Source: Naasia sp.
Lineage (GTDB): Bacteria; Actinomycetota; Actinomycetes; Actinomycetales; Microbacteriaceae
Assembly (NCBI RefSeq): GCF_025465545.1
Contig: NZ_JAODMK010000022.1
Location: 1 to 64,000, forward strand
Length of the DNA stretch: 64,000 nucleotides
Direction of reading: 5' to 3'
Shown piece by piece: positions 1 to 64,000 of the stretch. The position numbers and the translations under genes are program-made. Positions within the stretch are counted from its first letter, which is position 1. The number at the start of each line of letters is the position of its first letter. A model generated the notes under the pieces. That model made no database searches, had not been told where the DNA came from, and worked only from the letters and a program-made list of their open reading frames with translations.

Positions 1-249
1 GGAGTCAAGGCCTGGGCCGACATGGAGCGCCTTCAGCAGCGTGAGCTCACCACGAGCTTCGTCTCCGGCTGGACGCGGGGGCGGATCGAGAGCACGCTGG
101 AGCTCATGCGGAGCGGCGCGTTGCCCCTCGAACGATTCGCGGGGGCGCCGTCAGCGACGGAGGCAGACATCATGGCGACGATTCGAGCGGTGCTCGACGG
201 GACTCTCTCCCCCGTCGCTGCGGTGCTCGACTGGCGTGACCTGCAGTAG
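1..249 (+). CDS. C-terminal fragment of an unidentified protein, possibly a zinc-type dehydrogenase
   Basis: The reading frame is open from the first base of the window to a TAG at 247-249, so only the last 82 residues are seen and the true start lies outside. The fragment is helical and charged, with a segment RELTTSFVSGWTRGRIEST and the end AVLDWRDLQ. The pattern of a Trp-Arg loop followed by a helix resembles the C-terminal end of medium-chain dehydrogenases, but no catalytic motif is in view. The identity is therefore tentative. Confidence 0.5.
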   Translation, partial: GVKAWADMERLQQRELTTSFVSGWTRGRIESTLELMRSGALPLERFAGAPSATEADIMATIRAVLDGTLSPVAAVLDWRDLQ

Positions 250-386
250 CCGATGACCGAGATCGGGGCTGTCCCCGGCGGGAGGAGTTCTGCCCCGACT
301 GCGCTGGGCCCGGCCCGCCCGGAAGGCGCCCGACGGCGGGTTCCCCGTCGCCGCCCGGCTGGGCACACGCAGGGCAGGAGGACCGC

Positions 387-1013
387 ATGACCCACGTTGC
401 GCTCCTCGGAGACTCCGTCTTCGACAACGCCCGGTACGTCGCCGGCGGGCCGGACGTGGTCGCCCAGCTCCGGGAGGCGCTCGGCAGTGACGGGACAGCC
501 AGCCTGCTGGCGGTCGACGGCGACGTGACGGGCGGCGTGCCCGGACAGCTGCGCCGCCTGCCGCCGGAGGCGAGCCACCTGGTCGTCAGCGTGGGCGGCA
601 ATGATGCGCTCGGCTTCGCGCACCTGCTGCAGCAGCCGGCGCGGACCGTGGCGGACGGCATCCGGGCGCTCGGCGCTGCGCAGGAGGTCTTCGCGGAGCG
701 GTACGCGGCGATGCTCGACGCGGTCCTCGCGGTCGGACTCCCGACCGTCGTCTGCACGATCTACGACACGAACCCCGCAGAGCCGGGTCATGCGGTGATC
801 CGCAGCGGCATCGCGCTGTTCAACGACTGCATCACTCGAGCCGCCTTTGCCCGTGGCGTGCCGGTGATCGATCTCCGGCTGGTCTGCGACGAGGCGGCCG
901 ACTACGCGAATCCGATCGAGCCCTCCGTGCAGGGCGGCCGCAAGATCGCGACGACGATCGCGGCAACCGTCCTCGGCAGGGCGCCCTCCTCGCCGGTCCA
1001 CCGCCGCCGCTGA
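387..1013 (+). CDS. SGNH/GDSL-family hydrolase
   Basis: A 208-residue single-domain protein of the SGNH hydrolase (lipase/esterase) superfamily. The N-terminus reads MTHVALLGDSVFDNARY, which gives block I with the nucleophile Ser in GDSV (about residue 10). Block III is SVGGNDALGF near residue 70, with oxyanion-hole Gly and Asn. Block V, normally DxxHPS, reads NPIEPSVQGG near residue 177, so Glu stands where the catalytic His is expected. An AGGAGG ribosome site lies just before the ATG. There is no signal peptide, so it is probably cytoplasmic. The substrate is unknown. It stands alone with its own spacing on both sides. Confidence 0.8.
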   Translation: MTHVALLGDSVFDNARYVAGGPDVVAQLREALGSDGTASLLAVDGDVTGGVPGQLRRLPPEASHLVVSVGGNDALGFAHLLQQPARTVADGIRALGAAQEVFAERYAAMLDAVLAVGLPTVVCTIYDTNPAEPGHAVIRSGIALFNDCITRAAFARGVPVIDLRLVCDEAADYANPIEPSVQGGRKIATTIAATVLGRAPSSPVHRRR

Positions 1014-1061
1014 CCCCTCAGACAGCGAGAATGCGCAGTCCGGGTGGCGGAAGATGGTGCC

Positions 1062-2081
1062 ATGGACCCCAGGGACGCGCTGCACGAGATCGCCTTCCGG
1101 CTGGAGCGCGAGCGCGCGCCCCAGTTCAAGGTGCAGGCATTCCGCAAGGCGGCGGGCATCATCGCCCCGCTCGGGGTGCAGGAGGTCGTCGCCCGGGCTC
1201 GGGACGGGCGCCTGAAGAGCATGAAGGGCATCGGCGGCAGGACCTTCGAGGTGATCCGGCAGGCCGTCGACGGTGCGGTGCCCGACTACCTCGAGGACCT
1301 CCGCCGGCGCGGGCAGGAGCCGCTCGCCGAGGGCGGCGCCGAGCTGCGAGCCGCGCTCCGGGGAGACCTGCACGCGCACAGCGAATGGTCGGACGGGACG
1401 ACGCCGATCGAGCAGATGGCGGACGCCGCCCGCATGCTCGGCCGCGAGTATCAGGCCCTCACGGACCACTCGCCCACTCTCACGATCGCCAAAGGGCTGA
1501 GCGCCGAGCGGCTCAGCGAGCAGCTGGAGCTGGTCGCCGCCCTCAACGATGGCTACGACGGCTTCCGCCTGCTCTCCGGCATCGAGGTCGACATCCTGGA
1601 GACGGGGGAGCTCGACCAGACGCCCGAGATGCTGGACCGGCTCGACATCGTGGTGGCGAGCGTGCACTCCAAGCTGCGCTCGCCGAAGGCGACGATGACC
1701 GAGCGGATGCTCGGCGGCGTCCGCGACCCGCACACGAACGTGCTCGGCCACTGCACCGGCCGCCTCGTCGAGGGCTCGCGGGGCACCCGGCCGCAGTCGG
1801 AGTTCGACGCGAAGGAGGTGTTCGCCGAGTGCGCAGCGCGGAATGTCGCGGTGGAGATCAACTCCCGGCCCGAGCGTCAGGACCCACCGGACGACCTGAT
1901 CCAGCTCGCGCTCGACGCCGGCTGCCTCTTCAGCATCGACACCGACGCGCACGCGCCCGGACAGCTCGACTTCCTCGCCTACGGGGCTGAGCGGGCTGCG
2001 AAGAACGGGGTTCCCGCCGAGCGGATCGTCACCACCTGGCCGCTCGACCGTCTCCTCGACTGGACCAACTCCCGCGACTAG
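1062..2081 (+). CDS. PHP domain-containing protein with PolX-like N-terminal helix-hairpin-helix
   Basis: 339 residues if the ATG at 1062 is used; a GTG at 1044 in frame would add six. The ATG is preferred because GGAAG lies about 8 nt upstream. Residues 1-90 resemble the 8-kDa and HhH part of X-family polymerases (MKGIGGRTFEVIRQA near 54). A PHP phosphoesterase domain follows, with metal-binding HAHSEWSDGTTP near 104, DHS near 140, EVD near 180 and DTDAHAPGQ near 295. The polymerase domain of PolX is absent. Family members are metal-dependent phosphoesterases, often annotated as histidinol-phosphatase-like. The actual substrate is unknown; DNA binding through the HhH is an inference. Confidence 0.82.
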   Translation: MDPRDALHEIAFRLERERAPQFKVQAFRKAAGIIAPLGVQEVVARARDGRLKSMKGIGGRTFEVIRQAVDGAVPDYLEDLRRRGQEPLAEGGAELRAALRGDLHAHSEWSDGTTPIEQMADAARMLGREYQALTDHSPTLTIAKGLSAERLSEQLELVAALNDGYDGFRLLSGIEVDILETGELDQTPEMLDRLDIVVASVHSKLRSPKATMTERMLGGVRDPHTNVLGHCTGRLVEGSRGTRPQSEFDAKEVFAECAARNVAVEINSRPERQDPPDDLIQLALDAGCLFSIDTDAHAPGQLDFLAYGAERAAKNGVPAERIVTTWPLDRLLDWTNSRD

Positions 2082-2096
2082 CGGCTCCCCCCGCCG

Positions 2097-2150
2097 ACCT
2101 GCCCAGTTCGGTCGCATTTCGGCGCCGTACTGCGACAGAACTGGGCAGGT
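2097..2150. repeat. Palindromic intergenic element, family A copy 1
   Basis: Perfect 13-bp arms (2097-2109 and 2138-2150, core AACTGGGCAG) enclose one mismatch, then a further 6-bp pairing GTCGCA/TGCGAC, and a 14-nt loop that holds the self-complementary CGGCGCCG. It lies 16 bp after the PHP gene stop, so it may act as its terminator. Close relatives lie at 10890-10939 and 60471-60522. Confidence 0.75.
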
Positions 2151-2260
2151 CAGCGGCATGCGGGGCGCCCCACTACGCGCGTGCGTCCCCAGTGGCAAGG
2201 GCCTTGAGGGCGCTTCCCCGCGGTGCGACCCTCGGCTGGGACGAACGAACGGGAGGCGCG

Positions 2261-3409
2261 ATGAAGGCGATGGTGTACCGAGGGCCGTACAAGGTCCGGG
2301 TGGAAGAGAAGCCCATGCCGAAGATCGAGCATCCGAACGATGCGATCGTCCGGGTCTCGCTCGCCGCCATCTGCGGCTCCGACCTGCACCTGTACCACGG
2401 TCTGATGACGGACCTCCGGATCGGTCACACCTTCGGGCATGAGTTCATCGGGGTGGTCGAGGAGGTCGGCTCATCGGTGCGGAACCTCAAGCGCGGCGAC
2501 AAGGTGATGGTCCCGTTCAACATCTACTGCGGCTCCTGCTTCTTCTGCGCACGGGGCCTCTACTCGAACTGCCACAACGTCAATGCGAACGCCACGGCGG
2601 TCGGCGGGATCTACGGGTACTCGCACACCGCCGGGGGCTACGACGGCGCCCAGGCGGAGTACGTGCGGGTCCCGTTCGCCGACGTCGGTCCCTCGGTCAT
2701 CCCGGACTGGCTCGCGGACGAGGACGCGCTCATGCTCACGGACGCATATTCGACCGGCTACTTCGGTGCGCAGCTCGGCGACATCGTCCAGGGAGACACG
2801 GTCGTCGTGTTCGGGGCCGGCCCGGTCGGACTCGCGGCGGCCCAGTCGTCCTGGCTGATGGGCGCAGGCAGGGTTCTCGTCGTCGACCACCTCGACTACC
2901 GGCTGGAGAAGGCGCGGACGATGGCGCACGCGGAGACCCTGAATTTCGTGGAGTACGACGACATCGTGGTCGAGCTGAAGAAGCAGACCGACTACATCGG
3001 CGCCGACGTGGCCATCGACGCCGTCGGCGCCGAGGCCGACGGCAATCTGCTGCAGCACATCACCGGCTCGAAGCTGAAGCTGCAGGGCGGTTCCCCGATC
3101 GCGCTCAACTGGGCCATCGACTCGGTCCGCAAGGGAGGCACCGTCTCGGTGATGGGTGCCTACGGCCCCATCTTCAGCGCGGTCAAGTTCGGCGACGCGG
3201 TCAACAAGGGACTCACGCTCCGGATGAATCAGGCGCCCGTGAAGCGCCAGTGGCCGCGCCTCTTCGAACACATTCAGAACGGCTACATCAAGCCCAGCGA
3301 CATGATCACCCATCGCATCCCGCTGGAGCACATCGCTGAGGGGTACCACATGTTCTCGTCCAAGCTCGATGACTGCATCAAGACCGTCGTCGTTCCGAAC
3401 GCGGCCTGA
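2261..3409 (+). CDS. Zinc-dependent alcohol/formaldehyde dehydrogenase-like protein
   Basis: A 382-residue medium-chain dehydrogenase of the glutathione-independent formaldehyde dehydrogenase-like group. The start MKAMVYRG at 2261 follows GGGAGG by about 5 nt; an upstream GTG at 2192 in frame is not conserved-looking. Catalytic zinc ligands are Cys38 in CGSDLH and His60-Glu61. Structural zinc cysteines are at 90, 93, 96 and 104. The NAD-binding Rossmann motif is VVVFGAGPVGLAAAQ. It is followed after 14 bp by a 188-residue membrane-anchored protein, so the two probably form an operon. A second enzyme with cysteines at the same positions is at 13213. The substrate cannot be read from sequence. 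Confidence 0.87.
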   Translation: MKAMVYRGPYKVRVEEKPMPKIEHPNDAIVRVSLAAICGSDLHLYHGLMTDLRIGHTFGHEFIGVVEEVGSSVRNLKRGDKVMVPFNIYCGSCFFCARGLYSNCHNVNANATAVGGIYGYSHTAGGYDGAQAEYVRVPFADVGPSVIPDWLADEDALMLTDAYSTGYFGAQLGDIVQGDTVVVFGAGPVGLAAAQSSWLMGAGRVLVVDHLDYRLEKARTMAHAETLNFVEYDDIVVELKKQTDYIGADVAIDAVGAEADGNLLQHITGSKLKLQGGSPIALNWAIDSVRKGGTVSVMGAYGPIFSAVKFGDAVNKGLTLRMNQAPVKRQWPRLFEHIQNGYIKPSDMITHRIPLEHIAEGYHMFSSKLDDCIKTVVVPNAA

Positions 3410-3423
3410 TCGAGGAGTACGCC

Positions 3424-3990
3424 ATGGCCTACATCGCTGACAAGCCCACCCCGCCGCCCTCGGCCGACGAACTCCGCGCCCGCATTCCGGGCTGGGGTGC
3501 CGACGTCGATCCGAAGGACCGGCCCGCCTTTCCCCGGGAGCGCCGTGACCTGGACTCGGGCGCCCACTGGAACTTCCCCGACCGTCAGCCCGAGATCGTG
3601 CCCCGGGAGCGGAGCATCGAGCACAAGTTCGTGACGCCCGTGTTCGGCACCGCTCAGCCGCTCGCCGGGCTCTCGGGGGCGATCCGCCGGTACGCCTACG
3701 CACGATTCAGCGAGGGCCGCGCCGCGCACTGGCTCCTCCTCCTCGCCGGCGACCGGGTGGACGCGATGGAGAGCCACGCGCGTTCGCTCCTCACCCTGCA
3801 TCCCGACAACCCCGTCACCGAGACCGGCATCCTCAGCGAGTTCCGGCGGCACCCGATCCGCTCCCGCTTCGGTCGCAACCGGGCGGACCTCAGCCACACC
3901 TGGCTGGACCCGATCCTCGTCGCCGGACCGTGGCTGCTCGGGGGATGGGTGGCGGTCAAGGTGCTGCGCCGCCTGCGCGGCCCGCGCTGA
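3424..3990 (+). CDS. Hypothetical protein with C-terminal membrane segment
   Basis: 188 residues with no family I recognise. The first 70 residues are polar, proline-rich and probably disordered (TPPPSADELRARIPGWGAD). The middle part is helical (LSGAIRRYAYARFSEGRAAHWLLLLAGDRVDAMES). One hydrophobic stretch near the C-terminus (ILVAGPWLLGGWVAVKVL, about 164-181) followed by RRLRGPR looks like a single membrane anchor with a positive tail inside. GAGGAG precedes the ATG and the gene starts 14 bp after the dehydrogenase, which suggests a shared transcript and a related role. Confidence 0.7.
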   Translation: MAYIADKPTPPPSADELRARIPGWGADVDPKDRPAFPRERRDLDSGAHWNFPDRQPEIVPRERSIEHKFVTPVFGTAQPLAGLSGAIRRYAYARFSEGRAAHWLLLLAGDRVDAMESHARSLLTLHPDNPVTETGILSEFRRHPIRSRFGRNRADLSHTWLDPILVAGPWLLGGWVAVKVLRRLRGPR

Positions 3991-4095
3991 GGTTCCCCGA
4001 CCGGCCGCTGCTGAGCTCGCGGGAGGGGCCGCCGTACACTTCCCTAGCGGCGGGCGATGCCGATCCGGCGCCTGCCCGCGCCGTGAAGGAGCACC

Positions 4096-5025
4096 ATGTT
4101 CCCCGGTCCCGTCATCGTGGCATCCGACCTGCGCAAGACCTACGGCGACTCAGCGGCCGTCGACGGCATCTCGTTCGAGGTGGCCCCCGGCGAGGCCTTC
4201 GGGCTGCTGGGGCCGAACGGGGCGGGCAAGTCGACCACCATGCGGATGCTCGGCGCCGTCTCCCAGCGCACCGGCGGCGACCTGCGCATCCTTGGCCTCG
4301 ATCCGGATCGCTCGGGACCGGAGATCCGCGCGCAGCTCGGGGTGGTGCCGCAGAGCGACAACCTCGACCGTGAGCTCAAGGTGCGCGACAACCTGATCGT
4401 CTACGGCCGCTACTTCGGCATGTCACGGAAGGAGCTCGGCCCTCGAGCCGACGCGCTGCTCGAGTTCGCCCAGCTGACCGACCGCGCGAAGGCGCGCGTC
4501 GACCAGCTGTCCGGCGGCATGAAGCGCCGGCTGACGATCGCCCGCGCGCTGATCAACGACCCGCGCATCCTCCTGCTTGATGAGCCGACCACCGGACTCG
4601 ACCCGCAGGCGCGACATGTGCTCTGGGACCGGCTCTTCCGGCTGAAGGAGCAGGGCACAACCCTCGTGCTGACGACTCACCACATGGACGAGGCGGAGCA
4701 GCTCTGCGACCGCCTCGTCGTGGTCGACAAGGGAGTCATCATGGCGGAGGGGCCGCCGGCCGAGCTCATCAGCCGATACTCCAGCCGGGAGGTGCTCGAG
4801 GTGCGCTTCGGCTCGGACAACAACGCCGCCGTTGCCGCCCGGCTCGGCAGCATCGGGGAGCGGTCCGAGGTCCTGCCCGACCGCGTGCTGATCTACACCG
4901 CCAACGGCGAGCGGGAGCTCGCGGCGATCCTCGCCGCCGGCTTCGCGCCGATCACCAGTTTGGTGCGGCGGTCCTCGCTCGAGGACGTGTTCCTCCGTCT
5001 CACCGGGCGGAGCCTCGTCGAATGA
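4096..5025 (+). CDS. ABC transporter ATP-binding protein, DrrA type
   Basis: A 309-residue ATPase of the daunorubicin-resistance/NodI type that powers ABC-2 exporters. Walker A is GPNGAGKST at 39-47, the signature is LSGGMKRR near 138, Walker B is ILLLDEPTTGLDP near 158 and the switch His lies in LTTHHMDEAEQL. A C-terminal 70-residue regulatory extension is typical of the group. AAGGAG precedes the ATG by 4 nt, and a TACACT -10 candidate lies at 4035-4040. The two following permease genes overlap or almost touch it, so a three-gene exporter operon is likely. The exported molecule is unknown, perhaps a lipid, drug or polysaccharide. Confidence 0.9.
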   Translation: MFPGPVIVASDLRKTYGDSAAVDGISFEVAPGEAFGLLGPNGAGKSTTMRMLGAVSQRTGGDLRILGLDPDRSGPEIRAQLGVVPQSDNLDRELKVRDNLIVYGRYFGMSRKELGPRADALLEFAQLTDRAKARVDQLSGGMKRRLTIARALINDPRILLLDEPTTGLDPQARHVLWDRLFRLKEQGTTLVLTTHHMDEAEQLCDRLVVVDKGVIMAEGPPAELISRYSSREVLEVRFGSDNNAAVAARLGSIGERSEVLPDRVLIYTANGERELAAILAAGFAPITSLVRRSSLEDVFLRLTGRSLVE

Positions 5026-5035
5026 GCGCCGCCGC

Positions 5036-5869
5036 ATGACGGCCGTTCGCGGCGGACGGGTCGAGGCACGGGCGGCGCGCAGGGCCCGGCGCTACGGGAC
5101 CTGGTACGCGACCGAGTACCGCCTCCGGCTGATGCGCGCCTACGGAGGCACGATCCTCGCGGGCACCCTCGCCAACCCCCTCATCTACATCTTCGCGCTC
5201 GGAGTGGGGCTCGCCACCCTCGTCGAGCAGAAGACCGGCCCGCTCTCGGCGGGCGGCCACGGCTACCTCGCCTTCGTGGCCCCCGCCCTGCTCGGGATCG
5301 CCGCGCTCACCGTCGCCATGGAGGAGTCGACCTACGCGGTGATGGCCGGCTTCAAGTGGGACCAGACCTTCTTCGCGATGAACGCGGCACCCCTGTCGCC
5401 CGCACAGGTCGCGAGCGGAAACGTGGTCATCGTGATCCTCCGGCTGCTGGTCGGCTGCTCGGTCTACCAGGTCCTCCTCTTCGCCTTCGGCGCGGTGCCC
5501 TCGCCCTGGGGATGGCTGACGGTCCTGGTCGCGGTGCTCTGCGGAACCGCGGTGGCCGCCTGCCTTGTCGCCTTCTCGTCCTCGCTCGAGGGCGAGGACA
5601 GCCCTCTGGCTCTCGTCATGCGCTTCGTGATCACGCCGATGATGCTGTTCTCGGGCACCTTCTTCCCGCTGGCGAACCTCCCCGTGTTCCTGCAGCCGAT
5701 CGGCTGGGTGTCGCCGCTCTGGCATGCCACGGAGCTCGGTCGGGTGCTCAACTACGGGGCGGTCGAGCCGGCCTGGCTGTCCGTGCTGCACGTGGCCTAC
5801 CTCCTGGCCCTCACCGCCGTCGGCTGGCTGCTCGCGATCCGCGTCACCACGAGCAGGCTGAGCCGGTGA
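5036..5869 (+). CDS. ABC-2 type transporter permease (first of two)
   Basis: A 277-residue integral membrane protein with about six hydrophobic segments, fitting ABC-2 permeases of the DrrB/NodJ type. The segment PLSPAQVASGNVV and the later LFSGTFFPLANLPVFLQPIGWVSPLWHATELGR match the ABC-2 signature region before the last membrane span. It starts 10 bp after the ATPase stop. It pairs with the following permease, so the exporter probably uses a heterodimeric channel in the cytoplasmic membrane. Confidence 0.87.
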   Translation: MTAVRGGRVEARAARRARRYGTWYATEYRLRLMRAYGGTILAGTLANPLIYIFALGVGLATLVEQKTGPLSAGGHGYLAFVAPALLGIAALTVAMEESTYAVMAGFKWDQTFFAMNAAPLSPAQVASGNVVIVILRLLVGCSVYQVLLFAFGAVPSPWGWLTVLVAVLCGTAVAACLVAFSSSLEGEDSPLALVMRFVITPMMLFSGTFFPLANLPVFLQPIGWVSPLWHATELGRVLNYGAVEPAWLSVLHVAYLLALTAVGWLLAIRVTTSRLSR

Positions 5870-6690
5870 TCGCCGTCACGGCGCGGGCCGCCGCTGTCCC
5901 GGCCCGCATCCTCGGCTCGGTCTACGCGGGCAACGCGCGGGCCGTCCTCGGCCGGGGGATCACAGCGACGCGCAGCAGCAACTGGCTGGTCGTGCTCAGC
6001 GGTTTCCTGGAGCCGGTGTTCTACCTGCTCTCGCTCGGCCTGGGCCTCGGCTCGGTGATCGGCACGATCGACACCGGGGGCGGCGCGCAGCTCAGCTACG
6101 CGGCGTACATCGCTCCGGCCCTGCTCGCGGTGTCCGCTATGAACGGCGCGATCATGGACTCGACGTGGAACGTGTTCTTCAAGATGCACTTCTCCAAGCT
6201 GTACGAGGGGATGGTCGCCACCTCGCTCGGCCCGTTCGATGTCGCGCTCGGCGAGATCCTGCTCGCCCTGCTGCGGGGGGCGATGTACGCGGTCGGCTTC
6301 ATGGTGATCATGCAGGCCCTGGGGCTGAATCTCGCCTGGACCGCCCTGCTCGCCCTCCCCGCCGTCGTCCTCGTCGCCGCCGGCTTCGCCAGCGTCGGCA
6401 TGGCCATCACGAGCTTCATGAAGACCTTCCAGCAGATGGACTGGGTGCAGTTCTTCCTGCTGCCGATGTTCCTCTTCTCCGCCACCTTCTACCCGGTCAC
6501 CGTCTACCCGGTGCCGATCCAGTGGCTCGTGCAGGCGCTTCCGCTGTACCACGGCGTGGAACTGGTACGCGGCCTCACCACCGGAGTGCTCAGCCCCGCG
6601 ATGCTGCTGCACGTGCTGTACTACCTGGCGATGGTGGCGGTCGGGATGGTCTTCACCACCCGGCGGCTGAAGGCGCTCTTCCTGAGCTGA
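5866..6690 (+). CDS. ABC-2 type transporter permease (second of two)
   Basis: A 274-residue ABC-2 permease. The chosen start is GTG at 5866, which overlaps the previous stop by 4 bp (GTGA), the usual sign of translational coupling; the frame is open further upstream but that part lies over the first permease and is a shadow. Membrane segments and the motif LFSATFYPVTVYPVPIQWLVQALPLYHGVELVRG mirror the first permease, so the two look like distant paralogues. It completes the ATPase-permease-permease exporter operon. Confidence 0.87.
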   Translation: MIAVTARAAAVPARILGSVYAGNARAVLGRGITATRSSNWLVVLSGFLEPVFYLLSLGLGLGSVIGTIDTGGGAQLSYAAYIAPALLAVSAMNGAIMDSTWNVFFKMHFSKLYEGMVATSLGPFDVALGEILLALLRGAMYAVGFMVIMQALGLNLAWTALLALPAVVLVAAGFASVGMAITSFMKTFQQMDWVQFFLLPMFLFSATFYPVTVYPVPIQWLVQALPLYHGVELVRGLTTGVLSPAMLLHVLYYLAMVAVGMVFTTRRLKALFLS

Positions 6691-6748
6691 GGCGGGAATA
6701 GCGGGGCGCCTCCCCGCACTTGAGTCTCCTCGTGGATGGAACGAGCGG

Positions 6749-8215
6749 GTGCAGTCGATGATGGCGGCGGAGATCACCAGGGCGAGCGTGGGCCTGCGGT
6801 CCGAGCGAGGACCCATCCTCCTGTCGCTGATGCTCAGCACGTCCCTCGTCGCGCTGGACTCGACCATCATCGCGACGGCGATCCCCTCGGTGGTGGACGA
6901 CCTGGGCGGCTTCGGCCAGTTCCCCTGGCTCTTCTCGGTCTATCTGCTGGCGCAGGCCGCCTCCACCCCGATCTATGGCCGTCTGGCCGACATCTTCGGT
7001 CGCAAGCCGCTCATGTTCCTCGGCATCGGCCTGTTCCTCCTCGGCTCGATCCTCTGCGGCCTCGCCTGGAGCATGCCCGCCCTCATCGTGTTCCGTGCGG
7101 TGCAGGGGCTGGGCGCGGGAGCGATTCAGCCGGTGAGCATCACCATCGCCGGCGACATCTACTCGCTCCGCGAACGCGCGAAGGTGCAGGGCTACCTGGC
7201 GAGCGTGTGGGGCATCTCGTCGGTCGTCGGTCCCGCGCTCGGCGGCATCTTCTCGGACCTGGTGTCCTGGCGCTGGATCTTCTTCGTCAACATCCCGCTC
7301 TGCCTGATCGCCGGCTTCCTGCTGTGGCGCAACTTCTCGGAGAAGGCCGTGCGGTCGGACCAGAAGATCGACTTCCTGGGCGCGGGCCTGCTCGCCTCGT
7401 CGACCGCCCTGCTCATCCTCGGGCTCCTCGAGGGCGGTCAGGCCTGGCCGTGGCTGTCGCTGCCGAGTGCCGCGGTGTTCGCCGCCGCAGCCCTCCTGCT
7501 CGTCGTGTTCGTCGTCGTGGAGCGCAGGGTGGCCTCGCCGATCCTGCCGCTGTGGGTGCTCCGGCGCCGGGTGCTGCTCGCCAGCAGCGTCGCGTCCCTC
7601 CTCGTCGGCGCCATCGTGCTCGGGCTCTCGTCCTACATCCCCACCTACGGCCAGATCGTGCTCGGCACCACCGCCCTCGTCGCCGGGTTCGCGCTCGCCG
7701 CGCTCACCATCGGCTGGCCGATCGCCGCGTCGTTCGCCGGCGCCATCTACCTCCGGTACGGGTTCCGGGCGACGGCCGTGCTCGGCTCCGCTCTCGCGCT
7801 CGTCGGCACCGCGCTCACCCTCACCCTCGATGCGTCCTCCCAGATCTGGGAGGTGGCCGTCTACTGCGTGATCGTGGGCCTCGGCATGGGCTGGGTCGCG
7901 GCGCCCACTCTGATCGCCGCACAGTCGAGCGTCGAGTGGAACGAGCGCGGCGTGGTCACCTCCACGAACCTCTTCGCGCGCAGCATCGGCTCGGCAGTTG
8001 GCGTGGCCGTCTTCGGGGCCATCGTGAACGGGGTGGCCGGCCCGTCGGAGGGGGGAACGCCGTCCGCCGAGCGGCTCGTGCCAGCGCTGCACCTGGTCTT
8101 CCTCGGCATGACGGGCATCGCGCTCGCCCTCGTCGTGGCGGCGGCGTTCATGCCCGCGCACCGCCGCGATGGCCAGGTCGTCGCACCGGGGGCGGCGGCG
8201 CCGGACCCCGCCTGA
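6749..8215 (+). CDS. MFS transporter, DHA2 (EmrB/QacA) drug:H+ antiporter family
   Basis: About 488 residues with 12-14 predicted membrane segments. Motif A of the major facilitator superfamily is visible as GRLADIFGRKPLMF and motif C-like glycine-rich text follows in WGISSVVGPALGGIFSD. The N-terminal LMLSTSLVALDSTIIATAIPSVVDDL is typical of DHA2 exporters. The start is uncertain: GTG at 6749 and ATG at 6758 or 6761 all lie within 12 bp. It probably exports hydrophobic drugs or metabolites with proton exchange. It lies downstream of the ABC exporter and ends 30 bp before a convergent gene. Confidence 0.88.
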   Translation: MQSMMAAEITRASVGLRSERGPILLSLMLSTSLVALDSTIIATAIPSVVDDLGGFGQFPWLFSVYLLAQAASTPIYGRLADIFGRKPLMFLGIGLFLLGSILCGLAWSMPALIVFRAVQGLGAGAIQPVSITIAGDIYSLRERAKVQGYLASVWGISSVVGPALGGIFSDLVSWRWIFFVNIPLCLIAGFLLWRNFSEKAVRSDQKIDFLGAGLLASSTALLILGLLEGGQAWPWLSLPSAAVFAAAALLLVVFVVVERRVASPILPLWVLRRRVLLASSVASLLVGAIVLGLSSYIPTYGQIVLGTTALVAGFALAALTIGWPIAASFAGAIYLRYGFRATAVLGSALALVGTALTLTLDASSQIWEVAVYCVIVGLGMGWVAAPTLIAAQSSVEWNERGVVTSTNLFARSIGSAVGVAVFGAIVNGVAGPSEGGTPSAERLVPALHLVFLGMTGIALALVVAAAFMPAHRRDGQVVAPGAAAPDPA

Positions 8216-8245
8216 CCGCGTCCCAGCGGGGCGGATCCCGGGAGC

Positions 8246-8923
8246 TCAGCGAGTGATCACGTGGGCGTCGAGCGCGATGGGCCGGTGGTCGGATGCGCCG
8301 GCGGGGAGCACGTCCACCCGGTCGATCGCGTAGCCGTTCGAGGTCACGAAGTCGAAGTAGCCCGAGAAGAACTTGTACCGCACGTAGGTCGGCTCGGTGC
8401 TGCGGAACAGCTCGTAGCCGGAGTCGGCCAGGCGCCGCTCCAGCCCCCGGATGAACCACGGGTAGTTGAAGTCGCCCACCATGAGGGCCGGCAGGTTCTC
8501 GGCGAGCGACCGCATTCCCTCGTGCGCCGCGGTGATCTGCTTGCGCCGCACGGAGTTCGACGCGGTCAGCGGAGCCGCGTGGAAGGAGCCGACGAGCATC
8601 TCCTGACCGGTCTCGGCGTCGAGGAGATGCGCCGCGAGCAGCCGTTCGTTCGCCGGGGCCAGGATCCGGTCGTGCAGCGACTTGTGCACCGCGAAGACGC
8701 GGGTGGTGAGCACGGAGTATCGGCTCTCACGACGGTAGATGGCGAGCCCGAGGCGATTCTTCTCGGTGGCGCCCGCGAGCATGAGGTGGCCGATGCGCTC
8801 CGGCAGGTCGTCGCTGTCGCACTCCTGCAGGCAGAGCACGTCGACGTCCTCGGCGGTGGCCAGCGCGGCCAGCTCTCCGACGGCGGTGTGCTTGAGCAGG
8901 TTGTAACTGACGACTCTCAGCAG
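8246..8923 (-). CDS. Endonuclease/exonuclease/phosphatase family protein with non-canonical start
   Basis: An EEP-superfamily (DNase I-like) hydrolase. Metal and catalytic motifs in order are YNLLKH near the N-terminus, LCLQECD, GSFHAAPL, VGDFN and the terminal SDHRPI. A start at the GTG at 8839 would remove the conserved N-terminal VVSYNLL strand. Upstream the frame stays open to a TAG about 17 codons before the CTG pair at 8918-8923, without any ATG, GTG or TTG. GGGGAGAGG lies 6 nt before the CTG at 8921-8923, which makes CTG the best start (225 residues). A TAGGCT -10 candidate lies near 8952-8957. No signal peptide is seen. Substrate unknown. Confidence 0.75.
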   Translation of the reverse strand: MLRVVSYNLLKHTAVGELAALATAEDVDVLCLQECDSDDLPERIGHLMLAGATEKNRLGLAIYRRESRYSVLTTRVFAVHKSLHDRILAPANERLLAAHLLDAETGQEMLVGSFHAAPLTASNSVRRKQITAAHEGMRSLAENLPALMVGDFNYPWFIRGLERRLADSGYELFRSTEPTYVRYKFFSGYFDFVTSNGYAIDRVDVLPAGASDHRPIALDAHVITR

Positions 8924-9082
8924 CCCGTTCCTCTCCCCGATGACCTCGTCCAGCCTAGGACGGCTCCCGCCACACTACGTCTCCCGCCGGGACCTCTCGA
9001 TTCCGCGCCGGTGTGCCGCCGACCCTCGTCCGGTGTCTCGCCTGAGGCAGGATGATCCCGTGCTGACGCGGAGCAGGGATCG

Positions 9083-9976
9083 ATGATCGATCTGGAGGCT
9101 GTGGCCGACGAGCTCTACCGGCTGCTGCCCGGGGAGTTCACCGCGGCCCGCAACGTGCGGGCGAGGGAGTTGCGGACGGTGGACAAGGGTCTCGCCGCGG
9201 TCGTCGCCAAGCTGCCCCGGCCCTCGGTCGCCGCCTGGGCGTGCAACGCCCTCGTTCGCGAGCGTCCCGACCAGTTGCGCCAGGTGCTCGACCTCGGCAG
9301 GACCCTCCGTCAGGCGCAGGAGGACCTCGACCCTGCCGCCCTGCGGGAGTTGGGACTGCAGCGGCGCAGGCTGGTGGCCGCACTCGCCCGAGAGGCGGTC
9401 GATCTCGGCTCGCGGCTGGGCCAGAACGTGGCGGATGCCACCGTCGACGAGCTCGAGCAGACGCTGCAGGCCGCCATGGCGGACGAGCACGCGGCGGCCG
9501 CCGTGCTCTCCGGACGGCTCGTCCGGTCGCTGGCGTCCACCGGATTCGAAGCCGTCGACGTCGGTGGAGCCGTCGCCGGACCCATCGACGGCGTGCTTCC
9601 CGCGCCGAGGAGGCCGACCGGCGGAACGACGCACTCCCTGGCCGACCGGCGTGCCGAGAAGCAGCGCGAGAAGGACCTGGCCGAGGCGCGAGCAGAGGTG
9701 GAGGAGGCGCAGGCACAGGCGGCGCGGGCGCAGGCCGGCCTCGCCGAGGCCGAGGCGAGTCGCGCGGAGGCGGACCGGCGCCGAAGCGACCTGCGCGGGC
9801 GACTGCATCAGCTGGAGGAGCAGATCGCGGCCGTCGAGGCCGAGATCACCGCCGCAGGAACGGCGCTCCGCGAGCTCGCCCGGAAGCAGGACGAGGCCGC
9901 CGAGGCCGCCGAGCGGGCGGAGCAGCGTGCGCGTCGTGCTCGGGCCCAGCTCGAGGGCGGCGCAGACCGCCGGTGA
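9083..9976 (+). CDS. Conserved-looking coiled-coil protein of unknown function
   Basis: 297 residues. The first 170 residues are helical (LYRLLPGEFTAARNVRARELR, then RPSVAAWACNALVRERPDQL). After a short linker, residues about 190-290 are an uninterrupted Ala/Glu/Arg-rich coiled coil (AEARAEVEEAQAQAARAQAG). There is no signal peptide or membrane segment. I recognise the general architecture from other actinobacteria but know no function. GGAGCAGGG precedes the ATG. It ends 28 bp before the next gene, with which it may be cotranscribed. Confidence 0.75.
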   Translation: MIDLEAVADELYRLLPGEFTAARNVRARELRTVDKGLAAVVAKLPRPSVAAWACNALVRERPDQLRQVLDLGRTLRQAQEDLDPAALRELGLQRRRLVAALAREAVDLGSRLGQNVADATVDELEQTLQAAMADEHAAAAVLSGRLVRSLASTGFEAVDVGGAVAGPIDGVLPAPRRPTGGTTHSLADRRAEKQREKDLAEARAEVEEAQAQAARAQAGLAEAEASRAEADRRRSDLRGRLHQLEEQIAAVEAEITAAGTALRELARKQDEAAEAAERAEQRARRARAQLEGGADRR

Positions 9977-10004
9977 GAGAATGACCCGAGCGGAAGGACC
10001 TGGG

Positions 10005-10883
10005 ATGCGCTTCGGATTGATCGGCACCGGTTTCTGGGCGGACGTCTGCCATGCGGCCGCACTGGCGGCCACCGAGGGCGTCGAGTTCGTCGGGGTGTGG
10101 GGCAGGAACGCCGACGCGGCGGCCGCGCTGGCCGGCAAGCACGGGGTCCGCGCCTTCGCCGACCCCGACGAGCTGCTGGCCGAGGTCGACGGCCTCAGCT
10201 TCGCCGTCCCGCCCGACGTGCAGGCTCCCATCGCCATTCGCGCCGCGGCGGCCGGCAAGCACCTGCTGCTCGAGAAGCCCATCGCCCTGGCCCTGTCGGA
10301 CGCGGACGCGCTCGTCGAGGCCGCCGAGCAGGGCGGCGCAGCCACGCTCGTGTTCGTCACCAACCGCTTCATGCCGGCGATCGCCGATTGGGTCGAGGAG
10401 GCCGGGCGGCACGAGTGGAGGGGCGCGACCGGCAACTGGATCTGCAGTCCCCTCAGCGATCCGGGCGGCGACTTCGCGCGATCCGACTGGCGCTGGGCCC
10501 GCGGCGCGCTCTGGGATGTCGGCCCGCACGCGCTCTCCCTGATCCTTCCCCTGATGGGCGAGGTCGAGGCCATCGAGGCCGTTGCCGGGACCGGGGATCT
10601 CGTGGCGCTCACCCTCCGGCACCGGGGCGGCGGCCTCACGACGCTCTCGATGACGCTGCGCGCGCCGCAGGGCGCCGACCTCACCGACCTGCGCCTCTGG
10701 GGCGGGGCGGGAGTCACCTCGAAGCCGGACGGCGACCAGCGGGCGAACGAGACGCTGTCCATCGCCCTCACCGAGCTGGTGCGGCTTGCCGGCGCAGCGG
10801 ACAAGCGGCATCCCTGTGACGTGCGCTTCGGCCGTGAGATCGTGCGCATCCTCGAGACGGCGGAACGCAGCCTCACGCACTGA
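10005..10883 (+). CDS. Gfo/Idh/MocA-family oxidoreductase
   Basis: A 292-residue NAD(P)-dependent sugar or inositol dehydrogenase-like protein. The N-terminal Rossmann motif is RFGLIGTGFWADVCH. The family lysine lies in the EKPIA motif (LLLEKPIALALSDAD, about residues 88-102), and the C-terminal part forms the alpha/beta sheet domain with DVGPHALSL. ATG at 10005 is preferred because GGAAGGA lies 6 nt upstream; an in-frame ATG at 9981 would add eight residues. The protein is a little shorter than the usual 330-350. Substrate unknown. Confidence 0.87.
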   Translation: MRFGLIGTGFWADVCHAAALAATEGVEFVGVWGRNADAAAALAGKHGVRAFADPDELLAEVDGLSFAVPPDVQAPIAIRAAAAGKHLLLEKPIALALSDADALVEAAEQGGAATLVFVTNRFMPAIADWVEEAGRHEWRGATGNWICSPLSDPGGDFARSDWRWARGALWDVGPHALSLILPLMGEVEAIEAVAGTGDLVALTLRHRGGGLTTLSMTLRAPQGADLTDLRLWGGAGVTSKPDGDQRANETLSIALTELVRLAGAADKRHPCDVRFGREIVRILETAERSLTH

Positions 10884-10889
10884 CGCGAA

Positions 10890-10939
10890 CTGCCCAGTTC
10901 TGTCGCAACTCGGCGCCGAATCGCGGCAGAAGTGGGCAG
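10890..10939. repeat. Palindromic intergenic element, family A copy 2
   Basis: Arms 10890-10900 and 10929-10939 pair with one mismatch, then a 6-bp inner stem with one mismatch; the loop again contains CGGCGCCG. It lies between two convergent genes (stops at 10883 and 10959), a position where it could terminate both. The inner sequence matches copy 1 at 2097-2150 closely (shared GTCGCA, TCGGCGCCG). Confidence 0.72.
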
Positions 10940-10958
10940 ATCGGCGGGCGCGAGCGGG

Positions 10959-12383
10959 TCAGACGACGGCGGCGAGCGGGGGGTCCATCGAGAGGGGAGC
11001 GTCGGCTACATCCCGCCACACGTCCGCCAGGATGTCCACCGCCCGAACGCTCGCCTCGGGTCCGGAGGAGAACGGGATCCGCAGGAACCGCTCGAAGGCG
11101 CCGTCGAGCCCGAACCACGGGCCCGCCGCGATGCGCAGGCCGCGGGCGCGCGCGCCGATGGCGAGCTGTGAGCTGACGGGCGCATCGAAGCGCACCCACG
11201 CCGACAGGCCGCCCGAGATCGGGGGGACGTGCCATTCGGGCAGTCGTGCCGCCAGCCGTGCGGCGAGTGCGTCCCTCGCCGCGCGGTGCTCGCGCCGCCG
11301 GTGCTCCAGCACGAGGTCGAACTCGGCGAGGAGCTCCGTGACGACGAGCTGATCGAACACCGCGGTGCCGAGGTCGGCGACCGGCCGTGCGGCGGCGAAG
11401 GCTGCGATCAGGTCTTCGCCCGCGCGGATCCAGCCGACCCGCAGCCCACCCCACATGGTCTTGCTCGCCGACCCGATCGTGACCACGCTGGACCGGCGCG
11501 ACGCGAACGACGCGGGCAGCGGCAGGGACCCTCGGTCGATGTCGAGCTCGCCCGTGGTCTCGTCCACGACGAGGATCGTTCCCGCGTCCTCCGCGATGCG
11601 CACCAGCCGCGCGCGCTCCGGCTCGGAGAGGGAGCGCCCCGTCGGGTTGTGGAAGTCAGGCATCACGTACGCGAGGGCGGGCGCGGCCCGGCGCAGAAGC
11701 CGCTCCGCCTCGCCGAGGTCCCAGCCGGTGTCGGAGTGCACGGCGATGGGCAGCAGTCGCGCGCCCACCACCCGGAGCGCCTCATAGGCGTGGGGGTAGC
11801 CGGGACTCTCGACCACGGCCCGGTCGCCGCGGGACAGCAGCGTTCTCGCCACCAGGGCGATGGCGGGCTGAGCGCCGGAGGTCACCAGGATCTGGGACGG
11901 CGAGGTGTGCAGACCGCGCGCGGTGTATCGCGCGGCGAGCGCCTCGCGCAGGGCGGCGATGCCGAGGAATTCGTAGCCCGGACCGCCGAGCGCTGCCGGC
12001 AGCCGAGGCAGGGCGCGCTCCGCCGCCGCCTGGAATCCCGGCACGGCGGGGGAGGAGGCCGTCGCGAAGTCGAGCATCCCCTCGCTGGAGCCGGGTGAGT
12101 CGATGCTGCCGCCCGGGATCCTGATCACGCTGCCCGAGCCCCGCAGCGTCTCCACGTAGCCGGCCGCGCGGAGCTCCTCGAGTGCGGCTCCGATGGTGTT
12201 CCTGCTGGCCCCGAGCCGTTCGGCGAGATCCCGCTCCCCGGGGAGCCGACTGCCGGCGGGCAGGCGGCCGTCGATGGCGAGCAGCCGCACACGGTCCGCG
12301 AGAGTCCGGTACCCCGCGCCGGGTGCTGACCGCCAGTCGGTGAGCAGCTCGGCGAGCTGAGCCGCCCCGATCGATCGTGCCAC
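10959..12383 (-). CDS. MocR-family (GntR/aminotransferase) transcriptional regulator, YczR-like
   Basis: 474 residues: a GntR winged helix at about 1-80 (RLPGERDLAERLGASRNTIGAALEELRAAGYVE) fused to a fold-type I aminotransferase domain, with PLP-lysine region VTIGSASKTMWGGLRVG. MocR proteins use PLP or its derivatives as effectors, and the aminotransferase part usually acts as a sensor. The gene is divergent from a YczE membrane protein at 12444; MocR/YczE divergent pairs are a known arrangement in which the regulator controls yczE. The start GTG at 12383 has TAGAGT ending 6 nt upstream (12390-12395), so the mRNA is predicted leaderless. Confidence 0.9.
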   Translation of the reverse strand: MARSIGAAQLAELLTDWRSAPGAGYRTLADRVRLLAIDGRLPAGSRLPGERDLAERLGASRNTIGAALEELRAAGYVETLRGSGSVIRIPGGSIDSPGSSEGMLDFATASSPAVPGFQAAAERALPRLPAALGGPGYEFLGIAALREALAARYTARGLHTSPSQILVTSGAQPAIALVARTLLSRGDRAVVESPGYPHAYEALRVVGARLLPIAVHSDTGWDLGEAERLLRRAAPALAYVMPDFHNPTGRSLSEPERARLVRIAEDAGTILVVDETTGELDIDRGSLPLPASFASRRSSVVTIGSASKTMWGGLRVGWIRAGEDLIAAFAAARPVADLGTAVFDQLVVTELLAEFDLVLEHRRREHRAARDALAARLAARLPEWHVPPISGGLSAWVRFDAPVSSQLAIGARARGLRIAAGPWFGLDGAFERFLRIPFSSGPEASVRAVDILADVWRDVADAPLSMDPPLAAVV

Positions 12384-12389
12384 CGCGCC

Positions 12390-12444
12390 ACTCTATGGCG
12401 ATTGGCCCTGTTCAGGGGTGCCACTTTGAGGTGGAATCGATTGG
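12390..12444. promoter_or_regulatory. Divergent control region of the MocR regulator and yczE-like gene
   Basis: Contains the leftward -10 (TAGAGT on the minus strand, 12390-12395), a direct repeat CGATTGG at 12399-12405 and 12438-12444, an inverted repeat CCCTG-TT-CAGGG at 12407-12418 and CCAC-N6-GTGG at 12421-12434. MocR regulators often bind spaced direct repeats, so the CGATTGG pair is the best operator candidate. Which repeat is bound is inference. Confidence 0.5.
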
Positions 12445-13079
12445 TGATCGACCGTCTGCTCTCGGACCGCTGGGTGCGCCTCTTCTCCGGGCTCCTCCTC
12501 TACGGTGCCGCCGTGGCTCTCATCGTGCAGGCGGGGGTCGGGGTCTCGCCGTGGGACGTGCTGGCTCAAGGCCTGTCCCTGCGCACCGGGGCGCTGTTCG
12601 GCGTGGTCGCGATCCTCATCGGCGCGTTCCTGCTGCTGCTCTGGATCCCTCTGCGGCAGCGGCCGGGCATCGGCACGCTGCTCAACGTGCTCCTCGTGGG
12701 GGCCGCCGCCCAGGTGGTCCTCTGGCTGGTCCCCTCGCCTGAACCCCTCGCGGGCCGCATCGCCCTGTTCGCCGCGGGGATCGTGCTGCTGGCGATCGCG
12801 ACGGGGCTCTACGTCGGTGCCGAGTTGGGGGCGGGCCCCCGGGACGGGCTGATGCTCGGCGTCGCGCGTCGCTTCCGCTGGCCCATCTGGGTCGCGCGCA
12901 CCAGCATCGAGGCCACCGTGGTCGGCCTCGGCTGGCTCCTCGGCGGCAACGTCGGCCTCGGCACTCTCGCATTCGCTCTCCTCATCGGCCCCCTGTGTCA
13001 CGTGGCGATCCCCCTGTTCGCCCTGCCGCCCGCGCCGCGCGGGGCAGTTCTCCAGCCGGCGGCTCTCGCTCCGCAGTGA
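12444..13079 (+). CDS. YczE/YitT-family membrane protein
   Basis: A 211-residue membrane protein with about five hydrophobic segments and the family-typical glycine patches GVGVSPWDVLAQGLS and VGAELGAGPRDGLMLGVARR. GTG at 12444 is chosen because GAGGTGG lies about 8 nt upstream; the frame is open back to 12402. YczE proteins are integral membrane proteins of unknown transport role, commonly divergent from a MocR-type regulator as here, which suggests control by the neighbouring PLP-sensing regulator. A role linked to vitamin B6 or a related compound is plausible but unproven. Confidence 0.85.
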   Translation: MIDRLLSDRWVRLFSGLLLYGAAVALIVQAGVGVSPWDVLAQGLSLRTGALFGVVAILIGAFLLLLWIPLRQRPGIGTLLNVLLVGAAAQVVLWLVPSPEPLAGRIALFAAGIVLLAIATGLYVGAELGAGPRDGLMLGVARRFRWPIWVARTSIEATVVGLGWLLGGNVGLGTLAFALLIGPLCHVAIPLFALPPAPRGAVLQPAALAPQ

Positions 13080-13212
13080 CCCCTGCTCACGACGCGGCCC
13101 CGTCGTGCGTGCTGACGCAGCGGCGCGGAGGCGCAGGCTGTGAGTACTCGGTGCGTTCCGCGAGCGGCCGCCGAGCGGGCGTAGACACGAAGGGACGACG
13201 GGAGGACGGCCG

Positions 13213-14388
13213 ATGAGGGCATTGACCTGGCAGGGCAAGCGATCGGTGAGCGTGGAGGAGGTGCCCGACCCGGGAATCCAGGAGCCGACGGACGCGATCA
13301 TCCGCATCACCTCGACCGCGATCTGCGGCTCCGACCTGCATCTCTACGAGCTCTTCGGCCCCTTTCTCGACAAGGGCGACATCCTCGGGCACGAGCCGAT
13401 GGGCATCGTGGAGCAGGTGGGCAGCGCGATCACGAATCTCGTGCCGGGCGACCGGGTGGTCGTCACCTTCAACATCGCCTGCGGAACCTGCTTCATGTGC
13501 AGCCACGGCCTCCAGTCCCAGTGCGAGACGACCCAGGTGCGGGAGCACGGCAGCGGCGCGGCGCTGTTCGGCTACACGAAGCTGTACGGCCAGGTGCCCG
13601 GCGGCCAGGCCGAGCTGCTGCGCGTGCCCCTCGCGGACTACAACGCGGTGAAGATCGGCACCGAGCTCCCCGACGAGCGATACCTGTTCCTCAGCGACGT
13701 CGTGCCGACGGCCTGGCAGGCGGTCCAGTACGCGAACGTCCCGGAGGGCGGCACGCTCGCCGTGATGGGGCTCGGGCCGATCGGCCAGCTCGCCTCCCGC
13801 ATCGGGCGTCACCTGGGCTACCAGGTGACCGCAGTTGACCTGGTGCCGGAGCGGCGCGCGATGGCTGAGCGGCACGGCATTGAGACCCTCGACCTCACCG
13901 ACGACGTCGTGGACCGGCTGCGGGAGGGCAGCGGCGGCCGCGGAGTCGACGGAGTGGTCGACGCCGTCGGCATGGAGGCGCACGGCAACTCGGTGATCGG
14001 GCTCGCGCAGCAGGCGGTCGGTCTGCTCCCCGACGCACTCGCCCGCAAGGCGATGGAGAAGATGGGCGTCGATCGGATGGCCGCGGTCTACAACTCCCTC
14101 GACGCCGTCCGGCGCGGCGGAACGGTCTCCCTCAGCGGCGTCTACGCCGGGGAGGCGGACATCCTGCCCATGAAGAGCATGTTCGACAAGCAGGTGAATC
14201 TGCGGATGGGCCAGTGCAACGTGCGGCGCTGGCTCGACGACCTGATCCCCCTCGTCGAGGACCCGGCCGATCCGCTCGGCGTCATGGACCTGACGACCCA
14301 CAGGGTGGGACTCGACGAGGCGCCGCACATGTACGAGATCTTCCAGAAGAAGGAGGACGGCTGCATCAAGGTGGTGCTGCAGCCCTGA
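13213..14388 (+). CDS. Zinc-dependent alcohol/formaldehyde dehydrogenase-like protein (second copy)
   Basis: A 391-residue FDH-like medium-chain dehydrogenase. Catalytic zinc Cys38 (CGSDLH) and His60-Glu61, and structural zinc cysteines at 90, 93, 96 and 104, are at exactly the positions seen in the enzyme at 2261, so the two are paralogues. The cofactor motif is LAVMGLGPIGQLASRIG. The insertion KAMEKMGVDRMAAVYNSLDAVRRGG and the end DGCIKVVLQP are typical of this subgroup. GGGAGGA precedes the ATG. There is no second copy of the 188-residue companion gene. Substrate unknown. Confidence 0.87.
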   Translation: MRALTWQGKRSVSVEEVPDPGIQEPTDAIIRITSTAICGSDLHLYELFGPFLDKGDILGHEPMGIVEQVGSAITNLVPGDRVVVTFNIACGTCFMCSHGLQSQCETTQVREHGSGAALFGYTKLYGQVPGGQAELLRVPLADYNAVKIGTELPDERYLFLSDVVPTAWQAVQYANVPEGGTLAVMGLGPIGQLASRIGRHLGYQVTAVDLVPERRAMAERHGIETLDLTDDVVDRLREGSGGRGVDGVVDAVGMEAHGNSVIGLAQQAVGLLPDALARKAMEKMGVDRMAAVYNSLDAVRRGGTVSLSGVYAGEADILPMKSMFDKQVNLRMGQCNVRRWLDDLIPLVEDPADPLGVMDLTTHRVGLDEAPHMYEIFQKKEDGCIKVVLQP

Positions 14389-14400
14389 CCTCCGCCGCCG

Positions 14401-14794
14401 TCACCGTGCGGAGATGGAGTCGAAGGCACGGAGCGCGGCAGCACGAGAGGCCTTGAGGTCCACCATCGGCCCCGGGTAGCCAGGCACGCCTTCGGCTCGT
14501 GGATCCGGTTCCAGAGCACCACCCCGGCCTCCGCCTGCCGAGCGACCGCGGGCACCACCTCGGACGCGGCGCCCCCGCGCAGGGTCAGCCGGGAGCCCGC
14601 GCGCCGAAGGCTCTCGGCCAGGCTGCCGTGCAGCCACCAGCGGCTCGCGCCTCCCCGCGGCGGGCGACCGCAGGGTCGCCATCGAGCACCAAGAGCACGA
14701 TGATCGGTCCGCCGCGCTCGGCCGCCGCGACTAGGGCTGGGCTGTCTCCGAGGCGCAGGTCGTCACGAAGCCAGACGAGAGTGGTGCCGATCAG
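14401..14794 (-). pseudogene. Deoxyribodipyrimidine photolyase relic (two frame changes and a large internal deletion)
   Basis: Three frames together read as a photolyase. From 14794 the first frame gives TTLVWLRDDLRLGDSPALVA and IIVLLVLDGDP, the antenna-domain start. Near 14648 the match shifts frame to ASRWWLHGSLAESLRRAGSR, then SEVVPAVARQAEAGVVLWNR. Directly after, about 350 residues are missing and the third frame gives GYPGPMVDLKASRAAALRAF and a stop at 14401, the usual C-terminal end. The intact gene would be about 1.4 kb; 394 bp remain. A leaderless-type promoter survives (TACCCT at 14801-14806, 6 nt before the start), but the start codon is now CTG. Confidence 0.88.
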
Positions 14795-14806
14795 GGTCCG
14801 AGGGTA

Positions 14807-15194
14807 GAGGCGCCTGCTGAGGGGCGCCCCGCACGCACCCGGGGGACGGGCTGAGCGAGCCCGCCGCGCGCTGTCGGGTCCCGGCCGGGCAGTCCTCGGG
14901 GTGCCACATGAGCCCATCCGGACCCGAGTGCGACCCGGATGGGGGACATTTGGCGGCCGTCGGTCCGTGATCGGGGGACACTCCATTGCCGGGGGTGCAA
15001 AGACGGGTTAGTTTCGCAAGCAGAGGTCGGAGCGCGATTCATAGGCCTCACACCACAGTTGACCGGGAAGCTACCCGATGTCCCCCCGCACCCAGGGGAG
15101 TCAAGCAGCTTGATCAACCTCGTGGCAGCACGGCGCCGCCGGTCTACCCCAACCGACGCCCGCCCCTGGCGGGATGGAGCGCCTGCTGACTGAT
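14807..15194. other. Non-coding stretch without a recognisable gene; possible mobile-element remnant
   Basis: About 390 bp between the photolyase relic and a terminator hairpin. No frame gives a protein I recognise. The part 14990-15130 is less GC-rich than its surroundings. The motif GGGGGACA occurs at 14941-14948 and again near 14975, followed later by GATGTCCCCCC near 15077; spaced TGTCCCCC motifs are a feature I associate with the ends of IS481-type elements. No transposase remains. Confidence 0.4.
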
Positions 15195-15223
15195 GCCGGT
15201 GGCGGGGATCCCCCGCCACCGGC
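15195..15223 (-). terminator. Hairpin terminator downstream of the MarR gene
   Basis: Perfect 13-bp arms (15195-15207 and 15211-15223) with a 3-nt loop, 28 bp beyond the stop of the leftward MarR gene. There is no strong U-tract, which is common for terminators in GC-rich actinobacteria. Confidence 0.65.
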
Positions 15224-15250
15224 AGAGTCGCGCCGTCGTCCTCGGTGGGT

Positions 15251-15691
15251 TCAACTCGTGCCGACGATTCCGGTGCGCAGCTTCTCCGTGAGGCGCCGGA
15301 GCTCGCCCAGCTCGTCCTCGGACAGCGCCGCGCTGACCACTCCCTCGATCGATCGCGAGTGCTCCGCCGCCACCGCGAGGAAGGTGCGGTAGCCCGCATC
15401 CGTCATCCGGACGGTGGTTCCCCGCCGATCGTGCTCGTCCGGCAGCTTCTCCAGCAGACCGCGGGCAGCGAGCCGGTCGACGAGCCTGCTGATGCTCGGC
15501 TGGGTGAGCAGCACGAGCGTGTTCAGGTCCCGCAACCGGGCGCTGCGCCCCGCGCGTCGGCTGAGGTTGAAGAGCACGTCGTACTCGTTGAACGAGAGGT
15601 CGTGGGGGAAGTCGGCGACGAGTCGCCGCATGACGGCGACCTGTGCCCGGAACAGGGACTCCCAGGTCTCGACGGCGGACTGTCGCGCCAC
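15251..15691 (-). CDS. MarR-family transcriptional regulator
   Basis: 146 residues. The winged helix is clear: LRDLNTLVLLTQPSISRLVDRLAARGLLEKLPDEHDRRGTTV is quoted in part as LTQPSISRLVDRLAARGLLE, with the beta-wing DEHDRRGTTVRMT. The frame is open upstream to 15862, but GTG at 15691 follows GAGGAGGAG by 5 nt and gives the normal MarR length. TAGGGT boxes lie in the upstream 40 bp. MarR proteins sense small phenolic or oxidant ligands and repress adjacent genes; here no adjacent target is obvious apart from itself. Confidence 0.85.
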   Translation of the reverse strand: MARQSAVETWESLFRAQVAVMRRLVADFPHDLSFNEYDVLFNLSRRAGRSARLRDLNTLVLLTQPSISRLVDRLAARGLLEKLPDEHDRRGTTVRMTDAGYRTFLAVAAEHSRSIEGVVSAALSEDELGELRRLTEKLRTGIVGTS

Positions 15692-15985
15692 GAACTCCTC
15701 CTCGACTAGACGGGCCCTACCCACCCTAGAAGGAGGAGGTGCCCGGGACAGTCGAAGGCGGTCCGGACAGGATTGAGGGCCGGCCGCAGAGGCTCGCGGC
15801 CGGCCCTCTCCCTTGCACCAAGAGTGTCCTGCAATCACATTCCGCGGAACCTGCCACAGCAAACAACTTCCGCTCCTGAAAGATATAACGGTTAGGTAAC
15901 GGGGCGCCAGAGCCGTCGAGGATATTTTCCTGGGAGTTTCGCTCGGGCCCCGCCGCCGCCGCCATCCCGACGCGTCCGGACGCGC
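15692..15985. other. Intergenic region with an AT-rich promoter-like island and a hairpin
   Basis: No protein gene is supported. The interval holds a perfect 13-bp hairpin (15775-15808) and an AT-rich island at 15878-15898 with GATATAACGGTTAGGTAACGG, containing the small palindrome GTTA-GG-TAAC at 15890-15899 and a repeated TAACGG. On the minus strand TATATCT lies about 70-100 nt before the hairpin, which would fit a short untranslated transcript. A TTG-started 46-codon frame runs through the hairpin and is not supported as coding. Confidence 0.45.
15775..15808 (-). terminator. Hairpin, possible terminator of a short leftward transcript
   Basis: Arms 15775-15787 and 15796-15808 are perfect 13-bp complements with an 8-nt loop. 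It lies about 180 bp beyond the stop of the winged-helix gene and upstream of the MarR gene, so it could end transcription from either the winged-helix gene or a small RNA starting near 15875. Confidence 0.55.
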
Positions 15986-16663
15986 TCAGACCAGGTCGGG
16001 GCTGGGGCCGCGGTGCGAGTGGCGGATGACCACGTCGGCGTGCCGGTCGAAGCGGTATCCGGTGCCCCGGACGGTCCGCACGATGTCCTGGTACGCGCCG
16101 AGCTTGGAGCGCAGCCGGCGCACGTGCACGTCGATCGTCCGCTCGTTCGGGGCGTCGTCCTCGGCGTCGGGCCAGAGCGACTCGATGAGCTCCCCGCGGG
16201 CGATGGTCCGCCCCTCGCGCAGCACCAGATACTGCAGGAGCTCGAACTCCTTGTAGGTGAGCGGCGCCGTGCCGTCTTCGAGCACGACACGCTTGCGGGA
16301 GAGGTCGATGACCACGCCGTCGCCCTTGTCCTCCGCCGGGGGGATCTCCCGCTGCCGGGCGGTCGGATCCTGCAGGGCGAGTCGCACGACGTCGACGTCG
16401 CGGCCCCCGGAGCCCGCAGGGGCGAGGGCGACGGCGGCATAGGTCTCGGCGCCGGGCGCAAGATCGGTGGTGAGGCGTCGCAGCGCCTCGACGATCGTCC
16501 GGAGGTCCGTGCCCGCGGCCGCCGCGGTGGCCTCGCTGACACCGACGTAGAGCACGAAGCCCCGCGCCTCTGTGCCGTCGGGGACCGCCCTCAGTCGGGG
16601 AGCGGGAAGAGCGGGGGAGAGAGCGGGGGGAACGGAAGCGGATTCGAGGGAAGCGAGAGACAT
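15986..16663 (-). CDS. OmpR-type winged-helix DNA-binding protein without a receiver domain
   Basis: 225 residues. The C-terminal 110 residues are a complete OmpR/PhoB-type DNA-binding domain: VIDLSRKRVVLEDGTAPLTY, then KEFELLQYLVLREGRTIARG, ELIESLWPD and VHVRRLRSKLGAYQDIVRTV with RGTGYRF. The N-terminal 110 residues are Ala/Pro-rich, then form an alpha/beta region (FVLYVGVSEATAAAAG) that lacks the phospho-accepting Asp pattern of response regulators. It is thus an orphan regulator with an unknown input domain. The ATG has GAAGG about 8 nt upstream. A leaderless Met/Cys-rich small ORF (16800-16898) lies 136 bp upstream on the same strand and may control it. Confidence 0.83.
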   Translation of the reverse strand: MSLASLESASVPPALSPALPAPRLRAVPDGTEARGFVLYVGVSEATAAAAGTDLRTIVEALRRLTTDLAPGAETYAAVALAPAGSGGRDVDVVRLALQDPTARQREIPPAEDKGDGVVIDLSRKRVVLEDGTAPLTYKEFELLQYLVLREGRTIARGELIESLWPDAEDDAPNERTIDVHVRRLRSKLGAYQDIVRTVRGTGYRFDRHADVVIRHSHRGPSPDLV

Positions 16664-16799
16664 GGGAGACCTTCGATGATGGGTGCGGCCGAAGCCACGG
16701 GTGCTGCGAGGACCGGGCCGCTGAGGGGCCGGTCGAGGGATTCCCCGATCGTCGGATCGACGGGGAGAGAACGTGCGGAGAGGCTGAGCCGGAAGGGGG

Positions 16800-16898
16800 T
16801 CAGGCGCACATTCGACAGCACATCGCGCGGCCGGCCATCATCATGCCGGCGTTCCCGAGGGCCTCGAAGGAGGTCAGGGTGCGCGCGTTGTCGTACAT
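16800..16898 (-). CDS. Small leaderless ORF, 32 residues, Met/Cys-rich; candidate leader peptide
   Basis: An ATG at 16898 opens 32 codons and a TGA, beginning MYDNARTLTSFEALG and ending MMMAGRAMCCRMCA. Six of 32 residues are Met and three are Cys, clustered at the C-terminal end. A good sigma-A promoter sits directly before it: TTGACA (minus strand, 16930-16935), an 18-bp spacer, CATCCT (16906-16911), then 7 nt to the ATG. No ribosome site exists, so it would be leaderless. The gene downstream is the winged-helix regulator. Known leaderless Cys-rich ORFs in mycobacteria act as cysteine attenuators; the same role here is inference. Confidence 0.6.
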   Translation of the reverse strand: MYDNARTLTSFEALGNAGMMMAGRAMCCRMCA

Positions 16899-16905
16899 GG
16901 GGTCG

Positions 16906-16935
16906 AGGATGGGCCACGCAGGGCGGGGCTGTCAA
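16906..16935 (-). promoter_or_regulatory. Sigma-A promoter of the Met/Cys-rich small ORF
   Basis: Perfect -35 TTGACA at 16930-16935 (minus strand), 18-bp spacer, -10 CATCCT at 16906-16911, start codon 7 nt further. Confidence 0.6.
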
Positions 16936-16947
16936 GTGGCTCGCCGG

Positions 16948-17583
16948 TCAGGAGACGGTCCCGTACAGCCGATCGCCTGCGTCGCCGAGGCCCGGAACGA
17001 TGTAGCCGACCTCGTTGAGCCGCTCATCGAGGGCGCCCAGCACGATCGTGACGTCCCGTCCCTCGGTCGCCCGCTCCACCGCCGCGAGCCCCTCGGGGGC
17101 GGCGATCAGGCAGACCGCCGTCACATCATCGGCTCCGCGCGCGAAGAGGTACTCGATGGCGGCGATCAGGGAGCCGCCGGTCGCCAGCATCGGGTCCAGC
17201 ACGAAGCACTGCCGATTCGAGAGGTCGTCGGGCAGGCGCTCGGCATAGATGGTGGGCTCGAGCGTCTCCTCGTTCCGCACCATGCCGAGGAAGCCCACCT
17301 CGGCACTCGGCATGAGCTTGACCATGCCGTCCAGCATGCCGAGCCCTGCGCGCAGGATGGGCACGACGAGGGGCTTGGGGTCGCTGATGGCGAGGCCGGT
17401 GGTCGTGGCCACCGGAGTCTGGATCTCGACCGGCTCAACCCGCACGCTCCGCGTCGCCTCATAGGCGAGCAGCGTCACGAGCTCCTCCGCCAGCGCCCGG
17501 AAGGTGGGAGAAGGGGTGGTCTTGTCTCGCAGCACCGTGAGCTTGTGCGTCACGAGAGGATGGTCGGCCACGTGCACTCGCAT
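16948..17583 (-). CDS. upp: Uracil phosphoribosyltransferase
   Basis: 211 residues, the usual length. It makes UMP from uracil and PRPP in pyrimidine salvage. The PRPP-binding loop is [21 protein letters not shown] (quoted here in part as [10 protein letters not shown]), and the uracil-binding C-terminal segment is [16 protein letters not shown]. The N-terminal [20 protein letters not shown] is typical. On the minus strand TAGATT (17590-17595) ends 6 nt before the ATG, so the mRNA is predicted leaderless. It is divergent from tadA. Confidence 0.96.
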
Positions 17584-17633
17584 AGGGTCAATCTAGCCCG
17601 GTCGGTCCGGGCCGCGACGCCGGAGGGAGAGCC

Positions 17634-18098
17634 GTGGACGACGTCTCCGGCTGGATGTCCGCCGCACTGGACGAGGCCGTCGCGGCGCTCGGCACCGGCG
17701 ACGTGCCCGTCGGAGCCGTGATCGTCGATGAGCAGGGCGGCGTGCTGGCCACCGGCCGGAACCGTCGGGAGGCGGACTCGGATCCGCTGGCCCACGCCGA
17801 GGTGCTCGCCATCCGCGCCGCCGCCCGGGCGCGCGGGAGCTGGAATCTCGAGGGCTGCACCCTCGTGGTCACGCTCGAGCCATGCGCGATGTGCGCCGGC
17901 GCCGTGCTCGCCTCACGCCTGGGACGTCTCGTCTACGGCGCCTGGGACGAGAAGGCCGGCGCCGTGGGGTCGGTGTACGACCTGCTGCGCGACCGCCGCC
18001 TCCCGCACCGGGTGGAGGTCGTGACCGGAGTCCAGGCGGAGCGCAGCGCGGAGCTGCTCCGGGCATTCTTCGCCGACCGCCGGTCCCCCGACGCCTGA
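17634..18098 (+). CDS. tadA: tRNA-specific adenosine-34 deaminase
   Basis: 154 residues of the cytidine-deaminase fold. Zinc and proton-shuttle motifs are HAEVLAIRAAA (HAE) and LEPCAMCAGAVLASRLGRLV (PCxxC). TadA converts A34 to inosine in tRNA-Arg(ACG) and is normally essential. GGAGGGA lies just before the GTG start at 17634. It is divergent from upp, a neighbourhood often seen in actinobacteria. Confidence 0.93.
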   Translation: MDDVSGWMSAALDEAVAALGTGDVPVGAVIVDEQGGVLATGRNRREADSDPLAHAEVLAIRAAARARGSWNLEGCTLVVTLEPCAMCAGAVLASRLGRLVYGAWDEKAGAVGSVYDLLRDRRLPHRVEVVTGVQAERSAELLRAFFADRRSPDA

Positions 18099-18120
18099 CG
18101 CGGCGTCGTCCGAGGGGTGG

Positions 18121-18834
18121 TCAGTCCGCCCGGGCCGCGGTCGCCTCGACCTGCTCCAGCCAGGTGGCGAGCATCTGTGCACCCGCGGCCGCCTGCGGCT
18201 CGGCGTGCACGGCTCCCTCCGCGCGCAGCCGGCGGGGATCGATGCCGGCGGCGAGGAGCTCCCCGACGCCGGAGGCGAGCCACTGCCCCAGCATGCGGGC
18301 GTCGACCTCCGGGTGGAATTGGACGCCGAGCGAGGAGCCCAGCTCGAACGCCTGGTTCTCGTACACGGCCGAGGTCGCGACGCGACGGGCGCCCGCGGGC
18401 AGCTCGAACGTGTCGCCGTGCCACTGCAGCACCGGGATCCCGCCGAAGGGTGCCACCGCGGAGTCCGGCACCACCCGCACCGCCGCGAACCCGATCTCCG
18501 TCTCGGGGCCGCGGAAGACGGCCGCGCCTGCCGCCGCAGCGAGCAGCTGAGCGCCCAGGCAGACGCCCAGCACCGGACGGTCCTCGGCGAGCCGGGCGCG
18601 CAGGGCGTTCAACTCCGCCGTCAGGAAGGGGAACAGGTCGCTCTGGTAGGCGCCCACCGCGCCGCCCAGCACGATCAGCGCGTCGGCCTGCTGCACGGCC
18701 GTCGCGTCGAGATCTTCGACGGCGACGTCGAACTGTCGCACCGACCAGCCGCGGGCGGCGAGCACGCCGGCGAACCGGCCGAGGTGCTCCGTCGGCGCGT
18801 GCCGCAGGACGACCGCGGTGCGCCCGCCTCTCAA
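18121..18834 (-). CDS. Class I glutamine amidotransferase-like protein
   Basis: 237 residues with the class I amidotransferase fold. The nucleophile elbow is VLGVCLGAQLLAAAAGA (Cys about 98), the catalytic His lies in GVQFHPEVDARM, and ALIVLGGAVGAYQ forms the oxyanion loop. There is no synthetase domain, so it is of the stand-alone type often annotated as a GMP synthase-like or gamma-glutamyl hydrolase-like protein. Its ATG overlaps the stop of the preceding 98-residue gene by 4 bp, so the two are coupled. Confidence 0.86.
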   Translation of the reverse strand: MRGGRTAVVLRHAPTEHLGRFAGVLAARGWSVRQFDVAVEDLDATAVQQADALIVLGGAVGAYQSDLFPFLTAELNALRARLAEDRPVLGVCLGAQLLAAAAGAAVFRGPETEIGFAAVRVVPDSAVAPFGGIPVLQWHGDTFELPAGARRVATSAVYENQAFELGSSLGVQFHPEVDARMLGQWLASGVGELLAAGIDPRRLRAEGAVHAEPQAAAGAQMLATWLEQVEATAARAD

Positions 18835-19127
18835 TCGAGCGCCCGGATGACGATGGTCTCGGTGGGAGTCGCCGAGTCCGCGGCGATGTCGGGCTCCACG
18901 TAGACGGCCGCGACGCTGCGGTCGGTGTGCCGCACCCGCTCCTCGACCTCGGCCACCGCGAGCACGACCTCCGCAAGCCGGAGCGACGGGGAGAGACCGA
19001 CCCGGGCCACGATGACCACTGCGCCGTCCGACCGGGTGAGTGCCTCGAGGGCCGAGACACCCCGGACCTGGCGGACGTCGAGGACCGCGCGCTTGATCTC
19101 GGACAGGTTCTCGAACGCCCCTGACAT
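18831..19127 (-). CDS. Small protein resembling a detached cation-efflux dimerisation domain
   Basis: 98 residues; ATG at 19127 follows GGGAGGA. The pattern VLDVRQVRGVSALEALTRSD, then VVIVARVGLSPSLRLAEVVL and VAAVYVEPDI follows the beta-alpha-beta order of the cytoplasmic (ZT-dimer) domain of cation diffusion facilitators, but no membrane part is present. The assignment is by pattern only. It is coupled to the downstream amidotransferase gene and is transcribed from a promoter that shares its -10 palindrome with proC. Confidence 0.65.
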   Translation of the reverse strand: MSGAFENLSEIKRAVLDVRQVRGVSALEALTRSDGAVVIVARVGLSPSLRLAEVVLAVAEVEERVRHTDRSVAAVYVEPDIAADSATPTETIVIRALD

Positions 19128-19153
19128 GGTTCCTCCCGGTGCCGGATGCGCCA

Positions 19154-19163
19154 ATCCTAGGAT
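19154..19163. promoter_or_regulatory. Bidirectional -10 palindrome shared by proC and the leftward operon
   Basis: The perfect 10-bp palindrome ATCCTAGGAT contains TAGGAT in both directions (19158-19163 rightward; 19154-19159 leftward). Rightward it ends 6 nt before the proC GTG. Leftward it lies 26 nt before the ATG at 19127, leaving a short leader with a ribosome site. Confidence 0.6.
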
Positions 19164-19169
19164 GGAGGC

Positions 19170-20021
19170 GTGAGCGACACCCCCGGAATCCAGCTGCCCA
19201 CGATCGCCGTGCTGGGGGCCGGATCGATGGGCGGCGCGGTGCTGCATGGCCTGCTTCAGCCCACCGTGGAGGTGCTCGGCGGCATCCGCGTCACGACCCG
19301 CAGCGGGCGGCGCACCGAGTTCGCCGGGCGCTCCGGCGTGCGCGTCCTCTCCCTGCGTGAGGACCCCGACGCCAACCGCCGTGCCGTGGCCGGGGCCGCT
19401 CTCGTGCTCGTGGCGGTGAAGCCGGTCGGCGTCCTCGACCTGCTCCAGGAGATCGCGGGCTCCCTCGCCCCCGGCACGCTCGTGGTCAGCGTCGCTGCCG
19501 GCGTCTCGACCGCAGCCATGGAGCGCCGGCTGCCGGACGATGTCGCCGTGATCCGGGCCATGCCGAACACGCCGGCCACAGTGCGCCTCGCCGTCACCGG
19601 GATCAGCGCGGGAAGCCGGGCGAGCGCAGAGCAGCGCGAGCTCGCCCGGAACCTGTTCGGCACGGTGGGGAGCGTGCTCGAGGTCGACGAGGACCGGCTG
19701 GATGCGCTCAGCGCGATCTCGGGTTCGGGTCCTGCCTATGTCTTCTACCTGGTCGAGCAGCTGGAGGCCGCAGCGCGCGAGCGGGGCTTCGACGACGAGG
19801 AGGCGAACCTGCTCGTGCAGGGCACCTTCCGCGGAGCGGTCGAGCTGCTCGCCTCGAGCGGGCTGTCGCCGGCCGAGCTGCGGCGCAGGGTCACGAGTCC
19901 GAACGGCACGACCGAGCGCGCGATAGCGGTGCTCGAGGAGGCGCGGCTCGCGGACACCTTCGACGTGGCCACGGCCGCGGCTCTCGCCCGCGCCCGGCAG
20001 CTCGCCGCCGAACTGGCCTAG
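19170..20021 (+). CDS. proC: Pyrroline-5-carboxylate reductase
   Basis: 283 residues. It reduces 1-pyrroline-5-carboxylate to proline with NAD(P)H, the last step of proline synthesis. The Rossmann motif is IAVLGAGSMGGAVLHGLL at the N-terminus. The C-terminal dimer and substrate part has ALSAISGSGPAYVFYLVEQL and LRRRVTSPNGTTERAIAVLE, both diagnostic. GTG at 19170 has TAGGAT (19158-19163) ending 6 nt upstream, so it is predicted leaderless. Confidence 0.95.
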   Translation: MSDTPGIQLPTIAVLGAGSMGGAVLHGLLQPTVEVLGGIRVTTRSGRRTEFAGRSGVRVLSLREDPDANRRAVAGAALVLVAVKPVGVLDLLQEIAGSLAPGTLVVSVAAGVSTAAMERRLPDDVAVIRAMPNTPATVRLAVTGISAGSRASAEQRELARNLFGTVGSVLEVDEDRLDALSAISGSGPAYVFYLVEQLEAAARERGFDDEEANLLVQGTFRGAVELLASSGLSPAELRRRVTSPNGTTERAIAVLEEARLADTFDVATAAALARARQLAAELA

Positions 20022-20026
20022 CCCTC

Positions 20027-20087
20027 TCGCTCAGCAGGCAGAATGCGCGCCATCGGCTCGTGAGACGGGTTCCTGCCTGCTGAGCGA
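20027..20087. repeat. Palindromic intergenic element, family B copy 1
   Basis: Perfect 15-bp arms (20027-20041 and 20073-20087; core TCAGCAGGCA). It lies 5 bp after the proC stop, between convergent genes, so it may terminate proC. The right flank GACGGAATGNCTGCTG recurs after the second copy at 42188-42240, which shows that the repeat unit extends beyond the hairpin. Confidence 0.75.
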
Positions 20088-20100
20088 CGGAATGACTGCT

Positions 20101-20140
20101 GGGGGAGAGGGGGGAGAGAGAGGGGGAGGGGGAGGCGGCG
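20101..20140 (+). other. Polypurine G-run tract with quadruplex potential
   Basis: Four runs of five or six G (20101-20105, 20109-20114, 20122-20126, 20128-20132) separated by A/G spacers, then GGCGGCGGG. It lies in the gap between the convergent proC and trkA-like genes. Confidence 0.5.
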
Positions 20141-20143
20141 GGC

Positions 20144-20812
20144 TCAGGCCAGGCCGGCGAACCGCTCGATGTCGCCGGTGGTGCCCGAGACGATCACCAT
20201 GTCGTGACTCGAGAGCACCGTCTCGGCCGTGGCGTAGGTGAACGGCTTGCCCGGCGACTTGACCCCGACGACCGTCACGCGGTGCTTGCGACGCACCTCG
20301 GACTGGTTCAGCGGCATGCCCCGGATCGGCTTCGGCGGATACATCTTGACCAGGGCGAAGTCGTCGTCGAACTGGATGAAGTCGAGCATTCGACCGGACA
20401 CCAGGTGCGCGACGCGCTCACCCGCCTCCGCCTCAGGATAGATCACGTGGTTGGCGCCGATCCGTTCGAGGATCTTGCCGTGCGACTTGGAGATGGCCTT
20501 CGCCCAGATCTGCGGGACTCCGAGGTCGACCAGGTTCGCGGTGATGAGCACGCTCGCCTCGATCGAGGAGCCCACCGCCACGACGGCGATCGAGAAGTTC
20601 TGGGCGCCGAGCTGGCGCAGCGCCTCGATGCTGCGGGCGTCGGCCTGCACAGTGTGGGTCACCCGCTCCGACCACTTCTGCACGAGCGCGGCGTCGGGAT
20701 CGACGGCGAGCACCTCGCGGTCGAGGCGGTCGAGCTGGCCTGCAGTGGCGGCACCGAAGCGGCCCAGCCCGATGACCAGGACGGGGGCGTTGTGCGGGAT
20801 TCGGTCAACCAA
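20144..20812 (-). CDS. TrkA/KtrA-family potassium uptake regulatory protein
   Basis: 222 residues with an RCK-N nucleotide-binding domain (VLVIGLGRFGAATAGQL, then DPDAALVQKW and AVGSSIEASVLITANL) and an RCK-C domain near 140-220 (RGMPLNQSEVRRKHRVTVVG). Such proteins bind NAD(H) or ATP and, at the C-terminal domain, c-di-AMP, and gate the TrkH/KtrB channel. The start is a TTG at 20812 overlapping the stop of the channel gene by 8 bp, so the two are coupled. Confidence 0.9.
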   Translation of the reverse strand: MVDRIPHNAPVLVIGLGRFGAATAGQLDRLDREVLAVDPDAALVQKWSERVTHTVQADARSIEALRQLGAQNFSIAVVAVGSSIEASVLITANLVDLGVPQIWAKAISKSHGKILERIGANHVIYPEAEAGERVAHLVSGRMLDFIQFDDDFALVKMYPPKPIRGMPLNQSEVRRKHRVTVVGVKSPGKPFTYATAETVLSSHDMVIVSGTTGDIERFAGLA

Positions 20813-22211
20813 CGATCGGCCTCTCCTCAGCCCGGGCGAACAACTGCGCGCGCTGGCTGGAGGCCAGCGCCGCGGCGAGAGTCACTGTACCAATGCGCCC
20901 CATGAACATGGTCGCGCTCAGCACGTACTTGCCGGGGTCCTCGAGGGTGGCGGTGAATCCGGAGCTCAGACCCGAGGTGCCGAACGCCGAGATGACGTCG
21001 AAGAGCACGTGATCGAGGCCCGCCTCCGTCATCTGCAGCAGGATGATCGTCGACAGTGCGACTGTCGTCGCCCCCCACAGCACGATGCTGACCGCGACCC
21101 GGAGCACGTCCGAGGGCACCCGCCGCTCGAACACCTCCATCGCCGCGGTGCCCCTCGCTTCGGCGAAGGCCGCGAGGAAGAGCACCGCGAGGGTCGTCAC
21201 CTTGATGCCGCCGGCCGTCGAGGCGGACCCGCCGCCGATGAACATCAGCATGTCGGTGACGAGCAGGCTCGACTCCCGGAGGTTGCCGATGTCGATCGTG
21301 GAGAAGCCGCCCGATCTCGTCATCACCGACAGGAAGAGGGCTTGGAAGGTCAGCTTTCCGACGCCGTCCCCGCCGAACGACTTGGCGTTGTCCCACTCCA
21401 GCACGGTGTACGCGAGGGTCCCGAGGGCGAGGAGCACCGCGGACGTGACGAGGGTGAGCTTCACGTGCACCGACCAGCGACGGGGCCGGGTGAGGTTGCG
21501 GCTGAGGGCATAGATCACGGGGAAGCCGATGCTGCCCAGCACGACGCCGACCATCAGCCAGGAGAGGAACCAGAGGTCGCTCGCGTAGGGGTCGAAGCCG
21601 GAGTCGGCGAGCACGAAGCCGGTGTTGGTGAACGCCATCGCCGAGAACGAGATCGCGTCGCCGAGAGCGGGGATCGGCTCGACGCCCGCCGCGAGCACGC
21701 GCGGGTAGAGGAGGACGGCCACCACCGCCTCGATGATCACGGTGCTCAGCGCGACGGTGGCGAGCAGCCCGCCGATCTCGCCGAGGGCCGAACTGGACGA
21801 CCCTGGCCCGGAGCCCTTCCGCATGGCCATGGGGTTCACATCGCCGGCGACGAGCAGACGCTGCCTCAGGCCGAGGCGACGGCTGACCACGAGACCCATC
21901 ACCGAGGCGAGCGTGAGCACCCCCACCGCGCCGATCTGGGTGCCGAGCACGATGACCACCTGACCGAGCGGCGACCAGTGGGTCGACATGTCCAGAGTGG
22001 CGAGGCCGGTCACGCAGATCGCCGACGTGGCGGTGAACAGGGCGTCCGCGAGTCCCGTCGGCTTTCCCGAGCTGCTCATCACCGGCAGGGACAGGAGCAC
22101 GGTGAAGAGGACGATGAGGAAGGAGAAGATGACGATCGCGAATCGGGCGGGCGTCGCCGAGACGAAGTAGCTGAACCGGTCCCGTGCGCGCGCCAGGAAC
22201 GGCTCGCGCAT
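20805..22211 (-). CDS. TrkH/KtrB-family potassium uptake channel
   Basis: 468 residues of the Trk/Ktr/HKT superfamily. Pore-loop segments with the selectivity glycine are visible four times, for example ATSAICVTGLATLDMSTHW, FSAMAFTNTGFVLADSGFDP, SVMTRSGGFSTIDIGNL and SAFGTSGLSSGFTATL. GSASTAGGIKVTT is also typical. ATG at 22211 is preferred over 22229 because AGGAG lies 7 nt before it, whereas at 22229 the purine run abuts the ATG. It forms a K+ uptake system with the coupled RCK protein and is divergent from an ArsR-like gene. Confidence 0.9.
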   Translation of the reverse strand: MREPFLARARDRFSYFVSATPARFAIVIFSFLIVLFTVLLSLPVMSSSGKPTGLADALFTATSAICVTGLATLDMSTHWSPLGQVVIVLGTQIGAVGVLTLASVMGLVVSRRLGLRQRLLVAGDVNPMAMRKGSGPGSSSSALGEIGGLLATVALSTVIIEAVVAVLLYPRVLAAGVEPIPALGDAISFSAMAFTNTGFVLADSGFDPYASDLWFLSWLMVGVVLGSIGFPVIYALSRNLTRPRRWSVHVKLTLVTSAVLLALGTLAYTVLEWDNAKSFGGDGVGKLTFQALFLSVMTRSGGFSTIDIGNLRESSLLVTDMLMFIGGGSASTAGGIKVTTLAVLFLAAFAEARGTAAMEVFERRVPSDVLRVAVSIVLWGATTVALSTIILLQMTEAGLDHVLFDVISAFGTSGLSSGFTATLEDPGKYVLSATMFMGRIGTVTLAAALASSQRAQLFARAEERPIVG

Positions 22212-22297
22212 CGACGATCTCCTGGCCATGCCTCCTCCTCGAATGCGGAAAGGCGCCCGCCGTTGGGCGGAATGCCGCAGAGCCCTACCCTTGCAGA

Positions 22298-22774
22298 ATG
22301 GCGGACATCTTCGATGTGGTGGCTGACCCGACACGTCGGGAGCTGCTGCGGATCCTGCTCGAGAGGTCGCTCGAGGGCGCGGATGCTCCGCACGGAGGCG
22401 AGTCGAGCGTCGGGGAGCTCGTGCTGCGGCTCGGGCTCAGTCAGCCCACGGTGTCGAAGCATCTCAAGGTGCTCCGCGACTGCGCGCTCGTGACGGTGCG
22501 CGATCAGGGTCAGCACCGCTTCTACCGGCTCGACCCGAGGCCGCTCGACGACATCGCGAGCTGGGTCGTGCCCTTCCTGCCGTCCGAGCCGGCGGCCCTC
22601 GAGCCCGATGCTCGGAGCGGGCCGGCGCAGGCCTCGGAGCGCCCCGCTCCGCTCCTCGGAACGGCTTCCCAGGGACTCGGCGAACGGGTCGGCAGGGGAC
22701 TCGCGACCGCCCTTCATGCGGTGCGCGGCGTCGGGCCGTCGCTCGGCCGAGCGGGCGGGCTGGGACGACGCTGA
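22298..22774 (+). CDS. ArsR-family-like winged-helix regulator
   Basis: 158 residues. The N-terminal half is an ArsR-type winged helix: MADIFDVVADPTRRELLRIL, then LVLRLGLSQPTVSKHLKVLR and VTVRDQGQHRFYRLDPRPLD. The C-terminal 65 residues are Ala/Gly/Pro-rich, of unknown role. No metal-binding Cys pair is seen. TACCCT (22286-22291) ends 6 nt before the ATG, so it is predicted leaderless. The neighbouring divergent K+ channel operon is a possible target. Confidence 0.83.
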   Translation: MADIFDVVADPTRRELLRILLERSLEGADAPHGGESSVGELVLRLGLSQPTVSKHLKVLRDCALVTVRDQGQHRFYRLDPRPLDDIASWVVPFLPSEPAALEPDARSGPAQASERPAPLLGTASQGLGERVGRGLATALHAVRGVGPSLGRAGGLGRR

Positions 22775-22845
22775 CAACGTCTTTACAGCGCTTCGCCGCA
22801 CTCCCTAGAGTGTCCCTGCCGCACACGACCACGAGGGGAGCTGCC

Positions 22846-23034
22846 ATGTCGCTCGCCGACGCGCGCTTCCTGACGGTCGCAGAGGTCGCCGACATGATGC
22901 GGGTCTCCCGCATGACGGTCTACCGTCTCGTGCACTCGGGCGAGCTGCCCGCCATCCGCTTCGGCCGCTCCTTCCGGGTGCCCGAGTCGGCCGTGGCGGA
23001 CGCGCTCCAGAATCACGTGGCGACCACGGCCTGA
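22846..23034 (+). CDS. Excisionase-type helix-turn-helix DNA-binding protein
   Basis: 62 residues, a MerR/excisionase-type HTH: FLTVAEVADMMRVSRMTVYR then LVHSGELPAIRFGRSFRVPE. GAGGGGAG lies 6 nt before the ATG. Upstream TAGAGT at 22806-22811 is a likely -10, giving a leader of about 28 nt. The pair HTH protein then bS22 downstream of proC resembles Rv0500A-Rv0500B of Mycobacterium tuberculosis, so it is a core actinobacterial gene rather than a phage remnant. Confidence 0.85.
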   Translation: MSLADARFLTVAEVADMMRVSRMTVYRLVHSGELPAIRFGRSFRVPESAVADALQNHVATTA

Positions 23035-23155
23035 CGCACGCGCGCCTCCTGGTCCGACCCGCGAGGGGTGCCAGGGCGTGGGGTAGACTGCGGTGTCATC
23101 TTTTCCCGGTTCTGCACGGACCCGGGCGTCCGTACCGTTCCAGTGAGGTTGTTCC

Positions 23156-23254
23156 ATGGGCTCAGTCATCAAGAAGCGCCGCAAGCGCATGGCCAAGAAG
23201 AAGCACCGCAAGCTGCTCCGCAAGACGCGTCACCAGCGCCGCAACAAGAAGTAG
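23156..23254 (+). CDS. bS22-type small ribosomal protein (AURKAIP1/COX24 domain)
   Basis: 32 residues, MGSVIKKRRKRMAKKKHRKL and then LRKTRHQRRNKK; more than half are Lys or Arg. It closely resembles the actinobacterial 30S protein bS22 found in mycobacterial ribosomes. A TAGACT -10 lies at 23084-23089, giving a leader of about 60 nt with GAGG before the ATG. It is too short for many gene finders. A 14-bp hairpin terminator follows at 23282-23313. Confidence 0.92.
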   Translation: MGSVIKKRRKRMAKKKHRKLLRKTRHQRRNKK

Positions 23255-23281
23255 CCGCGCCGCTCGCAGGCGAACGCCGGA

Positions 23282-23313
23282 CGAAGCGCCGGGCCGGCTG
23301 GCCCGGCGCTTCG
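23282..23313 (+). terminator. Hairpin terminator after the bS22 gene
   Basis: Perfect 14-bp GC-rich arms (23282-23295 and 23300-23313) with GGCT loop, 28 bp after the stop. Confidence 0.75.
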
Positions 23314-23361
23314 GCGTTCCCGGGCCGATCCCCCACCTGCCCCCGGAGCTAGGCTGGCCGG

Positions 23362-23646
23362 GTGCCAACCGTCGCCGTGACGCTGCTCGCCAAGCCGGGC
23401 TGCCACCTCTGCGACGACGCCAGGACCGAGGTGGACCGGGTCGTCGCCGAGCTGCCGGAGGGGGCCGTCTCCGTGGTCGAGCGCAACATCCTCGAGGACT
23501 CCGAGCTCTTCGACCGCTACGCCGAGGAGATCCCCGTCGTCCTCATCGAGGGCCGGGTGCACACCTACTGGAGGGTGGACGGGGACCGCCTCCGCCGCGC
23601 CCTGGATCAGGCCCGAGCGCGCTGCGCCCTCGACCGCGAGGCCTGA
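23362..23646 (+). CDS. Glutaredoxin-like thioredoxin-fold protein
   Basis: 94 residues (DUF836/glutaredoxin-like family). The redox motif CHLCDDA lies at about residue 14 (LLAKPGCHLCDDARTEVDRV), and cis-Pro is in EEIPVVLIEGRVH. Members are small dithiol proteins of poorly known partner. TAGGCT (23350-23355) ends 6 nt before the GTG at 23362, so it is predicted leaderless. Confidence 0.88.
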   Translation: MPTVAVTLLAKPGCHLCDDARTEVDRVVAELPEGAVSVVERNILEDSELFDRYAEEIPVVLIEGRVHTYWRVDGDRLRRALDQARARCALDREA

Positions 23647-23687
23647 CCGGCGCGGTTTCCCAGCGGAGCGCTCCGTACACTTGTGCC

Positions 23688-24326
23688 GTGGTCGCCAGCG
23701 CTCTCCATCTCGTGCGTCACGGCGAGGTGCACAATCCTGCCGGCGTGCTCTACGGGCGCATCCCCGGATTCCGGCTCTCGGACCTCGGTCAGCAGATGGC
23801 GTCGAGCGCCGCGACCGCCCTCGCCGCGCGTCCCGTCCGCCGGGTCGTCGCGTCGCCGCTGCAGCGCACCCAGGAGTCGGCTGCTCCCATCGCCGCCGCG
23901 TTCGAGCTCGAGGTGGAGACCGACGAGCGCCTCATCGAGCCGTTCAACCGCTTCGAGGGCAAGAAGTTCGAGTTCGGTCCCGGCCTCCTGTCCAACCCCG
24001 AGGCCTGGCCATGGGTGAGCAACCCCTTCCGGCCCAGCTGGGGGGAGCCGTACGTGCAGATCGCGGCGCGCATGCTGGCGGCTCTCACCGACGCGCACGC
24101 CTCGGTGGAGGACGGCGACGTGGTGCTCGTCTCCCACCAGCTCCCGATCTGGATGGTGCACCGCAGCCTCAAGGGTGAGCGTCTCTACCACGACCCCCGC
24201 CGCCGCCGCTGCAGCCTCTCGAGCATCACCACGGTGGAGAAGCGCGGGGAGCGCTTCGTGGAGACCGCCTACGCGGATCCCGCCGGTCCCCTGGCCGGCT
24301 CAGCGGTAGACCGGGGAGCCGTATGA
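23688..24326 (+). CDS. Histidine phosphatase family protein
   Basis: 212 residues of the phosphoglycerate-mutase-like superfamily. The catalytic phospho-His is in LHLVRHGEVHNPAG; a second His follows in DVVLVSHQLPIWM. It ends with a basic, Cys-containing tail. Substrate unknown; homologues beside thioredoxin-like and ccd/res genes are common in actinobacteria. TACACT (23676-23681) ends 6 nt before the GTG at 23688, so it is leaderless. Its stop overlaps the next ATG by 4 bp, placing it at the head of the cytochrome c maturation operon. Confidence 0.86.
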   Translation: MVASALHLVRHGEVHNPAGVLYGRIPGFRLSDLGQQMASSAATALAARPVRRVVASPLQRTQESAAPIAAAFELEVETDERLIEPFNRFEGKKFEFGPGLLSNPEAWPWVSNPFRPSWGEPYVQIAARMLAALTDAHASVEDGDVVLVSHQLPIWMVHRSLKGERLYHDPRRRRCSLSSITTVEKRGERFVETAYADPAGPLAGSAVDRGAV

Positions 24327-24922
24327 GGCGCCGGCGACTCGTGCCCGCTGTCGCCGCTCTGCTCGCCGCAGGCCTGCTGCTGGCCGGCTGCACGAGCGAC
24401 AGGCTCGCCGACGAGTACCGGGCGGGCAGCAACAAGGGCTACATCGCCGGCGACGGGACGGTGGCGACCTTCCCGGTCGACGATCGGCTCTCGCCTGACC
24501 CGTTCTCCGGCGAGACGGACACCGGGGACGAGCTCTCCTCCGCCGACCTCGCGGGCGAGGTCACGGTCCTCAACTTCTGGTACGCCTCATGCCCGCCCTG
24601 CCGCGCGGAGGCGCCCGACCTCGAGGCGCTCAACCAGGAGTTCGGTGCCGACGGCGTCCGGTTCGTGGGCGTCAACGTCCGCGACGAGGCAGGCACGTCC
24701 CACTCGTTCGCCAAGACCTTCGGGCTCACCTACCCCTCGATCGTCGACTACCGGACTGCGGCGGTGCAGCTGGCGTTCAGCAAGACGATCTCGCCCAACG
24801 CGGTCCCGACCACCCTCGTCCTCGACCGGAAGGGCCGGGTCGCCGCCCGCATCCTCGGTCAGGTGACCGAGCCGAGCACACTCCAGACGATCATCCGCGA
24901 GACGGTCGAGGAGACCGGCTGA
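24323..24922 (+). CDS. TlpA/ResA-like thiol-disulfide lipoprotein
   Basis: 199 residues. A lipoprotein signal peptide ends in the lipobox LLLAGC (Cys about 23). The thioredoxin domain has the redox motif WYASCPPCRAEAPDL near residue 92 and cis-Pro in NAVPTTLVLDRKG. It probably reduces the CXXCH cysteines of apocytochrome c outside the membrane, receiving electrons from CcdA, whose gene begins 2 bp later. Confidence 0.9.
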   Translation: MRRRRLVPAVAALLAAGLLLAGCTSDRLADEYRAGSNKGYIAGDGTVATFPVDDRLSPDPFSGETDTGDELSSADLAGEVTVLNFWYASCPPCRAEAPDLEALNQEFGADGVRFVGVNVRDEAGTSHSFAKTFGLTYPSIVDYRTAAVQLAFSKTISPNAVPTTLVLDRKGRVAARILGQVTEPSTLQTIIRETVEETG

Positions 24923-24924
24923 GC

Positions 24925-25674
24925 ATGGGACCCGACGTCGTCGCGGGACCGCTCGCCCTCGCCCTGCCCGTGGCGCTCCTCGCCGGGCTGGTGTCCTTCG
25001 CCTCGCCCTGCGTGCTCCCGCTCGTGCCCGGCTACCTCGCCTACATCGGCGGGTTCGCGGACGGCCGCTCCAGCGCGCGACCGGGCGACAGCCGCGGCCG
25101 CGCGCGGCTCGCCTCCGGCGTCGCCCTCTTCGTGCTGGGCTTCGCGGTCGTCTTCGTCGCGTTCGGGATCGCCTTCGGCGCGGCCGGCTTCTGGCTGATC
25201 CAGTGGCGGGACCTGCTCACCCGCCTCGCCGGTCTCGCGGTGATCGCCCTGGGACTCGTCTTCCTCGGCAGGCTCGAGCGGTTCCAGCGAACCATCCGGC
25301 CCTCCTGGCGACCGGTCGCCGGTATCGCGGGAGCCCCGCTCCTGGGCGCGGTCTTCGCCATCGGCTGGACGCCCTGCATCGGCCCCACCCTTGGCGCCAT
25401 CCTGGGCCTCAGCCTCGACGGCGGGTCGCCCTGGCGCGGCGCCGTCCTCGGCTTCGCCTATGCGCTCGGCCTGGGCATCCCGTTCGTCCTCGTCGCGCTC
25501 GGCTTCGGCTGGGCCACCCGCTCCGTCGCATTCCTCCGCCGGCACGTCCGCGCGGTCAACGTGGCGGGCGGGGTGCTGCTCGTGGTCATCGGCCTGCTCA
25601 TGGTGACCGGTGTCTGGAACTCCTGGATGCTGCAGCTCGGGTCGGTGATCGGCGGCTATGTCACGATCCTCTGA
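24925..25674 (+). CDS. ccdA: Cytochrome c biogenesis protein CcdA
   Basis: 249 residues with six membrane segments. The conserved FASPCVLPLVPGYLAYIGG and, later, AIGWTPCIGPTLGAILGLS carry the two redox cysteines that move electrons from cytoplasmic thioredoxin across the membrane. ATG at 24925 lies 2 bp after the lipoprotein stop; the longer open frame upstream is a shadow. It works with the ResA-like protein, ResB and CcsB in system II cytochrome c maturation. Confidence 0.93.
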   Translation: MGPDVVAGPLALALPVALLAGLVSFASPCVLPLVPGYLAYIGGFADGRSSARPGDSRGRARLASGVALFVLGFAVVFVAFGIAFGAAGFWLIQWRDLLTRLAGLAVIALGLVFLGRLERFQRTIRPSWRPVAGIAGAPLLGAVFAIGWTPCIGPTLGAILGLSLDGGSPWRGAVLGFAYALGLGIPFVLVALGFGWATRSVAFLRRHVRAVNVAGGVLLVVIGLLMVTGVWNSWMLQLGSVIGGYVTIL

Positions 25675-27259
25675 CCTCGCGCGTCCGAGCGACCACATCG
25701 ACTCGGACAGCGACGCCGCCCCGGTCGGGCCACAGCTCGGCCCGGCCGGCTGGGTTCGCTTCCTCTGGCGCCAGCTCACGAGCATGCGCACTGCGCTGTT
25801 CCTGCTGCTCCTGCTGGCGATCGCCGCGGTGCCGGGGTCCCTCGTCCCGCAGCGGAGCTCGGACCCCAACGGGGTCGCCCAGTACCAGGTGGACCACCCG
25901 GACCTCTTCCCGCTGATCGACGGTGTGCAGGGCTTCGACGTCTACACCTCGGTGTGGTTCTCCTCGATCTACCTGCTGCTGTTCGTCTCCCTGATCGGCT
26001 GCGTGCTTCCGCGGGCCCGGCACCACTGGCTCGCACTTCGCGCCCGCCCGCCGCGCACTCCGGCCCGCCTCAACCGGCTCGAGCACGCGCTCGAGCGGGA
26101 GGCGGACGGCGACGTCGAGGACGCCATCGCCCGAGCGGAGAGCCTGCTGCGGCGCCGCCGCTACCGCACCACCCGGTACGGGGACTCCGTGTCCGCGGAG
26201 CGGGGCTACCTGCGCGAGACCGGCAACCTCGTCTTCCACGCCTCGCTCGTCGGCATCCTCCTCGCGGTCGCCCTGGGCGGCAGCTTCGGCTACAGCGGCC
26301 AGAAGATCGTGGTGGAGGGCGAGCCGTTCGTCAACTACGTCGCCGGCTACGACTCCTTCACCCGGGGCCGGCTCGTGGGCGAGACGTCGCTGGATCCGTA
26401 CCGCGTCACGCTCGACGCGCTCGACGTGGTGTACGAGCAGGAGAATCCGAACGCGGTGGGCCAGCCGATCGACTACACCGCCTCCGTCACGGTGCAGCAG
26501 CCGGGGGAGGACGGCGCGGAGCGGACCACGATCAAGGTCAACCAGCCCCTGCAGGTGGACGGCACCGACGTCTACCTGCTCGGCAACGGCTACGCGCCGC
26601 GGATCACCGTGCGCAACGCCGACGGCGACGTCGCGTTCTCCGGCGCGGTCCCGTTCCTGCCGCAGGATGCGAACCTCACCTCCGTCGGAGTCGTCAAGGT
26701 CCCCGACGGCCTGCCCGAGCAGGTCGGGATGGTGGGACTGCTCTATCCGACGCCCGTGAAGCTCTCGACCGGAGCGCTGAGCTCCGGCTTCCCCGCCCTG
26801 AAGGATCCGGTGCTGTCCCTGAACGTCTACACCGGGGACCTCGGCCTCGACAACGGCGTTCCGGTGTCGGTCTACACGCTGGACACCAAGGACCTCACCC
26901 AGGTCGCGGGGCGCGGCACCGGCGCGTCCGTCGACCTGTCTCCCGGGCGGACGGTGGAGCTGCCGAACGGACTCGGCAGCGTGACCCTCGACGGGGTCAG
27001 CCGGTTCGCGTCGCTGGAGATCCACCACGACCCCGCCCAGCTCTGGGTGCTCGCCTTCGCGGTCCTCGTGCTCGCCGGACTGCTCACGTCGCTCTTCATC
27101 CCGCGGCGCCGGATGTGGGTCAAGGTGCACTCCACCGGCAGCGGCCGGCTGCGGCTGGAGTACGCCGGCCTGGCCCGCGGCGACGACCCGACCCTCGCCG
27201 GCGCCGTGCGGGATCTGGCCGACGAGCACTCCGGCTCTCGCACGGCCGCCACGACGTAG
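25658..27259 (+). CDS. resB: Cytochrome c biogenesis protein ResB
   Basis: 533 residues. Three N-terminal membrane segments (FLLLLLAIAAVPGSLVPQRS, YLLLFVSLIGCVLPRARHHW and VFHASLVGILLAVALGGSFG), a large extracytoplasmic domain of about 300 residues, and a last membrane span near 445 (LAFAVLVLAGLLTSLFIPRR). This is the ResB half of the system II haem-lyase. ATG at 25658 overlaps ccdA by 17 bp in another frame. Confidence 0.92.
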   Translation: MSRSSDLARPSDHIDSDSDAAPVGPQLGPAGWVRFLWRQLTSMRTALFLLLLLAIAAVPGSLVPQRSSDPNGVAQYQVDHPDLFPLIDGVQGFDVYTSVWFSSIYLLLFVSLIGCVLPRARHHWLALRARPPRTPARLNRLEHALEREADGDVEDAIARAESLLRRRRYRTTRYGDSVSAERGYLRETGNLVFHASLVGILLAVALGGSFGYSGQKIVVEGEPFVNYVAGYDSFTRGRLVGETSLDPYRVTLDALDVVYEQENPNAVGQPIDYTASVTVQQPGEDGAERTTIKVNQPLQVDGTDVYLLGNGYAPRITVRNADGDVAFSGAVPFLPQDANLTSVGVVKVPDGLPEQVGMVGLLYPTPVKLSTGALSSGFPALKDPVLSLNVYTGDLGLDNGVPVSVYTLDTKDLTQVAGRGTGASVDLSPGRTVELPNGLGSVTLDGVSRFASLEIHHDPAQLWVLAFAVLVLAGLLTSLFIPRRRMWVKVHSTGSGRLRLEYAGLARGDDPTLAGAVRDLADEHSGSRTAATT

Positions 27260-27268
27260 GCTGTCGGC

Positions 27269-28222
27269 GTGACCGAGTCGCTGGACGGGATCTCGACCCT
27301 CCTCCTCTATGGCGCGATGGGGATCTACGCGATCTCCTTCATCGCGTTCGCCCTCGACCTCGGTCGGCGCTCCGCGTCGGTCGGCAGCGTGGAGAGCGGC
27401 GCCCAGCGCATCGCCCGCGCTCGCGGCGGCGCCGTCGTGACTCTCGACCGGCCGCCGGCGGAGACGGTCGTCCGCGAATCGCGCGCGCTCCGCGTCGGCG
27501 TCGGCCTGGCAGTCGGCGGGTGGGTGCTGCACCTCGGCGCCGGCGTGCTCCGCGGCATCGCCGCCGCGCGCGTGCCGTGGGCCAACATGTACGAGTTCTC
27601 GATGACCGGCACCCTGCTGATCATGGGCGTCTTCCTCGTGCTGCTCACGCGCCGCGACCTGCGCTTCCTCGGCGCCATCATCACCGGACTGGTCGTGCTG
27701 CTGCTCGGCATCTCCACGGTCGGCTTCCGCGTGGACGTCGTCCCGCTGCCGCCGGCGCTGCAGTCCTACTGGCTGGTCATCCACGTGCTCGTTGCCATTC
27801 TCGGCACGGCATTCTTCACCGTCGGGGCCGCGCTCTCGGTCGTCCAGCTCGTGCAGGAGCGCCGCGAGTCGGGCGCCGCCGCCCGCCTCCGACTGCCGGC
27901 ATCCGTGCCCGGCGCGGCCGCCCTGGAGAACTCTGCCTACCGGGTGATCATCGTGGGCTTCATCTTCTGGACGTTCACCCTCATCGCGGGCGCCATCTGG
28001 GCTGAGCACGCCTGGGGTCGCTACTGGGGCTGGGACACCAAGGAGGTGTGGACCTTCGTGATCTGGGTGATCTTCGCCGGCTACATCCACGCGCGGGCCA
28101 CCCGCGGCTGGCGGGGTTCACGCTCCGCCTGGCTCGCGATCGTCGGCTACTCGGCGGTGCTGTTCAACTTCGGCATCGTCAACGTGTTCTTCAAGGGACT
28201 GCACGCCTATTCGGGCCTCTGA
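27269..28222 (+). CDS. ccsB: Cytochrome c biogenesis protein CcsB (haem lyase subunit)
   Basis: 317 residues with about eight membrane segments. The tryptophan-rich haem-handling motif is WAEHAWGRYWGWDTKEVWTF, preceded and followed by conserved His. With ResB it attaches haem to CXXCH apocytochromes on the outer face. TAGGCT (27257-27262) ends 6 nt before the GTG at 27269, so besides read-through from resB it has its own leaderless promoter. Its 3' end overlaps that of the convergent menC by 16 bp. Confidence 0.93.
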   Translation: MTESLDGISTLLLYGAMGIYAISFIAFALDLGRRSASVGSVESGAQRIARARGGAVVTLDRPPAETVVRESRALRVGVGLAVGGWVLHLGAGVLRGIAAARVPWANMYEFSMTGTLLIMGVFLVLLTRRDLRFLGAIITGLVVLLLGISTVGFRVDVVPLPPALQSYWLVIHVLVAILGTAFFTVGAALSVVQLVQERRESGAAARLRLPASVPGAAALENSAYRVIIVGFIFWTFTLIAGAIWAEHAWGRYWGWDTKEVWTFVIWVIFAGYIHARATRGWRGSRSAWLAIVGYSAVLFNFGIVNVFFKGLHAYSGL

Positions 28223-29199
28223 GCCCGCTCGAGGAGCGCCAGGCAGCGGGTGATCCGCTCCCGCCACCACTGGGTGCGCTCCGCGTCCGCCGCCCAGCGC
28301 TCCAGCAGGCTCTCATCGGGCGTCGTCCGGCGCACCGGGATCTCCCCCGCGACGGGCAGCAGCGGATCCGCGGTCACGTCCGCCGCGAGGAGCGCCGCAG
28401 TGCCCAAGCCGCAGTCGAAGGGCAGCTCGGCCAGCGCGGCGGCGAGGTGCGCCCCCATCGCGAGCCCGACGCTCGTCTCGAGTGCGCTCGACACGACCAC
28501 CGGAAGCCGCGAACCGGCGGCGAGCCCGAGAGCGGCGCGGATGCCGCCGAGCGGAGCCGCTTTGACGACCAGCACGGCCCCCGCGCCCGCGCGCTCGGCG
28601 GCCTGCGGGTCCTCCGCCTTGCGGACCGCCTCGTCGAGGGCGATGGGAACGTCGAGGTAGCGGATGCGCCGCCCCAGCTCGATCAGCTCGCCCAGCTCGG
28701 TGCACGGCTGCTCGAGGTACTCCAGGTCGTAGGGTGCGAGGGCGTGCACGGCGCGCTCGGCCTCGTCCACGTTCCACCGACCGTTGGCGTCGACGCGGAT
28801 GCGCCCTTCCGGGCCGAGCGCCGCCCGGACTGCCGCCACCCGAGCGACGTCCTCTGCCCCGGACTGTCCGGGCTCTGCGACCTTCACCTTGACGGTGCGA
28901 CAGCCGGGGAAGCCGGCGAGCACCTCGACGACCTGCTCGGCGGGCACGGCCGGCACCGTCGCGTTGACCGGAATGCTCGAGCGCAGCGGATCTGGCGAGG
29001 GGCGCCAGCCGAACTCCACGGCCGCGGCCAGCCAGCGCGAGGACTCCTCGTCGTCGTACTCGACGAACGGGGAGAACTCCGTCCACCCTTCGGGACCCTG
29101 AAACAGTGCGGCCTCTCGTCGCACGATGCCGCGGAAGCGGCGTCGCAGCGGCAGGTCGACGACGCGGAGGGTGGCGAGGACGTCGTCAGCGGCGATCAT
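28207..29199 (-). CDS. menC: o-Succinylbenzoate synthase
   Basis: 330 residues of the enolase superfamily. The catalytic Lys pair and metal ligands appear as TVKVKVAEPG, RIRVDANGRWNVDEAERAVH (DAN), LEYLEQPC and PIALDEAV, with the second Lys in LVVKAAPLGGI. It dehydrates SHCHC to o-succinylbenzoate in menaquinone synthesis. ATG at 29199 is chosen; GACAAT lies 6 nt upstream in the leaderless position. It is divergent from a MarR gene and is the only leftward step among menC, B, E, A, D. Confidence 0.92.
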   Translation of the reverse strand: MIAADDVLATLRVVDLPLRRRFRGIVRREAALFQGPEGWTEFSPFVEYDDEESSRWLAAAVEFGWRPSPDPLRSSIPVNATVPAVPAEQVVEVLAGFPGCRTVKVKVAEPGQSGAEDVARVAAVRAALGPEGRIRVDANGRWNVDEAERAVHALAPYDLEYLEQPCTELGELIELGRRIRYLDVPIALDEAVRKAEDPQAAERAGAGAVLVVKAAPLGGIRAALGLAAGSRLPVVVSSALETSVGLAMGAHLAAALAELPFDCGLGTAALLAADVTADPLLPVAGEIPVRRTTPDESLLERWAADAERTQWWRERITRCLALLERAQRPE

Positions 29200-29281
29200 C
29201 CGGTCATTGTCCCGCGCGGACTCCCTGGGAGAGTCCCGCATCGCTAGACGGGCGAGATTCTCGCTCGCCTAATCTGGAGCG

Positions 29282-29836
29282 ATGACCACGGAGGGAACCG
29301 CGCCGGCGCACTACTGGTACGAGGATGCGCCAGGCCGGGCCAGGAGCATCGCCGTGCTCGAGGCGTTCCGCGCATATCGGGTGGCGGAGAGCGCCATGCG
29401 GCGCCGCACCCGGGAGGCGATGGCGATGGGGGAGAACGATCTGCTCGCCCTGCGCTTCGTGCTGCGGGCACGGAACCAGGGTCGAGCCGTCGGCCCCAAG
29501 GACCTGGCCCGCCACCTCGACATCTCGAGCGCGTCCACCACGGTGCTGCTCGACCGCCTCGAGAAGCGGGGTCATCTGCGGCGGGAGCGGAGCACCGCGG
29601 ACCGGCGCGCACTCGTGGTCGTGCCCACGATGTCCTCGGACGCCGAGATCCGCGCGAATCTGGGTGAGGTGCACACCCGGATGATGTCGGCGGCGGGCCG
29701 CCTCTCGCCTGACGACGCCGAGGTCGTGATCCAGTTCCTCGAGTCCATGCGTGATGCGGTGGACGCCGATGCGAACAGCGGGCAGGTCTCCGCCGACCGG
29801 AAGTCGCCTGCACAGAGTTCCGGCGCACCCGTCTGA
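29282..29836 (+). CDS. MarR-family transcriptional regulator
   Basis: 184 residues. Winged helix: ENDLLALRFVLRARNQGRAV, then LARHLDISSASTTVLLDRLE and RRERSTADRRALVVVPT. The C-terminal 30 residues are polar. TAATCT (29270-29275) ends 6 nt before the ATG, so it is leaderless. It is divergent from menC and convergent with a small protein gene whose promoter carries an AACTA-TC-TAGTT palindrome, a plausible operator for this protein. Confidence 0.87.
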   Translation: MTTEGTAPAHYWYEDAPGRARSIAVLEAFRAYRVAESAMRRRTREAMAMGENDLLALRFVLRARNQGRAVGPKDLARHLDISSASTTVLLDRLEKRGHLRRERSTADRRALVVVPTMSSDAEIRANLGEVHTRMMSAAGRLSPDDAEVVIQFLESMRDAVDADANSGQVSADRKSPAQSSGAPV

Positions 29837-29885
29837 CGACCCGTCAGCCTCGGCAGGTCCCCTTCGGTTCGATGCGACCGGGCGT

Positions 29886-30218
29886 TCAGAGCGAGGCGAG
29901 CGTCAGCATTCCCGCTGCTGCGATGATCGCGCTGCACGCGGCGAGCATTGCGGTCGCGATCGCCACACGCTGCTCGCGCGCCTCACGCTCGGCATGGGCG
30001 GCCTCCAGGGCATCGGGCTGGAGTGCCGCACGTGCGGCCTCCTCCGTGCGGAAGCGGCCGGCCACGCCGCCGAAGGCATCGGTGGCGATGTAGCGGTCGC
30101 CCACGTGCTCGATCATGCCGGCGTAGTTGCCGTGCCATTCGCCGCTCGAGAGGGAGTCGCTCACCCGGCTCCACCGGAGTTCAGGGGTGGACGTCGCAGG
30201 CGTTGCGGTGACGGTCAT
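29886..30218 (-). CDS. Small protein with C-terminal membrane segment, unknown function
   Basis: 110 residues from ATG 30218, which follows GGAAGGGA by about 7 nt. The first half has a compact aromatic region (WSRVSDSLSSGEWHGNYAGM and RYIATDAFGGVAGRF); residues 85-110 are one hydrophobic segment (IATAMLAACSAIIAAAGMLT). I do not recognise the family. Its promoter region carries the palindrome at 30267-30278, so the adjacent MarR protein may control it. Confidence 0.65.
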   Translation of the reverse strand: MTVTATPATSTPELRWSRVSDSLSSGEWHGNYAGMIEHVGDRYIATDAFGGVAGRFRTEEAARAALQPDALEAAHAEREAREQRVAIATAMLAACSAIIAAAGMLTLASL

Positions 30219-30266
30219 GAGAGGTCCCTTCCTGCGGCCGAATCGGGCCCCCAGGACCCGCAATCA

Positions 30267-30278
30267 AACTATCTAGTT
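30267..30278. promoter_or_regulatory. Candidate MarR operator
   Basis: AACTA-TC-TAGTT, perfect 5-bp arms in a locally AT-rich patch, placed at the expected promoter position of the leftward gene at 30218 and beside the MarR gene at 29282. Confidence 0.4.
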
Positions 30279-30371
30279 CGGCTAGCGGTCTCTCAGGGCT
30301 ATCGCAGGGGGCCGCCATGGTGTACAACCGGGGGCGCCGATCGACGGGGTGCGGGGGCCTAGGCTGACGGC

Positions 30372-31304
30372 ATGGCAGTGTCCGAGCTCTTCGATCCGGA
30401 GCAGTGGAGCGAGGTGCCGGGGTTCGGGGACCTCAGCGACACCACCTATCACCTGGACCGGACCGGCAGGATCGCGCGGATCGCCTTCGACCGCCCCGAG
30501 GTGCGCAACGCGTTCCGGCCGCGCACCGTCGACGAGCTGTATCGCGCGCTCGAGAATGCCCGGCAGAATCCCCGGGTCGGGGTCGTGCTGCTCACCGGCA
30601 ACGGGCCGAGCCCGAAGGACGGCGGCTGGGCGTTCTCGAGCGGCGGTGACCAGCGGATCCGGGGGCGCGACGGCTACCAGTACGAGAGCGGCGGCTCCGC
30701 AGGAGGCGCCGCTCCCTCGGCGGACTCGGCTCAGGAAACCCCGGCGCGGACCGGGCGGCTGCACATCCTCGAGGTGCAGCGGCTCATCCGCTTCATGCCC
30801 AAGGTCGTGATCGCCGTCGTCCCGGGCTGGGCCGCGGGCGGCGGGCACTCCCTGCACGTGGTCTGCGACCTCACCATCGCGAGCGCCGAGCATGCCCGGT
30901 TCAAGCAGACCGACGCGGACGTGGGGTCGTTCGACGCCGGCTACGGCAGCGCGTACTTCGCCCGCCAGGTGGGCCAGAAGTTCGCACGGGAGGTCTTCTT
31001 CCTCGCGCGGGAGTACGACGCCCAGCGTGCGTACGAGGCGGGAGCCGTCAACGCGGTGGTCCCGCATGCGGACCTCGAGTCCACGGCGCTCGACTGGGCG
31101 CGGGAGATCCTCACCAAGTCGCCGACCGCGGTGCGGATGCTCAAGTACGCCCTCAATGCGGTGGACGACGGTCTCGTCGGTCAGCAGCTCTTCGCCGGGG
31201 AGGCGACCCGCCTCGCCTACGGCACCGATGAGGCGGTCGAGGGCAGGGACTCCTTCCTCGAGAGGCGCAGTCCCGACTGGTCTCCTTTCCCCTGGCACTT
31301 CTGA
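30372..31304 (+). CDS. menB: 1,4-Dihydroxy-2-naphthoyl-CoA synthase
   Basis: 310 residues of the crotonase family, the typical MenB length with the insert region SSGGDQRIRGRDGYQYESGG. It also carries the family segments VPGWAAGGGHSLHVVCDLTI and TDADVGSFDAGYGSAYFARQ. It closes the naphthalene ring from o-succinylbenzoyl-CoA. TAGGCT (30360-30365) ends 6 nt before the ATG, so it is leaderless. menE begins 4 bp after its stop. Confidence 0.96.
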   Translation: MAVSELFDPEQWSEVPGFGDLSDTTYHLDRTGRIARIAFDRPEVRNAFRPRTVDELYRALENARQNPRVGVVLLTGNGPSPKDGGWAFSSGGDQRIRGRDGYQYESGGSAGGAAPSADSAQETPARTGRLHILEVQRLIRFMPKVVIAVVPGWAAGGGHSLHVVCDLTIASAEHARFKQTDADVGSFDAGYGSAYFARQVGQKFAREVFFLAREYDAQRAYEAGAVNAVVPHADLESTALDWAREILTKSPTAVRMLKYALNAVDDGLVGQQLFAGEATRLAYGTDEAVEGRDSFLERRSPDWSPFPWHF

Positions 31305-31308
31305 GGGC

Positions 31309-32442
31309 ATGAGAGCGCTGCAGGTCCTCGCGGACGAGCCGGCGACGGTGCTCGAGGCGCTGCGGGAGACCCTGTCGGCGGAGGGGCCGGCGCTCCTGCC
31401 CCTCGCGCCAGGAGCATCGCGTGCCGGTCTACCGCTCGAGGTGCACAAGCGCGTCGCCGTGGTCGTGCAGACCTCGGGCACCGCGGGTGCACCGAAGCGC
31501 GTGGCCCTCTCCGCCGACGCGCTGCTGGCCTCCGCGGCCGCATCGCAGGCGGCCCTCGGCGAGCCGGGAACCTGGGTGCTCGCCCTTCCCGTGCACTACA
31601 TCGCGGGCCTCCAGGTGCTCGTGCGCGCGATAGCGACGGGATCGGAGCCCGTGCTGCTGCCGCCGGGGCGGTTCGACCCCCGCGCCTTCGCGGCCGCGGT
31701 GAGCGGCGCGACCGGACCCGTCTACACCTCGCTCGTGCCGGCGCAGCTCGCCACCCTGCTCGGCTCCTCCGACCCCCTCGTCGTGGAGGCCCTTCCCCGG
31801 GTGGCCGCGGCGCTCGTCGGCGGGCAGCGGCTGCAGAGCGGGCTGGCCGGCGCCGCGGCCGCCGCCGCGCTCCGCGTCGTGCGAACCTACGGCGCCTCCG
31901 AGACGAGCGGCGGTTGCGTGTACGACGGTGTGCCGCTCGCCGGGACGATCACGCGGATCGTGGACGGAGAGGTACAGCTGTCCGGACCGATGCTGGCGGA
32001 GGGCTATCTGGACGATCCGGAGCGGACCGCCTATTCGTTCGTGCACGGCGATGGGCATCGCTGGTTCCGCACGGGAGATGCCGGAAATCTCGAGGACGGT
32101 GTGCTGAGCGTGACCCGGCGTCTCGACGACGTGATCGTCTCCGGCGGCGAGAAGGTGTCGCTCGGGCTCGTCGAGACCGTCGTGCGGGAGCTCCCGGGCC
32201 TCGCCGACGCGGTGGTGGTGCGCGGTCCCTCGGCCCGCTGGGGCGAGGTCCCGGTGGTCGCCACGACGACCGCCGACCGGCCGGGACTGCTCGACGCTGT
32301 GCGGGCAGCGGTGGAGGAGCGCCTGGGCGCGCCGGCGAGACCGGAGTCCGTGGTCACGGTGGATCCGCTCCCGTTCCTCGCCAGCGGCAAGCCGGACCGG
32401 GCGCGGATCACCGCCCTCGTGGCCGAGCGTGCGGCACGGTGA
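31309..32442 (+). CDS. menE: o-Succinylbenzoate-CoA ligase
   Basis: 377 residues, an ANL-superfamily adenylating enzyme, short as MenE of actinobacteria usually is. The P-loop-like motif is VVVQTSGTAGAPKRVALS, then YGASETSGGCVYDG (A5), GDAGNLEDGVLSVTRRLDDV (A7-A8), and the C-terminal catalytic Lys in PFLASGKPDRARI. The enzyme makes o-succinylbenzoyl-CoA, the MenB substrate. ATG at 31309 lies 4 bp after menB, so the two are in one operon. Confidence 0.93.
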   Translation: MRALQVLADEPATVLEALRETLSAEGPALLPLAPGASRAGLPLEVHKRVAVVVQTSGTAGAPKRVALSADALLASAAASQAALGEPGTWVLALPVHYIAGLQVLVRAIATGSEPVLLPPGRFDPRAFAAAVSGATGPVYTSLVPAQLATLLGSSDPLVVEALPRVAAALVGGQRLQSGLAGAAAAAALRVVRTYGASETSGGCVYDGVPLAGTITRIVDGEVQLSGPMLAEGYLDDPERTAYSFVHGDGHRWFRTGDAGNLEDGVLSVTRRLDDVIVSGGEKVSLGLVETVVRELPGLADAVVVRGPSARWGEVPVVATTTADRPGLLDAVRAAVEERLGAPARPESVVTVDPLPFLASGKPDRARITALVAERAAR

Positions 32443-32477
32443 CGGCCCTTCCGAACGCACGCCCCTAGGATTCTGCG

Positions 32478-33470
32478 GTGGCCCAGAGCAGAAAGCGTCC
32501 GCCCGCACGGGCTCGCACCGTGCAGTCCCGACCGGCGCCGGCACGGCGACCCGGTTCGCCGGCAGGGCGGAAGCGGGGAACCCCGGCGCCACGCCCGGCG
32601 ACCGCCCGCGACTGGATCGCGGCCTCCCGGTGGCGCACGCTTCCCCTATCGGTGGCGCCCGTCGCGCTCGGCACCGGTGCTGCCGTGGTCGCGGAGGGTG
32701 GCGTGTTCCACGAGTACCGCATTCCGCTCTGCCTTGCCGTCGCGGTCTTCCTGCAGCTGGGGGTGAACTACGCCAACGACTACTCGGACGGGGTCAGGGG
32801 AACGGACAAGCATCGGGTCGGGCCCGCCCGGCTGACCGGCTCAGGTGCCGCCCGCCCCCGGACGGTGCTGACGGTCGCGCTCGTCTTCTTCGCGCTCGCC
32901 GCGGTTGCCGGGCTCGCGCTCACCATCCTCTCCCGGCAGTACTGGCTGCTCGCCGTGGGCGCGGCCGCCATCGCGGCGGCCTGGTTCTACACGGGCGGCA
33001 AGCGGCCGTACGGCTACGCGGCCCTCGGCGAGGTGGGCGTCTTCGTCTTCTTCGGCCTGGTCGCGACGATCGGCAGCACCTTCGTGCAGGCCGGGACGGT
33101 GAACTCGGAGTCCTGGCTCTCCGCGATCGCGATCGGCTTCCTCGCCTGCGCGGCCCTTCTCGCCAACAACCTCAGGGATCTCGAGCAGGACGCCCGCGCC
33201 GGCAAGCGCACGCTCAGCGTGCGGATCGGCTCGCGAGGCTCGCGCGTGCTCTACTGCGTGCTGATCGCGCTGCCGTTCGGCATCCTGGCGTTCTTCGCGG
33301 TCTTCTACCCCCTGTCGATCCTCGTGTTCTTCGCGCTGCTCATCGCGATCCCGGCCGGCCTCATCGTCCTGACGGCGCGGACCGCGCGCGAGCTGGTGCT
33401 GGCCCTCGGCCTCACCAGCCTGCTCGCACTCGTCTACGGCGTCGGCCTGGGGGCGGCGTTCGCATTCTGA
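32478..33470 (+). CDS. menA: 1,4-Dihydroxy-2-naphthoate polyprenyltransferase
   Basis: 330 residues, a UbiA-superfamily membrane prenyltransferase. The first Asp motif is VNYANDYSDGVRGTDKHRVG, the second is NNLRDLEQDARAGKRTLSVR, with about eight membrane segments. An N-terminal basic, proline-rich extension of about 45 residues is unusual. It attaches the polyprenyl tail to DHNA. TAGGAT (32466-32471) ends 6 nt before the GTG at 32478, so it is leaderless. Confidence 0.95.
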   Translation: MAQSRKRPPARARTVQSRPAPARRPGSPAGRKRGTPAPRPATARDWIAASRWRTLPLSVAPVALGTGAAVVAEGGVFHEYRIPLCLAVAVFLQLGVNYANDYSDGVRGTDKHRVGPARLTGSGAARPRTVLTVALVFFALAAVAGLALTILSRQYWLLAVGAAAIAAAWFYTGGKRPYGYAALGEVGVFVFFGLVATIGSTFVQAGTVNSESWLSAIAIGFLACAALLANNLRDLEQDARAGKRTLSVRIGSRGSRVLYCVLIALPFGILAFFAVFYPLSILVFFALLIAIPAGLIVLTARTARELVLALGLTSLLALVYGVGLGAAFAF

Positions 33471-33495
33471 CGCCGGCCGCGACGGTCGCGGGCGG

Positions 33496-33780
33496 TCAGC
33501 CGCGCGTCTCGCCCACGGCGGCGTCCTCGGCGTCGTCGTCGGTGGGGGTCGCGGGACGCCTGCCGCTGCGGCGGTCGGCGAGCTGCCGGGACAGCTCCGC
33601 CCTCGGTTTGTTCAGGAAGATGAACGAGATGCAGAACGCGATCACGGCCGCGAGGACCGTGGAGATCCACGGCGCGACCGGCAGCACGAGCAGCAGCACG
33701 GCCAGCACGACCGCGAAGATCCCGACTCGCAGCGCGGTGAACCACACCCACGTGCGGCGGGGGTCGGAGCGCTCGGTCAC
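33496..33780 (-). CDS. DUF4229-type small membrane protein
   Basis: 94 residues with two hydrophobic segments (IFAVVLAVLLLVLPVAPWIS and TVLAAVIAFCISFIFLNKPR) and an acidic polar tail, matching the actinobacterial DUF4229 family that sits among men genes. GTG at 33780 is chosen because TACACT (minus strand, 33788-33793) ends 7 nt upstream; an ATG at 33786 would add two residues but would sit too close to the -10 box. Function unknown. Confidence 0.8.
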   Translation of the reverse strand: MTERSDPRRTWVWFTALRVGIFAVVLAVLLLVLPVAPWISTVLAAVIAFCISFIFLNKPRAELSRQLADRRSGRRPATPTDDDAEDAAVGETRG

Positions 33781-33834
33781 GCCCATCAGTGTAGGCACGG
33801 ACGCCTGCCAGCCCGCTCGTCTATCGTTGTGCGC

Positions 33835-34218
33835 ATGGCGCGCTTCGGGGTGATCGCGGCGGTGATCGCCGCAGCCTTCATGGTGTACTCCGTGGTGGAC
33901 TGCGCAATGACGAATCGCGGCCGGGTCAGGGGTCCCCGCAAGGGCGTCTGGATTCTCCTCATCCTGCTGCTGCCGGTGCTCGGCGGGGTGCTCTGGTTCC
34001 TGGTCGGGCGCGGCAAGCCGGGCAGGCCCGCCCCGCGGCCCGTCGCTCCCGACGACGATCCGGCCTTCCTCCGCCGCCTGTCGAACGACGCGGATCAGGA
34101 GGAGCGCATCCGCCGCCTTGAACAGGAGCTGGCTGACCTCGACTCCGACGGTCCTCCCGCACCCCGCCTCAAGGATCCCGACAGCGACGGCGAAGCGCCC
34201 GACCGCCGCGATGCCTGA
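33835..34218 (+). CDS. PLDc_N-domain membrane protein
   Basis: 127 residues. The first 60 residues form two membrane segments with the PLDc_N pattern (YSVVDCAMTNRGRVRGPRKG, then WILLILLLPVLGGVLWFLVG). A charged cytoplasmic tail with a short coiled coil (RIRRLEQELADLDSDG) follows. TATCGT (33822-33827) lies 7 nt before the ATG. It overlaps menD by 8 bp, so it is cotranscribed with it; the role is unknown. Confidence 0.82.
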   Translation: MARFGVIAAVIAAAFMVYSVVDCAMTNRGRVRGPRKGVWILLILLLPVLGGVLWFLVGRGKPGRPAPRPVAPDDDPAFLRRLSNDADQEERIRRLEQELADLDSDGPPAPRLKDPDSDGEAPDRRDA

Positions 34219-35887
34219 CGGCGCGAATCCCGCCAGCGGCTTCGCCTCTGCCCTCCTCGGGCGTCTGGTCGAGCGCGGCGTGCGGCACCTCGTCGTGGCG
34301 CCCGGCTCGCGATCGCAGGCGCTCGCCCTGGCCGCCGTCGCGTTGGAGCGTGCGGGGCTCGCGACCCTGCACGTGCGCATCGACGAGCGGTCGGCCGGAT
34401 TCCTGGCTCTCGGCCTCGCGGTGGAGAGCGGCACCCCGGTCCCCGTCATCGTCACCTCGGGCACGGCGGCTGCGAACCTGCATCCCGCGATGCTCGAGGC
34501 CTGGCACTCCGGGGTCCCCCTGATGGCCCTGACCGCCGACCGCCCGGCCGAGCTGCGCGGGGTGGGCGCCAACCAGTCCACGGTGCAGCCGGGTATCTTC
34601 GGCCCGGCCACCCCCTGGTCCGTCGACGTGCCAGCGCCGGAGACGGCCGCCGACGCCGACCGGGCCGTCGAACTCGCGGACGAGGCGTGGGAGCACGCCG
34701 CCGCGGGCACGCTCAGGTCGGCGCCGGTGCAGCTGAACCTCGCCTTCCGGGATCCGCTGTCCGGGTTCCCCGGCTCGCGGTCTGCCGGTCCACGGACCCC
34801 GGTTACGGTGCCCGTGGCCGCGGCGCCTGGGGCACGGCTCGCCGACACGGGGGCGACGATCGTCGTCGCCGGCAGCGGCGCGGGACCGACCGCGGCGGAG
34901 TTCGCGCGCGCGGCAGGGCTGCCGCTGCTCGCCGAGGTGGCGAGCGGATCGCGCTTCGGCCCCAACCTGGTGCCCGCCTATCGCCAGGTCCTTGCCGACC
35001 CGGCGTTCGGCGGCAGGGTCCGCCAGGTGATCGTCTTCGGTCGGCCCAACCTCAGCCGGGAGGTGTCCGCTCTGCTTCTGCGGTCCGAGGTCTCCAGCGT
35101 CGTGGTCGCGACCCGCGGCGCACAGCAGTTCGATCCGAGCCGCCGCGCGCGCATCGTGGCGGGACTGCTGCTCCCCGACTCTCCGGGCGACCGGGTCTGG
35201 CTCGGCGAATGGGTGCAGGCGGGCCGGCGGGCCGAGCAGCCCGCCGACGATGCCCCGTATGTCGGCGACCCCGCGGCGGCCTCGCCCGTGCAAGCCGGCC
35301 GGCTCGCCCGCGCCGAGCTCGCGGCGGTCCGGGCGCCCGTCACTCGGCGATCCCTGGTCGAGGCCGTCTGGCGCGCCAGCTGGCCGCACGACCGTCTCGT
35401 GCTCGGCGCGTCCCGGCTGATCCGCGACGCGGACCGCGCCGTCCCCGGCAAGCGCATCCCTGTGCACGCCAATCGCGGCCTCTCCGGCATCGACGGCACG
35501 ATCTCGACGGCACTCGGGATCGCCATCGCCGCAACCCGGGGCGACCGCCCGATGCGGGGCACCACCCGGGTGCTCCTCGGCGACCTCACCCTGCTCCACG
35601 ACGTGGGCGGACTGCTCCTCCCGCCCGGTGAGACGCCGGCCCGGGTGCAGGTGATCGTCGGGAACGACGGCGGCGGAACGATCTTCGACGGCCTCGAGGT
35701 CGCGGCGACCGCCGACGCGGCATCGTTCGACCGCGTGCTCTACACGCCCCAGACCGCGGACTTCGCCGCCCTCGCTCGAGGATTCGGCTGGGCGCACTCG
35801 GTGGCCGCCACCCGGGGCGACCTCGATCGGGCCCTGACCTCGCCCCCGCAGGGGGTCAGCATCCTCGAGGTGCCTCTTCCCCGCTGA
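34211..35887 (+). CDS. menD: SEPHCHC synthase (MenD)
   Basis: 558 residues, a thiamine-diphosphate enzyme that joins 2-oxoglutarate to isochorismate. N-terminal HLVVAPGSRSQALALAAVAL and LHVRIDERSAGFLALGLAVE with the ThDP Glu are diagnostic, as are TSGTAAANLHPAMLEAWHSG and RGVGANQSTVQPGIFGP. The C-terminal ThDP/Mg site reads LLGDLTLLHDVGGLL and VGNDGGGTIFDGLE. ATG at 34211 overlaps the PLDc_N gene. Confidence 0.95.
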   Translation: MPDGANPASGFASALLGRLVERGVRHLVVAPGSRSQALALAAVALERAGLATLHVRIDERSAGFLALGLAVESGTPVPVIVTSGTAAANLHPAMLEAWHSGVPLMALTADRPAELRGVGANQSTVQPGIFGPATPWSVDVPAPETAADADRAVELADEAWEHAAAGTLRSAPVQLNLAFRDPLSGFPGSRSAGPRTPVTVPVAAAPGARLADTGATIVVAGSGAGPTAAEFARAAGLPLLAEVASGSRFGPNLVPAYRQVLADPAFGGRVRQVIVFGRPNLSREVSALLLRSEVSSVVVATRGAQQFDPSRRARIVAGLLLPDSPGDRVWLGEWVQAGRRAEQPADDAPYVGDPAAASPVQAGRLARAELAAVRAPVTRRSLVEAVWRASWPHDRLVLGASRLIRDADRAVPGKRIPVHANRGLSGIDGTISTALGIAIAATRGDRPMRGTTRVLLGDLTLLHDVGGLLLPPGETPARVQVIVGNDGGGTIFDGLEVAATADAASFDRVLYTPQTADFAALARGFGWAHSVAATRGDLDRALTSPPQGVSILEVPLPR

Positions 35888-35952
35888 GCGCGGCGTGTCT
35901 GCCGAGGAGCTGGGAACCCCCGACATACCGTGAGGGCGAAGGGGGTCCATAC

Positions 35953-36063
35953 ATGGCACCGCACGACATCCTCGGCTTCACGATCCTGCTCGTCTCGGGC
36001 AGCGCGATGGTCCTCGGTCTCGTCCGCCAGTTCGGCCCCACGCTGCGCCGCCGTCGCAACTAG
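35953..36063 (+). CDS. Small putative membrane protein, 36 residues
   Basis: MAPHDILGFTILLVSGSAMV then LGLVRQFGPTLRRRRN: one hydrophobic helix followed by a strongly basic end, which suggests a single-span protein with its C-terminus inside. GAAGGGGG lies before the ATG and TACCGT near 35927-35932 is a possible -10. It sits between menD and the convergent menF, so a role near the membrane-bound quinone pathway is possible but unproven. Confidence 0.55.
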   Translation: MAPHDILGFTILLVSGSAMVLGLVRQFGPTLRRRRN

Positions 36064-36070
36064 CCGGCGA

Positions 36071-37309
36071 TCAGCCGAAGGCGTCGACGATCGGCTGGAA
36101 CTTCAGGGTCGTCTCGGCGAGCTCGCGCTCGGGCTCCGACTCGGCCACGATCCCGGCGCCCGCGTAGGCGGTGAGGGTGCCGTCCGCCTCGAGCTGGGCG
36201 CAGCGCAGAGCGACTGCCCACTCCCCGTCGCCTGACGCGTCGACCCAGCCCACCGGACCGGCGTAGCGGCCGCGGTCGAACGGCTCGAGCTCCTCGATCA
36301 GCTCGAGCGCTGCGGAGGTCGGGGAGCCGGCGACGGCTGCGGTGGGGTGCAGCGCGGCGAGCAGGTCGAGGCTCGTCGAGCCGTCCGCCAGGCGGCCCTT
36401 GACGTCGCTCGCGAGGTGCCAGAGGTTCGGCAGCTTGAGCGGGAACGGCTCATCCGATGAGGACAGTCGGGGCGCGTGCGGGCGCAGGGCCGAGAGGACG
36501 CTCGCGACGGCGTACTCGTGCTCTTCACGGTCCTTCCCGGAGGAGACGAGGTCGCGGGCGTGACGGGCATCGTCGTCGGCGTCCTCGCCCCGCCGGGCGC
36601 TGCCGGCCAGGACCCGTGCGCCGACGACCCCCTGCCGGACCTGCACCAGCGTCTCGGGGCTGGAGCCGACGAGTCCGTCCACGGCGAAGGTCCACGTGTC
36701 GGCGTACGCGCCGGCGAGTTGGCCGAGGGCGAGCCGCAGGTCGGCGAACCGCGGCAGGTGGGCCCGGATGTCCCGCGCCAGCACGACCTTTCCCAGTGGG
36801 CCGGCCTGGATGCGGGAGACGGCGTCCTGGACCGCCTGGAGGTAGGTCTCGGGAGGCAGTTCACCCGGCTCGAAGGTGAGCCGGTACTCGTGCCCGGCAG
36901 GACGGGGGGCGGGGGCTGTGGGGGCGTCCTCGCCGTCCGGCGCGATGCGGGTGATCCAGGAGACCCCGTTGCGGCGACCGAGCACGATGCGGGGGACGAT
37001 CAGCGTGCTGGTCGAGGCGGATCCGTCCGCGAAGGCGAAGGCGCCGAAGGCCATCAGCCCGGAGCCCGGCACCCGGACCTCGTCCTGGATCTCCGCGCGC
37101 GACACCAGCTCCTGCCAGGCGGCCTTCGCCGCGAGGAACCGGTCGGGGCCGGAGAAGGAGAGGCGTGCGGCCTCGCCGACTCCCACCATGCCGTCGCCCC
37201 GGCGCAGCCAGGCGAGCGTGCGATGAGGGTCGGCGGAGGCGAGCAGACGCGGGCTTCCGAGGGCGGGGGTGCTGGTGACCGCGAGAGTCGACGTGGCGGC
37301 CTGAAGCAC
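36071..37309 (-). CDS. menF: Isochorismate synthase
   Basis: 412 residues of the chorismate-utilising family. Diagnostic parts are GPLGKVVLARDIRAHLPRFA, FAVDGLVGSSPETLVQVRQG, LAGSARRGEDADDDARHA, LNPTAAVAGSPT-like text read here as LHPTAAVAGSPTSAALELIE, then RGRYAGPVGWVDASGDGEW and AYAGAGIVAESEPEREL. It converts chorismate to isochorismate. TAGGCT (minus, 37316-37321) ends 6 nt before the GTG at 37309, so it is leaderless. It is divergent from menG. Confidence 0.93.
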   Translation of the reverse strand: MLQAATSTLAVTSTPALGSPRLLASADPHRTLAWLRRGDGMVGVGEAARLSFSGPDRFLAAKAAWQELVSRAEIQDEVRVPGSGLMAFGAFAFADGSASTSTLIVPRIVLGRRNGVSWITRIAPDGEDAPTAPAPRPAGHEYRLTFEPGELPPETYLQAVQDAVSRIQAGPLGKVVLARDIRAHLPRFADLRLALGQLAGAYADTWTFAVDGLVGSSPETLVQVRQGVVGARVLAGSARRGEDADDDARHARDLVSSGKDREEHEYAVASVLSALRPHAPRLSSSDEPFPLKLPNLWHLASDVKGRLADGSTSLDLLAALHPTAAVAGSPTSAALELIEELEPFDRGRYAGPVGWVDASGDGEWAVALRCAQLEADGTLTAYAGAGIVAESEPERELAETTLKFQPIVDAFG

Positions 37310-37393
37310 CCGAACAGCCTACGCCCGAGCTCCTGACCGTCGGCCGGGCCAGCACCGAGCCGCCCTGCACCGGGCTCACTCTAGGATTGACGC

Positions 37394-38107
37394 GTGAACC
37401 AGGCGGACCTCAGCAAGAGGGGCGCGGACGTCGCCGCGATGTTCGACAAGGTCTCGGCGCGCTACGACCGCACCAACACGGTCCTCTCCGTCGGCAACGA
37501 CACGGTGTGGCGGGCGGCGACGACGCGCGCGGTGGCGCCCCGCCCCGGCGAGCGGATCCTCGACCTCGCCGCAGGCACGGGCACCTCGAGTGCCGCGCTG
37601 GCGCGATCCGGCGCCTCTGTGGTCGCCGCCGACTTCTCCGAGGGCATGCTCGAGGTGGGACGGCGCAGGCAGGCCGGCAACCCCCGGATCACCTTCGTGC
37701 ACGCGGATGCCCAGGCTCTCCCCTTCGGCGACGCGGAGTTCGACGCGGTCACGATGTCGTTCGGCCTGCGCAATGTGGAGCAGCCGAAGGTGGCCCTCGC
37801 CGAGCTGTTCCGGGTGACGAAGCCGGGCGGGCGGATCGTGATCTGCGAGTTCTCCACGCCGCCACTGGGGCTGATCCGTCGGGGCTACACCGCCTATCTC
37901 AAGCGGGTGCTCCCGGTCCTGTCCAAGATCACCAGCTCCAACGCTCCCGCCTACGACTACCTGGGCGACTCGATCCTGGACTGGCCCGACCAGAAGACGC
38001 TGAGCGGCTGGATCCGGGACGCCGGGTACGCGGACGTGGGCTATCGCAACCTCACTGCGGGCGTCGTCGCCCTGCATCGGGGGCGCAAGCCCGGAGTCGG
38101 CGGATGA
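37394..38107 (+). CDS. menG: Demethylmenaquinone methyltransferase
   Basis: 237 residues, UbiE/MenG family. SAM motif I is RILDLAAGTGTSSAALARSG; family motifs are MFDKVSARYDRTNTVLSVGN and FDAVTMSFGLRNVEQPKVAL, then SSNAPAYDYLGDSILDWPDQ. It performs the last step, C-methylation of demethylmenaquinone. TAGGAT (37382-37387) ends 6 nt before the GTG at 37394, so it is leaderless. Its stop overlaps the next ATG by 4 bp. Confidence 0.95.
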   Translation: MNQADLSKRGADVAAMFDKVSARYDRTNTVLSVGNDTVWRAATTRAVAPRPGERILDLAAGTGTSSAALARSGASVVAADFSEGMLEVGRRRQAGNPRITFVHADAQALPFGDAEFDAVTMSFGLRNVEQPKVALAELFRVTKPGGRIVICEFSTPPLGLIRRGYTAYLKRVLPVLSKITSSNAPAYDYLGDSILDWPDQKTLSGWIRDAGYADVGYRNLTAGVVALHRGRKPGVGG

Positions 38108-39165
38108 GCCCGGCCGTGCCCGTCGCGCGCCGCAGCAAGGCCCTCTCAGCCCAGTTCGGCCTCACCGATCGCTTGTTCGCCAACGGCGAGGACCGCGCCA
38201 CTGCGACGGCGATCGAGGACGGACTCGTCCTCGTGGAGGCAGGGCTCCTGCGAGAGGTGGCCTTCGCCGACAGCATCGCCGACGTCACGGGCCGCTACCT
38301 GCTCGCGGCGGGCGGCAAGCGGGTGCGGCCGATGCTGACCCTGCTGACCGCGCAGCTGGGGGAGGGGATCGGGCCGGACGTCCTCACCGCGGCTGAGGCA
38401 GTGGAGATCACGCACCTCGCCTCCCTGTACCACGACGACGTCATGGACGAGGCCGAGAAGCGGCGCGGCGTCCCCACCGCGCAGGCGGTGTGGGGCAACT
38501 CGGTGGCGATCCTGACCGGCGACCTGCTCTTCGCCCGGGCAAGCAAGCTGATCGCGTCCCTGGGGGAGCGCGCGACGCGGCTGCAGGCCCAGACATTCGA
38601 GCGGCTGGTGCTCGGTCAGCTGCACGAGACGGTGGGACCGGGGCCGGAGGAGGACGCGGTCGAGCACTACCTCCAGGTTCTCGCCGACAAGACGGGATCG
38701 CTGATCGCCGCCGCCGCGCAGCTCGGCGTGCTCTTCTCGGGTGCCCCGGAAGAGTACGAGGAGCCCGTTCTGCTGTTCGGGGAGCGGATCGGCGTCGCCT
38801 TCCAGCTGGTCGACGACGTGCTCGACCTGTCGCCGCAGTCGGAGGAGACCGGCAAGGTGGCCGGCACGGACCTGCGCGCCGGGGTGCCGACGCTTCCGCT
38901 GCTCTACCTGCGCCGGAGCGCGCGCACCGAACCGAGCGCCGCCCTGCTGCTCGCCCGGATCGAGAGCGGTCTCGCGGAGCCGGAGTCAGCGGAGCTGGCG
39001 GCCGCGATCGAGTCGCTCCGCGAGCATCAGGCGACCGCCGTCACCATCGGGGAGGCGCACCGCTGGGCGGCCTCCGCCGTCGACGCCCTCGCCCCCCTGC
39101 CGAACGGGACGGTGAAGAAGGCACTCACGCGCTTCGCCGACGTCATGGTCGAGCGGTCCAGCTAG
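38104..39165 (+). CDS. Polyprenyl diphosphate synthase
   Basis: 353 residues, trans-isoprenyl diphosphate synthase family. The first Asp-rich motif is LASLYHDDVMDEAEKRRG and the second is AFQLVDDVLDLSPQSEETGK; GGKRVRPMLTLL binds IPP. The residue pattern before the first motif (THLASLYHDDVMD) suits long-chain products of seven to nine units. It is coupled to menG by a 4-bp overlap, so it most likely makes the menaquinone side chain. Product length cannot be read with certainty. Confidence 0.92.
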   Translation: MSPAVPVARRSKALSAQFGLTDRLFANGEDRATATAIEDGLVLVEAGLLREVAFADSIADVTGRYLLAAGGKRVRPMLTLLTAQLGEGIGPDVLTAAEAVEITHLASLYHDDVMDEAEKRRGVPTAQAVWGNSVAILTGDLLFARASKLIASLGERATRLQAQTFERLVLGQLHETVGPGPEEDAVEHYLQVLADKTGSLIAAAAQLGVLFSGAPEEYEEPVLLFGERIGVAFQLVDDVLDLSPQSEETGKVAGTDLRAGVPTLPLLYLRRSARTEPSAALLLARIESGLAEPESAELAAAIESLREHQATAVTIGEAHRWAASAVDALAPLPNGTVKKALTRFADVMVERSS

Positions 39166-39211
39166 CCTTCCCCGGCCCGCCGGCCGGCGTACCCAAGTGA
39201 GGAACACTCCC

Positions 39212-40579
39212 ATGACCAAGCTCCGGCTTGCCATCGTCGGCGCGGGCCCGGCGGGCATCTACGCCGCCGACCTGGTGCTGCGCGCCGAGCGCGCCTTCGA
39301 TGTGTCCATCGACCTGTTCGAGCGCCTCCCCGCCCCGTACGGCCTCGTCCGCTACGGCGTCGCGCCCGACCATCCGCGCATCAAGGGCATCATCTCGGCC
39401 CTCCGCGAGGTGCTCGACCGGGGGGACATCCGGCTGTTCGGCAACGTGGAATACGGGACCGACCTCACCCTCGACGACCTCAAGCGGCACTACCACGCGG
39501 TGATCTTCTCGACCGGCTCCATGCAGGACGCGCCCCTGGATGTGCCCGGGGTCGACCTGCCGGGCTCGTACGGTGCCGCCGAGTTCGTGAGCTGGTACGA
39601 CGGTCACCCCGACGTGCCGCGGGAGTGGCCGCTGGATGCCCGCGAGGTGGCGGTGATCGGCAACGGCAACGTGGCGCTCGATGTCGCCCGGATCCTCGCG
39701 AAGCACCCGGACGACCTCCTGCCCACCGAGATCCCCGACAACGTCTACGAGGGGCTCAAGGCGTCCCCGGTCACCGACGTGCACGTCTTCGGCCGGCGGG
39801 GGCCCGCGCAGGTGCGGTTCACCCCTCTCGAGCTGCGGGAGCTCGGCGAGATGCGCGATGTCGACATGGTGCTCCACGACGAGGACTTCGACTACGACGA
39901 GGCGTCGAAGACGGCGGTCGCGACCAACAAGCAGGTCTTCGTGATCGACAAGGTGCTGAATCAGTGGCGCCGGCGGGAGACGGGGACGGCGAGCCGCCGG
40001 CTGCACCTGCACTTCTACGCGAAGCCGCTCGAGTTCGTCGGCGACGAGCGGGTGGAGGCGATCCGCTGGGAGCGCACCGAGCCGGACGGCCAGGGTGGCG
40101 TGCGCGGCACCGGCGAGATCCGGGAGCTGCCGATCCAGGCGGTGTACCGGGCGGTCGGCTACTTCGGCTCGCCGCTGGCCGGCCTGCCCTTCGACGCGCG
40201 GCGCGGCGTGCTGCCCAACCGGGAGGGTCAGGTGATCGACGACGAGGACCAGCCGGTGCACGGCGTCTACGCCACCGGCTGGATCAAGCGCGGGCCCGTC
40301 GGCCTGATCGGGCACACGAAGAGCGACGCCATGGAGACCGTGGGGCACGTGCTGTCCGACCAGGCCAACTGGTGGACGCCCGAGCATCCTGAGGAGGAGC
40401 GGATCGATGCGCTGCTCTCCGCGCGCGAAGTGCGGTTCACCACGATCGACGGGTGGCATCGCCTCGACGCGCATGAGCTCTCGATCGGCGAGGCCGTGGG
40501 CCGCACCCGGATCAAGGTGGTTCCGCGGGACGAGATGACGGTGATCTCCCGCGGAGAGTCAGGGGCCGTCGCCCGCTGA
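39212..40579 (+). CDS. fprA: Ferredoxin/adrenodoxin--NADP+ reductase, FprA type
   Basis: 455 residues, adrenodoxin-reductase-like flavoprotein. FAD motif LRLAIVGAGPAGIYAADLVL at the N-terminus, FERLPAPYGLVRYGVAPDHP, NADP motif VAVIGNGNVALDVARIL and the C-terminal GWIKRGPVGLIGHTKSDAME are all diagnostic. It moves electrons between NADPH and ferredoxin. ATG at 39212 is preferred to GTG 39197 because GAGGA lies 9 nt upstream. Confidence 0.94.
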   Translation: MTKLRLAIVGAGPAGIYAADLVLRAERAFDVSIDLFERLPAPYGLVRYGVAPDHPRIKGIISALREVLDRGDIRLFGNVEYGTDLTLDDLKRHYHAVIFSTGSMQDAPLDVPGVDLPGSYGAAEFVSWYDGHPDVPREWPLDAREVAVIGNGNVALDVARILAKHPDDLLPTEIPDNVYEGLKASPVTDVHVFGRRGPAQVRFTPLELRELGEMRDVDMVLHDEDFDYDEASKTAVATNKQVFVIDKVLNQWRRRETGTASRRLHLHFYAKPLEFVGDERVEAIRWERTEPDGQGGVRGTGEIRELPIQAVYRAVGYFGSPLAGLPFDARRGVLPNREGQVIDDEDQPVHGVYATGWIKRGPVGLIGHTKSDAMETVGHVLSDQANWWTPEHPEEERIDALLSAREVRFTTIDGWHRLDAHELSIGEAVGRTRIKVVPRDEMTVISRGESGAVAR

Positions 40580-40647
40580 CGCCGCCTCGTCACCCGCGTT
40601 CCGGTGCGCACTGCTCGAGCCGACGCACCTGTGGTGCCGGGCACGCA

Positions 40648-42111
40648 TCACTGGAGGGCGCTGGTGAGGCGGGCGAGGTTCTCCACGACGGTCCACGGAC
40701 CGGAGCGCCCTGACCACTCCTCGAGGGTCAGCCGGCGGCTGGCGCGCCGGTAGCCGTCCTCGACGCGGCGCAGGTCCTCCACGAAGGAGGAGCCGCGCAC
40801 CATCAGCGACACCTCCATGTTGAGGCTGAACGAGCGCATGTCCATGTTGCTCGAGCCGATCACCGCCACGTCGTCATCGATGGTGAAGTGCTTGGCGTGC
40901 AGCACGACCGGGCGCCGGTAGAGCCAGATGATGACGCCCGCCTTCAGCAGCTCGGCGTAGTAGGAGCGCTGGGCGTTGTAGACGAGGAACTGATCGCCGA
41001 TCTCGGAGACGAACAGCTCGACGCGCACGCCGCGCTGGACCGCCGTGGTGATCGCGTAGAGCATCGACTCGTCCGGGACGAAGTAGGGCGAGGTGATGAT
41101 GATGCGCTCCTGCGCGTAGTAGAGGAGCGCGTTGAAGAGACGCAGGTTGTTCTCGCCGTCGAAGCCGGGACCGCTCGGCACCACCTGGCAGTCGAGCGCC
41201 TGATCCTCGATCACGTCGTCCATCGGCTCCGCCTCCCGCACCAGGAGCTCGCCGGTCTCGCCGTACCAGTCGGTGATGAAGATGGCGTTGACGCCCGCGA
41301 CGATGGGCCCCTCGAGCCGCGTCATCAGGTCCTGCCAGCGCAGCTTCCTGCGCCGGTTGATCCACCGGTTGTAGCTGCGGTCGATCATGTTCTGAGAGCC
41401 CATGTAGCCGACTCGGCCGTCGACGACGAGGAGCTTGCGGTGGTTCCGCAGGTCGGGGCGCTGCCACTTGCCCTTGAACGGCTGCACCGGCAGCAGGAGC
41501 TCCCACCGGGCGCCCGTGCGCTTCAGCCGGCGGATCGTCCTCCGGTAGTGCGGGTACTGGGTCGACGCGACATGGTCCAGCAGCACCCGGACGGTCACCC
41601 CGCGCTGCACGGCTGCCTCGAGAGCGTCGAAGAAGGGTGCGGTGGTCGCGTCGAGGGACAGGATGTAGAACTGCACGTGCACGTACCTGCGCGCGCGACC
41701 CACCTCGTCGGTCATGGCGCGGATCGACGAGCCGTAGTCGCCGAGGAGGCTGGCCGAGTTGCCGCCGACGAGCGGCATCGAGCCGAGCTTCCGGTTCAGC
41801 TCCACCACCGACTCAAGCCAGGACGGCCAGGCGGCGGTCGTGTTGACCTTGTCCATCCCCTCGGTCGTGTCGAGGATGAACTGGTTGATCTCCGCCTGCC
41901 GTTCCCGTCGCCCTCTCGGCAGGCGCGGGCTGCCGATGAGCAGGAACAGGAGCAGGCCGACGTAGGGCAGGAAGAACACCAGCAGCAGCCAGGCGGTGGC
42001 CGAGGTCGGCCGGCGGTTGCGCGGGATGACGATGACCGCGCCGATGCGGATCAGCACGTCGAGGACGATCAGGGCGATCGGCACGGCCAGGGGGATGCCG
42101 GCCGGGTTCAT
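40648..42111 (-). CDS. cls: Cardiolipin synthase
   Basis: 487 residues. Two N-terminal membrane segments (PLAVPIALIVLDVLIRIGAV and ATAWLLLVFFLPYVGLLLFL) precede two phospholipase-D HKD motifs: RNHRKLLVVDGRVGYMGSQN and LHAKHFTIDDDVAVIGSSNM. It joins two phosphatidylglycerols to cardiolipin at the membrane. TAGGAT (minus, 42118-42123) ends 6 nt before the ATG, so it is leaderless. Confidence 0.93.
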   Translation of the reverse strand: MNPAGIPLAVPIALIVLDVLIRIGAVIVIPRNRRPTSATAWLLLVFFLPYVGLLLFLLIGSPRLPRGRRERQAEINQFILDTTEGMDKVNTTAAWPSWLESVVELNRKLGSMPLVGGNSASLLGDYGSSIRAMTDEVGRARRYVHVQFYILSLDATTAPFFDALEAAVQRGVTVRVLLDHVASTQYPHYRRTIRRLKRTGARWELLLPVQPFKGKWQRPDLRNHRKLLVVDGRVGYMGSQNMIDRSYNRWINRRRKLRWQDLMTRLEGPIVAGVNAIFITDWYGETGELLVREAEPMDDVIEDQALDCQVVPSGPGFDGENNLRLFNALLYYAQERIIITSPYFVPDESMLYAITTAVQRGVRVELFVSEIGDQFLVYNAQRSYYAELLKAGVIIWLYRRPVVLHAKHFTIDDDVAVIGSSNMDMRSFSLNMEVSLMVRGSSFVEDLRRVEDGYRRASRRLTLEEWSGRSGPWTVVENLARLTSALQ

Positions 42112-42187
42112 GCTCGAATCCTAGGAGAGCGGCCCCGCCCGGCTCCTGCCCCCGACCGGGCGACAGAGATCGGCCGCTTTCTCTCCC

Positions 42188-42240
42188 TCAGCAGGCACTA
42201 CGAACGCCACGCGCCTCTGCGGGCACTTTCTGCCTGCTGA
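42188..42240. repeat. Palindromic intergenic element, family B copy 2
   Basis: Perfect 10-bp outer arms TCAGCAGGCA (42188-42197) and its complement (42231-42240). The right flank GACGGAATGCCTGCTG matches the flank of copy 1 (20088-20100). It lies in the 230-bp gap between cls and the YajQ gene, both leftward, downstream of the YajQ gene. Confidence 0.7.
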
Positions 42241-42340
42241 AGGACGGAATGCCTGCTGATCGAGAGTCGAAGGCCGACGAGGGTCCGGCGGTCGAGTGAG
42301 CTGAGCTGGGGGTCCGTGGGATGCAGGCGCGGGGGCGACG

Positions 42341-42829
42341 TCAGCGGAAGTTGACGAACTGGAGGTCGAGGTCCAGGTCGGAGGACTTCAACAGGGCGAT
42401 GGTGGCCTGCAGGTCATCCCGGCTCTTCGACTGCACCCGCAGCTCCTCGCCCTGGATCTGGCTCTTCACGGTCTTCGGCGCCTGATCCCGGATGATCTTG
42501 CCGATCTTCTTCGCGTGCTCCTGATCGATGCCCTGCTTGAGCTTCGACTCGATCCGGTACTCCCGTCCGCTCGGGTGGGGCTCACCCGATTCGAGGCTCT
42601 TCAGCGAGATTCCCCGCTTGATCAGCTTCGTCTGGAACACGTCCAGCACCGCCTTCGCGCGGTCCTCGCTGTTCGACTTGATGAGGATGTCGTCGCCGCT
42701 CCACTCGATGGACGAGTCCGTGCCCTTGAAGTCGTAGCGCTGCTCCACCTCCTTGCGGGCCTGGTTGAGCGCGTTGTCGGCCTCCTGCCGGTCGACTTTG
42801 CTGACGATGTCGAACGAGGAATCTGCCAT
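42341..42829 (-). CDS. YajQ-family nucleotide-binding protein
   Basis: 162 residues, the normal length. [20 protein letters not shown] and [20 protein letters not shown] are diagnostic, as is the end [11 protein letters not shown]. YajQ proteins form two ferredoxin-like folds and some bind c-di-GMP as regulators; the role in actinobacteria is unclear. TACCAT (minus, 42836-42841) ends 6 nt before the ATG at 42829, so it is leaderless. Confidence 0.94.
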
Positions 42830-42948
42830 GCAGCAATGGTAACGAGCCGCCTTCCGGCGAGTTCCGCTTCCTCCCTTGCAGTGCGGGAGTCGAGGGATCA
42901 TCATGGTGGCGCATCCGGGCGGCGAAGCCCGGGAAAGAGTGGTGCGCC

Positions 42949-43065
42949 ATGGAACGCTCCGAAGCGCTCGAAGACAGCAAGGGCCCGTCCTGTCCCAGCT
43001 GCCAGACCTCGATGCAGGGCACGAAGGCCGGCTGGTGGTGTCCGGACTGCGGCTACATGCCGTGA
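42949..43065 (+). CDS. Small zinc-ribbon protein, 38 residues
   Basis: [20 protein letters not shown] then [18 protein letters not shown]. Two CxxC knuckles (CPSC at 15-18 and CPDC at 31-34), 12 residues apart, make a minimal rubredoxin-like zinc ribbon. GGAAAG lies about 12 nt upstream, a weak ribosome site. It sits between the divergent YajQ gene and tRNA-Tyr. The regular cysteine spacing, not codon statistics, is the evidence; function unknown. Confidence 0.62.
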
Positions 43066-43188
43066 CCTGACTCGAGCTCACGGGCGTCGGGAATCTCCTT
43101 CGCCCGAGGAATTTCGTGCGCGTCGTCGGCGCCGGTATTGTTGTCGAGCGCCTCCGGCCAGATCTTCGAGATGTGGTCGGAGCAGCCA

Positions 43189-43270
43189 GGCGAGTTACCC
43201 AAGCGGCCAAAGGGATCTGACTGTAAATCAGCCGGCGTAGCCTTCGGGGGTTCGAATCCCTCACTCGCCA
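43189..43270 (+). tRNA. tRNA-Tyr (anticodon GTA)
   Basis: 82 nt. Acceptor arms GGCGAGT and ACTCGCC pair fully; the anticodon loop is CTGTAAA with GTA; a long variable arm (type II tRNA) and T-loop TTCGAATC are present; the discriminator is A. A 21-bp terminator follows at once. Confidence 0.97.
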
Positions 43271-43315
43271 CGAATGAGAGAAGGGCCGCCCATCGGGCGG
43301 CCCTTCTCTCATTCG
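43271..43315 (+). terminator. Strong hairpin terminator after tRNA-Tyr
   Basis: Perfect 21-bp arms (43271-43291 and 43295-43315) with a 3-nt loop, starting one base after the tRNA. Confidence 0.85.
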
Positions 43316-43420
43316 GTGGCAAGCGCAGGACGAGCAGCCTCTCGCCCGGGACGAATCCCCTCGCACTCTCAGCAACACCCCCCATGCCCCCGCCTCCCGC
43401 ATTGCACTTCAATAGGACGC

Positions 43421-44239
43421 ATGGCTCTCGCCCCGAACGGACTCGACGAACTCCTGCTCATCGCCAGGGACACCGCGCTCGCCGCGGGTGCGCTCACCCT
43501 CCGTCGCCGGCAGGAGGGCGTGGTGGTGGCGGCCACGAAGAGCACGCCGATCGATGTGGTGACCGCCGCTGATCGGGAGGCGGAGCAGCTGATCCGCTCG
43601 CTCCTCGCCGACGCACGGCCGGAGGACGGCTTCCTCGGTGAGGAGTCGGGAGCGACCGGAGGCACCAGCGGGCTCACCTGGGTGGTGGACCCGATCGACG
43701 GCACCGTCAACTACCTGTACGGGCTTCCCGCCTGGTCGGTCAGCATCGCGGTCGTCGAAGGCGATCCGGAACCGGAGACGTGGCGGGCTCTCGCCGGATG
43801 CGTGCTCAACCCCAGCACGCAGGAGGTCTTCACGGCGACCGCGGGCGGGGGCGCCCGCCTGGGGGAATCCGAGCTGCGCGTCAACCGGGATGTCGGCCTC
43901 GACCGGGCCCTGATCGGCACCGGCTTCGCCTACGCCCTCGCGACCCGAGGGGCGCAACTGGACATCGCGTCGGCCCTGCTCGCACGGTGCCGTGACCTGC
44001 GCCGCATCGGCTCGAGCGCCCTCGACCTCTGCAACGTCGCGAGCGGGCGGTATGACGCGTACTACGAGTCGGGCCTGCACCCGTGGGATCACGCGGCCGG
44101 TGCGCTCATCGCCTCCGAGGCGGGCGCCGCTGTCGTCGGCGCGGGTGGCGCCCGGGGCAACGAGGACCTGCTGATCGCGGCCGCACCCGCCCTGGCTGAC
44201 GAGATCTCCGCCCTGATCTCGAGCGTCCGGAACCGCTGA
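43421..44239 (+). CDS. Inositol monophosphatase family protein
   Basis: 272 residues. Metal-binding motifs: GFLGEESG (Glu), WVVDPIDGTVNYLYGLPAWS (DPIDGT) and HPWDHAAGALIASEAGA (WDxxAG). The family hydrolyses inositol-1-phosphate, fructose-1,6-bisphosphate or histidinol phosphate. ATG at 43421 is chosen with AGGA close upstream; the longer frame from 43274 runs through the terminator and is not real. Substrate unknown, inositol phosphate most likely given actinobacterial phosphatidylinositol. Confidence 0.9.
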   Translation: MALAPNGLDELLLIARDTALAAGALTLRRRQEGVVVAATKSTPIDVVTAADREAEQLIRSLLADARPEDGFLGEESGATGGTSGLTWVVDPIDGTVNYLYGLPAWSVSIAVVEGDPEPETWRALAGCVLNPSTQEVFTATAGGGARLGESELRVNRDVGLDRALIGTGFAYALATRGAQLDIASALLARCRDLRRIGSSALDLCNVASGRYDAYYESGLHPWDHAAGALIASEAGAAVVGAGGARGNEDLLIAAAPALADEISALISSVRNR

Positions 44240-44450
44240 GGAGGCGGGGCGTGGGGCCGCCGATCCGCTGCCCTGACGCCTGACAGAACGGGAGCGGGAG
44301 ACCCGCTACACCGCAGAAACCGATTTCGGGAGTCGCAATTCCGGCCGATTGCGCTTACCGTGGAGTGCGTGCCTCGTTCCGGGGCCCCCCATCCACGCCC
44401 ATTCTCGGTGCCTTTCCGTGTGCGCCCTACCCTCTGGTGAGACCCTCTTC
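44240..44450. promoter_or_regulatory. Upstream region of the first M23 peptidase gene
   Basis: 211 bp without a gene. Two -10 candidates are TACCGT near 44358-44363 and TACCCT at 44428-44433; the latter would give an 11-nt leader before the GTG at 44451. I looked for the c-di-AMP (ydaO-type) riboswitch that often precedes actinobacterial cell-wall hydrolases and could not recognise its conserved segments. Confidence 0.4.
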
Positions 44451-45356
44451 GTGCAGCATTCTCCGACGCCTGACGCCCGTTTCCCGTCCGGACGGGACGC
44501 TTCAGGACCCGGATCCGAGCTGATCTCCCGGCGGGCGATCCGGCAGCGCGAGCAGCTCGAGCGGGTGTCGAGCCGCGGCGCGGGGATCCGCCGAGCCGGC
44601 ATCGCCGGACACCCGAGGGTGCACCCGGATCGCACGGCTGGCGGGGAGCGCGCCCCGCTCCTCATGCGGCTCGCGAGGCTTCTGTTCACCGCAACGACGA
44701 TGCTCGCAGTGGCGGCGATGGCGTTCGTCACCTCGGTGCCCGCGAACGCGCTCCTCTCCGACGAGGACCTCGTCGCCGCGCGGCTCAGCACCTTCGCCGG
44801 GCAGCAGGTGCTCGACGACGTGGGTGGCAGCGCAGCCGTCATCACCCGCGACGGCTACTCCGTGCGCACCGCGGCGGAGAACGCCTTGGCGGACCGCTTC
44901 AGCGGAGTGGACAGCTTCCAGAACAACACCGAGTCCAGGATCCAGTGGCCGTTCGCAGTCACCGTGCCGATCACCGACGGCTACGGCTACCGGGACTCGC
45001 CCTGCGCGGGCTGCTCCACTCAGCACGAGGGCACCGACTTCGCGCCCGGCGAGGGCGCGCCGGTGCAGGCGATCGCCGATGGTGTCGTCCGCGAGGTGGT
45101 CTCCTCGGACACGGGACTCGGCATGCACGTCGTCATCGAGCACCTCATCGACGGCGAGCTCATCACGAGCACCTACGCCCACATGCAGTTCGGCTCGGTG
45201 CCCCTCGCGGTCGGACAGTCGGTCGGCGTCGGGGACCTGGTCGGACTGGTGGGCAACACCGGATCCTCGACCGGACCGCACCTGCACCTGGAGATCCGGC
45301 TCGGCGGCACCGAGGCGGTCGACGCCTTCGTCTGGCTCAACGAGCACGTCGACTGA
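44451..45356 (+). CDS. M23-family metallopeptidase (first of tandem pair)
   Basis: 301 residues from GTG 44451. A basic N-terminal part is followed by a membrane segment (LLFTATTMLAVAAMAFVTSV) ending in an AxA-type site, a spacer with YSVRTAAENALADRF, then a LytM/M23 domain. Zinc ligands are HEGTDFAPG (HxxxD) and GPHLHLEIRL (HxH). It also has CAGC, a likely disulfide. It probably cuts peptidoglycan cross-bridges outside the cell or activates a partner. It is followed 63 bp later by a paralogue. Confidence 0.9.
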   Translation: MQHSPTPDARFPSGRDASGPGSELISRRAIRQREQLERVSSRGAGIRRAGIAGHPRVHPDRTAGGERAPLLMRLARLLFTATTMLAVAAMAFVTSVPANALLSDEDLVAARLSTFAGQQVLDDVGGSAAVITRDGYSVRTAAENALADRFSGVDSFQNNTESRIQWPFAVTVPITDGYGYRDSPCAGCSTQHEGTDFAPGEGAPVQAIADGVVREVVSSDTGLGMHVVIEHLIDGELITSTYAHMQFGSVPLAVGQSVGVGDLVGLVGNTGSSTGPHLHLEIRLGGTEAVDAFVWLNEHVD

Positions 45357-45400
45357 CGACTCGCGCTCCCCGTTCCCGGCCCCCGAACGGGGCGCCCTTA

Positions 45401-45419
45401 GTCTGACCCCGGGTCAGAC
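45401..45419. promoter_or_regulatory. Palindrome abutting the start codon of the second M23 gene
   Basis: Perfect 9-bp arms GTCTGACCC and GGGTCAGAC around one C; the ATG follows at 45420 with no ribosome site. TAGTCT at 45399-45404 overlaps the left arm and can serve as -10, so the palindrome could be an operator or a start-site hairpin. Confidence 0.5.
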
Positions 45420-46220
45420 ATGCAGAACCAGCCGGAGCACCTCAGTCGACGCTCTCTGGTGCGGGCGGAGCGGGCACTGTCGGCGGCGGTCGCGCCGGCG
45501 CCCCTGCCGCGACAGTCGCTTCGGCGCACCGCCCTCTCGCTCCTCACGATGGTCTTCGTGGCAGCGATGACCATCGTCACGACGATCCCGGGGAGCTCCC
45601 TCCTCACCCCCGCCGATGTCGCGGCCGCCAGTGCGCCGGTCGCCGAGGCGAGCGGGATCGGGTCGCAGTCCCCGGGCCTGATCAGCGGCGGAGCCGATGT
45701 CCCGATCAGCCGCGACGAGTACTCGGTGACCTCGCTTCGAGACCAGTTGGCGGCCGCCAGCGCGGGGCGCGCCGGCGCGTTCACGAACGACACCAGCTGG
45801 GACATCCAGTGGCCGTTCGCCTGGGGGGTCCCGATGTCCGACCGGTTCGGCCCACGAGTCCTCTGCAGCACCTGCGGCGTCACCCAGCACAACGGCGTCG
45901 ACTTCCTGCCCGGCGTCGGGGCGCCGATCCAGGCGATCGCCGACGGCGTGGTCCGCTACGTGGAGGAGTCGGACGAGGGCCTGGGGGTGCACGTCATCAT
46001 CGACCACCAGGTCGGCGGCCGGCTGGTCTCGTCGGTGTACTGCCACATGCAGTTCGACTCGGTCGCGATGAGCGTCGGGGAGCAGGTGAAGGTGGGCCAG
46101 CTCGTCGGGCTGGTCGGCGAGACCGGCTTCGCGTTCGGCCCGCACCTGCACTTCGAGATCCGCGAGGGTGCCACGCAGCAGGTCGATCCGGTCGCCTGGC
46201 TCGAGGCGAACGCCGGCTAG
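45420..46220 (+). CDS. M23-family metallopeptidase (second of tandem pair)
   Basis: 266 residues. N-terminal basic region, membrane/signal segment ALSLLTMVFVAAMTIVTTIP, spacer with the shared EYSVTSLRDQLAAASAGRAG, then the M23 domain with HNGVDFLPG and GPHLHFEIRE zinc motifs and a CSTC pair. The order, the WDIQWPFA/RIQWPFA junction and the C-terminal domain match the upstream gene, so the pair arose by tandem duplication. It is likely secreted or membrane-anchored and acts on the cell wall. Confidence 0.9.
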   Translation: MQNQPEHLSRRSLVRAERALSAAVAPAPLPRQSLRRTALSLLTMVFVAAMTIVTTIPGSSLLTPADVAAASAPVAEASGIGSQSPGLISGGADVPISRDEYSVTSLRDQLAAASAGRAGAFTNDTSWDIQWPFAWGVPMSDRFGPRVLCSTCGVTQHNGVDFLPGVGAPIQAIADGVVRYVEESDEGLGVHVIIDHQVGGRLVSSVYCHMQFDSVAMSVGEQVKVGQLVGLVGETGFAFGPHLHFEIREGATQQVDPVAWLEANAG

Positions 46221-46232
46221 CGGCGGAGCCCG

Positions 46233-48008
46233 CTAGAGCGTGTGCAGCCAGACCGTCGAGTCGGTGAGCAGCACCGCCTCGGGCAGGGCGTCGCTCGAGA
46301 CGAGCACCTCGCCGGCGGGGAGCTCGACCGGAGTCGTGCCGAGGTTGGCGATCACCGTGACGTCGCCGTTGCGGAACGCGACCACCTGCTCCGAATATCC
46401 CGGCAGCCAGTCGACCGACCCCGTGCCGAGGCCGTGCGAGCGACGCAGCTCCAGCGCGAGCCGGTACAGCTCGAGCGTCGAACCGGGGACGCCGAGCTGC
46501 GTGTCGCGAGCGAAGCGCGTCCACTCCCCGGGCTGGGGCAGCCAGCTCTCGCCGGAGGTGTTGAAGCCGTAGCCCGGGGCCGTCGCCTCCCAGGGGATCG
46601 GCACTCGGCAGCCGTCCCTGCCGTAGCGCGCGCCGTTCGTGCGGAACCAGGTCGGATCCTGCCGGGCGGAGTCCGGCAGGTCGATGACCTCCGGCAGCCC
46701 CAGCTCCTCGCCCTGGTACAGGTAGGCGCTGCCGGGAAGGGCGAGCATCAGCGCTGTCGCCGCCCGTGCCCGCCGCAGTCCGATGTCGGGGATGGGCTGA
46801 CCGGGGCTCTTCGGGCCGATGCCGGCGCCTTGCGGGTTCTCGGCGGTGAGCGCGAGCCGGCTGGCGTGCCGGACGACGTCGTGGTTGGACAGCACCCACG
46901 TGCTCGGGGCGCCGACCCCGCCGAACGCGGCCAGGGACTCGTCGATGACGCTCCGCAGTGCAGGCGCCTGCCAGGGCGTCTCCAGGTAGACGAAGTTGAA
47001 GGCCTGCTGCATCTCGTCGGGCCGCACCCAGTCGGCCAACTTCTCCAGCGGGTCCACCCAGGCCTCCGCGACGAGCACGCGATCGCCCTCGTACTCCTCC
47101 AGAACCGCGTGCCATTCACGGAAGATCTCGTGCACCCCGGGCTGGGCCCAGTAGGGCGGGGTGGCGGGGTCCTCCGCCGCGTGTCCCTCGATCTCGGGCG
47201 CGAGCGTGACGCCGCCGCCCATCGAGCCGGTGCCGGCGGGAGGCGTGTAGTCGGGCAGGCCGGCGGCCTTCGCCATGCCGTGCGCCACGTCGACCCGGAA
47301 GCCGTCGACGCCCCGGTCCAGCCAGAAGCGCAGGATGTCGGCGAACTGCTCGTGCACCCAGGGATTCGTCCAGTCGAGGTCCGGCTGGCTCGAGTCGAAG
47401 ATGTGCAGGTACCACTGGCCGGGCGTGCCGTCCGGACGGGTCGTGCGGGTCCAGCCCTGCCCGCCGAAGACGGACTGCCAGTTGTTCGGGGGCTGGGATC
47501 CGTCCGGTCCACGGCCATCGCGGAACAGGTAGCGGGCGCGCTCGGCGCTGCCCTCCGGCGAGGCGAGCGCCTCCTGGAACCACCGGTGGTCGCTGGAGGT
47601 GTGGTTCGGCACCAGGTCCACGATCACCTTGAGGCCTTCGGCGTGCGCCCGGGTGAGCAGCGAGTCGAAGTCCTGGAGGGTGCCGAAGCGCGGGTCGACG
47701 TCGCAGTAGTCCGCGACGTCGTAGCCGGCGTCGTGCTGAGGCGAGGTGTAGAAGGGCGAGAGCCAGACCGCGTCCACACCGAGCTCGACGAGCGCATCGA
47801 GCCGGCTGGTGATGCCGGGCAGATCGCCGATGCCGTCCCCGTCGCCGTCCGCGAACGAGCGCGGGTAGATCTGATAGATCACGGCAGAGCGCCACCACTG
47901 GTCGGGGGTGCGGGTCGCGGCAGGCGTCTCCTCGAGTTCCCCCTCGCCCCCGTTCTCGACCTCGGTGGCGGGCAGCTCGGGGTCGGGCGCAGTGCTCGGC
48001 ATCGTCAC
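46233..48008 (-). CDS. GH13 alpha-glucosidase (oligo-1,6-glucosidase-like)
   Basis: 591 residues. Conserved GH13 regions: VIYQIYPRSFADGDGDGIGD, DLVPNHTSSDHRWF (region I), GVDGFRVDVAHGMAK (region II, nucleophile Asp), LVAEAWVD (region III, acid Glu) and WVLSNHDVVRHASR (region IV). It is cytoplasmic (no signal) and probably hydrolyses maltose or isomaltose-type sugars. On the minus strand TAGGGT (48016-48021) lies 7 nt before the GTG at 48008, so it is probably leaderless; ATG two codons later is an alternative. Confidence 0.92.
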   Translation of the reverse strand: MTMPSTAPDPELPATEVENGGEGELEETPAATRTPDQWWRSAVIYQIYPRSFADGDGDGIGDLPGITSRLDALVELGVDAVWLSPFYTSPQHDAGYDVADYCDVDPRFGTLQDFDSLLTRAHAEGLKVIVDLVPNHTSSDHRWFQEALASPEGSAERARYLFRDGRGPDGSQPPNNWQSVFGGQGWTRTTRPDGTPGQWYLHIFDSSQPDLDWTNPWVHEQFADILRFWLDRGVDGFRVDVAHGMAKAAGLPDYTPPAGTGSMGGGVTLAPEIEGHAAEDPATPPYWAQPGVHEIFREWHAVLEEYEGDRVLVAEAWVDPLEKLADWVRPDEMQQAFNFVYLETPWQAPALRSVIDESLAAFGGVGAPSTWVLSNHDVVRHASRLALTAENPQGAGIGPKSPGQPIPDIGLRRARAATALMLALPGSAYLYQGEELGLPEVIDLPDSARQDPTWFRTNGARYGRDGCRVPIPWEATAPGYGFNTSGESWLPQPGEWTRFARDTQLGVPGSTLELYRLALELRRSHGLGTGSVDWLPGYSEQVVAFRNGDVTVIANLGTTPVELPAGEVLVSSDALPEAVLLTDSTVWLHTL

Positions 48009-48116
48009 CCGGACAACCCTACTGAGGCCCTCGCAGGTGGCGGGAGGAGTTGCTTTGCGAGGTGCTAATCTTCTACGGTGCCGGAGGCGCGGGCAGGTTC
48101 TGTCGCCGTCGGCTAC

Positions 48117-48188
48117 GCCCCGATAGCTCAGTGGTAGAGCATCTCCATGGTAAGGAGAAGGTCCTCAGTTCAATCCTGAGTCGGGGCT
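48117..48188 (+). tRNA. tRNA-Thr (anticodon GGT)
   Basis: 72 nt. Acceptor arms GCCCCGA and TCGGGGC pair fully; the anticodon loop ATGGTAA carries GGT; T-loop TTCAATC. It is followed 44 bp later by tRNA-Met, a linkage common in actinobacteria. Confidence 0.96.
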
Positions 48189-48232
48189 CGAACTCCTCCG
48201 GGATCGCCAGTCGGCGCACCGGTGGAGCGCGC

Positions 48233-48306
48233 GGCGGGGTAGCTCAGGTGGTTAGAGCACACGGCTCATAATCGTGGTGTCGCGGGTTCAAGTCCCGCCC
48301 CCGCTA
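48233..48306 (+). tRNA. tRNA-Met, elongator type (anticodon CAT)
   Basis: 74 nt. The acceptor pairs with a G-U at 1:72; anticodon stem CACGG/TCGTG with loop CTCATAA; T-loop TTCAAGT. It lacks the three G-C anticodon-stem pairs and the 1:72 mismatch of the initiator, so it is the elongator. A CAT tRNA-Ile2 cannot be strictly excluded by reading. Its last 17 T-arm/acceptor bases recur at 48407-48423. Confidence 0.93.
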
Positions 48307-48313
48307 CGAGAGG

Positions 48314-48338
48314 AAAAGGCCCCGCGAGGGGCCTTTTT
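48314..48338 (+). terminator. Intrinsic terminator after tRNA-Met
   Basis: Arms AAAAGGCCCC and GGGGCCTTTT with GCGA loop, followed by a further T: a classic rho-independent terminator with U-tract. Confidence 0.9.
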
Positions 48339-48406
48339 CGTCGCGTCGCTCGGGGGTCGACTCGAGCGCGCTCCGGTGGGCCCCTGACGCCTGCTGGCGC
48401 CAGCGA

Positions 48407-48423
48407 TCAAGTCCCGCCCCCGC
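48407..48423 (+). repeat. 17-bp direct duplicate of the tRNA-Met 3' end (att-like)
   Basis: TCAAGTCCCGCCCCCGC at 48407-48423 is identical to 48288-48304 inside tRNA-Met, 119 bp apart. No other part of a tRNA is present beside the second copy, so it is not a decayed tRNA gene. Duplicated tRNA 3' ends are the footprint of integrative elements. Confidence 0.6.
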
Positions 48424-48476
48424 CCCGTCCTCGAGAGCGGCAGGCGCAAGCGGCGTTTGCGGAGCCGACCGCGGGC

Positions 48477-50222
48477 TCAGGAGTGCAGCGACAATGGCGC
48501 CCGGCGCAGGGATCCCCCGATCCGGAGCTCGAGGTCCCCGGTGAGCGCCGCGTCCGCCGGGAACCAGTCGACGGCGGGAAACTCCGCCCGGGCGCGCCAG
48601 ACCCGGCGGCGGAGCGTGCGACGCACCGATCCGGCCGCGCGCAGCTCGATGCCCGACGGCTCGCCGGTGGGTCCGTGCAGGGCGATCGCCGCCGTGACGC
48701 CGTCCGGGCTCACATCGGCGCCGGTGAGGGAGAAGTCGGCGGTGACCGTGATGCCGTCCCCTGAGCGCTCGAGCGTCGCCGAGTGCGCGCGGAGCGCGAA
48801 GGCGGGTCCCGGCTCGTCGTGCCGGGCCCGGGCCTGCCGCAGCACCTCGCCCCACCGCGCCGTGACGGCCGCGTCGGAGAACCGGGACGCTGCCCGCATC
48901 GCTGCCGAGCGCATCGCGAGGACCTCTTCGGCCGGCAGCGCGACGAGCCGCTCGATGGCGTCGGCGAGGGCCGCGATATCGCCGGGCGGCACGAGGAAGC
49001 CGTTGACCCCGTCTCCGATCATGTCGGCCGGTCCGTATGCCACGTCGTAGGAGAGCGGGAGAGCGCCGCGGGCCATGCCTTCCGCCAGCACCAGGGGGAA
49101 GCCCTCGCTCGTGCTCGTGAGCAGGAAGAACGACGCCGTCGCGAACGAGGAGACCGCGCTGCGGTCGAAGCCCTTGAGCCGCACGACCTCGCCGAGGCCG
49201 AGCTCGCCGATTGTCCGCTCGAGCGAGGGGCGGTCAGGACCCTCGCCGTAGATGTCGAGGCGCACGCCGATGCCGCGGGAGCGGACAGCCTGCACCGCGT
49301 GGACGGCGTGCCCGATCCGCTTCCGGCCGTCGAGGCTGCCGAGCATCACGCCGAGCAGCGGGTCGTGCTCGGTCGGTGCGGGCGATGCGGGCAGCGGTGC
49401 CGCGTTCGATACGACCTGGAGCGCGGTGGAGGGGCCGAGCAGCGCGCGGACGTCGTCGCGCTGGCGTTCGGACAGCAGTGCGACCGCGTCGAAGTCGTCG
49501 AGCCGCGCGAGGACCTGGCGACGGGATCCCTTCACCCGTTCGCCGGGGCGCCGATCGCCCGCCAGGTGCGAGTTGTGCATGACGTGCACGCGGGTGGCCT
49601 TCGGGTTGCGGTAGTCCACCAGGAAGTTCGCCGTCGTCTTGCTGTCGACGATGAGGAAGGAGTCCTCGTCGCCGATCACGGTGTCGAGCCACCAGTGGTA
49701 GAAGGGCCACGGCCGGGTGAACCCGAAGACGGGCCGCCCGGCCGCGTCGCACAGCACGATGGATCGCCCGCCGAGCGAACCGTGCGCGTGGGTGTCCCGT
49801 CGATCGCTCAGAGCCAGGCTGCCGTCCTCGCGGTGGCGGTCGAGCTGCAGCAGCGTGCCGTCATGGGCGTGGCGGAGGACGGTGCGGCCGCCGGTCGCCG
49901 GAAGCGGAGCGAAGCGCGCCAGTGCAGCAGGCTTCGCGCCCGCGGGCGCCGACGGGCGATCCGTCGCCGCGGTGAGCTCGTCCCACATGTTGCGGACCGT
50001 GACCGCGGGGGCCAGTTGGCCCGTCTCGCGGAGGTCCCCCTCGATCGCCGGATAGTCGTCGCGAGGGTCGAAGGTCAGGATGTCCACCGGGGTGCCGGCG
50101 AGCTCCGCGAAGGCACGGGACCGGCGGAGCAGGGCGCTGGTCATGCCGCCGAACTCGCGCGTCAGGCCCCAGGTGAGCGCGAACTGGCGGCCCTTCGGCA
50201 GCAGTGTCGGCTGGCCAGACAT
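48477..50222 (-). CDS. GT4-family glycosyltransferase, poly(glycerol-phosphate) glucosyltransferase-like
   Basis: 581 residues. An N-terminal domain of about 300 residues starts FALTWGLTREFGGMTSALLR as in TagE/TarM teichoic-acid glucosyltransferases; the GT-B C-terminal part has GVMLGSLDGRKRIGHAVHAV, the donor site FFLLTSTSEGFPLVLAEGMA (E-x7-E) and DVAYGPADMIGDGVNGFLVP. A C-terminal 110-residue beta-rich extension follows. It probably decorates wall teichoic acid or another glycopolymer. GAGGGGGA lies before the ATG at 50222. It stands alone beside the tRNA-Met att-like repeat. Confidence 0.85.
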   Translation of the reverse strand: MSGQPTLLPKGRQFALTWGLTREFGGMTSALLRRSRAFAELAGTPVDILTFDPRDDYPAIEGDLRETGQLAPAVTVRNMWDELTAATDRPSAPAGAKPAALARFAPLPATGGRTVLRHAHDGTLLQLDRHREDGSLALSDRRDTHAHGSLGGRSIVLCDAAGRPVFGFTRPWPFYHWWLDTVIGDEDSFLIVDSKTTANFLVDYRNPKATRVHVMHNSHLAGDRRPGERVKGSRRQVLARLDDFDAVALLSERQRDDVRALLGPSTALQVVSNAAPLPASPAPTEHDPLLGVMLGSLDGRKRIGHAVHAVQAVRSRGIGVRLDIYGEGPDRPSLERTIGELGLGEVVRLKGFDRSAVSSFATASFFLLTSTSEGFPLVLAEGMARGALPLSYDVAYGPADMIGDGVNGFLVPPGDIAALADAIERLVALPAEEVLAMRSAAMRAASRFSDAAVTARWGEVLRQARARHDEPGPAFALRAHSATLERSGDGITVTADFSLTGADVSPDGVTAAIALHGPTGEPSGIELRAAGSVRRTLRRRVWRARAEFPAVDWFPADAALTGDLELRIGGSLRRAPLSLHS

Positions 50223-50327
50223 CGGGTCCCCCTCGCGCGCATCGTAGGACGAGACCGCGAGCCTAGGCGATGTCGGTGGCGACACCTAAACTGGGGGCAA
50301 CAAACGCCCCGCAACACAACATGTATG

Positions 50328-50359
50328 GAATGACACCCCTGTCATTCACGTTATATAGT
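50328..50359 (+). promoter_or_regulatory. Strong sigma-A promoter with overlapping palindromic operator
   Basis: TGACAC at 50331-50336 and TATAGT at 50354-50359 are spaced by 17 bp. The perfect inverted repeat GAATGACA-CCCC-TGTCATTC (50328-50347) covers the -35 element, a position typical for repressor binding. Confidence 0.65.
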
Positions 50360-50414
50360 GGAGATCCGCCGCGAGGTGGATCAGCAGATTTGCTCATCGA
50401 AGGGGAGATGACTC

Positions 50415-50498
50415 ATGGATTTCGACAACGACTCGGTCGGTGGCTACGCGGTTCCTATGGACCCGATGGACCTCCTGCAGTGCGAGAGCTGCCAGTAA
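50415..50498 (+). CDS. 27-residue peptide gene, unknown function
   Basis: ATG at 50415 with GGGGAG 7 nt upstream, 27 codons and TAA. The peptide begins MDFDNDSVGGYAVP and ends MDPMDLLQCESCQ; it is acidic, with a terminal CxxC and no signal sequence. It has its own strong promoter (50331-50359), a 5' leader hairpin (about 50363-50382) and a hairpin terminator (50518-50547), so it is a monocistronic unit, more elaborate than chance would give. It is divergent from the glycosyltransferase. It could be a peptide precursor, a small metal-binding protein or a regulator; I do not recognise it. Confidence 0.6.
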   Translation: MDFDNDSVGGYAVPMDPMDLLQCESCQ

Positions 50499-50517
50499 GC
50501 AGGCTGCCTCCGCAGAA

Positions 50518-50547
50518 GAGCCCCCGTGCGCCCGGCGCCGGGGGCTC
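50518..50547 (+). terminator. Hairpin terminator after the 27-residue peptide gene
   Basis: Arms 50518-50526 and 50539-50547 (GAGCCCCCG and its complement), with further pairing inside the loop, 20 bp after the stop. Confidence 0.75.
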
Positions 50548-50593
50548 CTGCTTTGCCCGGCGGCCTCCTGCCGCCCGAACCTAGACTGTCGGG

Positions 50594-51040
50594 GTGGCAG
50601 TGAACCCGGCGATCCAAGGACGCAGCTATCCGCAGACGCCCCCGTATCTGGTGGGCCGTGAGAAGGTCCGCGAGTTCGCCCGCGCCGTGCTCGCGACCGA
50701 CCGGGCGAGCCTCGACGTCGAGGCGGCACGCGCTGCCGGCTTCGCGGACCTGGTGGCCCCGCCGACGTTCGCCGTCGTCGTGCAGGAGCACAGCCTCACC
50801 CAGCTGCTCACGGACCCGGAGGCCGGCATCGACTTCACGCGCGTGGTGCACGGCGACCAGCGCTTCAGCTTCACCCGGCCGATCGTCGCCGGCGACGAGC
50901 TGACCGCCACGCTCACCGTGACGAGCGTCAAGTCGCTCGGCGGGCACTCCATGGTCACCGCATCGTCCGCGATCGTCGACTCGGCCGGGGCGCACGTCGT
51001 CACCGCCACCTCCACCCTCGTGGTGCGAGGCGACGAGTGA
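50594..51040 (+). CDS. (3R)-hydroxyacyl-ACP dehydratase subunit HadA-like (FAS1-like MaoC domain)
   Basis: 148 residues of the hot-dog fold, matching the family of mycobacterial HadA (UPF0336). PPYLVGREKVREFARAVLAT and LVAPPTFAVVVQEHSLTQLL and RVVHGDQRFSFTRPIVAGDE are typical. The subunit lacks the catalytic pair and binds substrate next to HadB, encoded immediately downstream with a 4-bp overlap. TAGACT (50582-50587) ends 6 nt before the GTG, so it is leaderless. Confidence 0.88.
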   Translation: MAVNPAIQGRSYPQTPPYLVGREKVREFARAVLATDRASLDVEAARAAGFADLVAPPTFAVVVQEHSLTQLLTDPEAGIDFTRVVHGDQRFSFTRPIVAGDELTATLTVTSVKSLGGHSMVTASSAIVDSAGAHVVTATSTLVVRGDE

Positions 51041-51456
51041 GCGCGCTCGAGGGCCTCGCCGTGGGCGACATCGTGGCGGAGCGCGAGATCGTGCTGACCC
51101 GCGACTCGCTCGTCCGCTACGCCGGTGCCTCCGGCGACTTCAACCCCATCCACTACCGCGACGACGCGGCCGCATCGGTGGGGCTTCCCGGCGTACTCGC
51201 CCACGGCATGCTGACGATGGGCGCGGCCGTGCAGCCCGTCGTCGATTGGGCGGGCGGAGCCGGGCGGGTGCGGGACTACCAGGTGCGCTTCACCCGGCCC
51301 GTTGTCGTGTCGCCCGAGGACGGCGCGCTGCTCGCGGTGTCGGCGAAGGTCGGCGCCATCGACCGGGAGGCGCGAACCGCGCGCATCGACCTGACGGTCC
51401 GGTTCGGGGGCGACACCGTCCTGGGCAAGGCCCAGGTCGTGGTCGCGCTCGACTGA
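51037..51456 (+). CDS. MaoC-family hydratase, HadB-like
   Basis: 139 residues. The hydratase-2 motif YAGASGDFNPIHYRDDAAAS carries the catalytic Asp and His; VLAHGMLTMG follows. It probably dehydrates 3-hydroxyacyl-ACP with the HadA-like subunit. GTG at 51037 overlaps the upstream stop by 4 bp; murB starts 1 bp after its stop. Confidence 0.9.
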   Translation: MSALEGLAVGDIVAEREIVLTRDSLVRYAGASGDFNPIHYRDDAAASVGLPGVLAHGMLTMGAAVQPVVDWAGGAGRVRDYQVRFTRPVVVSPEDGALLAVSAKVGAIDREARTARIDLTVRFGGDTVLGKAQVVVALD

Positions 51457-51457
51457 C

Positions 51458-52591
51458 ATGGTGGACCAGGACAGGGCCGGCTCTCCGCGGCAGTCGCTGG
51501 CGGCGCTGACCACCCTGAGAGTCGGGGGACCCGCGGCGCGAATCCTCGCGCCCGACACGACCGCCGAGCTCGTCGACGCCGCCCTCGGCATCTGGGGCGA
51601 GGTGGACGAGTGGATCGTCCTCGGCGGCGGATCGAACGTCGTCGTCGCCGATGAGGGCTTCGACGGCACCGTGCTGCGGACCGCCGTCCGGGGGATCGCG
51701 GAGGTGCCCGGTTCTGCGCCGGGACGGGTGCGCCTCCGGGTCGAGGCGGGGACGCCGTGGGACGACCTGGTCGCCTACACCGTCGAGCGCGGGCTCGCCG
51801 GCATCGAGGCGCTGTCGGGGATCCCCGGATCGACCGGCGCCGCGCCCATCCAGAACATCGGCGCCTACGGACAGGAGGTCGGGGCGACTCTCGTGGCCGT
51901 GGACTTCCTCGACTATCTCAGCGGCGCTCACGAGCGCCTCGCCGCAGGCGAGCTGGAGCTCGGCTACCGCACATCCGTGTTCAAGCGCGGCAGGCAGGGG
52001 ATCGTGACAGCGGCCGAGTTCGAACTCGTCGCGGGGGGCCTCGGCGCTCCCGTCGCGTACACCCAGCTGGCGCGCTCCCTCGAGGTGGCGATCGGCGATC
52101 GGGTGCCGGTGCTCGACGTGCGGGAGGCCGTGCTCGAGCTGCGGCGGAGCAAGGGCATGGTGCTCGACGAGGCGGACCCGGATTCGCGCAGCGCCGGCTC
52201 CTTCTTCACCAACCCCATCGTGAGCGAGCGATTCGCGCGGACGCTGCCGGATGCGGCTCCCCGCTGGCCGGTCCGGTCGGAGGACCCCGATCTCGTCCTG
52301 CCCCTCGGAGTCGACCTTCCCGCAGAGCTGCCCGAGCGCCTGCCCGGCGAGGCGCCCCAGGTGAAGCTCAGCGCAGCCTGGCTGATCGAGCACGCGGGAA
52401 TCACGCGGGGATTCGCCCTGCCGGGCTCGCGTGCCGGGATCTCCGGCAAGCACTCGCTGGCGATCGTCAACCGGGGAGGCGCGACGGCCGCCGAGGTGGT
52501 CGAGCTGGCGCGCTATGTGCAGGCGATGGTGCAGGGCGAGTTCGGGTTGCTGCTGCACCCGGAGCCCGTGCTCGTCGGCTTCAGCCTCTAG
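51458..52591 (+). CDS. murB: UDP-N-acetylenolpyruvoylglucosamine reductase
   Basis: 377 residues, type I MurB. FAD-binding TTLRVGGPAARILAPDTTAE, EWIVLGGGSNVVVADEGFDG, then GIEALSGIPGSTGAAPIQNIG, YRTSVFKRGRQGIVTAAEFE, the catalytic Ser in SAGSFFTNPIV and the end HSLAIVNRGGATAAEVVEL. It makes UDP-MurNAc for peptidoglycan. It shares an operon with hadAB; its 3' end overlaps the convergent response-regulator gene by 11 bp. Confidence 0.95.
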   Translation: MVDQDRAGSPRQSLAALTTLRVGGPAARILAPDTTAELVDAALGIWGEVDEWIVLGGGSNVVVADEGFDGTVLRTAVRGIAEVPGSAPGRVRLRVEAGTPWDDLVAYTVERGLAGIEALSGIPGSTGAAPIQNIGAYGQEVGATLVAVDFLDYLSGAHERLAAGELELGYRTSVFKRGRQGIVTAAEFELVAGGLGAPVAYTQLARSLEVAIGDRVPVLDVREAVLELRRSKGMVLDEADPDSRSAGSFFTNPIVSERFARTLPDAAPRWPVRSEDPDLVLPLGVDLPAELPERLPGEAPQVKLSAAWLIEHAGITRGFALPGSRAGISGKHSLAIVNRGGATAAEVVELARYVQAMVQGEFGLLLHPEPVLVGFSL

Positions 52592-53252
52592 GCAGCAGAC
52601 CCAGCTCGAGCGCGAGCGTCACCGCGCGGGTGCGATCGCTCACTTCGAGCTTCTCGAAGATGTGCAGCAGGTGCGTCTTTACGGTGGCCTCGCCGATGAA
52701 CAGCTCGCGGGCGATCTCCGGATTGCTGCTCCCGCGGGCCACGAGGGTCAGCACCTGCTGCTCGCGGGTCGAGAGCCGGACCGTGGGGCGGCGGTCGCGC
52801 CGGACCCGGCCGACCAGGGCGGCGGCGATGGAGGGTGCCAGCACGGTGTCGCCGGCGGCCACCGACAGCACCCCGGCGAGGATCTCCTCCCGCGGGGAGG
52901 CCTTGAGCAGATAGCCGCTCGCCCCCGCTGTGATGGCCTCCAGGATCTGGTCGTCGCTCTCGTAGGTGGTGAGCACGAGCACCCGGGTGGCGGCGCCGGC
53001 GGCCAGGATGCGCTCCGTCGCCGCCGCTCCGTCGAGGCGCGGCATCTGCAGGTCCATCAGCACGACGTCGGGACGAAGCTCCTCGGCCAGGCGCACCGCC
53101 TCCTCGCCGTCGGCCGCCTCGCCCACCACGGCGACGCGGTCGTCGCCGGCCAGCAGCGCGACGATGCCGTTGCGCACGATCGGGTGGTCGTCGGCGACCA
53201 GCACCCGCACCGGCTCCCGCACGGGCTTCGTCGAGGGGGTCTCGAGCGTCAT
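52581..53252 (-). CDS. NarL/LuxR-type response regulator
   Basis: 223 residues. Receiver domain: VLVADDHPIVRNGIVALLAG, phospho-Asp in PDVVLMDLQMPRLDG (about residue 64), Thr/Lys positions VLTTYESDD and YLLKASPREE. LuxR HTH: STREQQVLTLVARGSSNPEI then FIGEATVKTHLLHIFEKL. Its ATG overlaps the kinase stop by 4 bp; it is the last gene of a leftward ABC/two-component operon. Confidence 0.95.
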   Translation of the reverse strand: MTLETPSTKPVREPVRVLVADDHPIVRNGIVALLAGDDRVAVVGEAADGEEAVRLAEELRPDVVLMDLQMPRLDGAAATERILAAGAATRVLVLTTYESDDQILEAITAGASGYLLKASPREEILAGVLSVAAGDTVLAPSIAAALVGRVRRDRRPTVRLSTREQQVLTLVARGSSNPEIARELFIGEATVKTHLLHIFEKLEVSDRTRAVTLALELGLLPRG

Positions 53253-54436
53253 GGTGTCTCCTCCAGGGGAACGATCACGGTCAGTCGGGTGCCGCCGCCC
53301 GGGCGCGCGCCGAGCGCGACCGTGCCGCCGACGAGCCCCACCCGCTCACGCATCCCGGCGACGCCGAAGCCCGAGTTCGCGGCCGCGTTCTCCTCAGGGA
53401 GCCCGCGGCCGTCGTCCTCCACCGTGAGCGTCACCGCCGCGGCAGTCTCCTCGATCGCGAGCGAGGCGCTGGAGGCAGCCGAGTGCTTGCGGATGTTGGC
53501 GAGCCCCTCCTGCGCGCAGCGCAGCAGCACCACCTCCAGCTCGCGCGGCAGGTCGGCGTGCACGCGGGTGTCGACCAGCACGCCGGTCTCCCGCTGGAAC
53601 CGGGCTGCGAGGCGCTCCGTGGCCACCCGCAGCCCGCCCTCGACTCGGACCGACGCCGACGAGGCGAGCATGGCCCGAGCCTCGCCCAGCGCGTGCCGGG
53701 CGGTGTCCTCGATCAGCGCGAGATCGGTGAGGGTCGCCTCCGGGTCGCCGCCGCGTGCGGAGCGCTGGGCCCGCTCGGCGGCCATGACGAGGCCGGTGAG
53801 GCTCTGCGTGAGGGTGTCGTGCAGTTCTCGGGCGAGCCGTTCGCGCTCGGTGGCCACGCCGTGCTCCCGGTGCGCGGACGCGAGGCCGTCCTGGGCGGCG
53901 GTCAGGTCGTCGAGGAGGCGCGCCCGCTCCTCTCCCCAATGCGCGATGCGGCTGATCCAGCTGCCGAAGGCGATGCTGAACGTGAGCGAGATGGCGGCGA
54001 TCGCCGCCGCCGGAAGGAGCGCGGCCGGGAGCGGGCCGTAGGCGGGGATCAGCGCGAGCATGACCACCACGGCGACCGCGAAGTTGAGGAGGATGGCCTC
54101 CCGGGTGCTGTCCGACCGCGACCACACGAACGGGAAGAGGAGCGTCTGCAGCACCGCGAGATTGGGCTCGGCGAGGATCGCTGCGGCGGTGGCGGCGAGG
54201 AGCAGCGCGGTGAAGCCGAGACCGATGCGCCGGTCGTCGAAGGAGCGCCAGCCGAAGGTGAACCAGAGCAGCGGATAGGCGGCCACCCCGGCCAGTGCGA
54301 GGGCCAGGGAGGATCCGGGACTCGCGAATACGAGGGCGAGCAGCAGGCCGACGAGGGGCACCCCGCCGAAGGCGAGGTGCCACCACCGGAGGGACCGCGA
54401 GAGGACGTGGCTCTCGCCGGCACGGACCGCCGTCAT
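53249..54436 (-). CDS. DesK-type sensor histidine kinase
   Basis: 395 residues. Five or six membrane segments fill residues 20-165 with little outside, so it is an intramembrane-sensing kinase. HisKA_3 dimerisation: RERLARELHDTLTQSLTGLV with phospho-His about 210. ATP-binding: EVVLLRCAQEGLANIRKHSA, DDGRGLPEENAAANSGFGVA and GGTRLTVIVPLE. ATG at 54436 overlaps the permease stop. It phosphorylates the adjacent NarL-type regulator. Confidence 0.93.
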   Translation of the reverse strand: MTAVRAGESHVLSRSLRWWHLAFGGVPLVGLLLALVFASPGSSLALALAGVAAYPLLWFTFGWRSFDDRRIGLGFTALLLAATAAAILAEPNLAVLQTLLFPFVWSRSDSTREAILLNFAVAVVVMLALIPAYGPLPAALLPAAAIAAISLTFSIAFGSWISRIAHWGEERARLLDDLTAAQDGLASAHREHGVATERERLARELHDTLTQSLTGLVMAAERAQRSARGGDPEATLTDLALIEDTARHALGEARAMLASSASVRVEGGLRVATERLAARFQRETGVLVDTRVHADLPRELEVVLLRCAQEGLANIRKHSAASSASLAIEETAAAVTLTVEDDGRGLPEENAAANSGFGVAGMRERVGLVGGTVALGARPGGGTRLTVIVPLEETP

Positions 54437-55302
54437 GTGTCCTTCCGGATCCAGCGGAAGGCGAGCCGGCTGCCGAGGACGCCGAGGACGAGCCAGACGC
54501 CGAGCACGAGGGCCGTCGTCCCGAGGTCCCAGGAACCGCCCTGCTCCGTGGCGGAGAACGAGTCGGGCAGGAACACGGAGCGCATGCCCTGCGCCATCCA
54601 CTTCAGCGGAAGCACCGACGCGGCGTTCTGCAGCCACTCGGGAAGCGACGCGAACGTCACGTAGACGCCCGACACGAACTGGAGCACCAGCGTGATCGGG
54701 ATGATCACCGCCGTTGCGCTCTTGCCCGACCGGGGCAGGCCCGACAGGGCGATCCCGAGCACCGCGGAGGTGCCGATGCCGAGCAGGTACACCCACGCGA
54801 AGGTCAGCCAGCGGCTCGGCTCGGTCGGCAGCGGGACCTGGAACACGACGGCGGCCACCGTGAGGAGCAGGGCGAGCTGCAGGAGGGAGGTCACGAGCAC
54901 CTGCCCGAGCTTGCCGAGGAAATAGGAGATCACCGGCAGCGGCGAGCCGGCCAGGCGCTTGAGGGTGCCGTCGCCGCGCTCCATGGCGATGTCCACCGCG
55001 AGGTTCTGCACTCCCGAGAGGAGCAGCCCGGCGGCGACCATCCCGGGCAGGTATGCATGCGCCATGGAGATCGGATCCTGGTCGCCGCGGATCCCGCCCG
55101 CCATCTGGCCGTCGCTGAAGGCGACCGAGAAGATCGCGAGCATCACGACGGGGAAGAGGAAGGTGAAGAACACCGAGTCGCCCTGGCGGAAGTAGAGGCG
55201 GACCTCGTAGGCCGCTCTGATCGTGCCGAGGCGCAGCATCCGGGCCAGGGGAGCCGGCTCGCCGGGACGGGCGGGGGCAGGCGTCGTCGTCGTGCTGGTC
55301 AT
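54433..55302 (-). CDS. ABC-2 type transporter permease
   Basis: 289 residues with six membrane segments and the ABC-2 pattern (RLYFRQGDSVFFTFLFPVVM, MERGDGTLKRLAGSPLPVIS, SGVYVTFASLPEWLQNAASV, LPLKWMAQGMRSVFLPDSFS). ATG at 55302 overlaps the ATPase stop. It probably exports an antimicrobial, lipid or other hydrophobic compound and is coupled to the downstream sensor. Confidence 0.9.
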   Translation of the reverse strand: MTSTTTTPAPARPGEPAPLARMLRLGTIRAAYEVRLYFRQGDSVFFTFLFPVVMLAIFSVAFSDGQMAGGIRGDQDPISMAHAYLPGMVAAGLLLSGVQNLAVDIAMERGDGTLKRLAGSPLPVISYFLGKLGQVLVTSLLQLALLLTVAAVVFQVPLPTEPSRWLTFAWVYLLGIGTSAVLGIALSGLPRSGKSATAVIIPITLVLQFVSGVYVTFASLPEWLQNAASVLPLKWMAQGMRSVFLPDSFSATEQGGSWDLGTTALVLGVWLVLGVLGSRLAFRWIRKDT

Positions 55303-56192
55303 GCGAGCCCCTCCTGGGCTGCGGCGGTGCGGAGGAGGGACGCGCTCGCGACGAGCTCCAGGTAGATGTCCTCGAGTGACGGCGCGCCGACCTCGAGTCC
55401 CTCCGGCTCGCCGCCGAGGCGCGAGACGAGCGTGCCGACGAGCTCTGCGGGAGTCGCGGTGCGGACCTCCCGGCGCTCGCCCCGCTCCCGCCAGCGCACG
55501 AAGGGCGTGCGCTGCTCGGGCGTTCCGAGGGAGCTGACCGGTCCCAGCGCGCTGATGCGGCCGCCGGTGAGCACGGCGGCGCGGTCGCTCAACTGGGCGG
55601 CCTCGTCGAGATAGTGGGTGGTGAGCAGGATCGTGGTGCCCTCCCCCTTGAGCGACCGAATGAGATCCCAGAATCGGCGCCGAGCCTCCGGGTCGAAGCC
55701 GGTGGTCGGCTCGTCGAGGAACAGCAGCTCGGGTCGGCCGACGATCCCGAGGGCGACGTCCACGCGGCGGCGCTGGCCTCCGGAGAGCGACCGGATGCGC
55801 GCCCGCGCCTTGTCCTGCAGGCCGACCGCCTCGAGCACCTCGTCGACGTCTCGCGGCCGGGGGTAGAAGCTCGCGAAGTGGGCGACCTGCTCGCGGACCG
55901 TGGCGCTGCCCTGCTCGCCGGAGCTCTGCAGCACGATGCCGATGCGCGCCTTCCAGTCGAGGTCGCCGTTCCGGGGGTCGATGCCGAGCACCTCGACCTG
56001 GCCCGCGGACCGGTCTCGGTAGCCCTCGAGGATCTCGATCGTCGTGGACTTGCCGGCGCCGTTCGGGCCGAGAAGGGCGAAGATCTCGCCCGGGAGGATG
56101 TCGAAGTCGACCCCGTCGACCGCCGTCCGGGTGCCGTAGGTCTTGCCGAGGCCGCGCACCCGCACGACCGGCTGGGAACCGATTCCGCTCAT
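55299..56192 (-). CDS. ABC transporter ATP-binding protein
   Basis: 297 residues. Walker A FALLGPNGAGKSTTIEIL near 37, signature IRSLSGGQRRRVDVALGIVG, Walker B LLFLDEPTTGFDPEARR, switch ILLTTHYLDEAAQL. C-terminal extension as in DrrA-type ATPases. It is the first gene of the four-gene operon ATPase, permease, kinase, regulator, each overlapping the next by 4 bp. Confidence 0.93.
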   Translation of the reverse strand: MSGIGSQPVVRVRGLGKTYGTRTAVDGVDFDILPGEIFALLGPNGAGKSTTIEILEGYRDRSAGQVEVLGIDPRNGDLDWKARIGIVLQSSGEQGSATVREQVAHFASFYPRPRDVDEVLEAVGLQDKARARIRSLSGGQRRRVDVALGIVGRPELLFLDEPTTGFDPEARRRFWDLIRSLKGEGTTILLTTHYLDEAAQLSDRAAVLTGGRISALGPVSSLGTPEQRTPFVRWRERGERREVRTATPAELVGTLVSRLGGEPEGLEVGAPSLEDIYLELVASASLLRTAAAQEGLA

Positions 56193-56292
56193 GCCCTAAC
56201 TCTGGCGGCGCGTGCCCTGCCCGCACAGAGCCCGGGCGACGTAGTCCGGGTCCACCGACCGGTGGACCCCGCCCACCCGTCGACATTCCCTG

Positions 56293-56350
56293 GTGCCCGT
56301 TCCGGCGGGAAGTGACCCTTGTTGCGGGCACTTCGCGCCGGAACGGGCAC
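56293..56350. repeat. Palindromic intergenic element, family C copy 1
   Basis: 22-bp arms (56293-56314 and 56329-56350) with one mismatch; core GTGCCCGTTCCGGCG. It begins directly after the aminotransferase stop (leftward, ending at 56351), so it is placed to terminate that gene. A related element is at 60607-60664. Confidence 0.75.
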
Positions 56351-57574
56351 TCAGGAGAAGAGGCGCTGGATGCGCTGGATGCCTTCGAGGAGCGCGTCGT
56401 CGCCGAGGGCGTAGGAGAAGCGCAAGTAGCCGCTCGGTCCGAACGCCTCGCCGGGCACGGCCGCGACCTCCGCCTGCTCGAGGATCAGGTCGGCCAGCTC
56501 GAGGGACGTCGTGGGCGTGCTGCCGTTCCAGTTCCGGCCGAGCAGGCCGGTCACGTCCGGATACACGTAGAAGGCGCCCTCGGGGGTCGGCGTGACCATC
56601 CCGTCGATGGCGTTCAGCTCCGCCACGATCCGCCGCCGGCGGCGATCGAACGCCTGCCGCATCGCCTCCACCTCGTCCTGAGGGCCGGTGAGGGCGGCGA
56701 TGGCGGCGCGCTGCGAGATGTTCGACACGTTGGAGCTGAGATGCGACTGCAGGTTGGTGGCCGCCGTGATCGCGTCGGCCGGGCCCAGCATCCAGCCGAG
56801 CCGCCAGCCGGTCATCGCGTAGGACTTGGCGACGCCGTTGACGAGCAGGGTGCGGTCCGCCAGGGACGGCACGGCGGCGACGATCGACACCGCGGCGTGC
56901 GGCACCTCGCCCTCCGCGAGGCCTTCCGGGTACACGAGGTTCTGATAGATCTCGTCCGCGATGACCCAGAGCCCCTTCTCGTCGGCCCACTCCCCGATCG
57001 CCCGGGTCTCCTCGAGCGTGTAGACCGCACCCGTCGGGTTGGAGGGGGACACGAACAGCAGCACCTTGGACCGGGGCGTGTAGGCGGCCTCGAGCTGCTC
57101 GACGGTGACCTTGTAGTCCTGGTCCGCTCCGGCGAACACCTCGACGGGCACGCCGCCGGCCAGCTTCACGACCTCGGGGTAGGTGGTCCAGTACGGCGCG
57201 GGCATCAGCACCTCGTCGCCGTCGCCCACGATCGTCGCGAACGACTGGTAGACGCCCTGCTTGCCGCCGTTGGTGACGATGACCTGGGCGGGGGAGATCT
57301 CCAGGCCGCTGTCCCGCAGCGTCTTGGCGGCGATCGCCTCACGCAGCTCCGGCAGGCCCGCGGCCGCGGTGTAGCGGTGGTTGCGCGGGTCCCGGACGGC
57401 CTTCGCGGCGGCCTCCACGATGAACCCGGGGGTGGGGAAGTCCGGCTCTCCCGCGGCGTAGCTGATCACCGGGCGGCCCTCCGCCTGGAGCGCCTTCGCC
57501 TTGGCATCGACCTTGAGCGTCGCAGAGCCGCTGATCGCGGCGATCCGGGGCGAGATGCGGGGGGAGGCGGCCAT
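56351..57574 (-). CDS. Pyridoxal-phosphate aminotransferase, aspartate aminotransferase-like
   Basis: 407 residues, fold-type I class [19 protein letters not shown] and [20 protein letters not shown] (substrate/PLP Asn), [17 protein letters not shown]-Lys in [20 protein letters not shown] and C-terminal Arg in [10 protein letters not shown]. The AspC-type of actinobacteria transaminates aspartate or related acids. TAGTGT (minus, 57582-57587) ends 7 nt before the ATG at 57574, so it is probably leaderless. Confidence 0.92.
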
Positions 57575-57744
57575 GCCTGCAACACTATCCGCGAGGGCCG
57601 GGAGCCGGAGGCGCCCCCTGGTGGGTCCGGTGCCCGCCGGTGATAGACTGGGTTGCACTGGTTGGAAGATGCCAGGCCTCGCCGCGCCTCTCAGCGCCAC
57701 CTCGGTCCTCTCGGGACGTGGCGAAGCCATGTCGACTTCCCTCT

Positions 57745-57817
57745 AGGGCGGTGGCTCAATTGGTAGAGCAGCGGTCTCCAAAACCGCAGGTTGCAGGTTC
57801 GAGTCCTGTCCGCCCTG
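57745..57817 (+). tRNA. tRNA-Trp (anticodon CCA)
   Basis: 73 nt. Acceptor arms AGGGCGG and CCGCCCT pair fully; anticodon loop CTCCAAA carries CCA; T-loop TTCGAGT; discriminator G. TAGACT at 57644-57649 is a -10 candidate for a transcript running into secE. The order tRNA-Trp, secE, nusG, rplK, rplA is conserved. Confidence 0.97.
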
Positions 57818-57915
57818 CAGCCGTCCACACACCCGTGCGGATGGCCACGGATTCCACTCCTCCCGGGGCGGGATCGGGCACGGACAACGAGCCGGGCGAC
57901 TGACAAGGAGTTCTT

Positions 57916-58197
57916 GTGGCGCGAAAGGTTCTCGACGAGCCGAGTGAGGACGTCGTAGCCGTTGCGAGGCAGGAGCGGCAGGCCAGGCGGTCGCCGTTCG
58001 CACGCATCGCGCTCTTCATCCGTCAGGTCCTCGGCGAGCTGAAGAAGGTGGTGACCCCCACCCGGCGCGAGCTGCTCGGGTTCACCGCAGTGGTCCTGGT
58101 GTTCGTCATCGTGATGATGGCGGTCGTCGGAGCCCTCGACTATGTGTTCAGTGCCATCGTGATCTTCGTCTTCGGAGATCCGGCGGTCTCGAGCTAG
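57916..58197 (+). CDS. secE: Preprotein translocase subunit SecE
   Basis: 93 residues. A charged N-terminal part, the amphipathic helix [20 protein letters not shown], then one membrane segment [20 protein letters not shown]. It stabilises SecY in the translocon. GTG at 57916 has AAGGAG about 6 nt upstream. Confidence 0.95.
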
Positions 58198-58247
58198 AGA
58201 TTTCCGTCCGCCCCGAGCGGACGGTGAGAGAAAGAGCAGTCAAAACA

Positions 58248-59219
58248 GTGTCTGACACCAATCGCGACCACCGCGGCGACATCGATCTGATCCCCGCGGC
58301 CGAGCAGGACTCCGAAGTCGGCGATGTGCAGGAGGGCGACGACCTCGGCCTCGGCGAGCGCCGTGGCGGAGCCGAGGGCCCCGGTGACATCCACCTCGTG
58401 ACCGATGACGAGGAAGAGACGAACCTCGCGGAGGCGCTCGAGGCCGTCGAGGAGGCCGCGGACCCCGAGGCGGACGCCCTCGTCGACGAGGCCCTCGAGG
58501 TGCACACCCTCGACGAGGCGGAGGCGGCCGAGGCGGCCACCGACGACGAGGCACTCGAGGCCGTCGAGGCGGCGCCCGACGCCGACGCCGACGAGGCGGA
58601 GCTCGACCCCTACGAGCAGTTCCGCAAGGAGCTCCGCGCCAAGTTCGGGAAGTGGTACGTCATCCACTCCTACGCCGGCTTCGAGAAGCGGGTGAAGCAG
58701 AACATCGAGCAGCGCAAGGGCAGCCTCGGCCAGGAGGATGCCGTCTTCGAGGTCCAGGTCCCGATGGAGGACGTGGTCGAGATCAAGAACGGCCAGCGCA
58801 AGCTCGTCAACCGCGTGCGGATCCCCGGCTACGTGCTCGTCCGGATGGACCTCAACGAGGACTCGTGGTCCGTCGTCCGGCACACGCCCGGCGTCACGGG
58901 CTTCGTCGGCAACTCGCACAACCCCACCCCGCTGCGCTTCGAAGAGGCGTTCAACATGCTGAAGAGCACGGTGCAGGTCGCCGAGGCGCCGACCAAGGCA
59001 ACCGGCGGTCGCGGCTCGGCGACACAGTCCCGGGCCATCCCGGCCGAGGTCGACTTCGAGGTCGGCGAGACGATCACCATCAAGGAAGGCTCGTTCGCGG
59101 GCCTGCCCGGCACGATCAGCGAGATCAAGCCCGAGAGCGGCAAGCTCACGGTCCTCGTCTCCCTGTTCGAGCGCGAGACCCCGGTCGAGCTCAGCTTCGA
59201 CCAGGTCACCAAGCTCTAG
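58248..59219 (+). CDS. nusG: Transcription termination/antitermination protein NusG
   Basis: 323 residues. Residues 1-130 are an acidic, repetitive Glu/Asp/Ala extension ([20 protein letters not shown]). The NGN domain starts [20 protein letters not shown] and includes [20 protein letters not shown]; the KOW domain is [20 protein letters not shown] near 280. It binds RNA polymerase and couples it to ribosome or Rho. GTG at 58248 is the likely start; the frame runs back to 58224. Confidence 0.96.
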
Positions 59220-59319
59220 CAGCGCTCGGCGCGATCCGCGCAGACCACCGCGCCCCGGACCGACCGGGGAGGCGGGAGAGCGGCCCAGGCCGCTCGAATC
59301 GAAAGGGAAGAAACAACAC

Positions 59320-59748
59320 ATGGCACGTCAGAAGAAGGTCACGGGGCTCATCAAGCTCCAGATCAAGGCTGGCGCCGCGAACCCCGCCCCGCCCATCGGG
59401 CCGGCGCTGGGTCAGCACGGCGTCAACATCATGGAGTTCTGCAAGGCGTACAACGCGGCCACCGAGGCGCAGCGCGGCAACGTCATCCCGGTGGAGATCA
59501 CCGTCTACGAGGACCGTTCCTTCACGTTCATCCTGAAGACGCCGCCGGCAGCGGAGCTCATCAAGAAGGCCGCGGGCGTCACCAAGGGCTCGTCCACGCC
59601 GCACACCGTCAAGGTCGCGAGGCTCACCAAGGACCAGGTCCGGGAGATCGCGCAGCAGAAGCAGCCCGATCTCAACGCGAACGACCTGGAGGCGGCGGCC
59701 AAGATCATCGCCGGCACCGCTCGTTCCATGGGCATCACGGTCGAATAG
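59320..59748 (+). CDS. rplK: 50S ribosomal protein L11
   Basis: 142 residues. [40 protein letters not shown] spans the N-terminal domain (first part [20 protein letters not shown]); the RNA-binding C-terminal part ends [14 protein letters not shown]. It forms the GTPase-associated centre with 23S rRNA. rplA follows after 12 bp. Confidence 0.97.
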
Positions 59749-59760
59749 GCGGAGAGAACA

Positions 59761-60450
59761 ATGGCACAGAAGTCCAAGGCATACCGCGCCGCCGCCGAGA
59801 AGATCGAGGCAGGCCGTTTCTACACTCCCAATGAGGCCGTAGGCCTCGCGAAGGAGACCGGGTCGGCGAAGTTCGACTCGACGGTCGAGGTCGCGCTCAA
59901 GCTCGGCGTCGACCCCCGCAAGGCGGACCAGATGGTCCGTGGTACCGTCATCCTCCCCCACGGCACGGGCAAGACCGCCCGCGTCATCGTCTTTGCGACG
60001 GGAGCGGCCGCCGAGGCCGCGATCGCCGCAGGCGCGGACGAGGTCGGCGGCGACGAGCTCATCGAGCGGGTGGCCGGCGGCTACACCGACTTCGATGCTG
60101 CGGTCGCCACCCCGGAGATGATGGGCAAGGTCGGTCGTCTCGGCCGCGTCCTCGGCCCCCGTGGCCTCATGCCCAATCCGAAGACGGGGACCGTGACGCC
60201 GGATGCGGCGAAGGCCGTGTCCGACATCAAGGGCGGCAAGATCGAGTTCCGCACCGACAAGCACGCCAACGTCCACTTCGTGGTCGGCAAGGCGGGCTTC
60301 AGCGCGGACCAGCTCAACGAGAACCTGACCGCGGCCCTCGACGAGGTGCAGCGGCTCAAGCCGTCGTCCTCGAAGGGCCGCTACATCCAGAAGGGTGCCG
60401 TGTCGACCACGTTCGGCCCCGGCATCCCGCTGGACGTCAACGCCCTCTAG
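59761..60450 (+). CDS. rplA: 50S ribosomal protein L1
   Basis: 229 residues. [40 protein letters not shown] and [20 protein letters not shown] are diagnostic. L1 binds 23S rRNA at the stalk and often represses its own operon. A hairpin of family A follows 20 bp after the stop. Confidence 0.97.
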
Positions 60451-60470
60451 GCACTGCGCTCCGCACGCCG

Positions 60471-60522
60471 AGCTGCCCGCTTCGGTCCTGATTCGCGAGA
60501 AGAGGGGACCGAAGTGGGCAGT
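60471..60522. repeat. Palindromic intergenic element, family A copy 3
   Basis: 18-bp arms (60471-60488 and 60506-60522) with G-T mismatches; core GAAGTGGGCAG as in copies 1 and 2. It lies 20 bp after rplA and probably serves as its terminator. Confidence 0.7.
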
Positions 60523-60606
60523 TCGCCGTTTCGGCCAGGTTCTGCGCCCTGGCTCGTCGTCGGCGAGTTTCAGCGAGCAGATCGCTGCGCCTCCGCTGAC
60601 CCCTGC

Positions 60607-60664
60607 GTGCTCGTTCCGGCGCCGAGTGACCGCTATATCGGGCACTTCGCGCCGCAACGGGCAC
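60607..60664. repeat. Palindromic intergenic element, family C copy 2
   Basis: 22-bp imperfect arms (60607-60628 and 60643-60664), core sequence as in the element at 56293-56350, including GTGAC after the left arm. It lies 12 bp beyond the stop of the leftward oxidoreductase gene (60677). Confidence 0.7.
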
Positions 60665-60676
60665 TCGGAGGAGGGA

Positions 60677-61699
60677 TCAGTACTCGCTGATCCTCAGGAC
60701 GATCTTGCCGCGGACCTGCCCGGACTCGAGCAGCCGGTGGGCCTCGGGGGCGTCCTCCAGGGCGAACACCGAGTCGACGGTCACCTGCACGTCGCCCGAG
60801 TCGATGAGCCGCGCGATGACCGAGAGGGTGCCCCCGTCGGGTGTGACCCAGAAGTCGGTCACACGAACGCCGGCCGCCTCCGCGTCCTCGCGAATCGCCG
60901 GCCAGCTGCCCGGCGCCAGGCTCACCAGGTGTCCGCCCGGACGCAGCACCGACAGTGATCGGCGCCCGGTGTCGCCTCCGGAGCAGTCGATCACCACATC
61001 GAAGCCGGTGAGCAGCTCGTCGAACGCGTCGGCGGTGCAGTCGAGCACCCGGCGGGCGCCGATGCTCCTCAGCCATGGGGCATTCCGCTCCGACGCGGTC
61101 GCGGTGACATCGGCGCCGAAGTACGCCCCGAACTGCACGGCGAGATGACCGACCCCGCCGGCCCCCGCATCGATGAGCATCCTCTGACCCTCGTGCGCCT
61201 TGCCGAGGTCGACGACCGCGCCCCACGCGGTGAGAGCGGCGAGGGGGACGGCGGCCGCCTCGACGTGCGAGAGCACGCGGGGCTTCCGCGCGACACTCAT
61301 GGCCGGCACCGACACGTACTCCGCGTAGCTGCCGGTCGTGCGCGGAAAGGCGGTCATGCCGAACACCTCGTCGCCCGGTTGGAGCGGGAACTCGGCGTAG
61401 GGCGACTCCGCCACGACGCCGCTGAAATCGTAGCCGGGCACGATCGGCCAGCTGTGCGCGCCGGGAGAGACGCCATCGCCCGAGCGGGTCGTGGCGTCCA
61501 CGGGGTTCACGCCGGCCGCGACGACTCGCACGAGCACCTCGCTGCCCACCCGGGCGGGGACCGCGATGGTTCGGGTGACGAGCTCGCCGGGGCCGCCCGG
61601 CTCCGCGACCGAGACGGCGCGCATCGTCCTCGGGAGGGCGGCGGCGGATGCGCGCGCGGCAGGCCGGGCGGTCGCCCCGCCGCGGGGGTTGTCCGGCAT
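60677..61699 (-). CDS. NADP-dependent medium-chain oxidoreductase, quinone-reductase-like
   Basis: 340 residues from ATG 61699 (GGGAG upstream); ATG 61624 (MRAVSVAEPGG) is an alternative without the Ala/Arg-rich extension. GroES-like half: VVAAGVNPVDATTRSGDG, PGYDFSGVVAESPYAEFPLQ, PGDEVFGMTAFPRTTGSYAE. Cofactor motif LIDAGAGGVGHLAVQFGAYF, then VIDCSGGDTGRRSLSVLRPG. No zinc cysteines, so it belongs to the zinc-free quinone oxidoreductase group. It is convergent with rplA. Confidence 0.9.
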   Translation of the reverse strand: MPDNPRGGATARPAARASAAALPRTMRAVSVAEPGGPGELVTRTIAVPARVGSEVLVRVVAAGVNPVDATTRSGDGVSPGAHSWPIVPGYDFSGVVAESPYAEFPLQPGDEVFGMTAFPRTTGSYAEYVSVPAMSVARKPRVLSHVEAAAVPLAALTAWGAVVDLGKAHEGQRMLIDAGAGGVGHLAVQFGAYFGADVTATASERNAPWLRSIGARRVLDCTADAFDELLTGFDVVIDCSGGDTGRRSLSVLRPGGHLVSLAPGSWPAIREDAEAAGVRVTDFWVTPDGGTLSVIARLIDSGDVQVTVDSVFALEDAPEAHRLLESGQVRGKIVLRISEY

Positions 61700-61891
61700 C
61701 GTGGCACTCCCGTCCGGCCCTCGGGCGGGCACTCCGCCAAGTCAAGCCCGCAAATGCGTCTGCGGTGTTACGGCGGTGTTCCCACCCCGCTAACATCTGG
61801 CACCCGCCACGGGACCCGGTCATCGTCGGCTCACAGCGGCCGCAGGAGCCTTCCACAGCAGGCTCATAGACTCGCTCTCATACTGAGAGAC

Positions 61892-62635
61892 ATGACAGTT
61901 TCGGACGCCCGCGCCGCTCGCGCCCCCATGCGCCGTGCCGACGGTTCCCCCATCCGCGTCCTCGTCGTCGACGACGAGGCAACCCTCACCGACCTGCTGT
62001 CGATGGCGCTCCGCTACGAGGGCTGGGAGGTCAAGACCGCCGCGGACGGCCGCACCGCCCTCAATGTGGCCCGCGAGTTCAAGCCGGACGCGATCGTGCT
62101 CGACATCATGCTTCCGGACATCGACGGCCTGCAGGTGCTCAGCCGGCTCCGCGCGGACGGCAGCGACACGGGAGTGCTCTTCCTCACCGCCAAGGACTCG
62201 CTCGACGACCGGATCACCGGACTCACCGCGGGCGGCGACGACTACGTCACCAAGCCGTTCAGCCTCGAGGAGCTGGTGGCTCGCCTGCGCGGGCTCGTCC
62301 GCCGCTCCATCGTGTCCATCAGCGACGACAACGACCCGGTCATCCGAGTCGGCGATCTCGCGCTGGACGAGGACAGCCACGAGGTGTTCCGGGACGGCGA
62401 GCAGATCGAGCTCACCGCCACCGAGTTCGAGCTCCTCCGCTTCCTCATGCGGAACCCGCGCCGCGTGCTCAGCAAGGCGCAGATCCTCGACCGTGTCTGG
62501 AGCTACGACTTCGGCGGCAAGTCGAGCGTCGTGGAGATCTACATCTCCTACCTCCGCCGCAAGATCGACTCGGGCCGCGCGCCGATGATCCACACGGTGC
62601 GGGGTGCCGGCTACCTGCTGAAGCCCGCGCCGTGA
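61892..62635 (+). CDS. OmpR/PhoP-type response regulator
   Basis: 247 residues. Receiver: IRVLVVDDEATLTDLLSMAL, phospho-Asp in DAIVLDIMLPDIDG (about 75), VLFLTAKDSLDD and YVTKPFSLEELVAR. DNA-binding: LTATEFELLRFLMRNPRRVL, then VEIYISYLRRKIDSGRAPMI and HTVRGAGYLLKPAP. ATG at 61892; TAGACT near 61867-61872 is a possible -10. The kinase gene overlaps its stop by 4 bp. Confidence 0.94.
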   Translation: MTVSDARAARAPMRRADGSPIRVLVVDDEATLTDLLSMALRYEGWEVKTAADGRTALNVAREFKPDAIVLDIMLPDIDGLQVLSRLRADGSDTGVLFLTAKDSLDDRITGLTAGGDDYVTKPFSLEELVARLRGLVRRSIVSISDDNDPVIRVGDLALDEDSHEVFRDGEQIELTATEFELLRFLMRNPRRVLSKAQILDRVWSYDFGGKSSVVEIYISYLRRKIDSGRAPMIHTVRGAGYLLKPAP

Positions 62636-64000
62636 ACCGGCTGCGGTCGCTGAGACTGCGGCTCGTGCTCATCGTTGTCGCGCTGCTCGCCGTCGTCGCG
62701 GCGGTCATCGGCGTGGTCTCGGTGGTCGTGCTGCAGAGCTACCTCGTCGGCCAGGTCGACAACTCCGTGCGGTCCGCCGTGCAGCGAGCGACCCACGGCC
62801 CCGGCGACGGGGATGGTCCGGGCGGCGGGTTCGTGCTCGGCCAGGGCGAGGGCACCGTCATCGCGCTCGTCCAGGGCGGGGCGGTCGTCAGCTCGGGCTA
62901 CCTCGACGCCGACGGCAGGCAGCAGACGCTCACCGACACGGCGCAGGCCGCGATCCTCGACCTGGCCGCCGACGGCCGGCCGCACACCGTCGACTTGGAC
63001 GGCAGTCTCGGGGAGTACCGGATGATCGCCGTGCTCAGCACCTCGCGCACCACCGCGCTCGTCACCGGCCTGCCCCTCTCCGGCGTGCAGGGCACCGTCG
63101 GTCAGCTCGGCACGATCTTCGGCCTGGTCGCCCTGGCCGGCCTGGCGCTCGCCGCGATCGCCGCCACCCTCACCGTGAGCGCGGCACTGCGGCCGCTGCG
63201 CCGGGTCGCCCAGACCGCAGCGACGGTGGCCGAGCTGCCGCTGGATCGCGGGGACGTCGACATCGACGTGCGGGTGCCGGAGAAGGACACCGATCCGCGC
63301 ACCGAGGTGGGCCGGGTGGGCGCCGCCCTCAACCGGCTGCTGAGCACGGTCGGGACCGCGCTCGCCGTCCGCAAGGCGAGCGAGGACAAGGTCCGGCATT
63401 TCGTGGCGGATGCCAGCCACGAGCTGCGCACGCCGCTCGCCTCCATCCGCGGCTACTCCGAGCTGACCCGCCGCACCCAGCCGGACCTTCCCGACGAAGT
63501 CCGGCACAATCTCGGGCGGATCGAGTCCGAGGCGATCAGGATGACGAAGCTCGTGGAGGACCTCCTGCTCCTCGCCCGCCTCGACTCCCACCGAGAGCTC
63601 GAGCAGGAGGATGTGGACCTCTCGCTGATCGTCGTCGAGTCGGTGGGGGACGCCCACGCCGCCGGCCCCGACCACGAGTGGGAGCTGGACCTGCCGGACG
63701 AGCCCATCGTGGTGACCGGGGACGAGGCGCGGTTGCGCCAGGTCGTCGTGAATCTGCTCGCCAACGCCCGGGTGCACACCCCGGCCGGCACGACGGTCAG
63801 GACGAGCCTCGCGGCGGGCGTCGACGGCGCGGTGACCGTCCGCGTCGCCGATGACGGGCCGGGCATCGCCCCGGCCGTCCGCGAGACCCTCTTCGAGCGC
63901 TTCGCCCGGGCCGACGCCTCGCGGGCGCGCGCCACGGGCAGCACGGGTCTGGGCCTCGCCATCGTCAGAGGGGTGGTCGAGGCGCACGGCGGCACCGTGG
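62632..64000 (+). CDS. Sensor histidine kinase, HAMP/HisKA type (cut by window end)
   Basis: The first 456 residues are seen; the frame is open to the end of the window. Membrane segment 1 (LRLVLIVVALLAVVAAVIGV), an extracytoplasmic domain of about 110 residues, membrane segment 2 (IFGLVALAGLALAAIAATLT), HAMP (SAALRPLRRVAQTAATVAEL), HisKA with phospho-His in VADASHELRTPLASIRGYSE, N box VVVNLLANARVHTPAGT, G1 VADDGPGIAPAVRETLF and G2 GSTGLGLAIVRGVVEAHGG. Start GTG 62632 overlaps the regulator stop (GTGA). It is the partner of the upstream regulator. Confidence 0.95.
   Translation, partial: MNRLRSLRLRLVLIVVALLAVVAAVIGVVSVVVLQSYLVGQVDNSVRSAVQRATHGPGDGDGPGGGFVLGQGEGTVIALVQGGAVVSSGYLDADGRQQTLTDTAQAAILDLAADGRPHTVDLDGSLGEYRMIAVLSTSRTTALVTGLPLSGVQGTVGQLGTIFGLVALAGLALAAIAATLTVSAALRPLRRVAQTAATVAELPLDRGDVDIDVRVPEKDTDPRTEVGRVGAALNRLLSTVGTALAVRKASEDKVRHFVADASHELRTPLASIRGYSELTRRTQPDLPDEVRHNLGRIESEAIRMTKLVEDLLLLARLDSHRELEQEDVDLSLIVVESVGDAHAAGPDHEWELDLPDEPIVVTGDEARLRQVVVNLLANARVHTPAGTTVRTSLAAGVDGAVTVRVADDGPGIAPAVRETLFERFARADASRARATGSTGLGLAIVRGVVEAHGGTV

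Follow-up and report, generated by a model that had tools for sequence, protein, structure and literature searches.

The window, i.e., the whole stretch of 64,000 nucleotides of Naasia sp. DNA that was analysed, contains on its forward strand a gene of only 27 codons located 5' of hadA-hadB-murB. In anticipation of the identification described below, we refer to it as the solo RNR tail peptide gene, where RNR denotes ribonucleotide reductase, the enzyme producing the building blocks of DNA. Its parts and neighbours are as follows, where boxes were scored against acaCwAtATaTwGtgt, which we take to be the NrdR box consensus.

50314..50329, + strand: NrdR-box-like site 1 (ACACAACATGTATGGA), starting 32 bp before the start of site 2 and matching the consensus at 11 of 16 positions
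50328..50347, no strand assigned: palindrome GAATGACA-CCCC-TGTCATTC, spanning the -35 element
50331..50359, + strand: promoter, TGACAC (50331-50336), 17 bp, TATAGT (50354-50359)
50346..50361, + strand: NrdR-box-like site 2 (TCACGTTATATAGTGG), overlapping the -10 element
50363..50382, + strand: 5' leader hairpin of 8 bp, with a sequence that varies among homologues
50400..50407, + strand: ribosome-binding site AAGGGGAG, preceding the ATG at 50415
50415..50498, + strand: solo RNR tail peptide gene, 27 aa (MDFDNDSVGGYAVPMDPMDLLQCESCQ), 27 codons plus TAA
50518..50547, + strand: terminator-like hairpin GAGCCCCCG...CGGGGGCTC with a weak T run
50594..51040, + strand: neighbouring hadA-like dehydratase (FAS1_DH_region; Pfam)
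51037..51456, + strand: hadB-like MaoC dehydratase, a neighbour in many loci (Pfam)
51458..52591, + strand: murB, a neighbour in many loci (Pfam)

The palindrome, promoter, leader hairpin, ribosome site and 27-codon ORF with its TAA had been described in an earlier note made from the letters alone, and all of them are present in the sequence at the positions listed. A terminator had likewise been named: a hairpin is indeed found at 50518-50547 and suggests a single-gene transcript, but its T run is weak and the terminator scan listed none. Scanning 5 kb for the promoter yielded one site versus 0.1 expected from shuffles, and the AT-rich patch described earlier is borne out by a GC content of 0.504 for 50300-50420 versus 0.712 for the window (second lowest of 3194 windows). 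At gathering thresholds, Rfam identifies four tRNAs and nothing else in the window. The four neighbours scanned with Pfam encode a glycosyltransferase, the two dehydratases (hadA-like and hadB-like) and MurB, and RiPP maturation or export genes are absent from these four. Since hadB and/or murB motifs are located downstream of the peptide gene in 35 of 55 loci, the genomic place of the solo gene is old, which contradicts its description as part of an accessory segment.

The conserved entity is the peptide and not the leader RNA. The search for relatives that had been proposed as a check matched 33 of 99 genomes (own genome included) at E<=1, 30 of these below 1e-5, and the proposed inspection of third positions revealed that, when 52 homologous genes are compared pairwise across their last 17 codons, 81% of the differences are at third codon positions. 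Across 41 aligned copies, residues P14, D16, P17, M18, L21, C23, C26 and Q27 are invariant and Y11, V13, D19, Q22 and S25 nearly so, while the length ranges from 22 to 35 aa among the aligned copies. A strong 3' hairpin is found in all 52 homologous genes, and a T run in 35 of the 52. As leader sequences vary and Rfam yields only tRNAs, a leader RNA was rejected as the conserved element; with the peptide conserved and the leader not, the case that the earlier note had reserved for an RNA gene (RNA conserved, peptide not) fails. Searches for a family gave no match in NCBIfam (3 peptides) or PHROGs (4 peptides) and, for the window's peptide, a single sub-threshold match in Pfam (DUF5816, E 0.068); the PDB returned no match to the peptide at E 10. 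Genome G049 contains six peptide matches, two of which are located at L039 (G049:C8:61000-74000) on opposite strands and 4 kb apart.

The peptide and the C-terminal tail of class I RNR alpha

The last ~17 residues of the peptide, YxVPVDPMDxLQC[DE]SCQ, match the redox-active C-terminal tail of the class I RNR alpha subunit. A cysteine pair at the very C-terminus of class I alpha re-reduces the active site (PMC9531940, PMC9669993), and CXXC is present in 1737 of 2022 class I sequences (PMC9531940). In genomes G086 and G068, which belong to another family, the same letters end a protein of ~1000 residues that starts with an ATP cone and is identified in G086 as the RNR alpha subunit by both Pfam and NCBIfam. 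Outside the window's family, the tail is fused to the alpha frame in 38 of 40 matches, that is, in 22 of 23 in the order sample (20, plus L030 and L031) and in 16 of 17 in the class sample; the remaining ones are L130 (E 7.9e-4) and L319, a short locus cut before the barrel, respectively. We consider it near certain that the peptide is a class I RNR alpha tail: it exhibits (i) the CxxC at the extreme C-terminus, with C23, C26 and Q27 invariant, and (ii) homology to the alpha-attached tails, whereas (iii) the covalent link to alpha is missing. The statement that no family is known for the peptide is thereby superseded.

The partner protein comprises an ATP cone and PF02867, with a PF00268 beta encoded beside it. 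In 22 of 22 tailless alphas, C227, C441, C456 and the YY pair, which we take to be equivalent to the E. coli residues, are invariant. For the one beta compared with the PDB (L051), the best matches are the chlamydial R2 structures 1syy and 4d8f, with Phe aligned to Phe at what is presumably the site of the radical Tyr in class Ia. Based on both the likeness of beta and this Phe, the predicted partner enzyme is a class Ic-like RNR.

The distribution of the two chains was compared in 299 genomes of the family at thresholds of E <= 1e-180 for alpha and E <= 0.1 for the peptide: 130 contain both, 7 the peptide only, none alpha only and 162 neither (totals: alpha in 130, peptide in 137), where the Fisher test on co-occurrence ignores relatedness and the profile was partly built from the same genomes. 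Five of the peptide-only genomes are fragmented assemblies (G159, G217, G294, G334 and G336). In G107 the match is weak (E 0.08), and in G186 it corresponds to a 16-residue, remnant-like frame (SCPVDSMDELNCDSCQ; L129, about 1498-1546, minus strand) ending DELNCDSCQ, which is possibly a relic after RNR replacement, the sole RNR alpha of that genome ending CVSCAL. As a control, seven of seven genomes without split-type alpha, i.e., G002, G003, G008, G009 and G010 (no peptide match) plus G107 and G186 (weak or remnant match), have one RNR alpha with its own end, CVSCML or CVSCAL. Among 30 split-type genomes, 28 have exactly one PF02867 protein, so that the tailless alpha is their sole class I/II RNR, and class III RNR is absent from all 28; G183 and G234 have two PF02867 proteins each.

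The earlier proposal that the peptide binds metal or is a ribosomally synthesised and modified product, with no relation to RNR, could draw on the CxxC, the small size and the acidic body. It is contradicted by the sequence identity to RNR tails and by the co-occurrence with alpha and, as far as a modified peptide precursor is concerned, by the lack of maturation genes among the four neighbours scanned, and we regard it as extremely unlikely. The thiol-linked role that had been offered alongside it is most likely correct.

Tailless alphas and detached tails

In the genome of the window, alpha ends ...RRGFGFGGASSKADS and contains no cysteine in its last 100 residues. A second copy of the tail, a 35-residue ORF whose ATG overlaps the alpha stop (ATGA), comes next and is followed by the beta gene. 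The alpha end is complete in 78 of the 80 loci compared, which are the best 80 among 423 relatives, and is cut off in the other two; behind the TTYYL motif, cysteine is absent from the alpha end in 78 of the 78, and in 76 of the 78 a separate tail ORF ends 62-173 nt past the alpha stop. An earlier set overlapping these 80 loci had likewise been split with adjacent tail in 30 of 30 cases. In the alpha tree (34 sequences, 8 of the 42 requested having been dropped with fewer than 300 residues read), the 23 split alphas are all on one side of one branch with support 100/98, the root being a midpoint only. These data can be explained by a single fission event located in the linker that follows the barrel.

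Relative to alpha, the 76 tail ORFs from the best 80 of 423 relatives are distributed 65/7/4 over the three frames. The 65 ORFs in one and the same frame, as well as the ATGA overlap in the window's genome, favour the idea that the tail ends up joined to alpha, whether through a frameshift, readthrough of the stop or ligation, with no free peptide acting in trans. The other 11 of the 76, however, use two other frames, solo copies carry their own ribosome-binding site and 3' hairpin, viral records hold copies without alpha, and the only copy of genome G023 is located about 33 kb from alpha; we thus consider such joining very unlikely.

Solo copies are retained where the adjacent one is missing. 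The two alphas without adjacent tail among the 78, those of Naasia lichenicola (G001; L144) and G183 (L204), both occur together with a solo peptide, G183 having a second RNR. In G023, a genome of 927,303 bp that we presume is probably Tropheryma whipplei, alpha ends ...NRRGFAGFSKNKDV and no tail is found between alpha and beta; its one peptide gene is flanked by ORFs that, judged by eye, are hadB-like and murB-like, and the genome encodes one PF02867 protein. Given that all three lack the adjacent tail and possess a solo copy, the latter can serve alone. T. whipplei is listed as having a class Ic RNR in PMC4009431. N. lichenicola also encodes an NrdH-like redoxin domain that ends in the RNR tail, APVDPEDGLDCDSCQ (L048:4337-4822, + strand). 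This domain matches TIGR02194 (NrdH) with E 2.7e-7, below the curated cut-off, has no Pfam match at 0.01 and, by eye, has lost the first cysteine of its own active-site CxxC. As one case of an NrdH-like protein fused to the tail, it provides a hint in support of the RNR redox link. NrdH was also considered as the usual reductant and rejected: weak matches were obtained in 3 of 16 genomes, none above the cut-off.

Promoters and mobile copies

One promoter consensus, CACtAcAT.TaG.GgAATGACA....TGT.ATTcccGtTATATAGTG, anchored on ATATAGT, is common to 52 of 55 solo loci and, along with the conservation of the peptide, upholds the earlier description of a small protein gene with regulatory signals. 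The NrdR box-pair score is at least 21 in 54 of 55 loci versus a shuffled maximum of 20 (one shuffle per locus), where the 55 include an nrd-linked copy (L028). The linker between the NrdR-like boxes is 16 bp in the window and 17 bp in 37 of the 52 solo promoters (best-box spacing 33). For nrdA promoters, a box pair 32-33 bp apart was found in 22 of 30 loci (counted without shuffle control), and a TATAGTG box like site 2 of the window is present there as well. An NrdR gene is encoded in the genome. PMC12176259 describes two 16-bp NrdR boxes upstream of RNR operons, with 15- and 16-bp linkers. With its NrdR-like sites, the solo gene carries the box pair of a putative member of the NrdR regulon in the same manner as the nrd operon, and the expectation of repression until the product is needed fits predicted boxes on either side of the palindrome.

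The palindrome itself, AATGACA-N4-TGT[CG]ATT, is flanked by the NrdR-like box pair in the promoters of solo tail genes. In 52 homologous promoters, the left arm is AATGACA in 47 and the right arm TGTCATT in 29 and TGTGATT in 17, and the 7-bp arms are perfect in 26; by eye, it was not seen in the 22 nrdA promoters inspected. The occurrence at 50328-50347 is the sole one in its own genome with up to two mismatches allowed. With a single site there is no regulon to read, and a palindrome regulon was rejected.

Of the 130 alpha-positive genomes, 118 contain at least two peptide matches, and the palindrome is present in solo promoters and not in the nrdA promoters inspected. This could indicate that the nrd-linked copy is catalytic while the solo peptide regulates RNR, for example as a competitor, a redox sensor or an inhibitor produced when dNTPs have to be kept low. 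Yet the core residues of solo copies are those of the nrd-linked copies, G023, G001 and (with its second RNR) G183 keep a solo copy in the absence of an alpha-adjacent tail, and NrdR-type repression would turn an inhibitor off just when it is needed. A regulatory solo peptide appears very unlikely to us.

Copies of the peptide are also found on mobile elements. By tblastn, six phage records representing four distinct phages were identified (Pontimonas phage phiPsal1, Clavibacter phages CN1A and CMP1, and Pseudanabaena phage Pan2), with weak E-values (0.01-1) and with every ORF ending CxxCQ. In phiPsal1 (L307 near 7001) and CMP1 (L308 near 6001), the unannotated tail ORF directly follows an annotated holin (hol in CMP1), an odd position for a nucleotide-metabolism gene. 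A further 19 records are plasmids of Clavibacter (15), Leifsonia (3) and Gryllotalpicola (1). One plasmid-encoded protein of 33 residues (WP_223361114.1; L310:5983-6084, + strand, NZ_CP065038.1) is named 'ribonucleotide-diphosphate reductase subunit beta'; the subunit is wrong, yet the name points at RNR.

IMG/VR contributed 244 confirmed stretches with the peptide, of which the best 80 were kept. The alpha motif was found in none of these 80 loci and PF02867 in none of 40 viral records (36 from IMG/VR, 4 isolates), many of which are fragments, so that a missing alpha is not proof of its absence. A beta ORF with the host-like motif EANHCMSFEYV accompanies the tail in 4 of the 80 loci, all on the + strand (L238:6001-7127, L281:2314-3448, L232:4895-6078 and L258:6001-8115; the records of L232, L238 and L258 lack PF02867), and three viral beta ORFs match PHROG 86, the RNR small subunit. 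When the record of L281 is added to the 40, five of the resulting 41 viral records contain PF00268, one of them only as a fragment at a contig end, which rules out that viral copies always occur without any RNR gene. In L238 and L281, beta follows the tail at a short distance, an arrangement that matches the host operon except for the missing alpha. Upstream of the viral copies (best 80 of 244), the NrdR box pair exhibits no enrichment over shuffles.

Proposed mechanism and relation to known systems

From the sequence evidence, we consider it very probable that the peptide is a dithiol shuttle which re-reduces the RNR active site in trans, this being the simplest reading. In an ancestor within the family, the alpha gene would have broken in the flexible linker behind the catalytic barrel, and the detached tail would have persisted in two places: in the nrd operon, where it forms a small ORF beside alpha, and in a solo gene such as that of the window, often upstream of hadA-hadB-murB. 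After each turnover, the peptide would dock on alpha via its conserved YxVPVDPMDxLQ, its CxxC dithiol would reduce the active-site disulfide, and thioredoxin or another redoxin would recharge it. NrdR may lower the supply of alpha, beta and tail together at plentiful dATP. Phage copies come with neither NrdR boxes nor a phage-encoded alpha; during infection they probably provide tail to the host RNR, to which some phages probably also contribute beta. A difficulty for catalysis in trans is that a free peptide of 27 aa must get to a buried active site; the structure model obtained for alpha was poor (mean pLDDT 48.5, shallow alignment), and nothing was inferred from it. Direct reduction of alpha by a small thiol could be an alternative in principle.

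It is tempting to speculate further, albeit tentatively and at somewhat less than even chances, that tail supply is a control point, with an NrdR-controlled free dithiol peptide partly setting dNTP synthesis in cells whose sole RNR is tailless and with phages and plasmids exploiting this by means of an NrdR-blind copy. If so, a tiny NrdR-blind copy, in some phages together with beta, would raise dNTP output without the need to bring the large alpha. In our judgement, the phage-borne tail is an unusually small candidate auxiliary metabolic gene. Many members of one family, including Clavibacter and probably Tropheryma whipplei, appear to run their RNR with the cysteine pair on a micropeptide. 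A separate tail explains an RNR alpha that looks incomplete, and the role of the RNR tail becomes testable by simple mixing.

The closest precedent is the class II RNR NrdJa/NrdJb of P. aeruginosa, for which PMC4520616 reports NrdJb to be required in vivo and to mediate disulfide exchange. There, as proposed here, redox-active C-terminal cysteines on a second polypeptide serve the catalytic chain, and this precedent indicates that a tail on another chain can re-reduce the active site (PMC4520616). NrdJa/NrdJb is, however, a B12-dependent class II enzyme with an NrdJb of 229 residues and with both genes in one operon (PMC4520616), whereas the present system is class I, with an ATP cone and PF02867 in alpha, a PF00268 beta beside it, a tail chain of 22-35 residues, a second, unlinked gene and phage copies; it thus does not belong to the NrdJa/NrdJb type of split RNR. 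In ordinary class I enzymes the tail is covalently part of alpha, whereas here the chain is broken. Among solved beta subunits, those of the Chlamydia trachomatis class Ic RNR (PDB 1syy, 4d8f) are the closest. In Facklamia ignava, according to PMC6187632, the RNR reductant was rearranged by fusion of a glutaredoxin to NrdB; there a reductase domain joins beta, unlike the present case of alpha losing its tail. Split phage RNR genes, as described in PMC3653736, are coding sequences broken in two, several of them by introns, inteins or homing genes, unlike the present viral records, which carry the tail, some also beta, with alpha not found. In the literature searched (leading matches, with few subscription papers and no bioRxiv preprints), no description of a separate class I RNR tail was encountered. 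Split RNRs as such are known; what is new relative to the literature searched is how small the detached part is, that a second gene encodes it and that it travels in phages.
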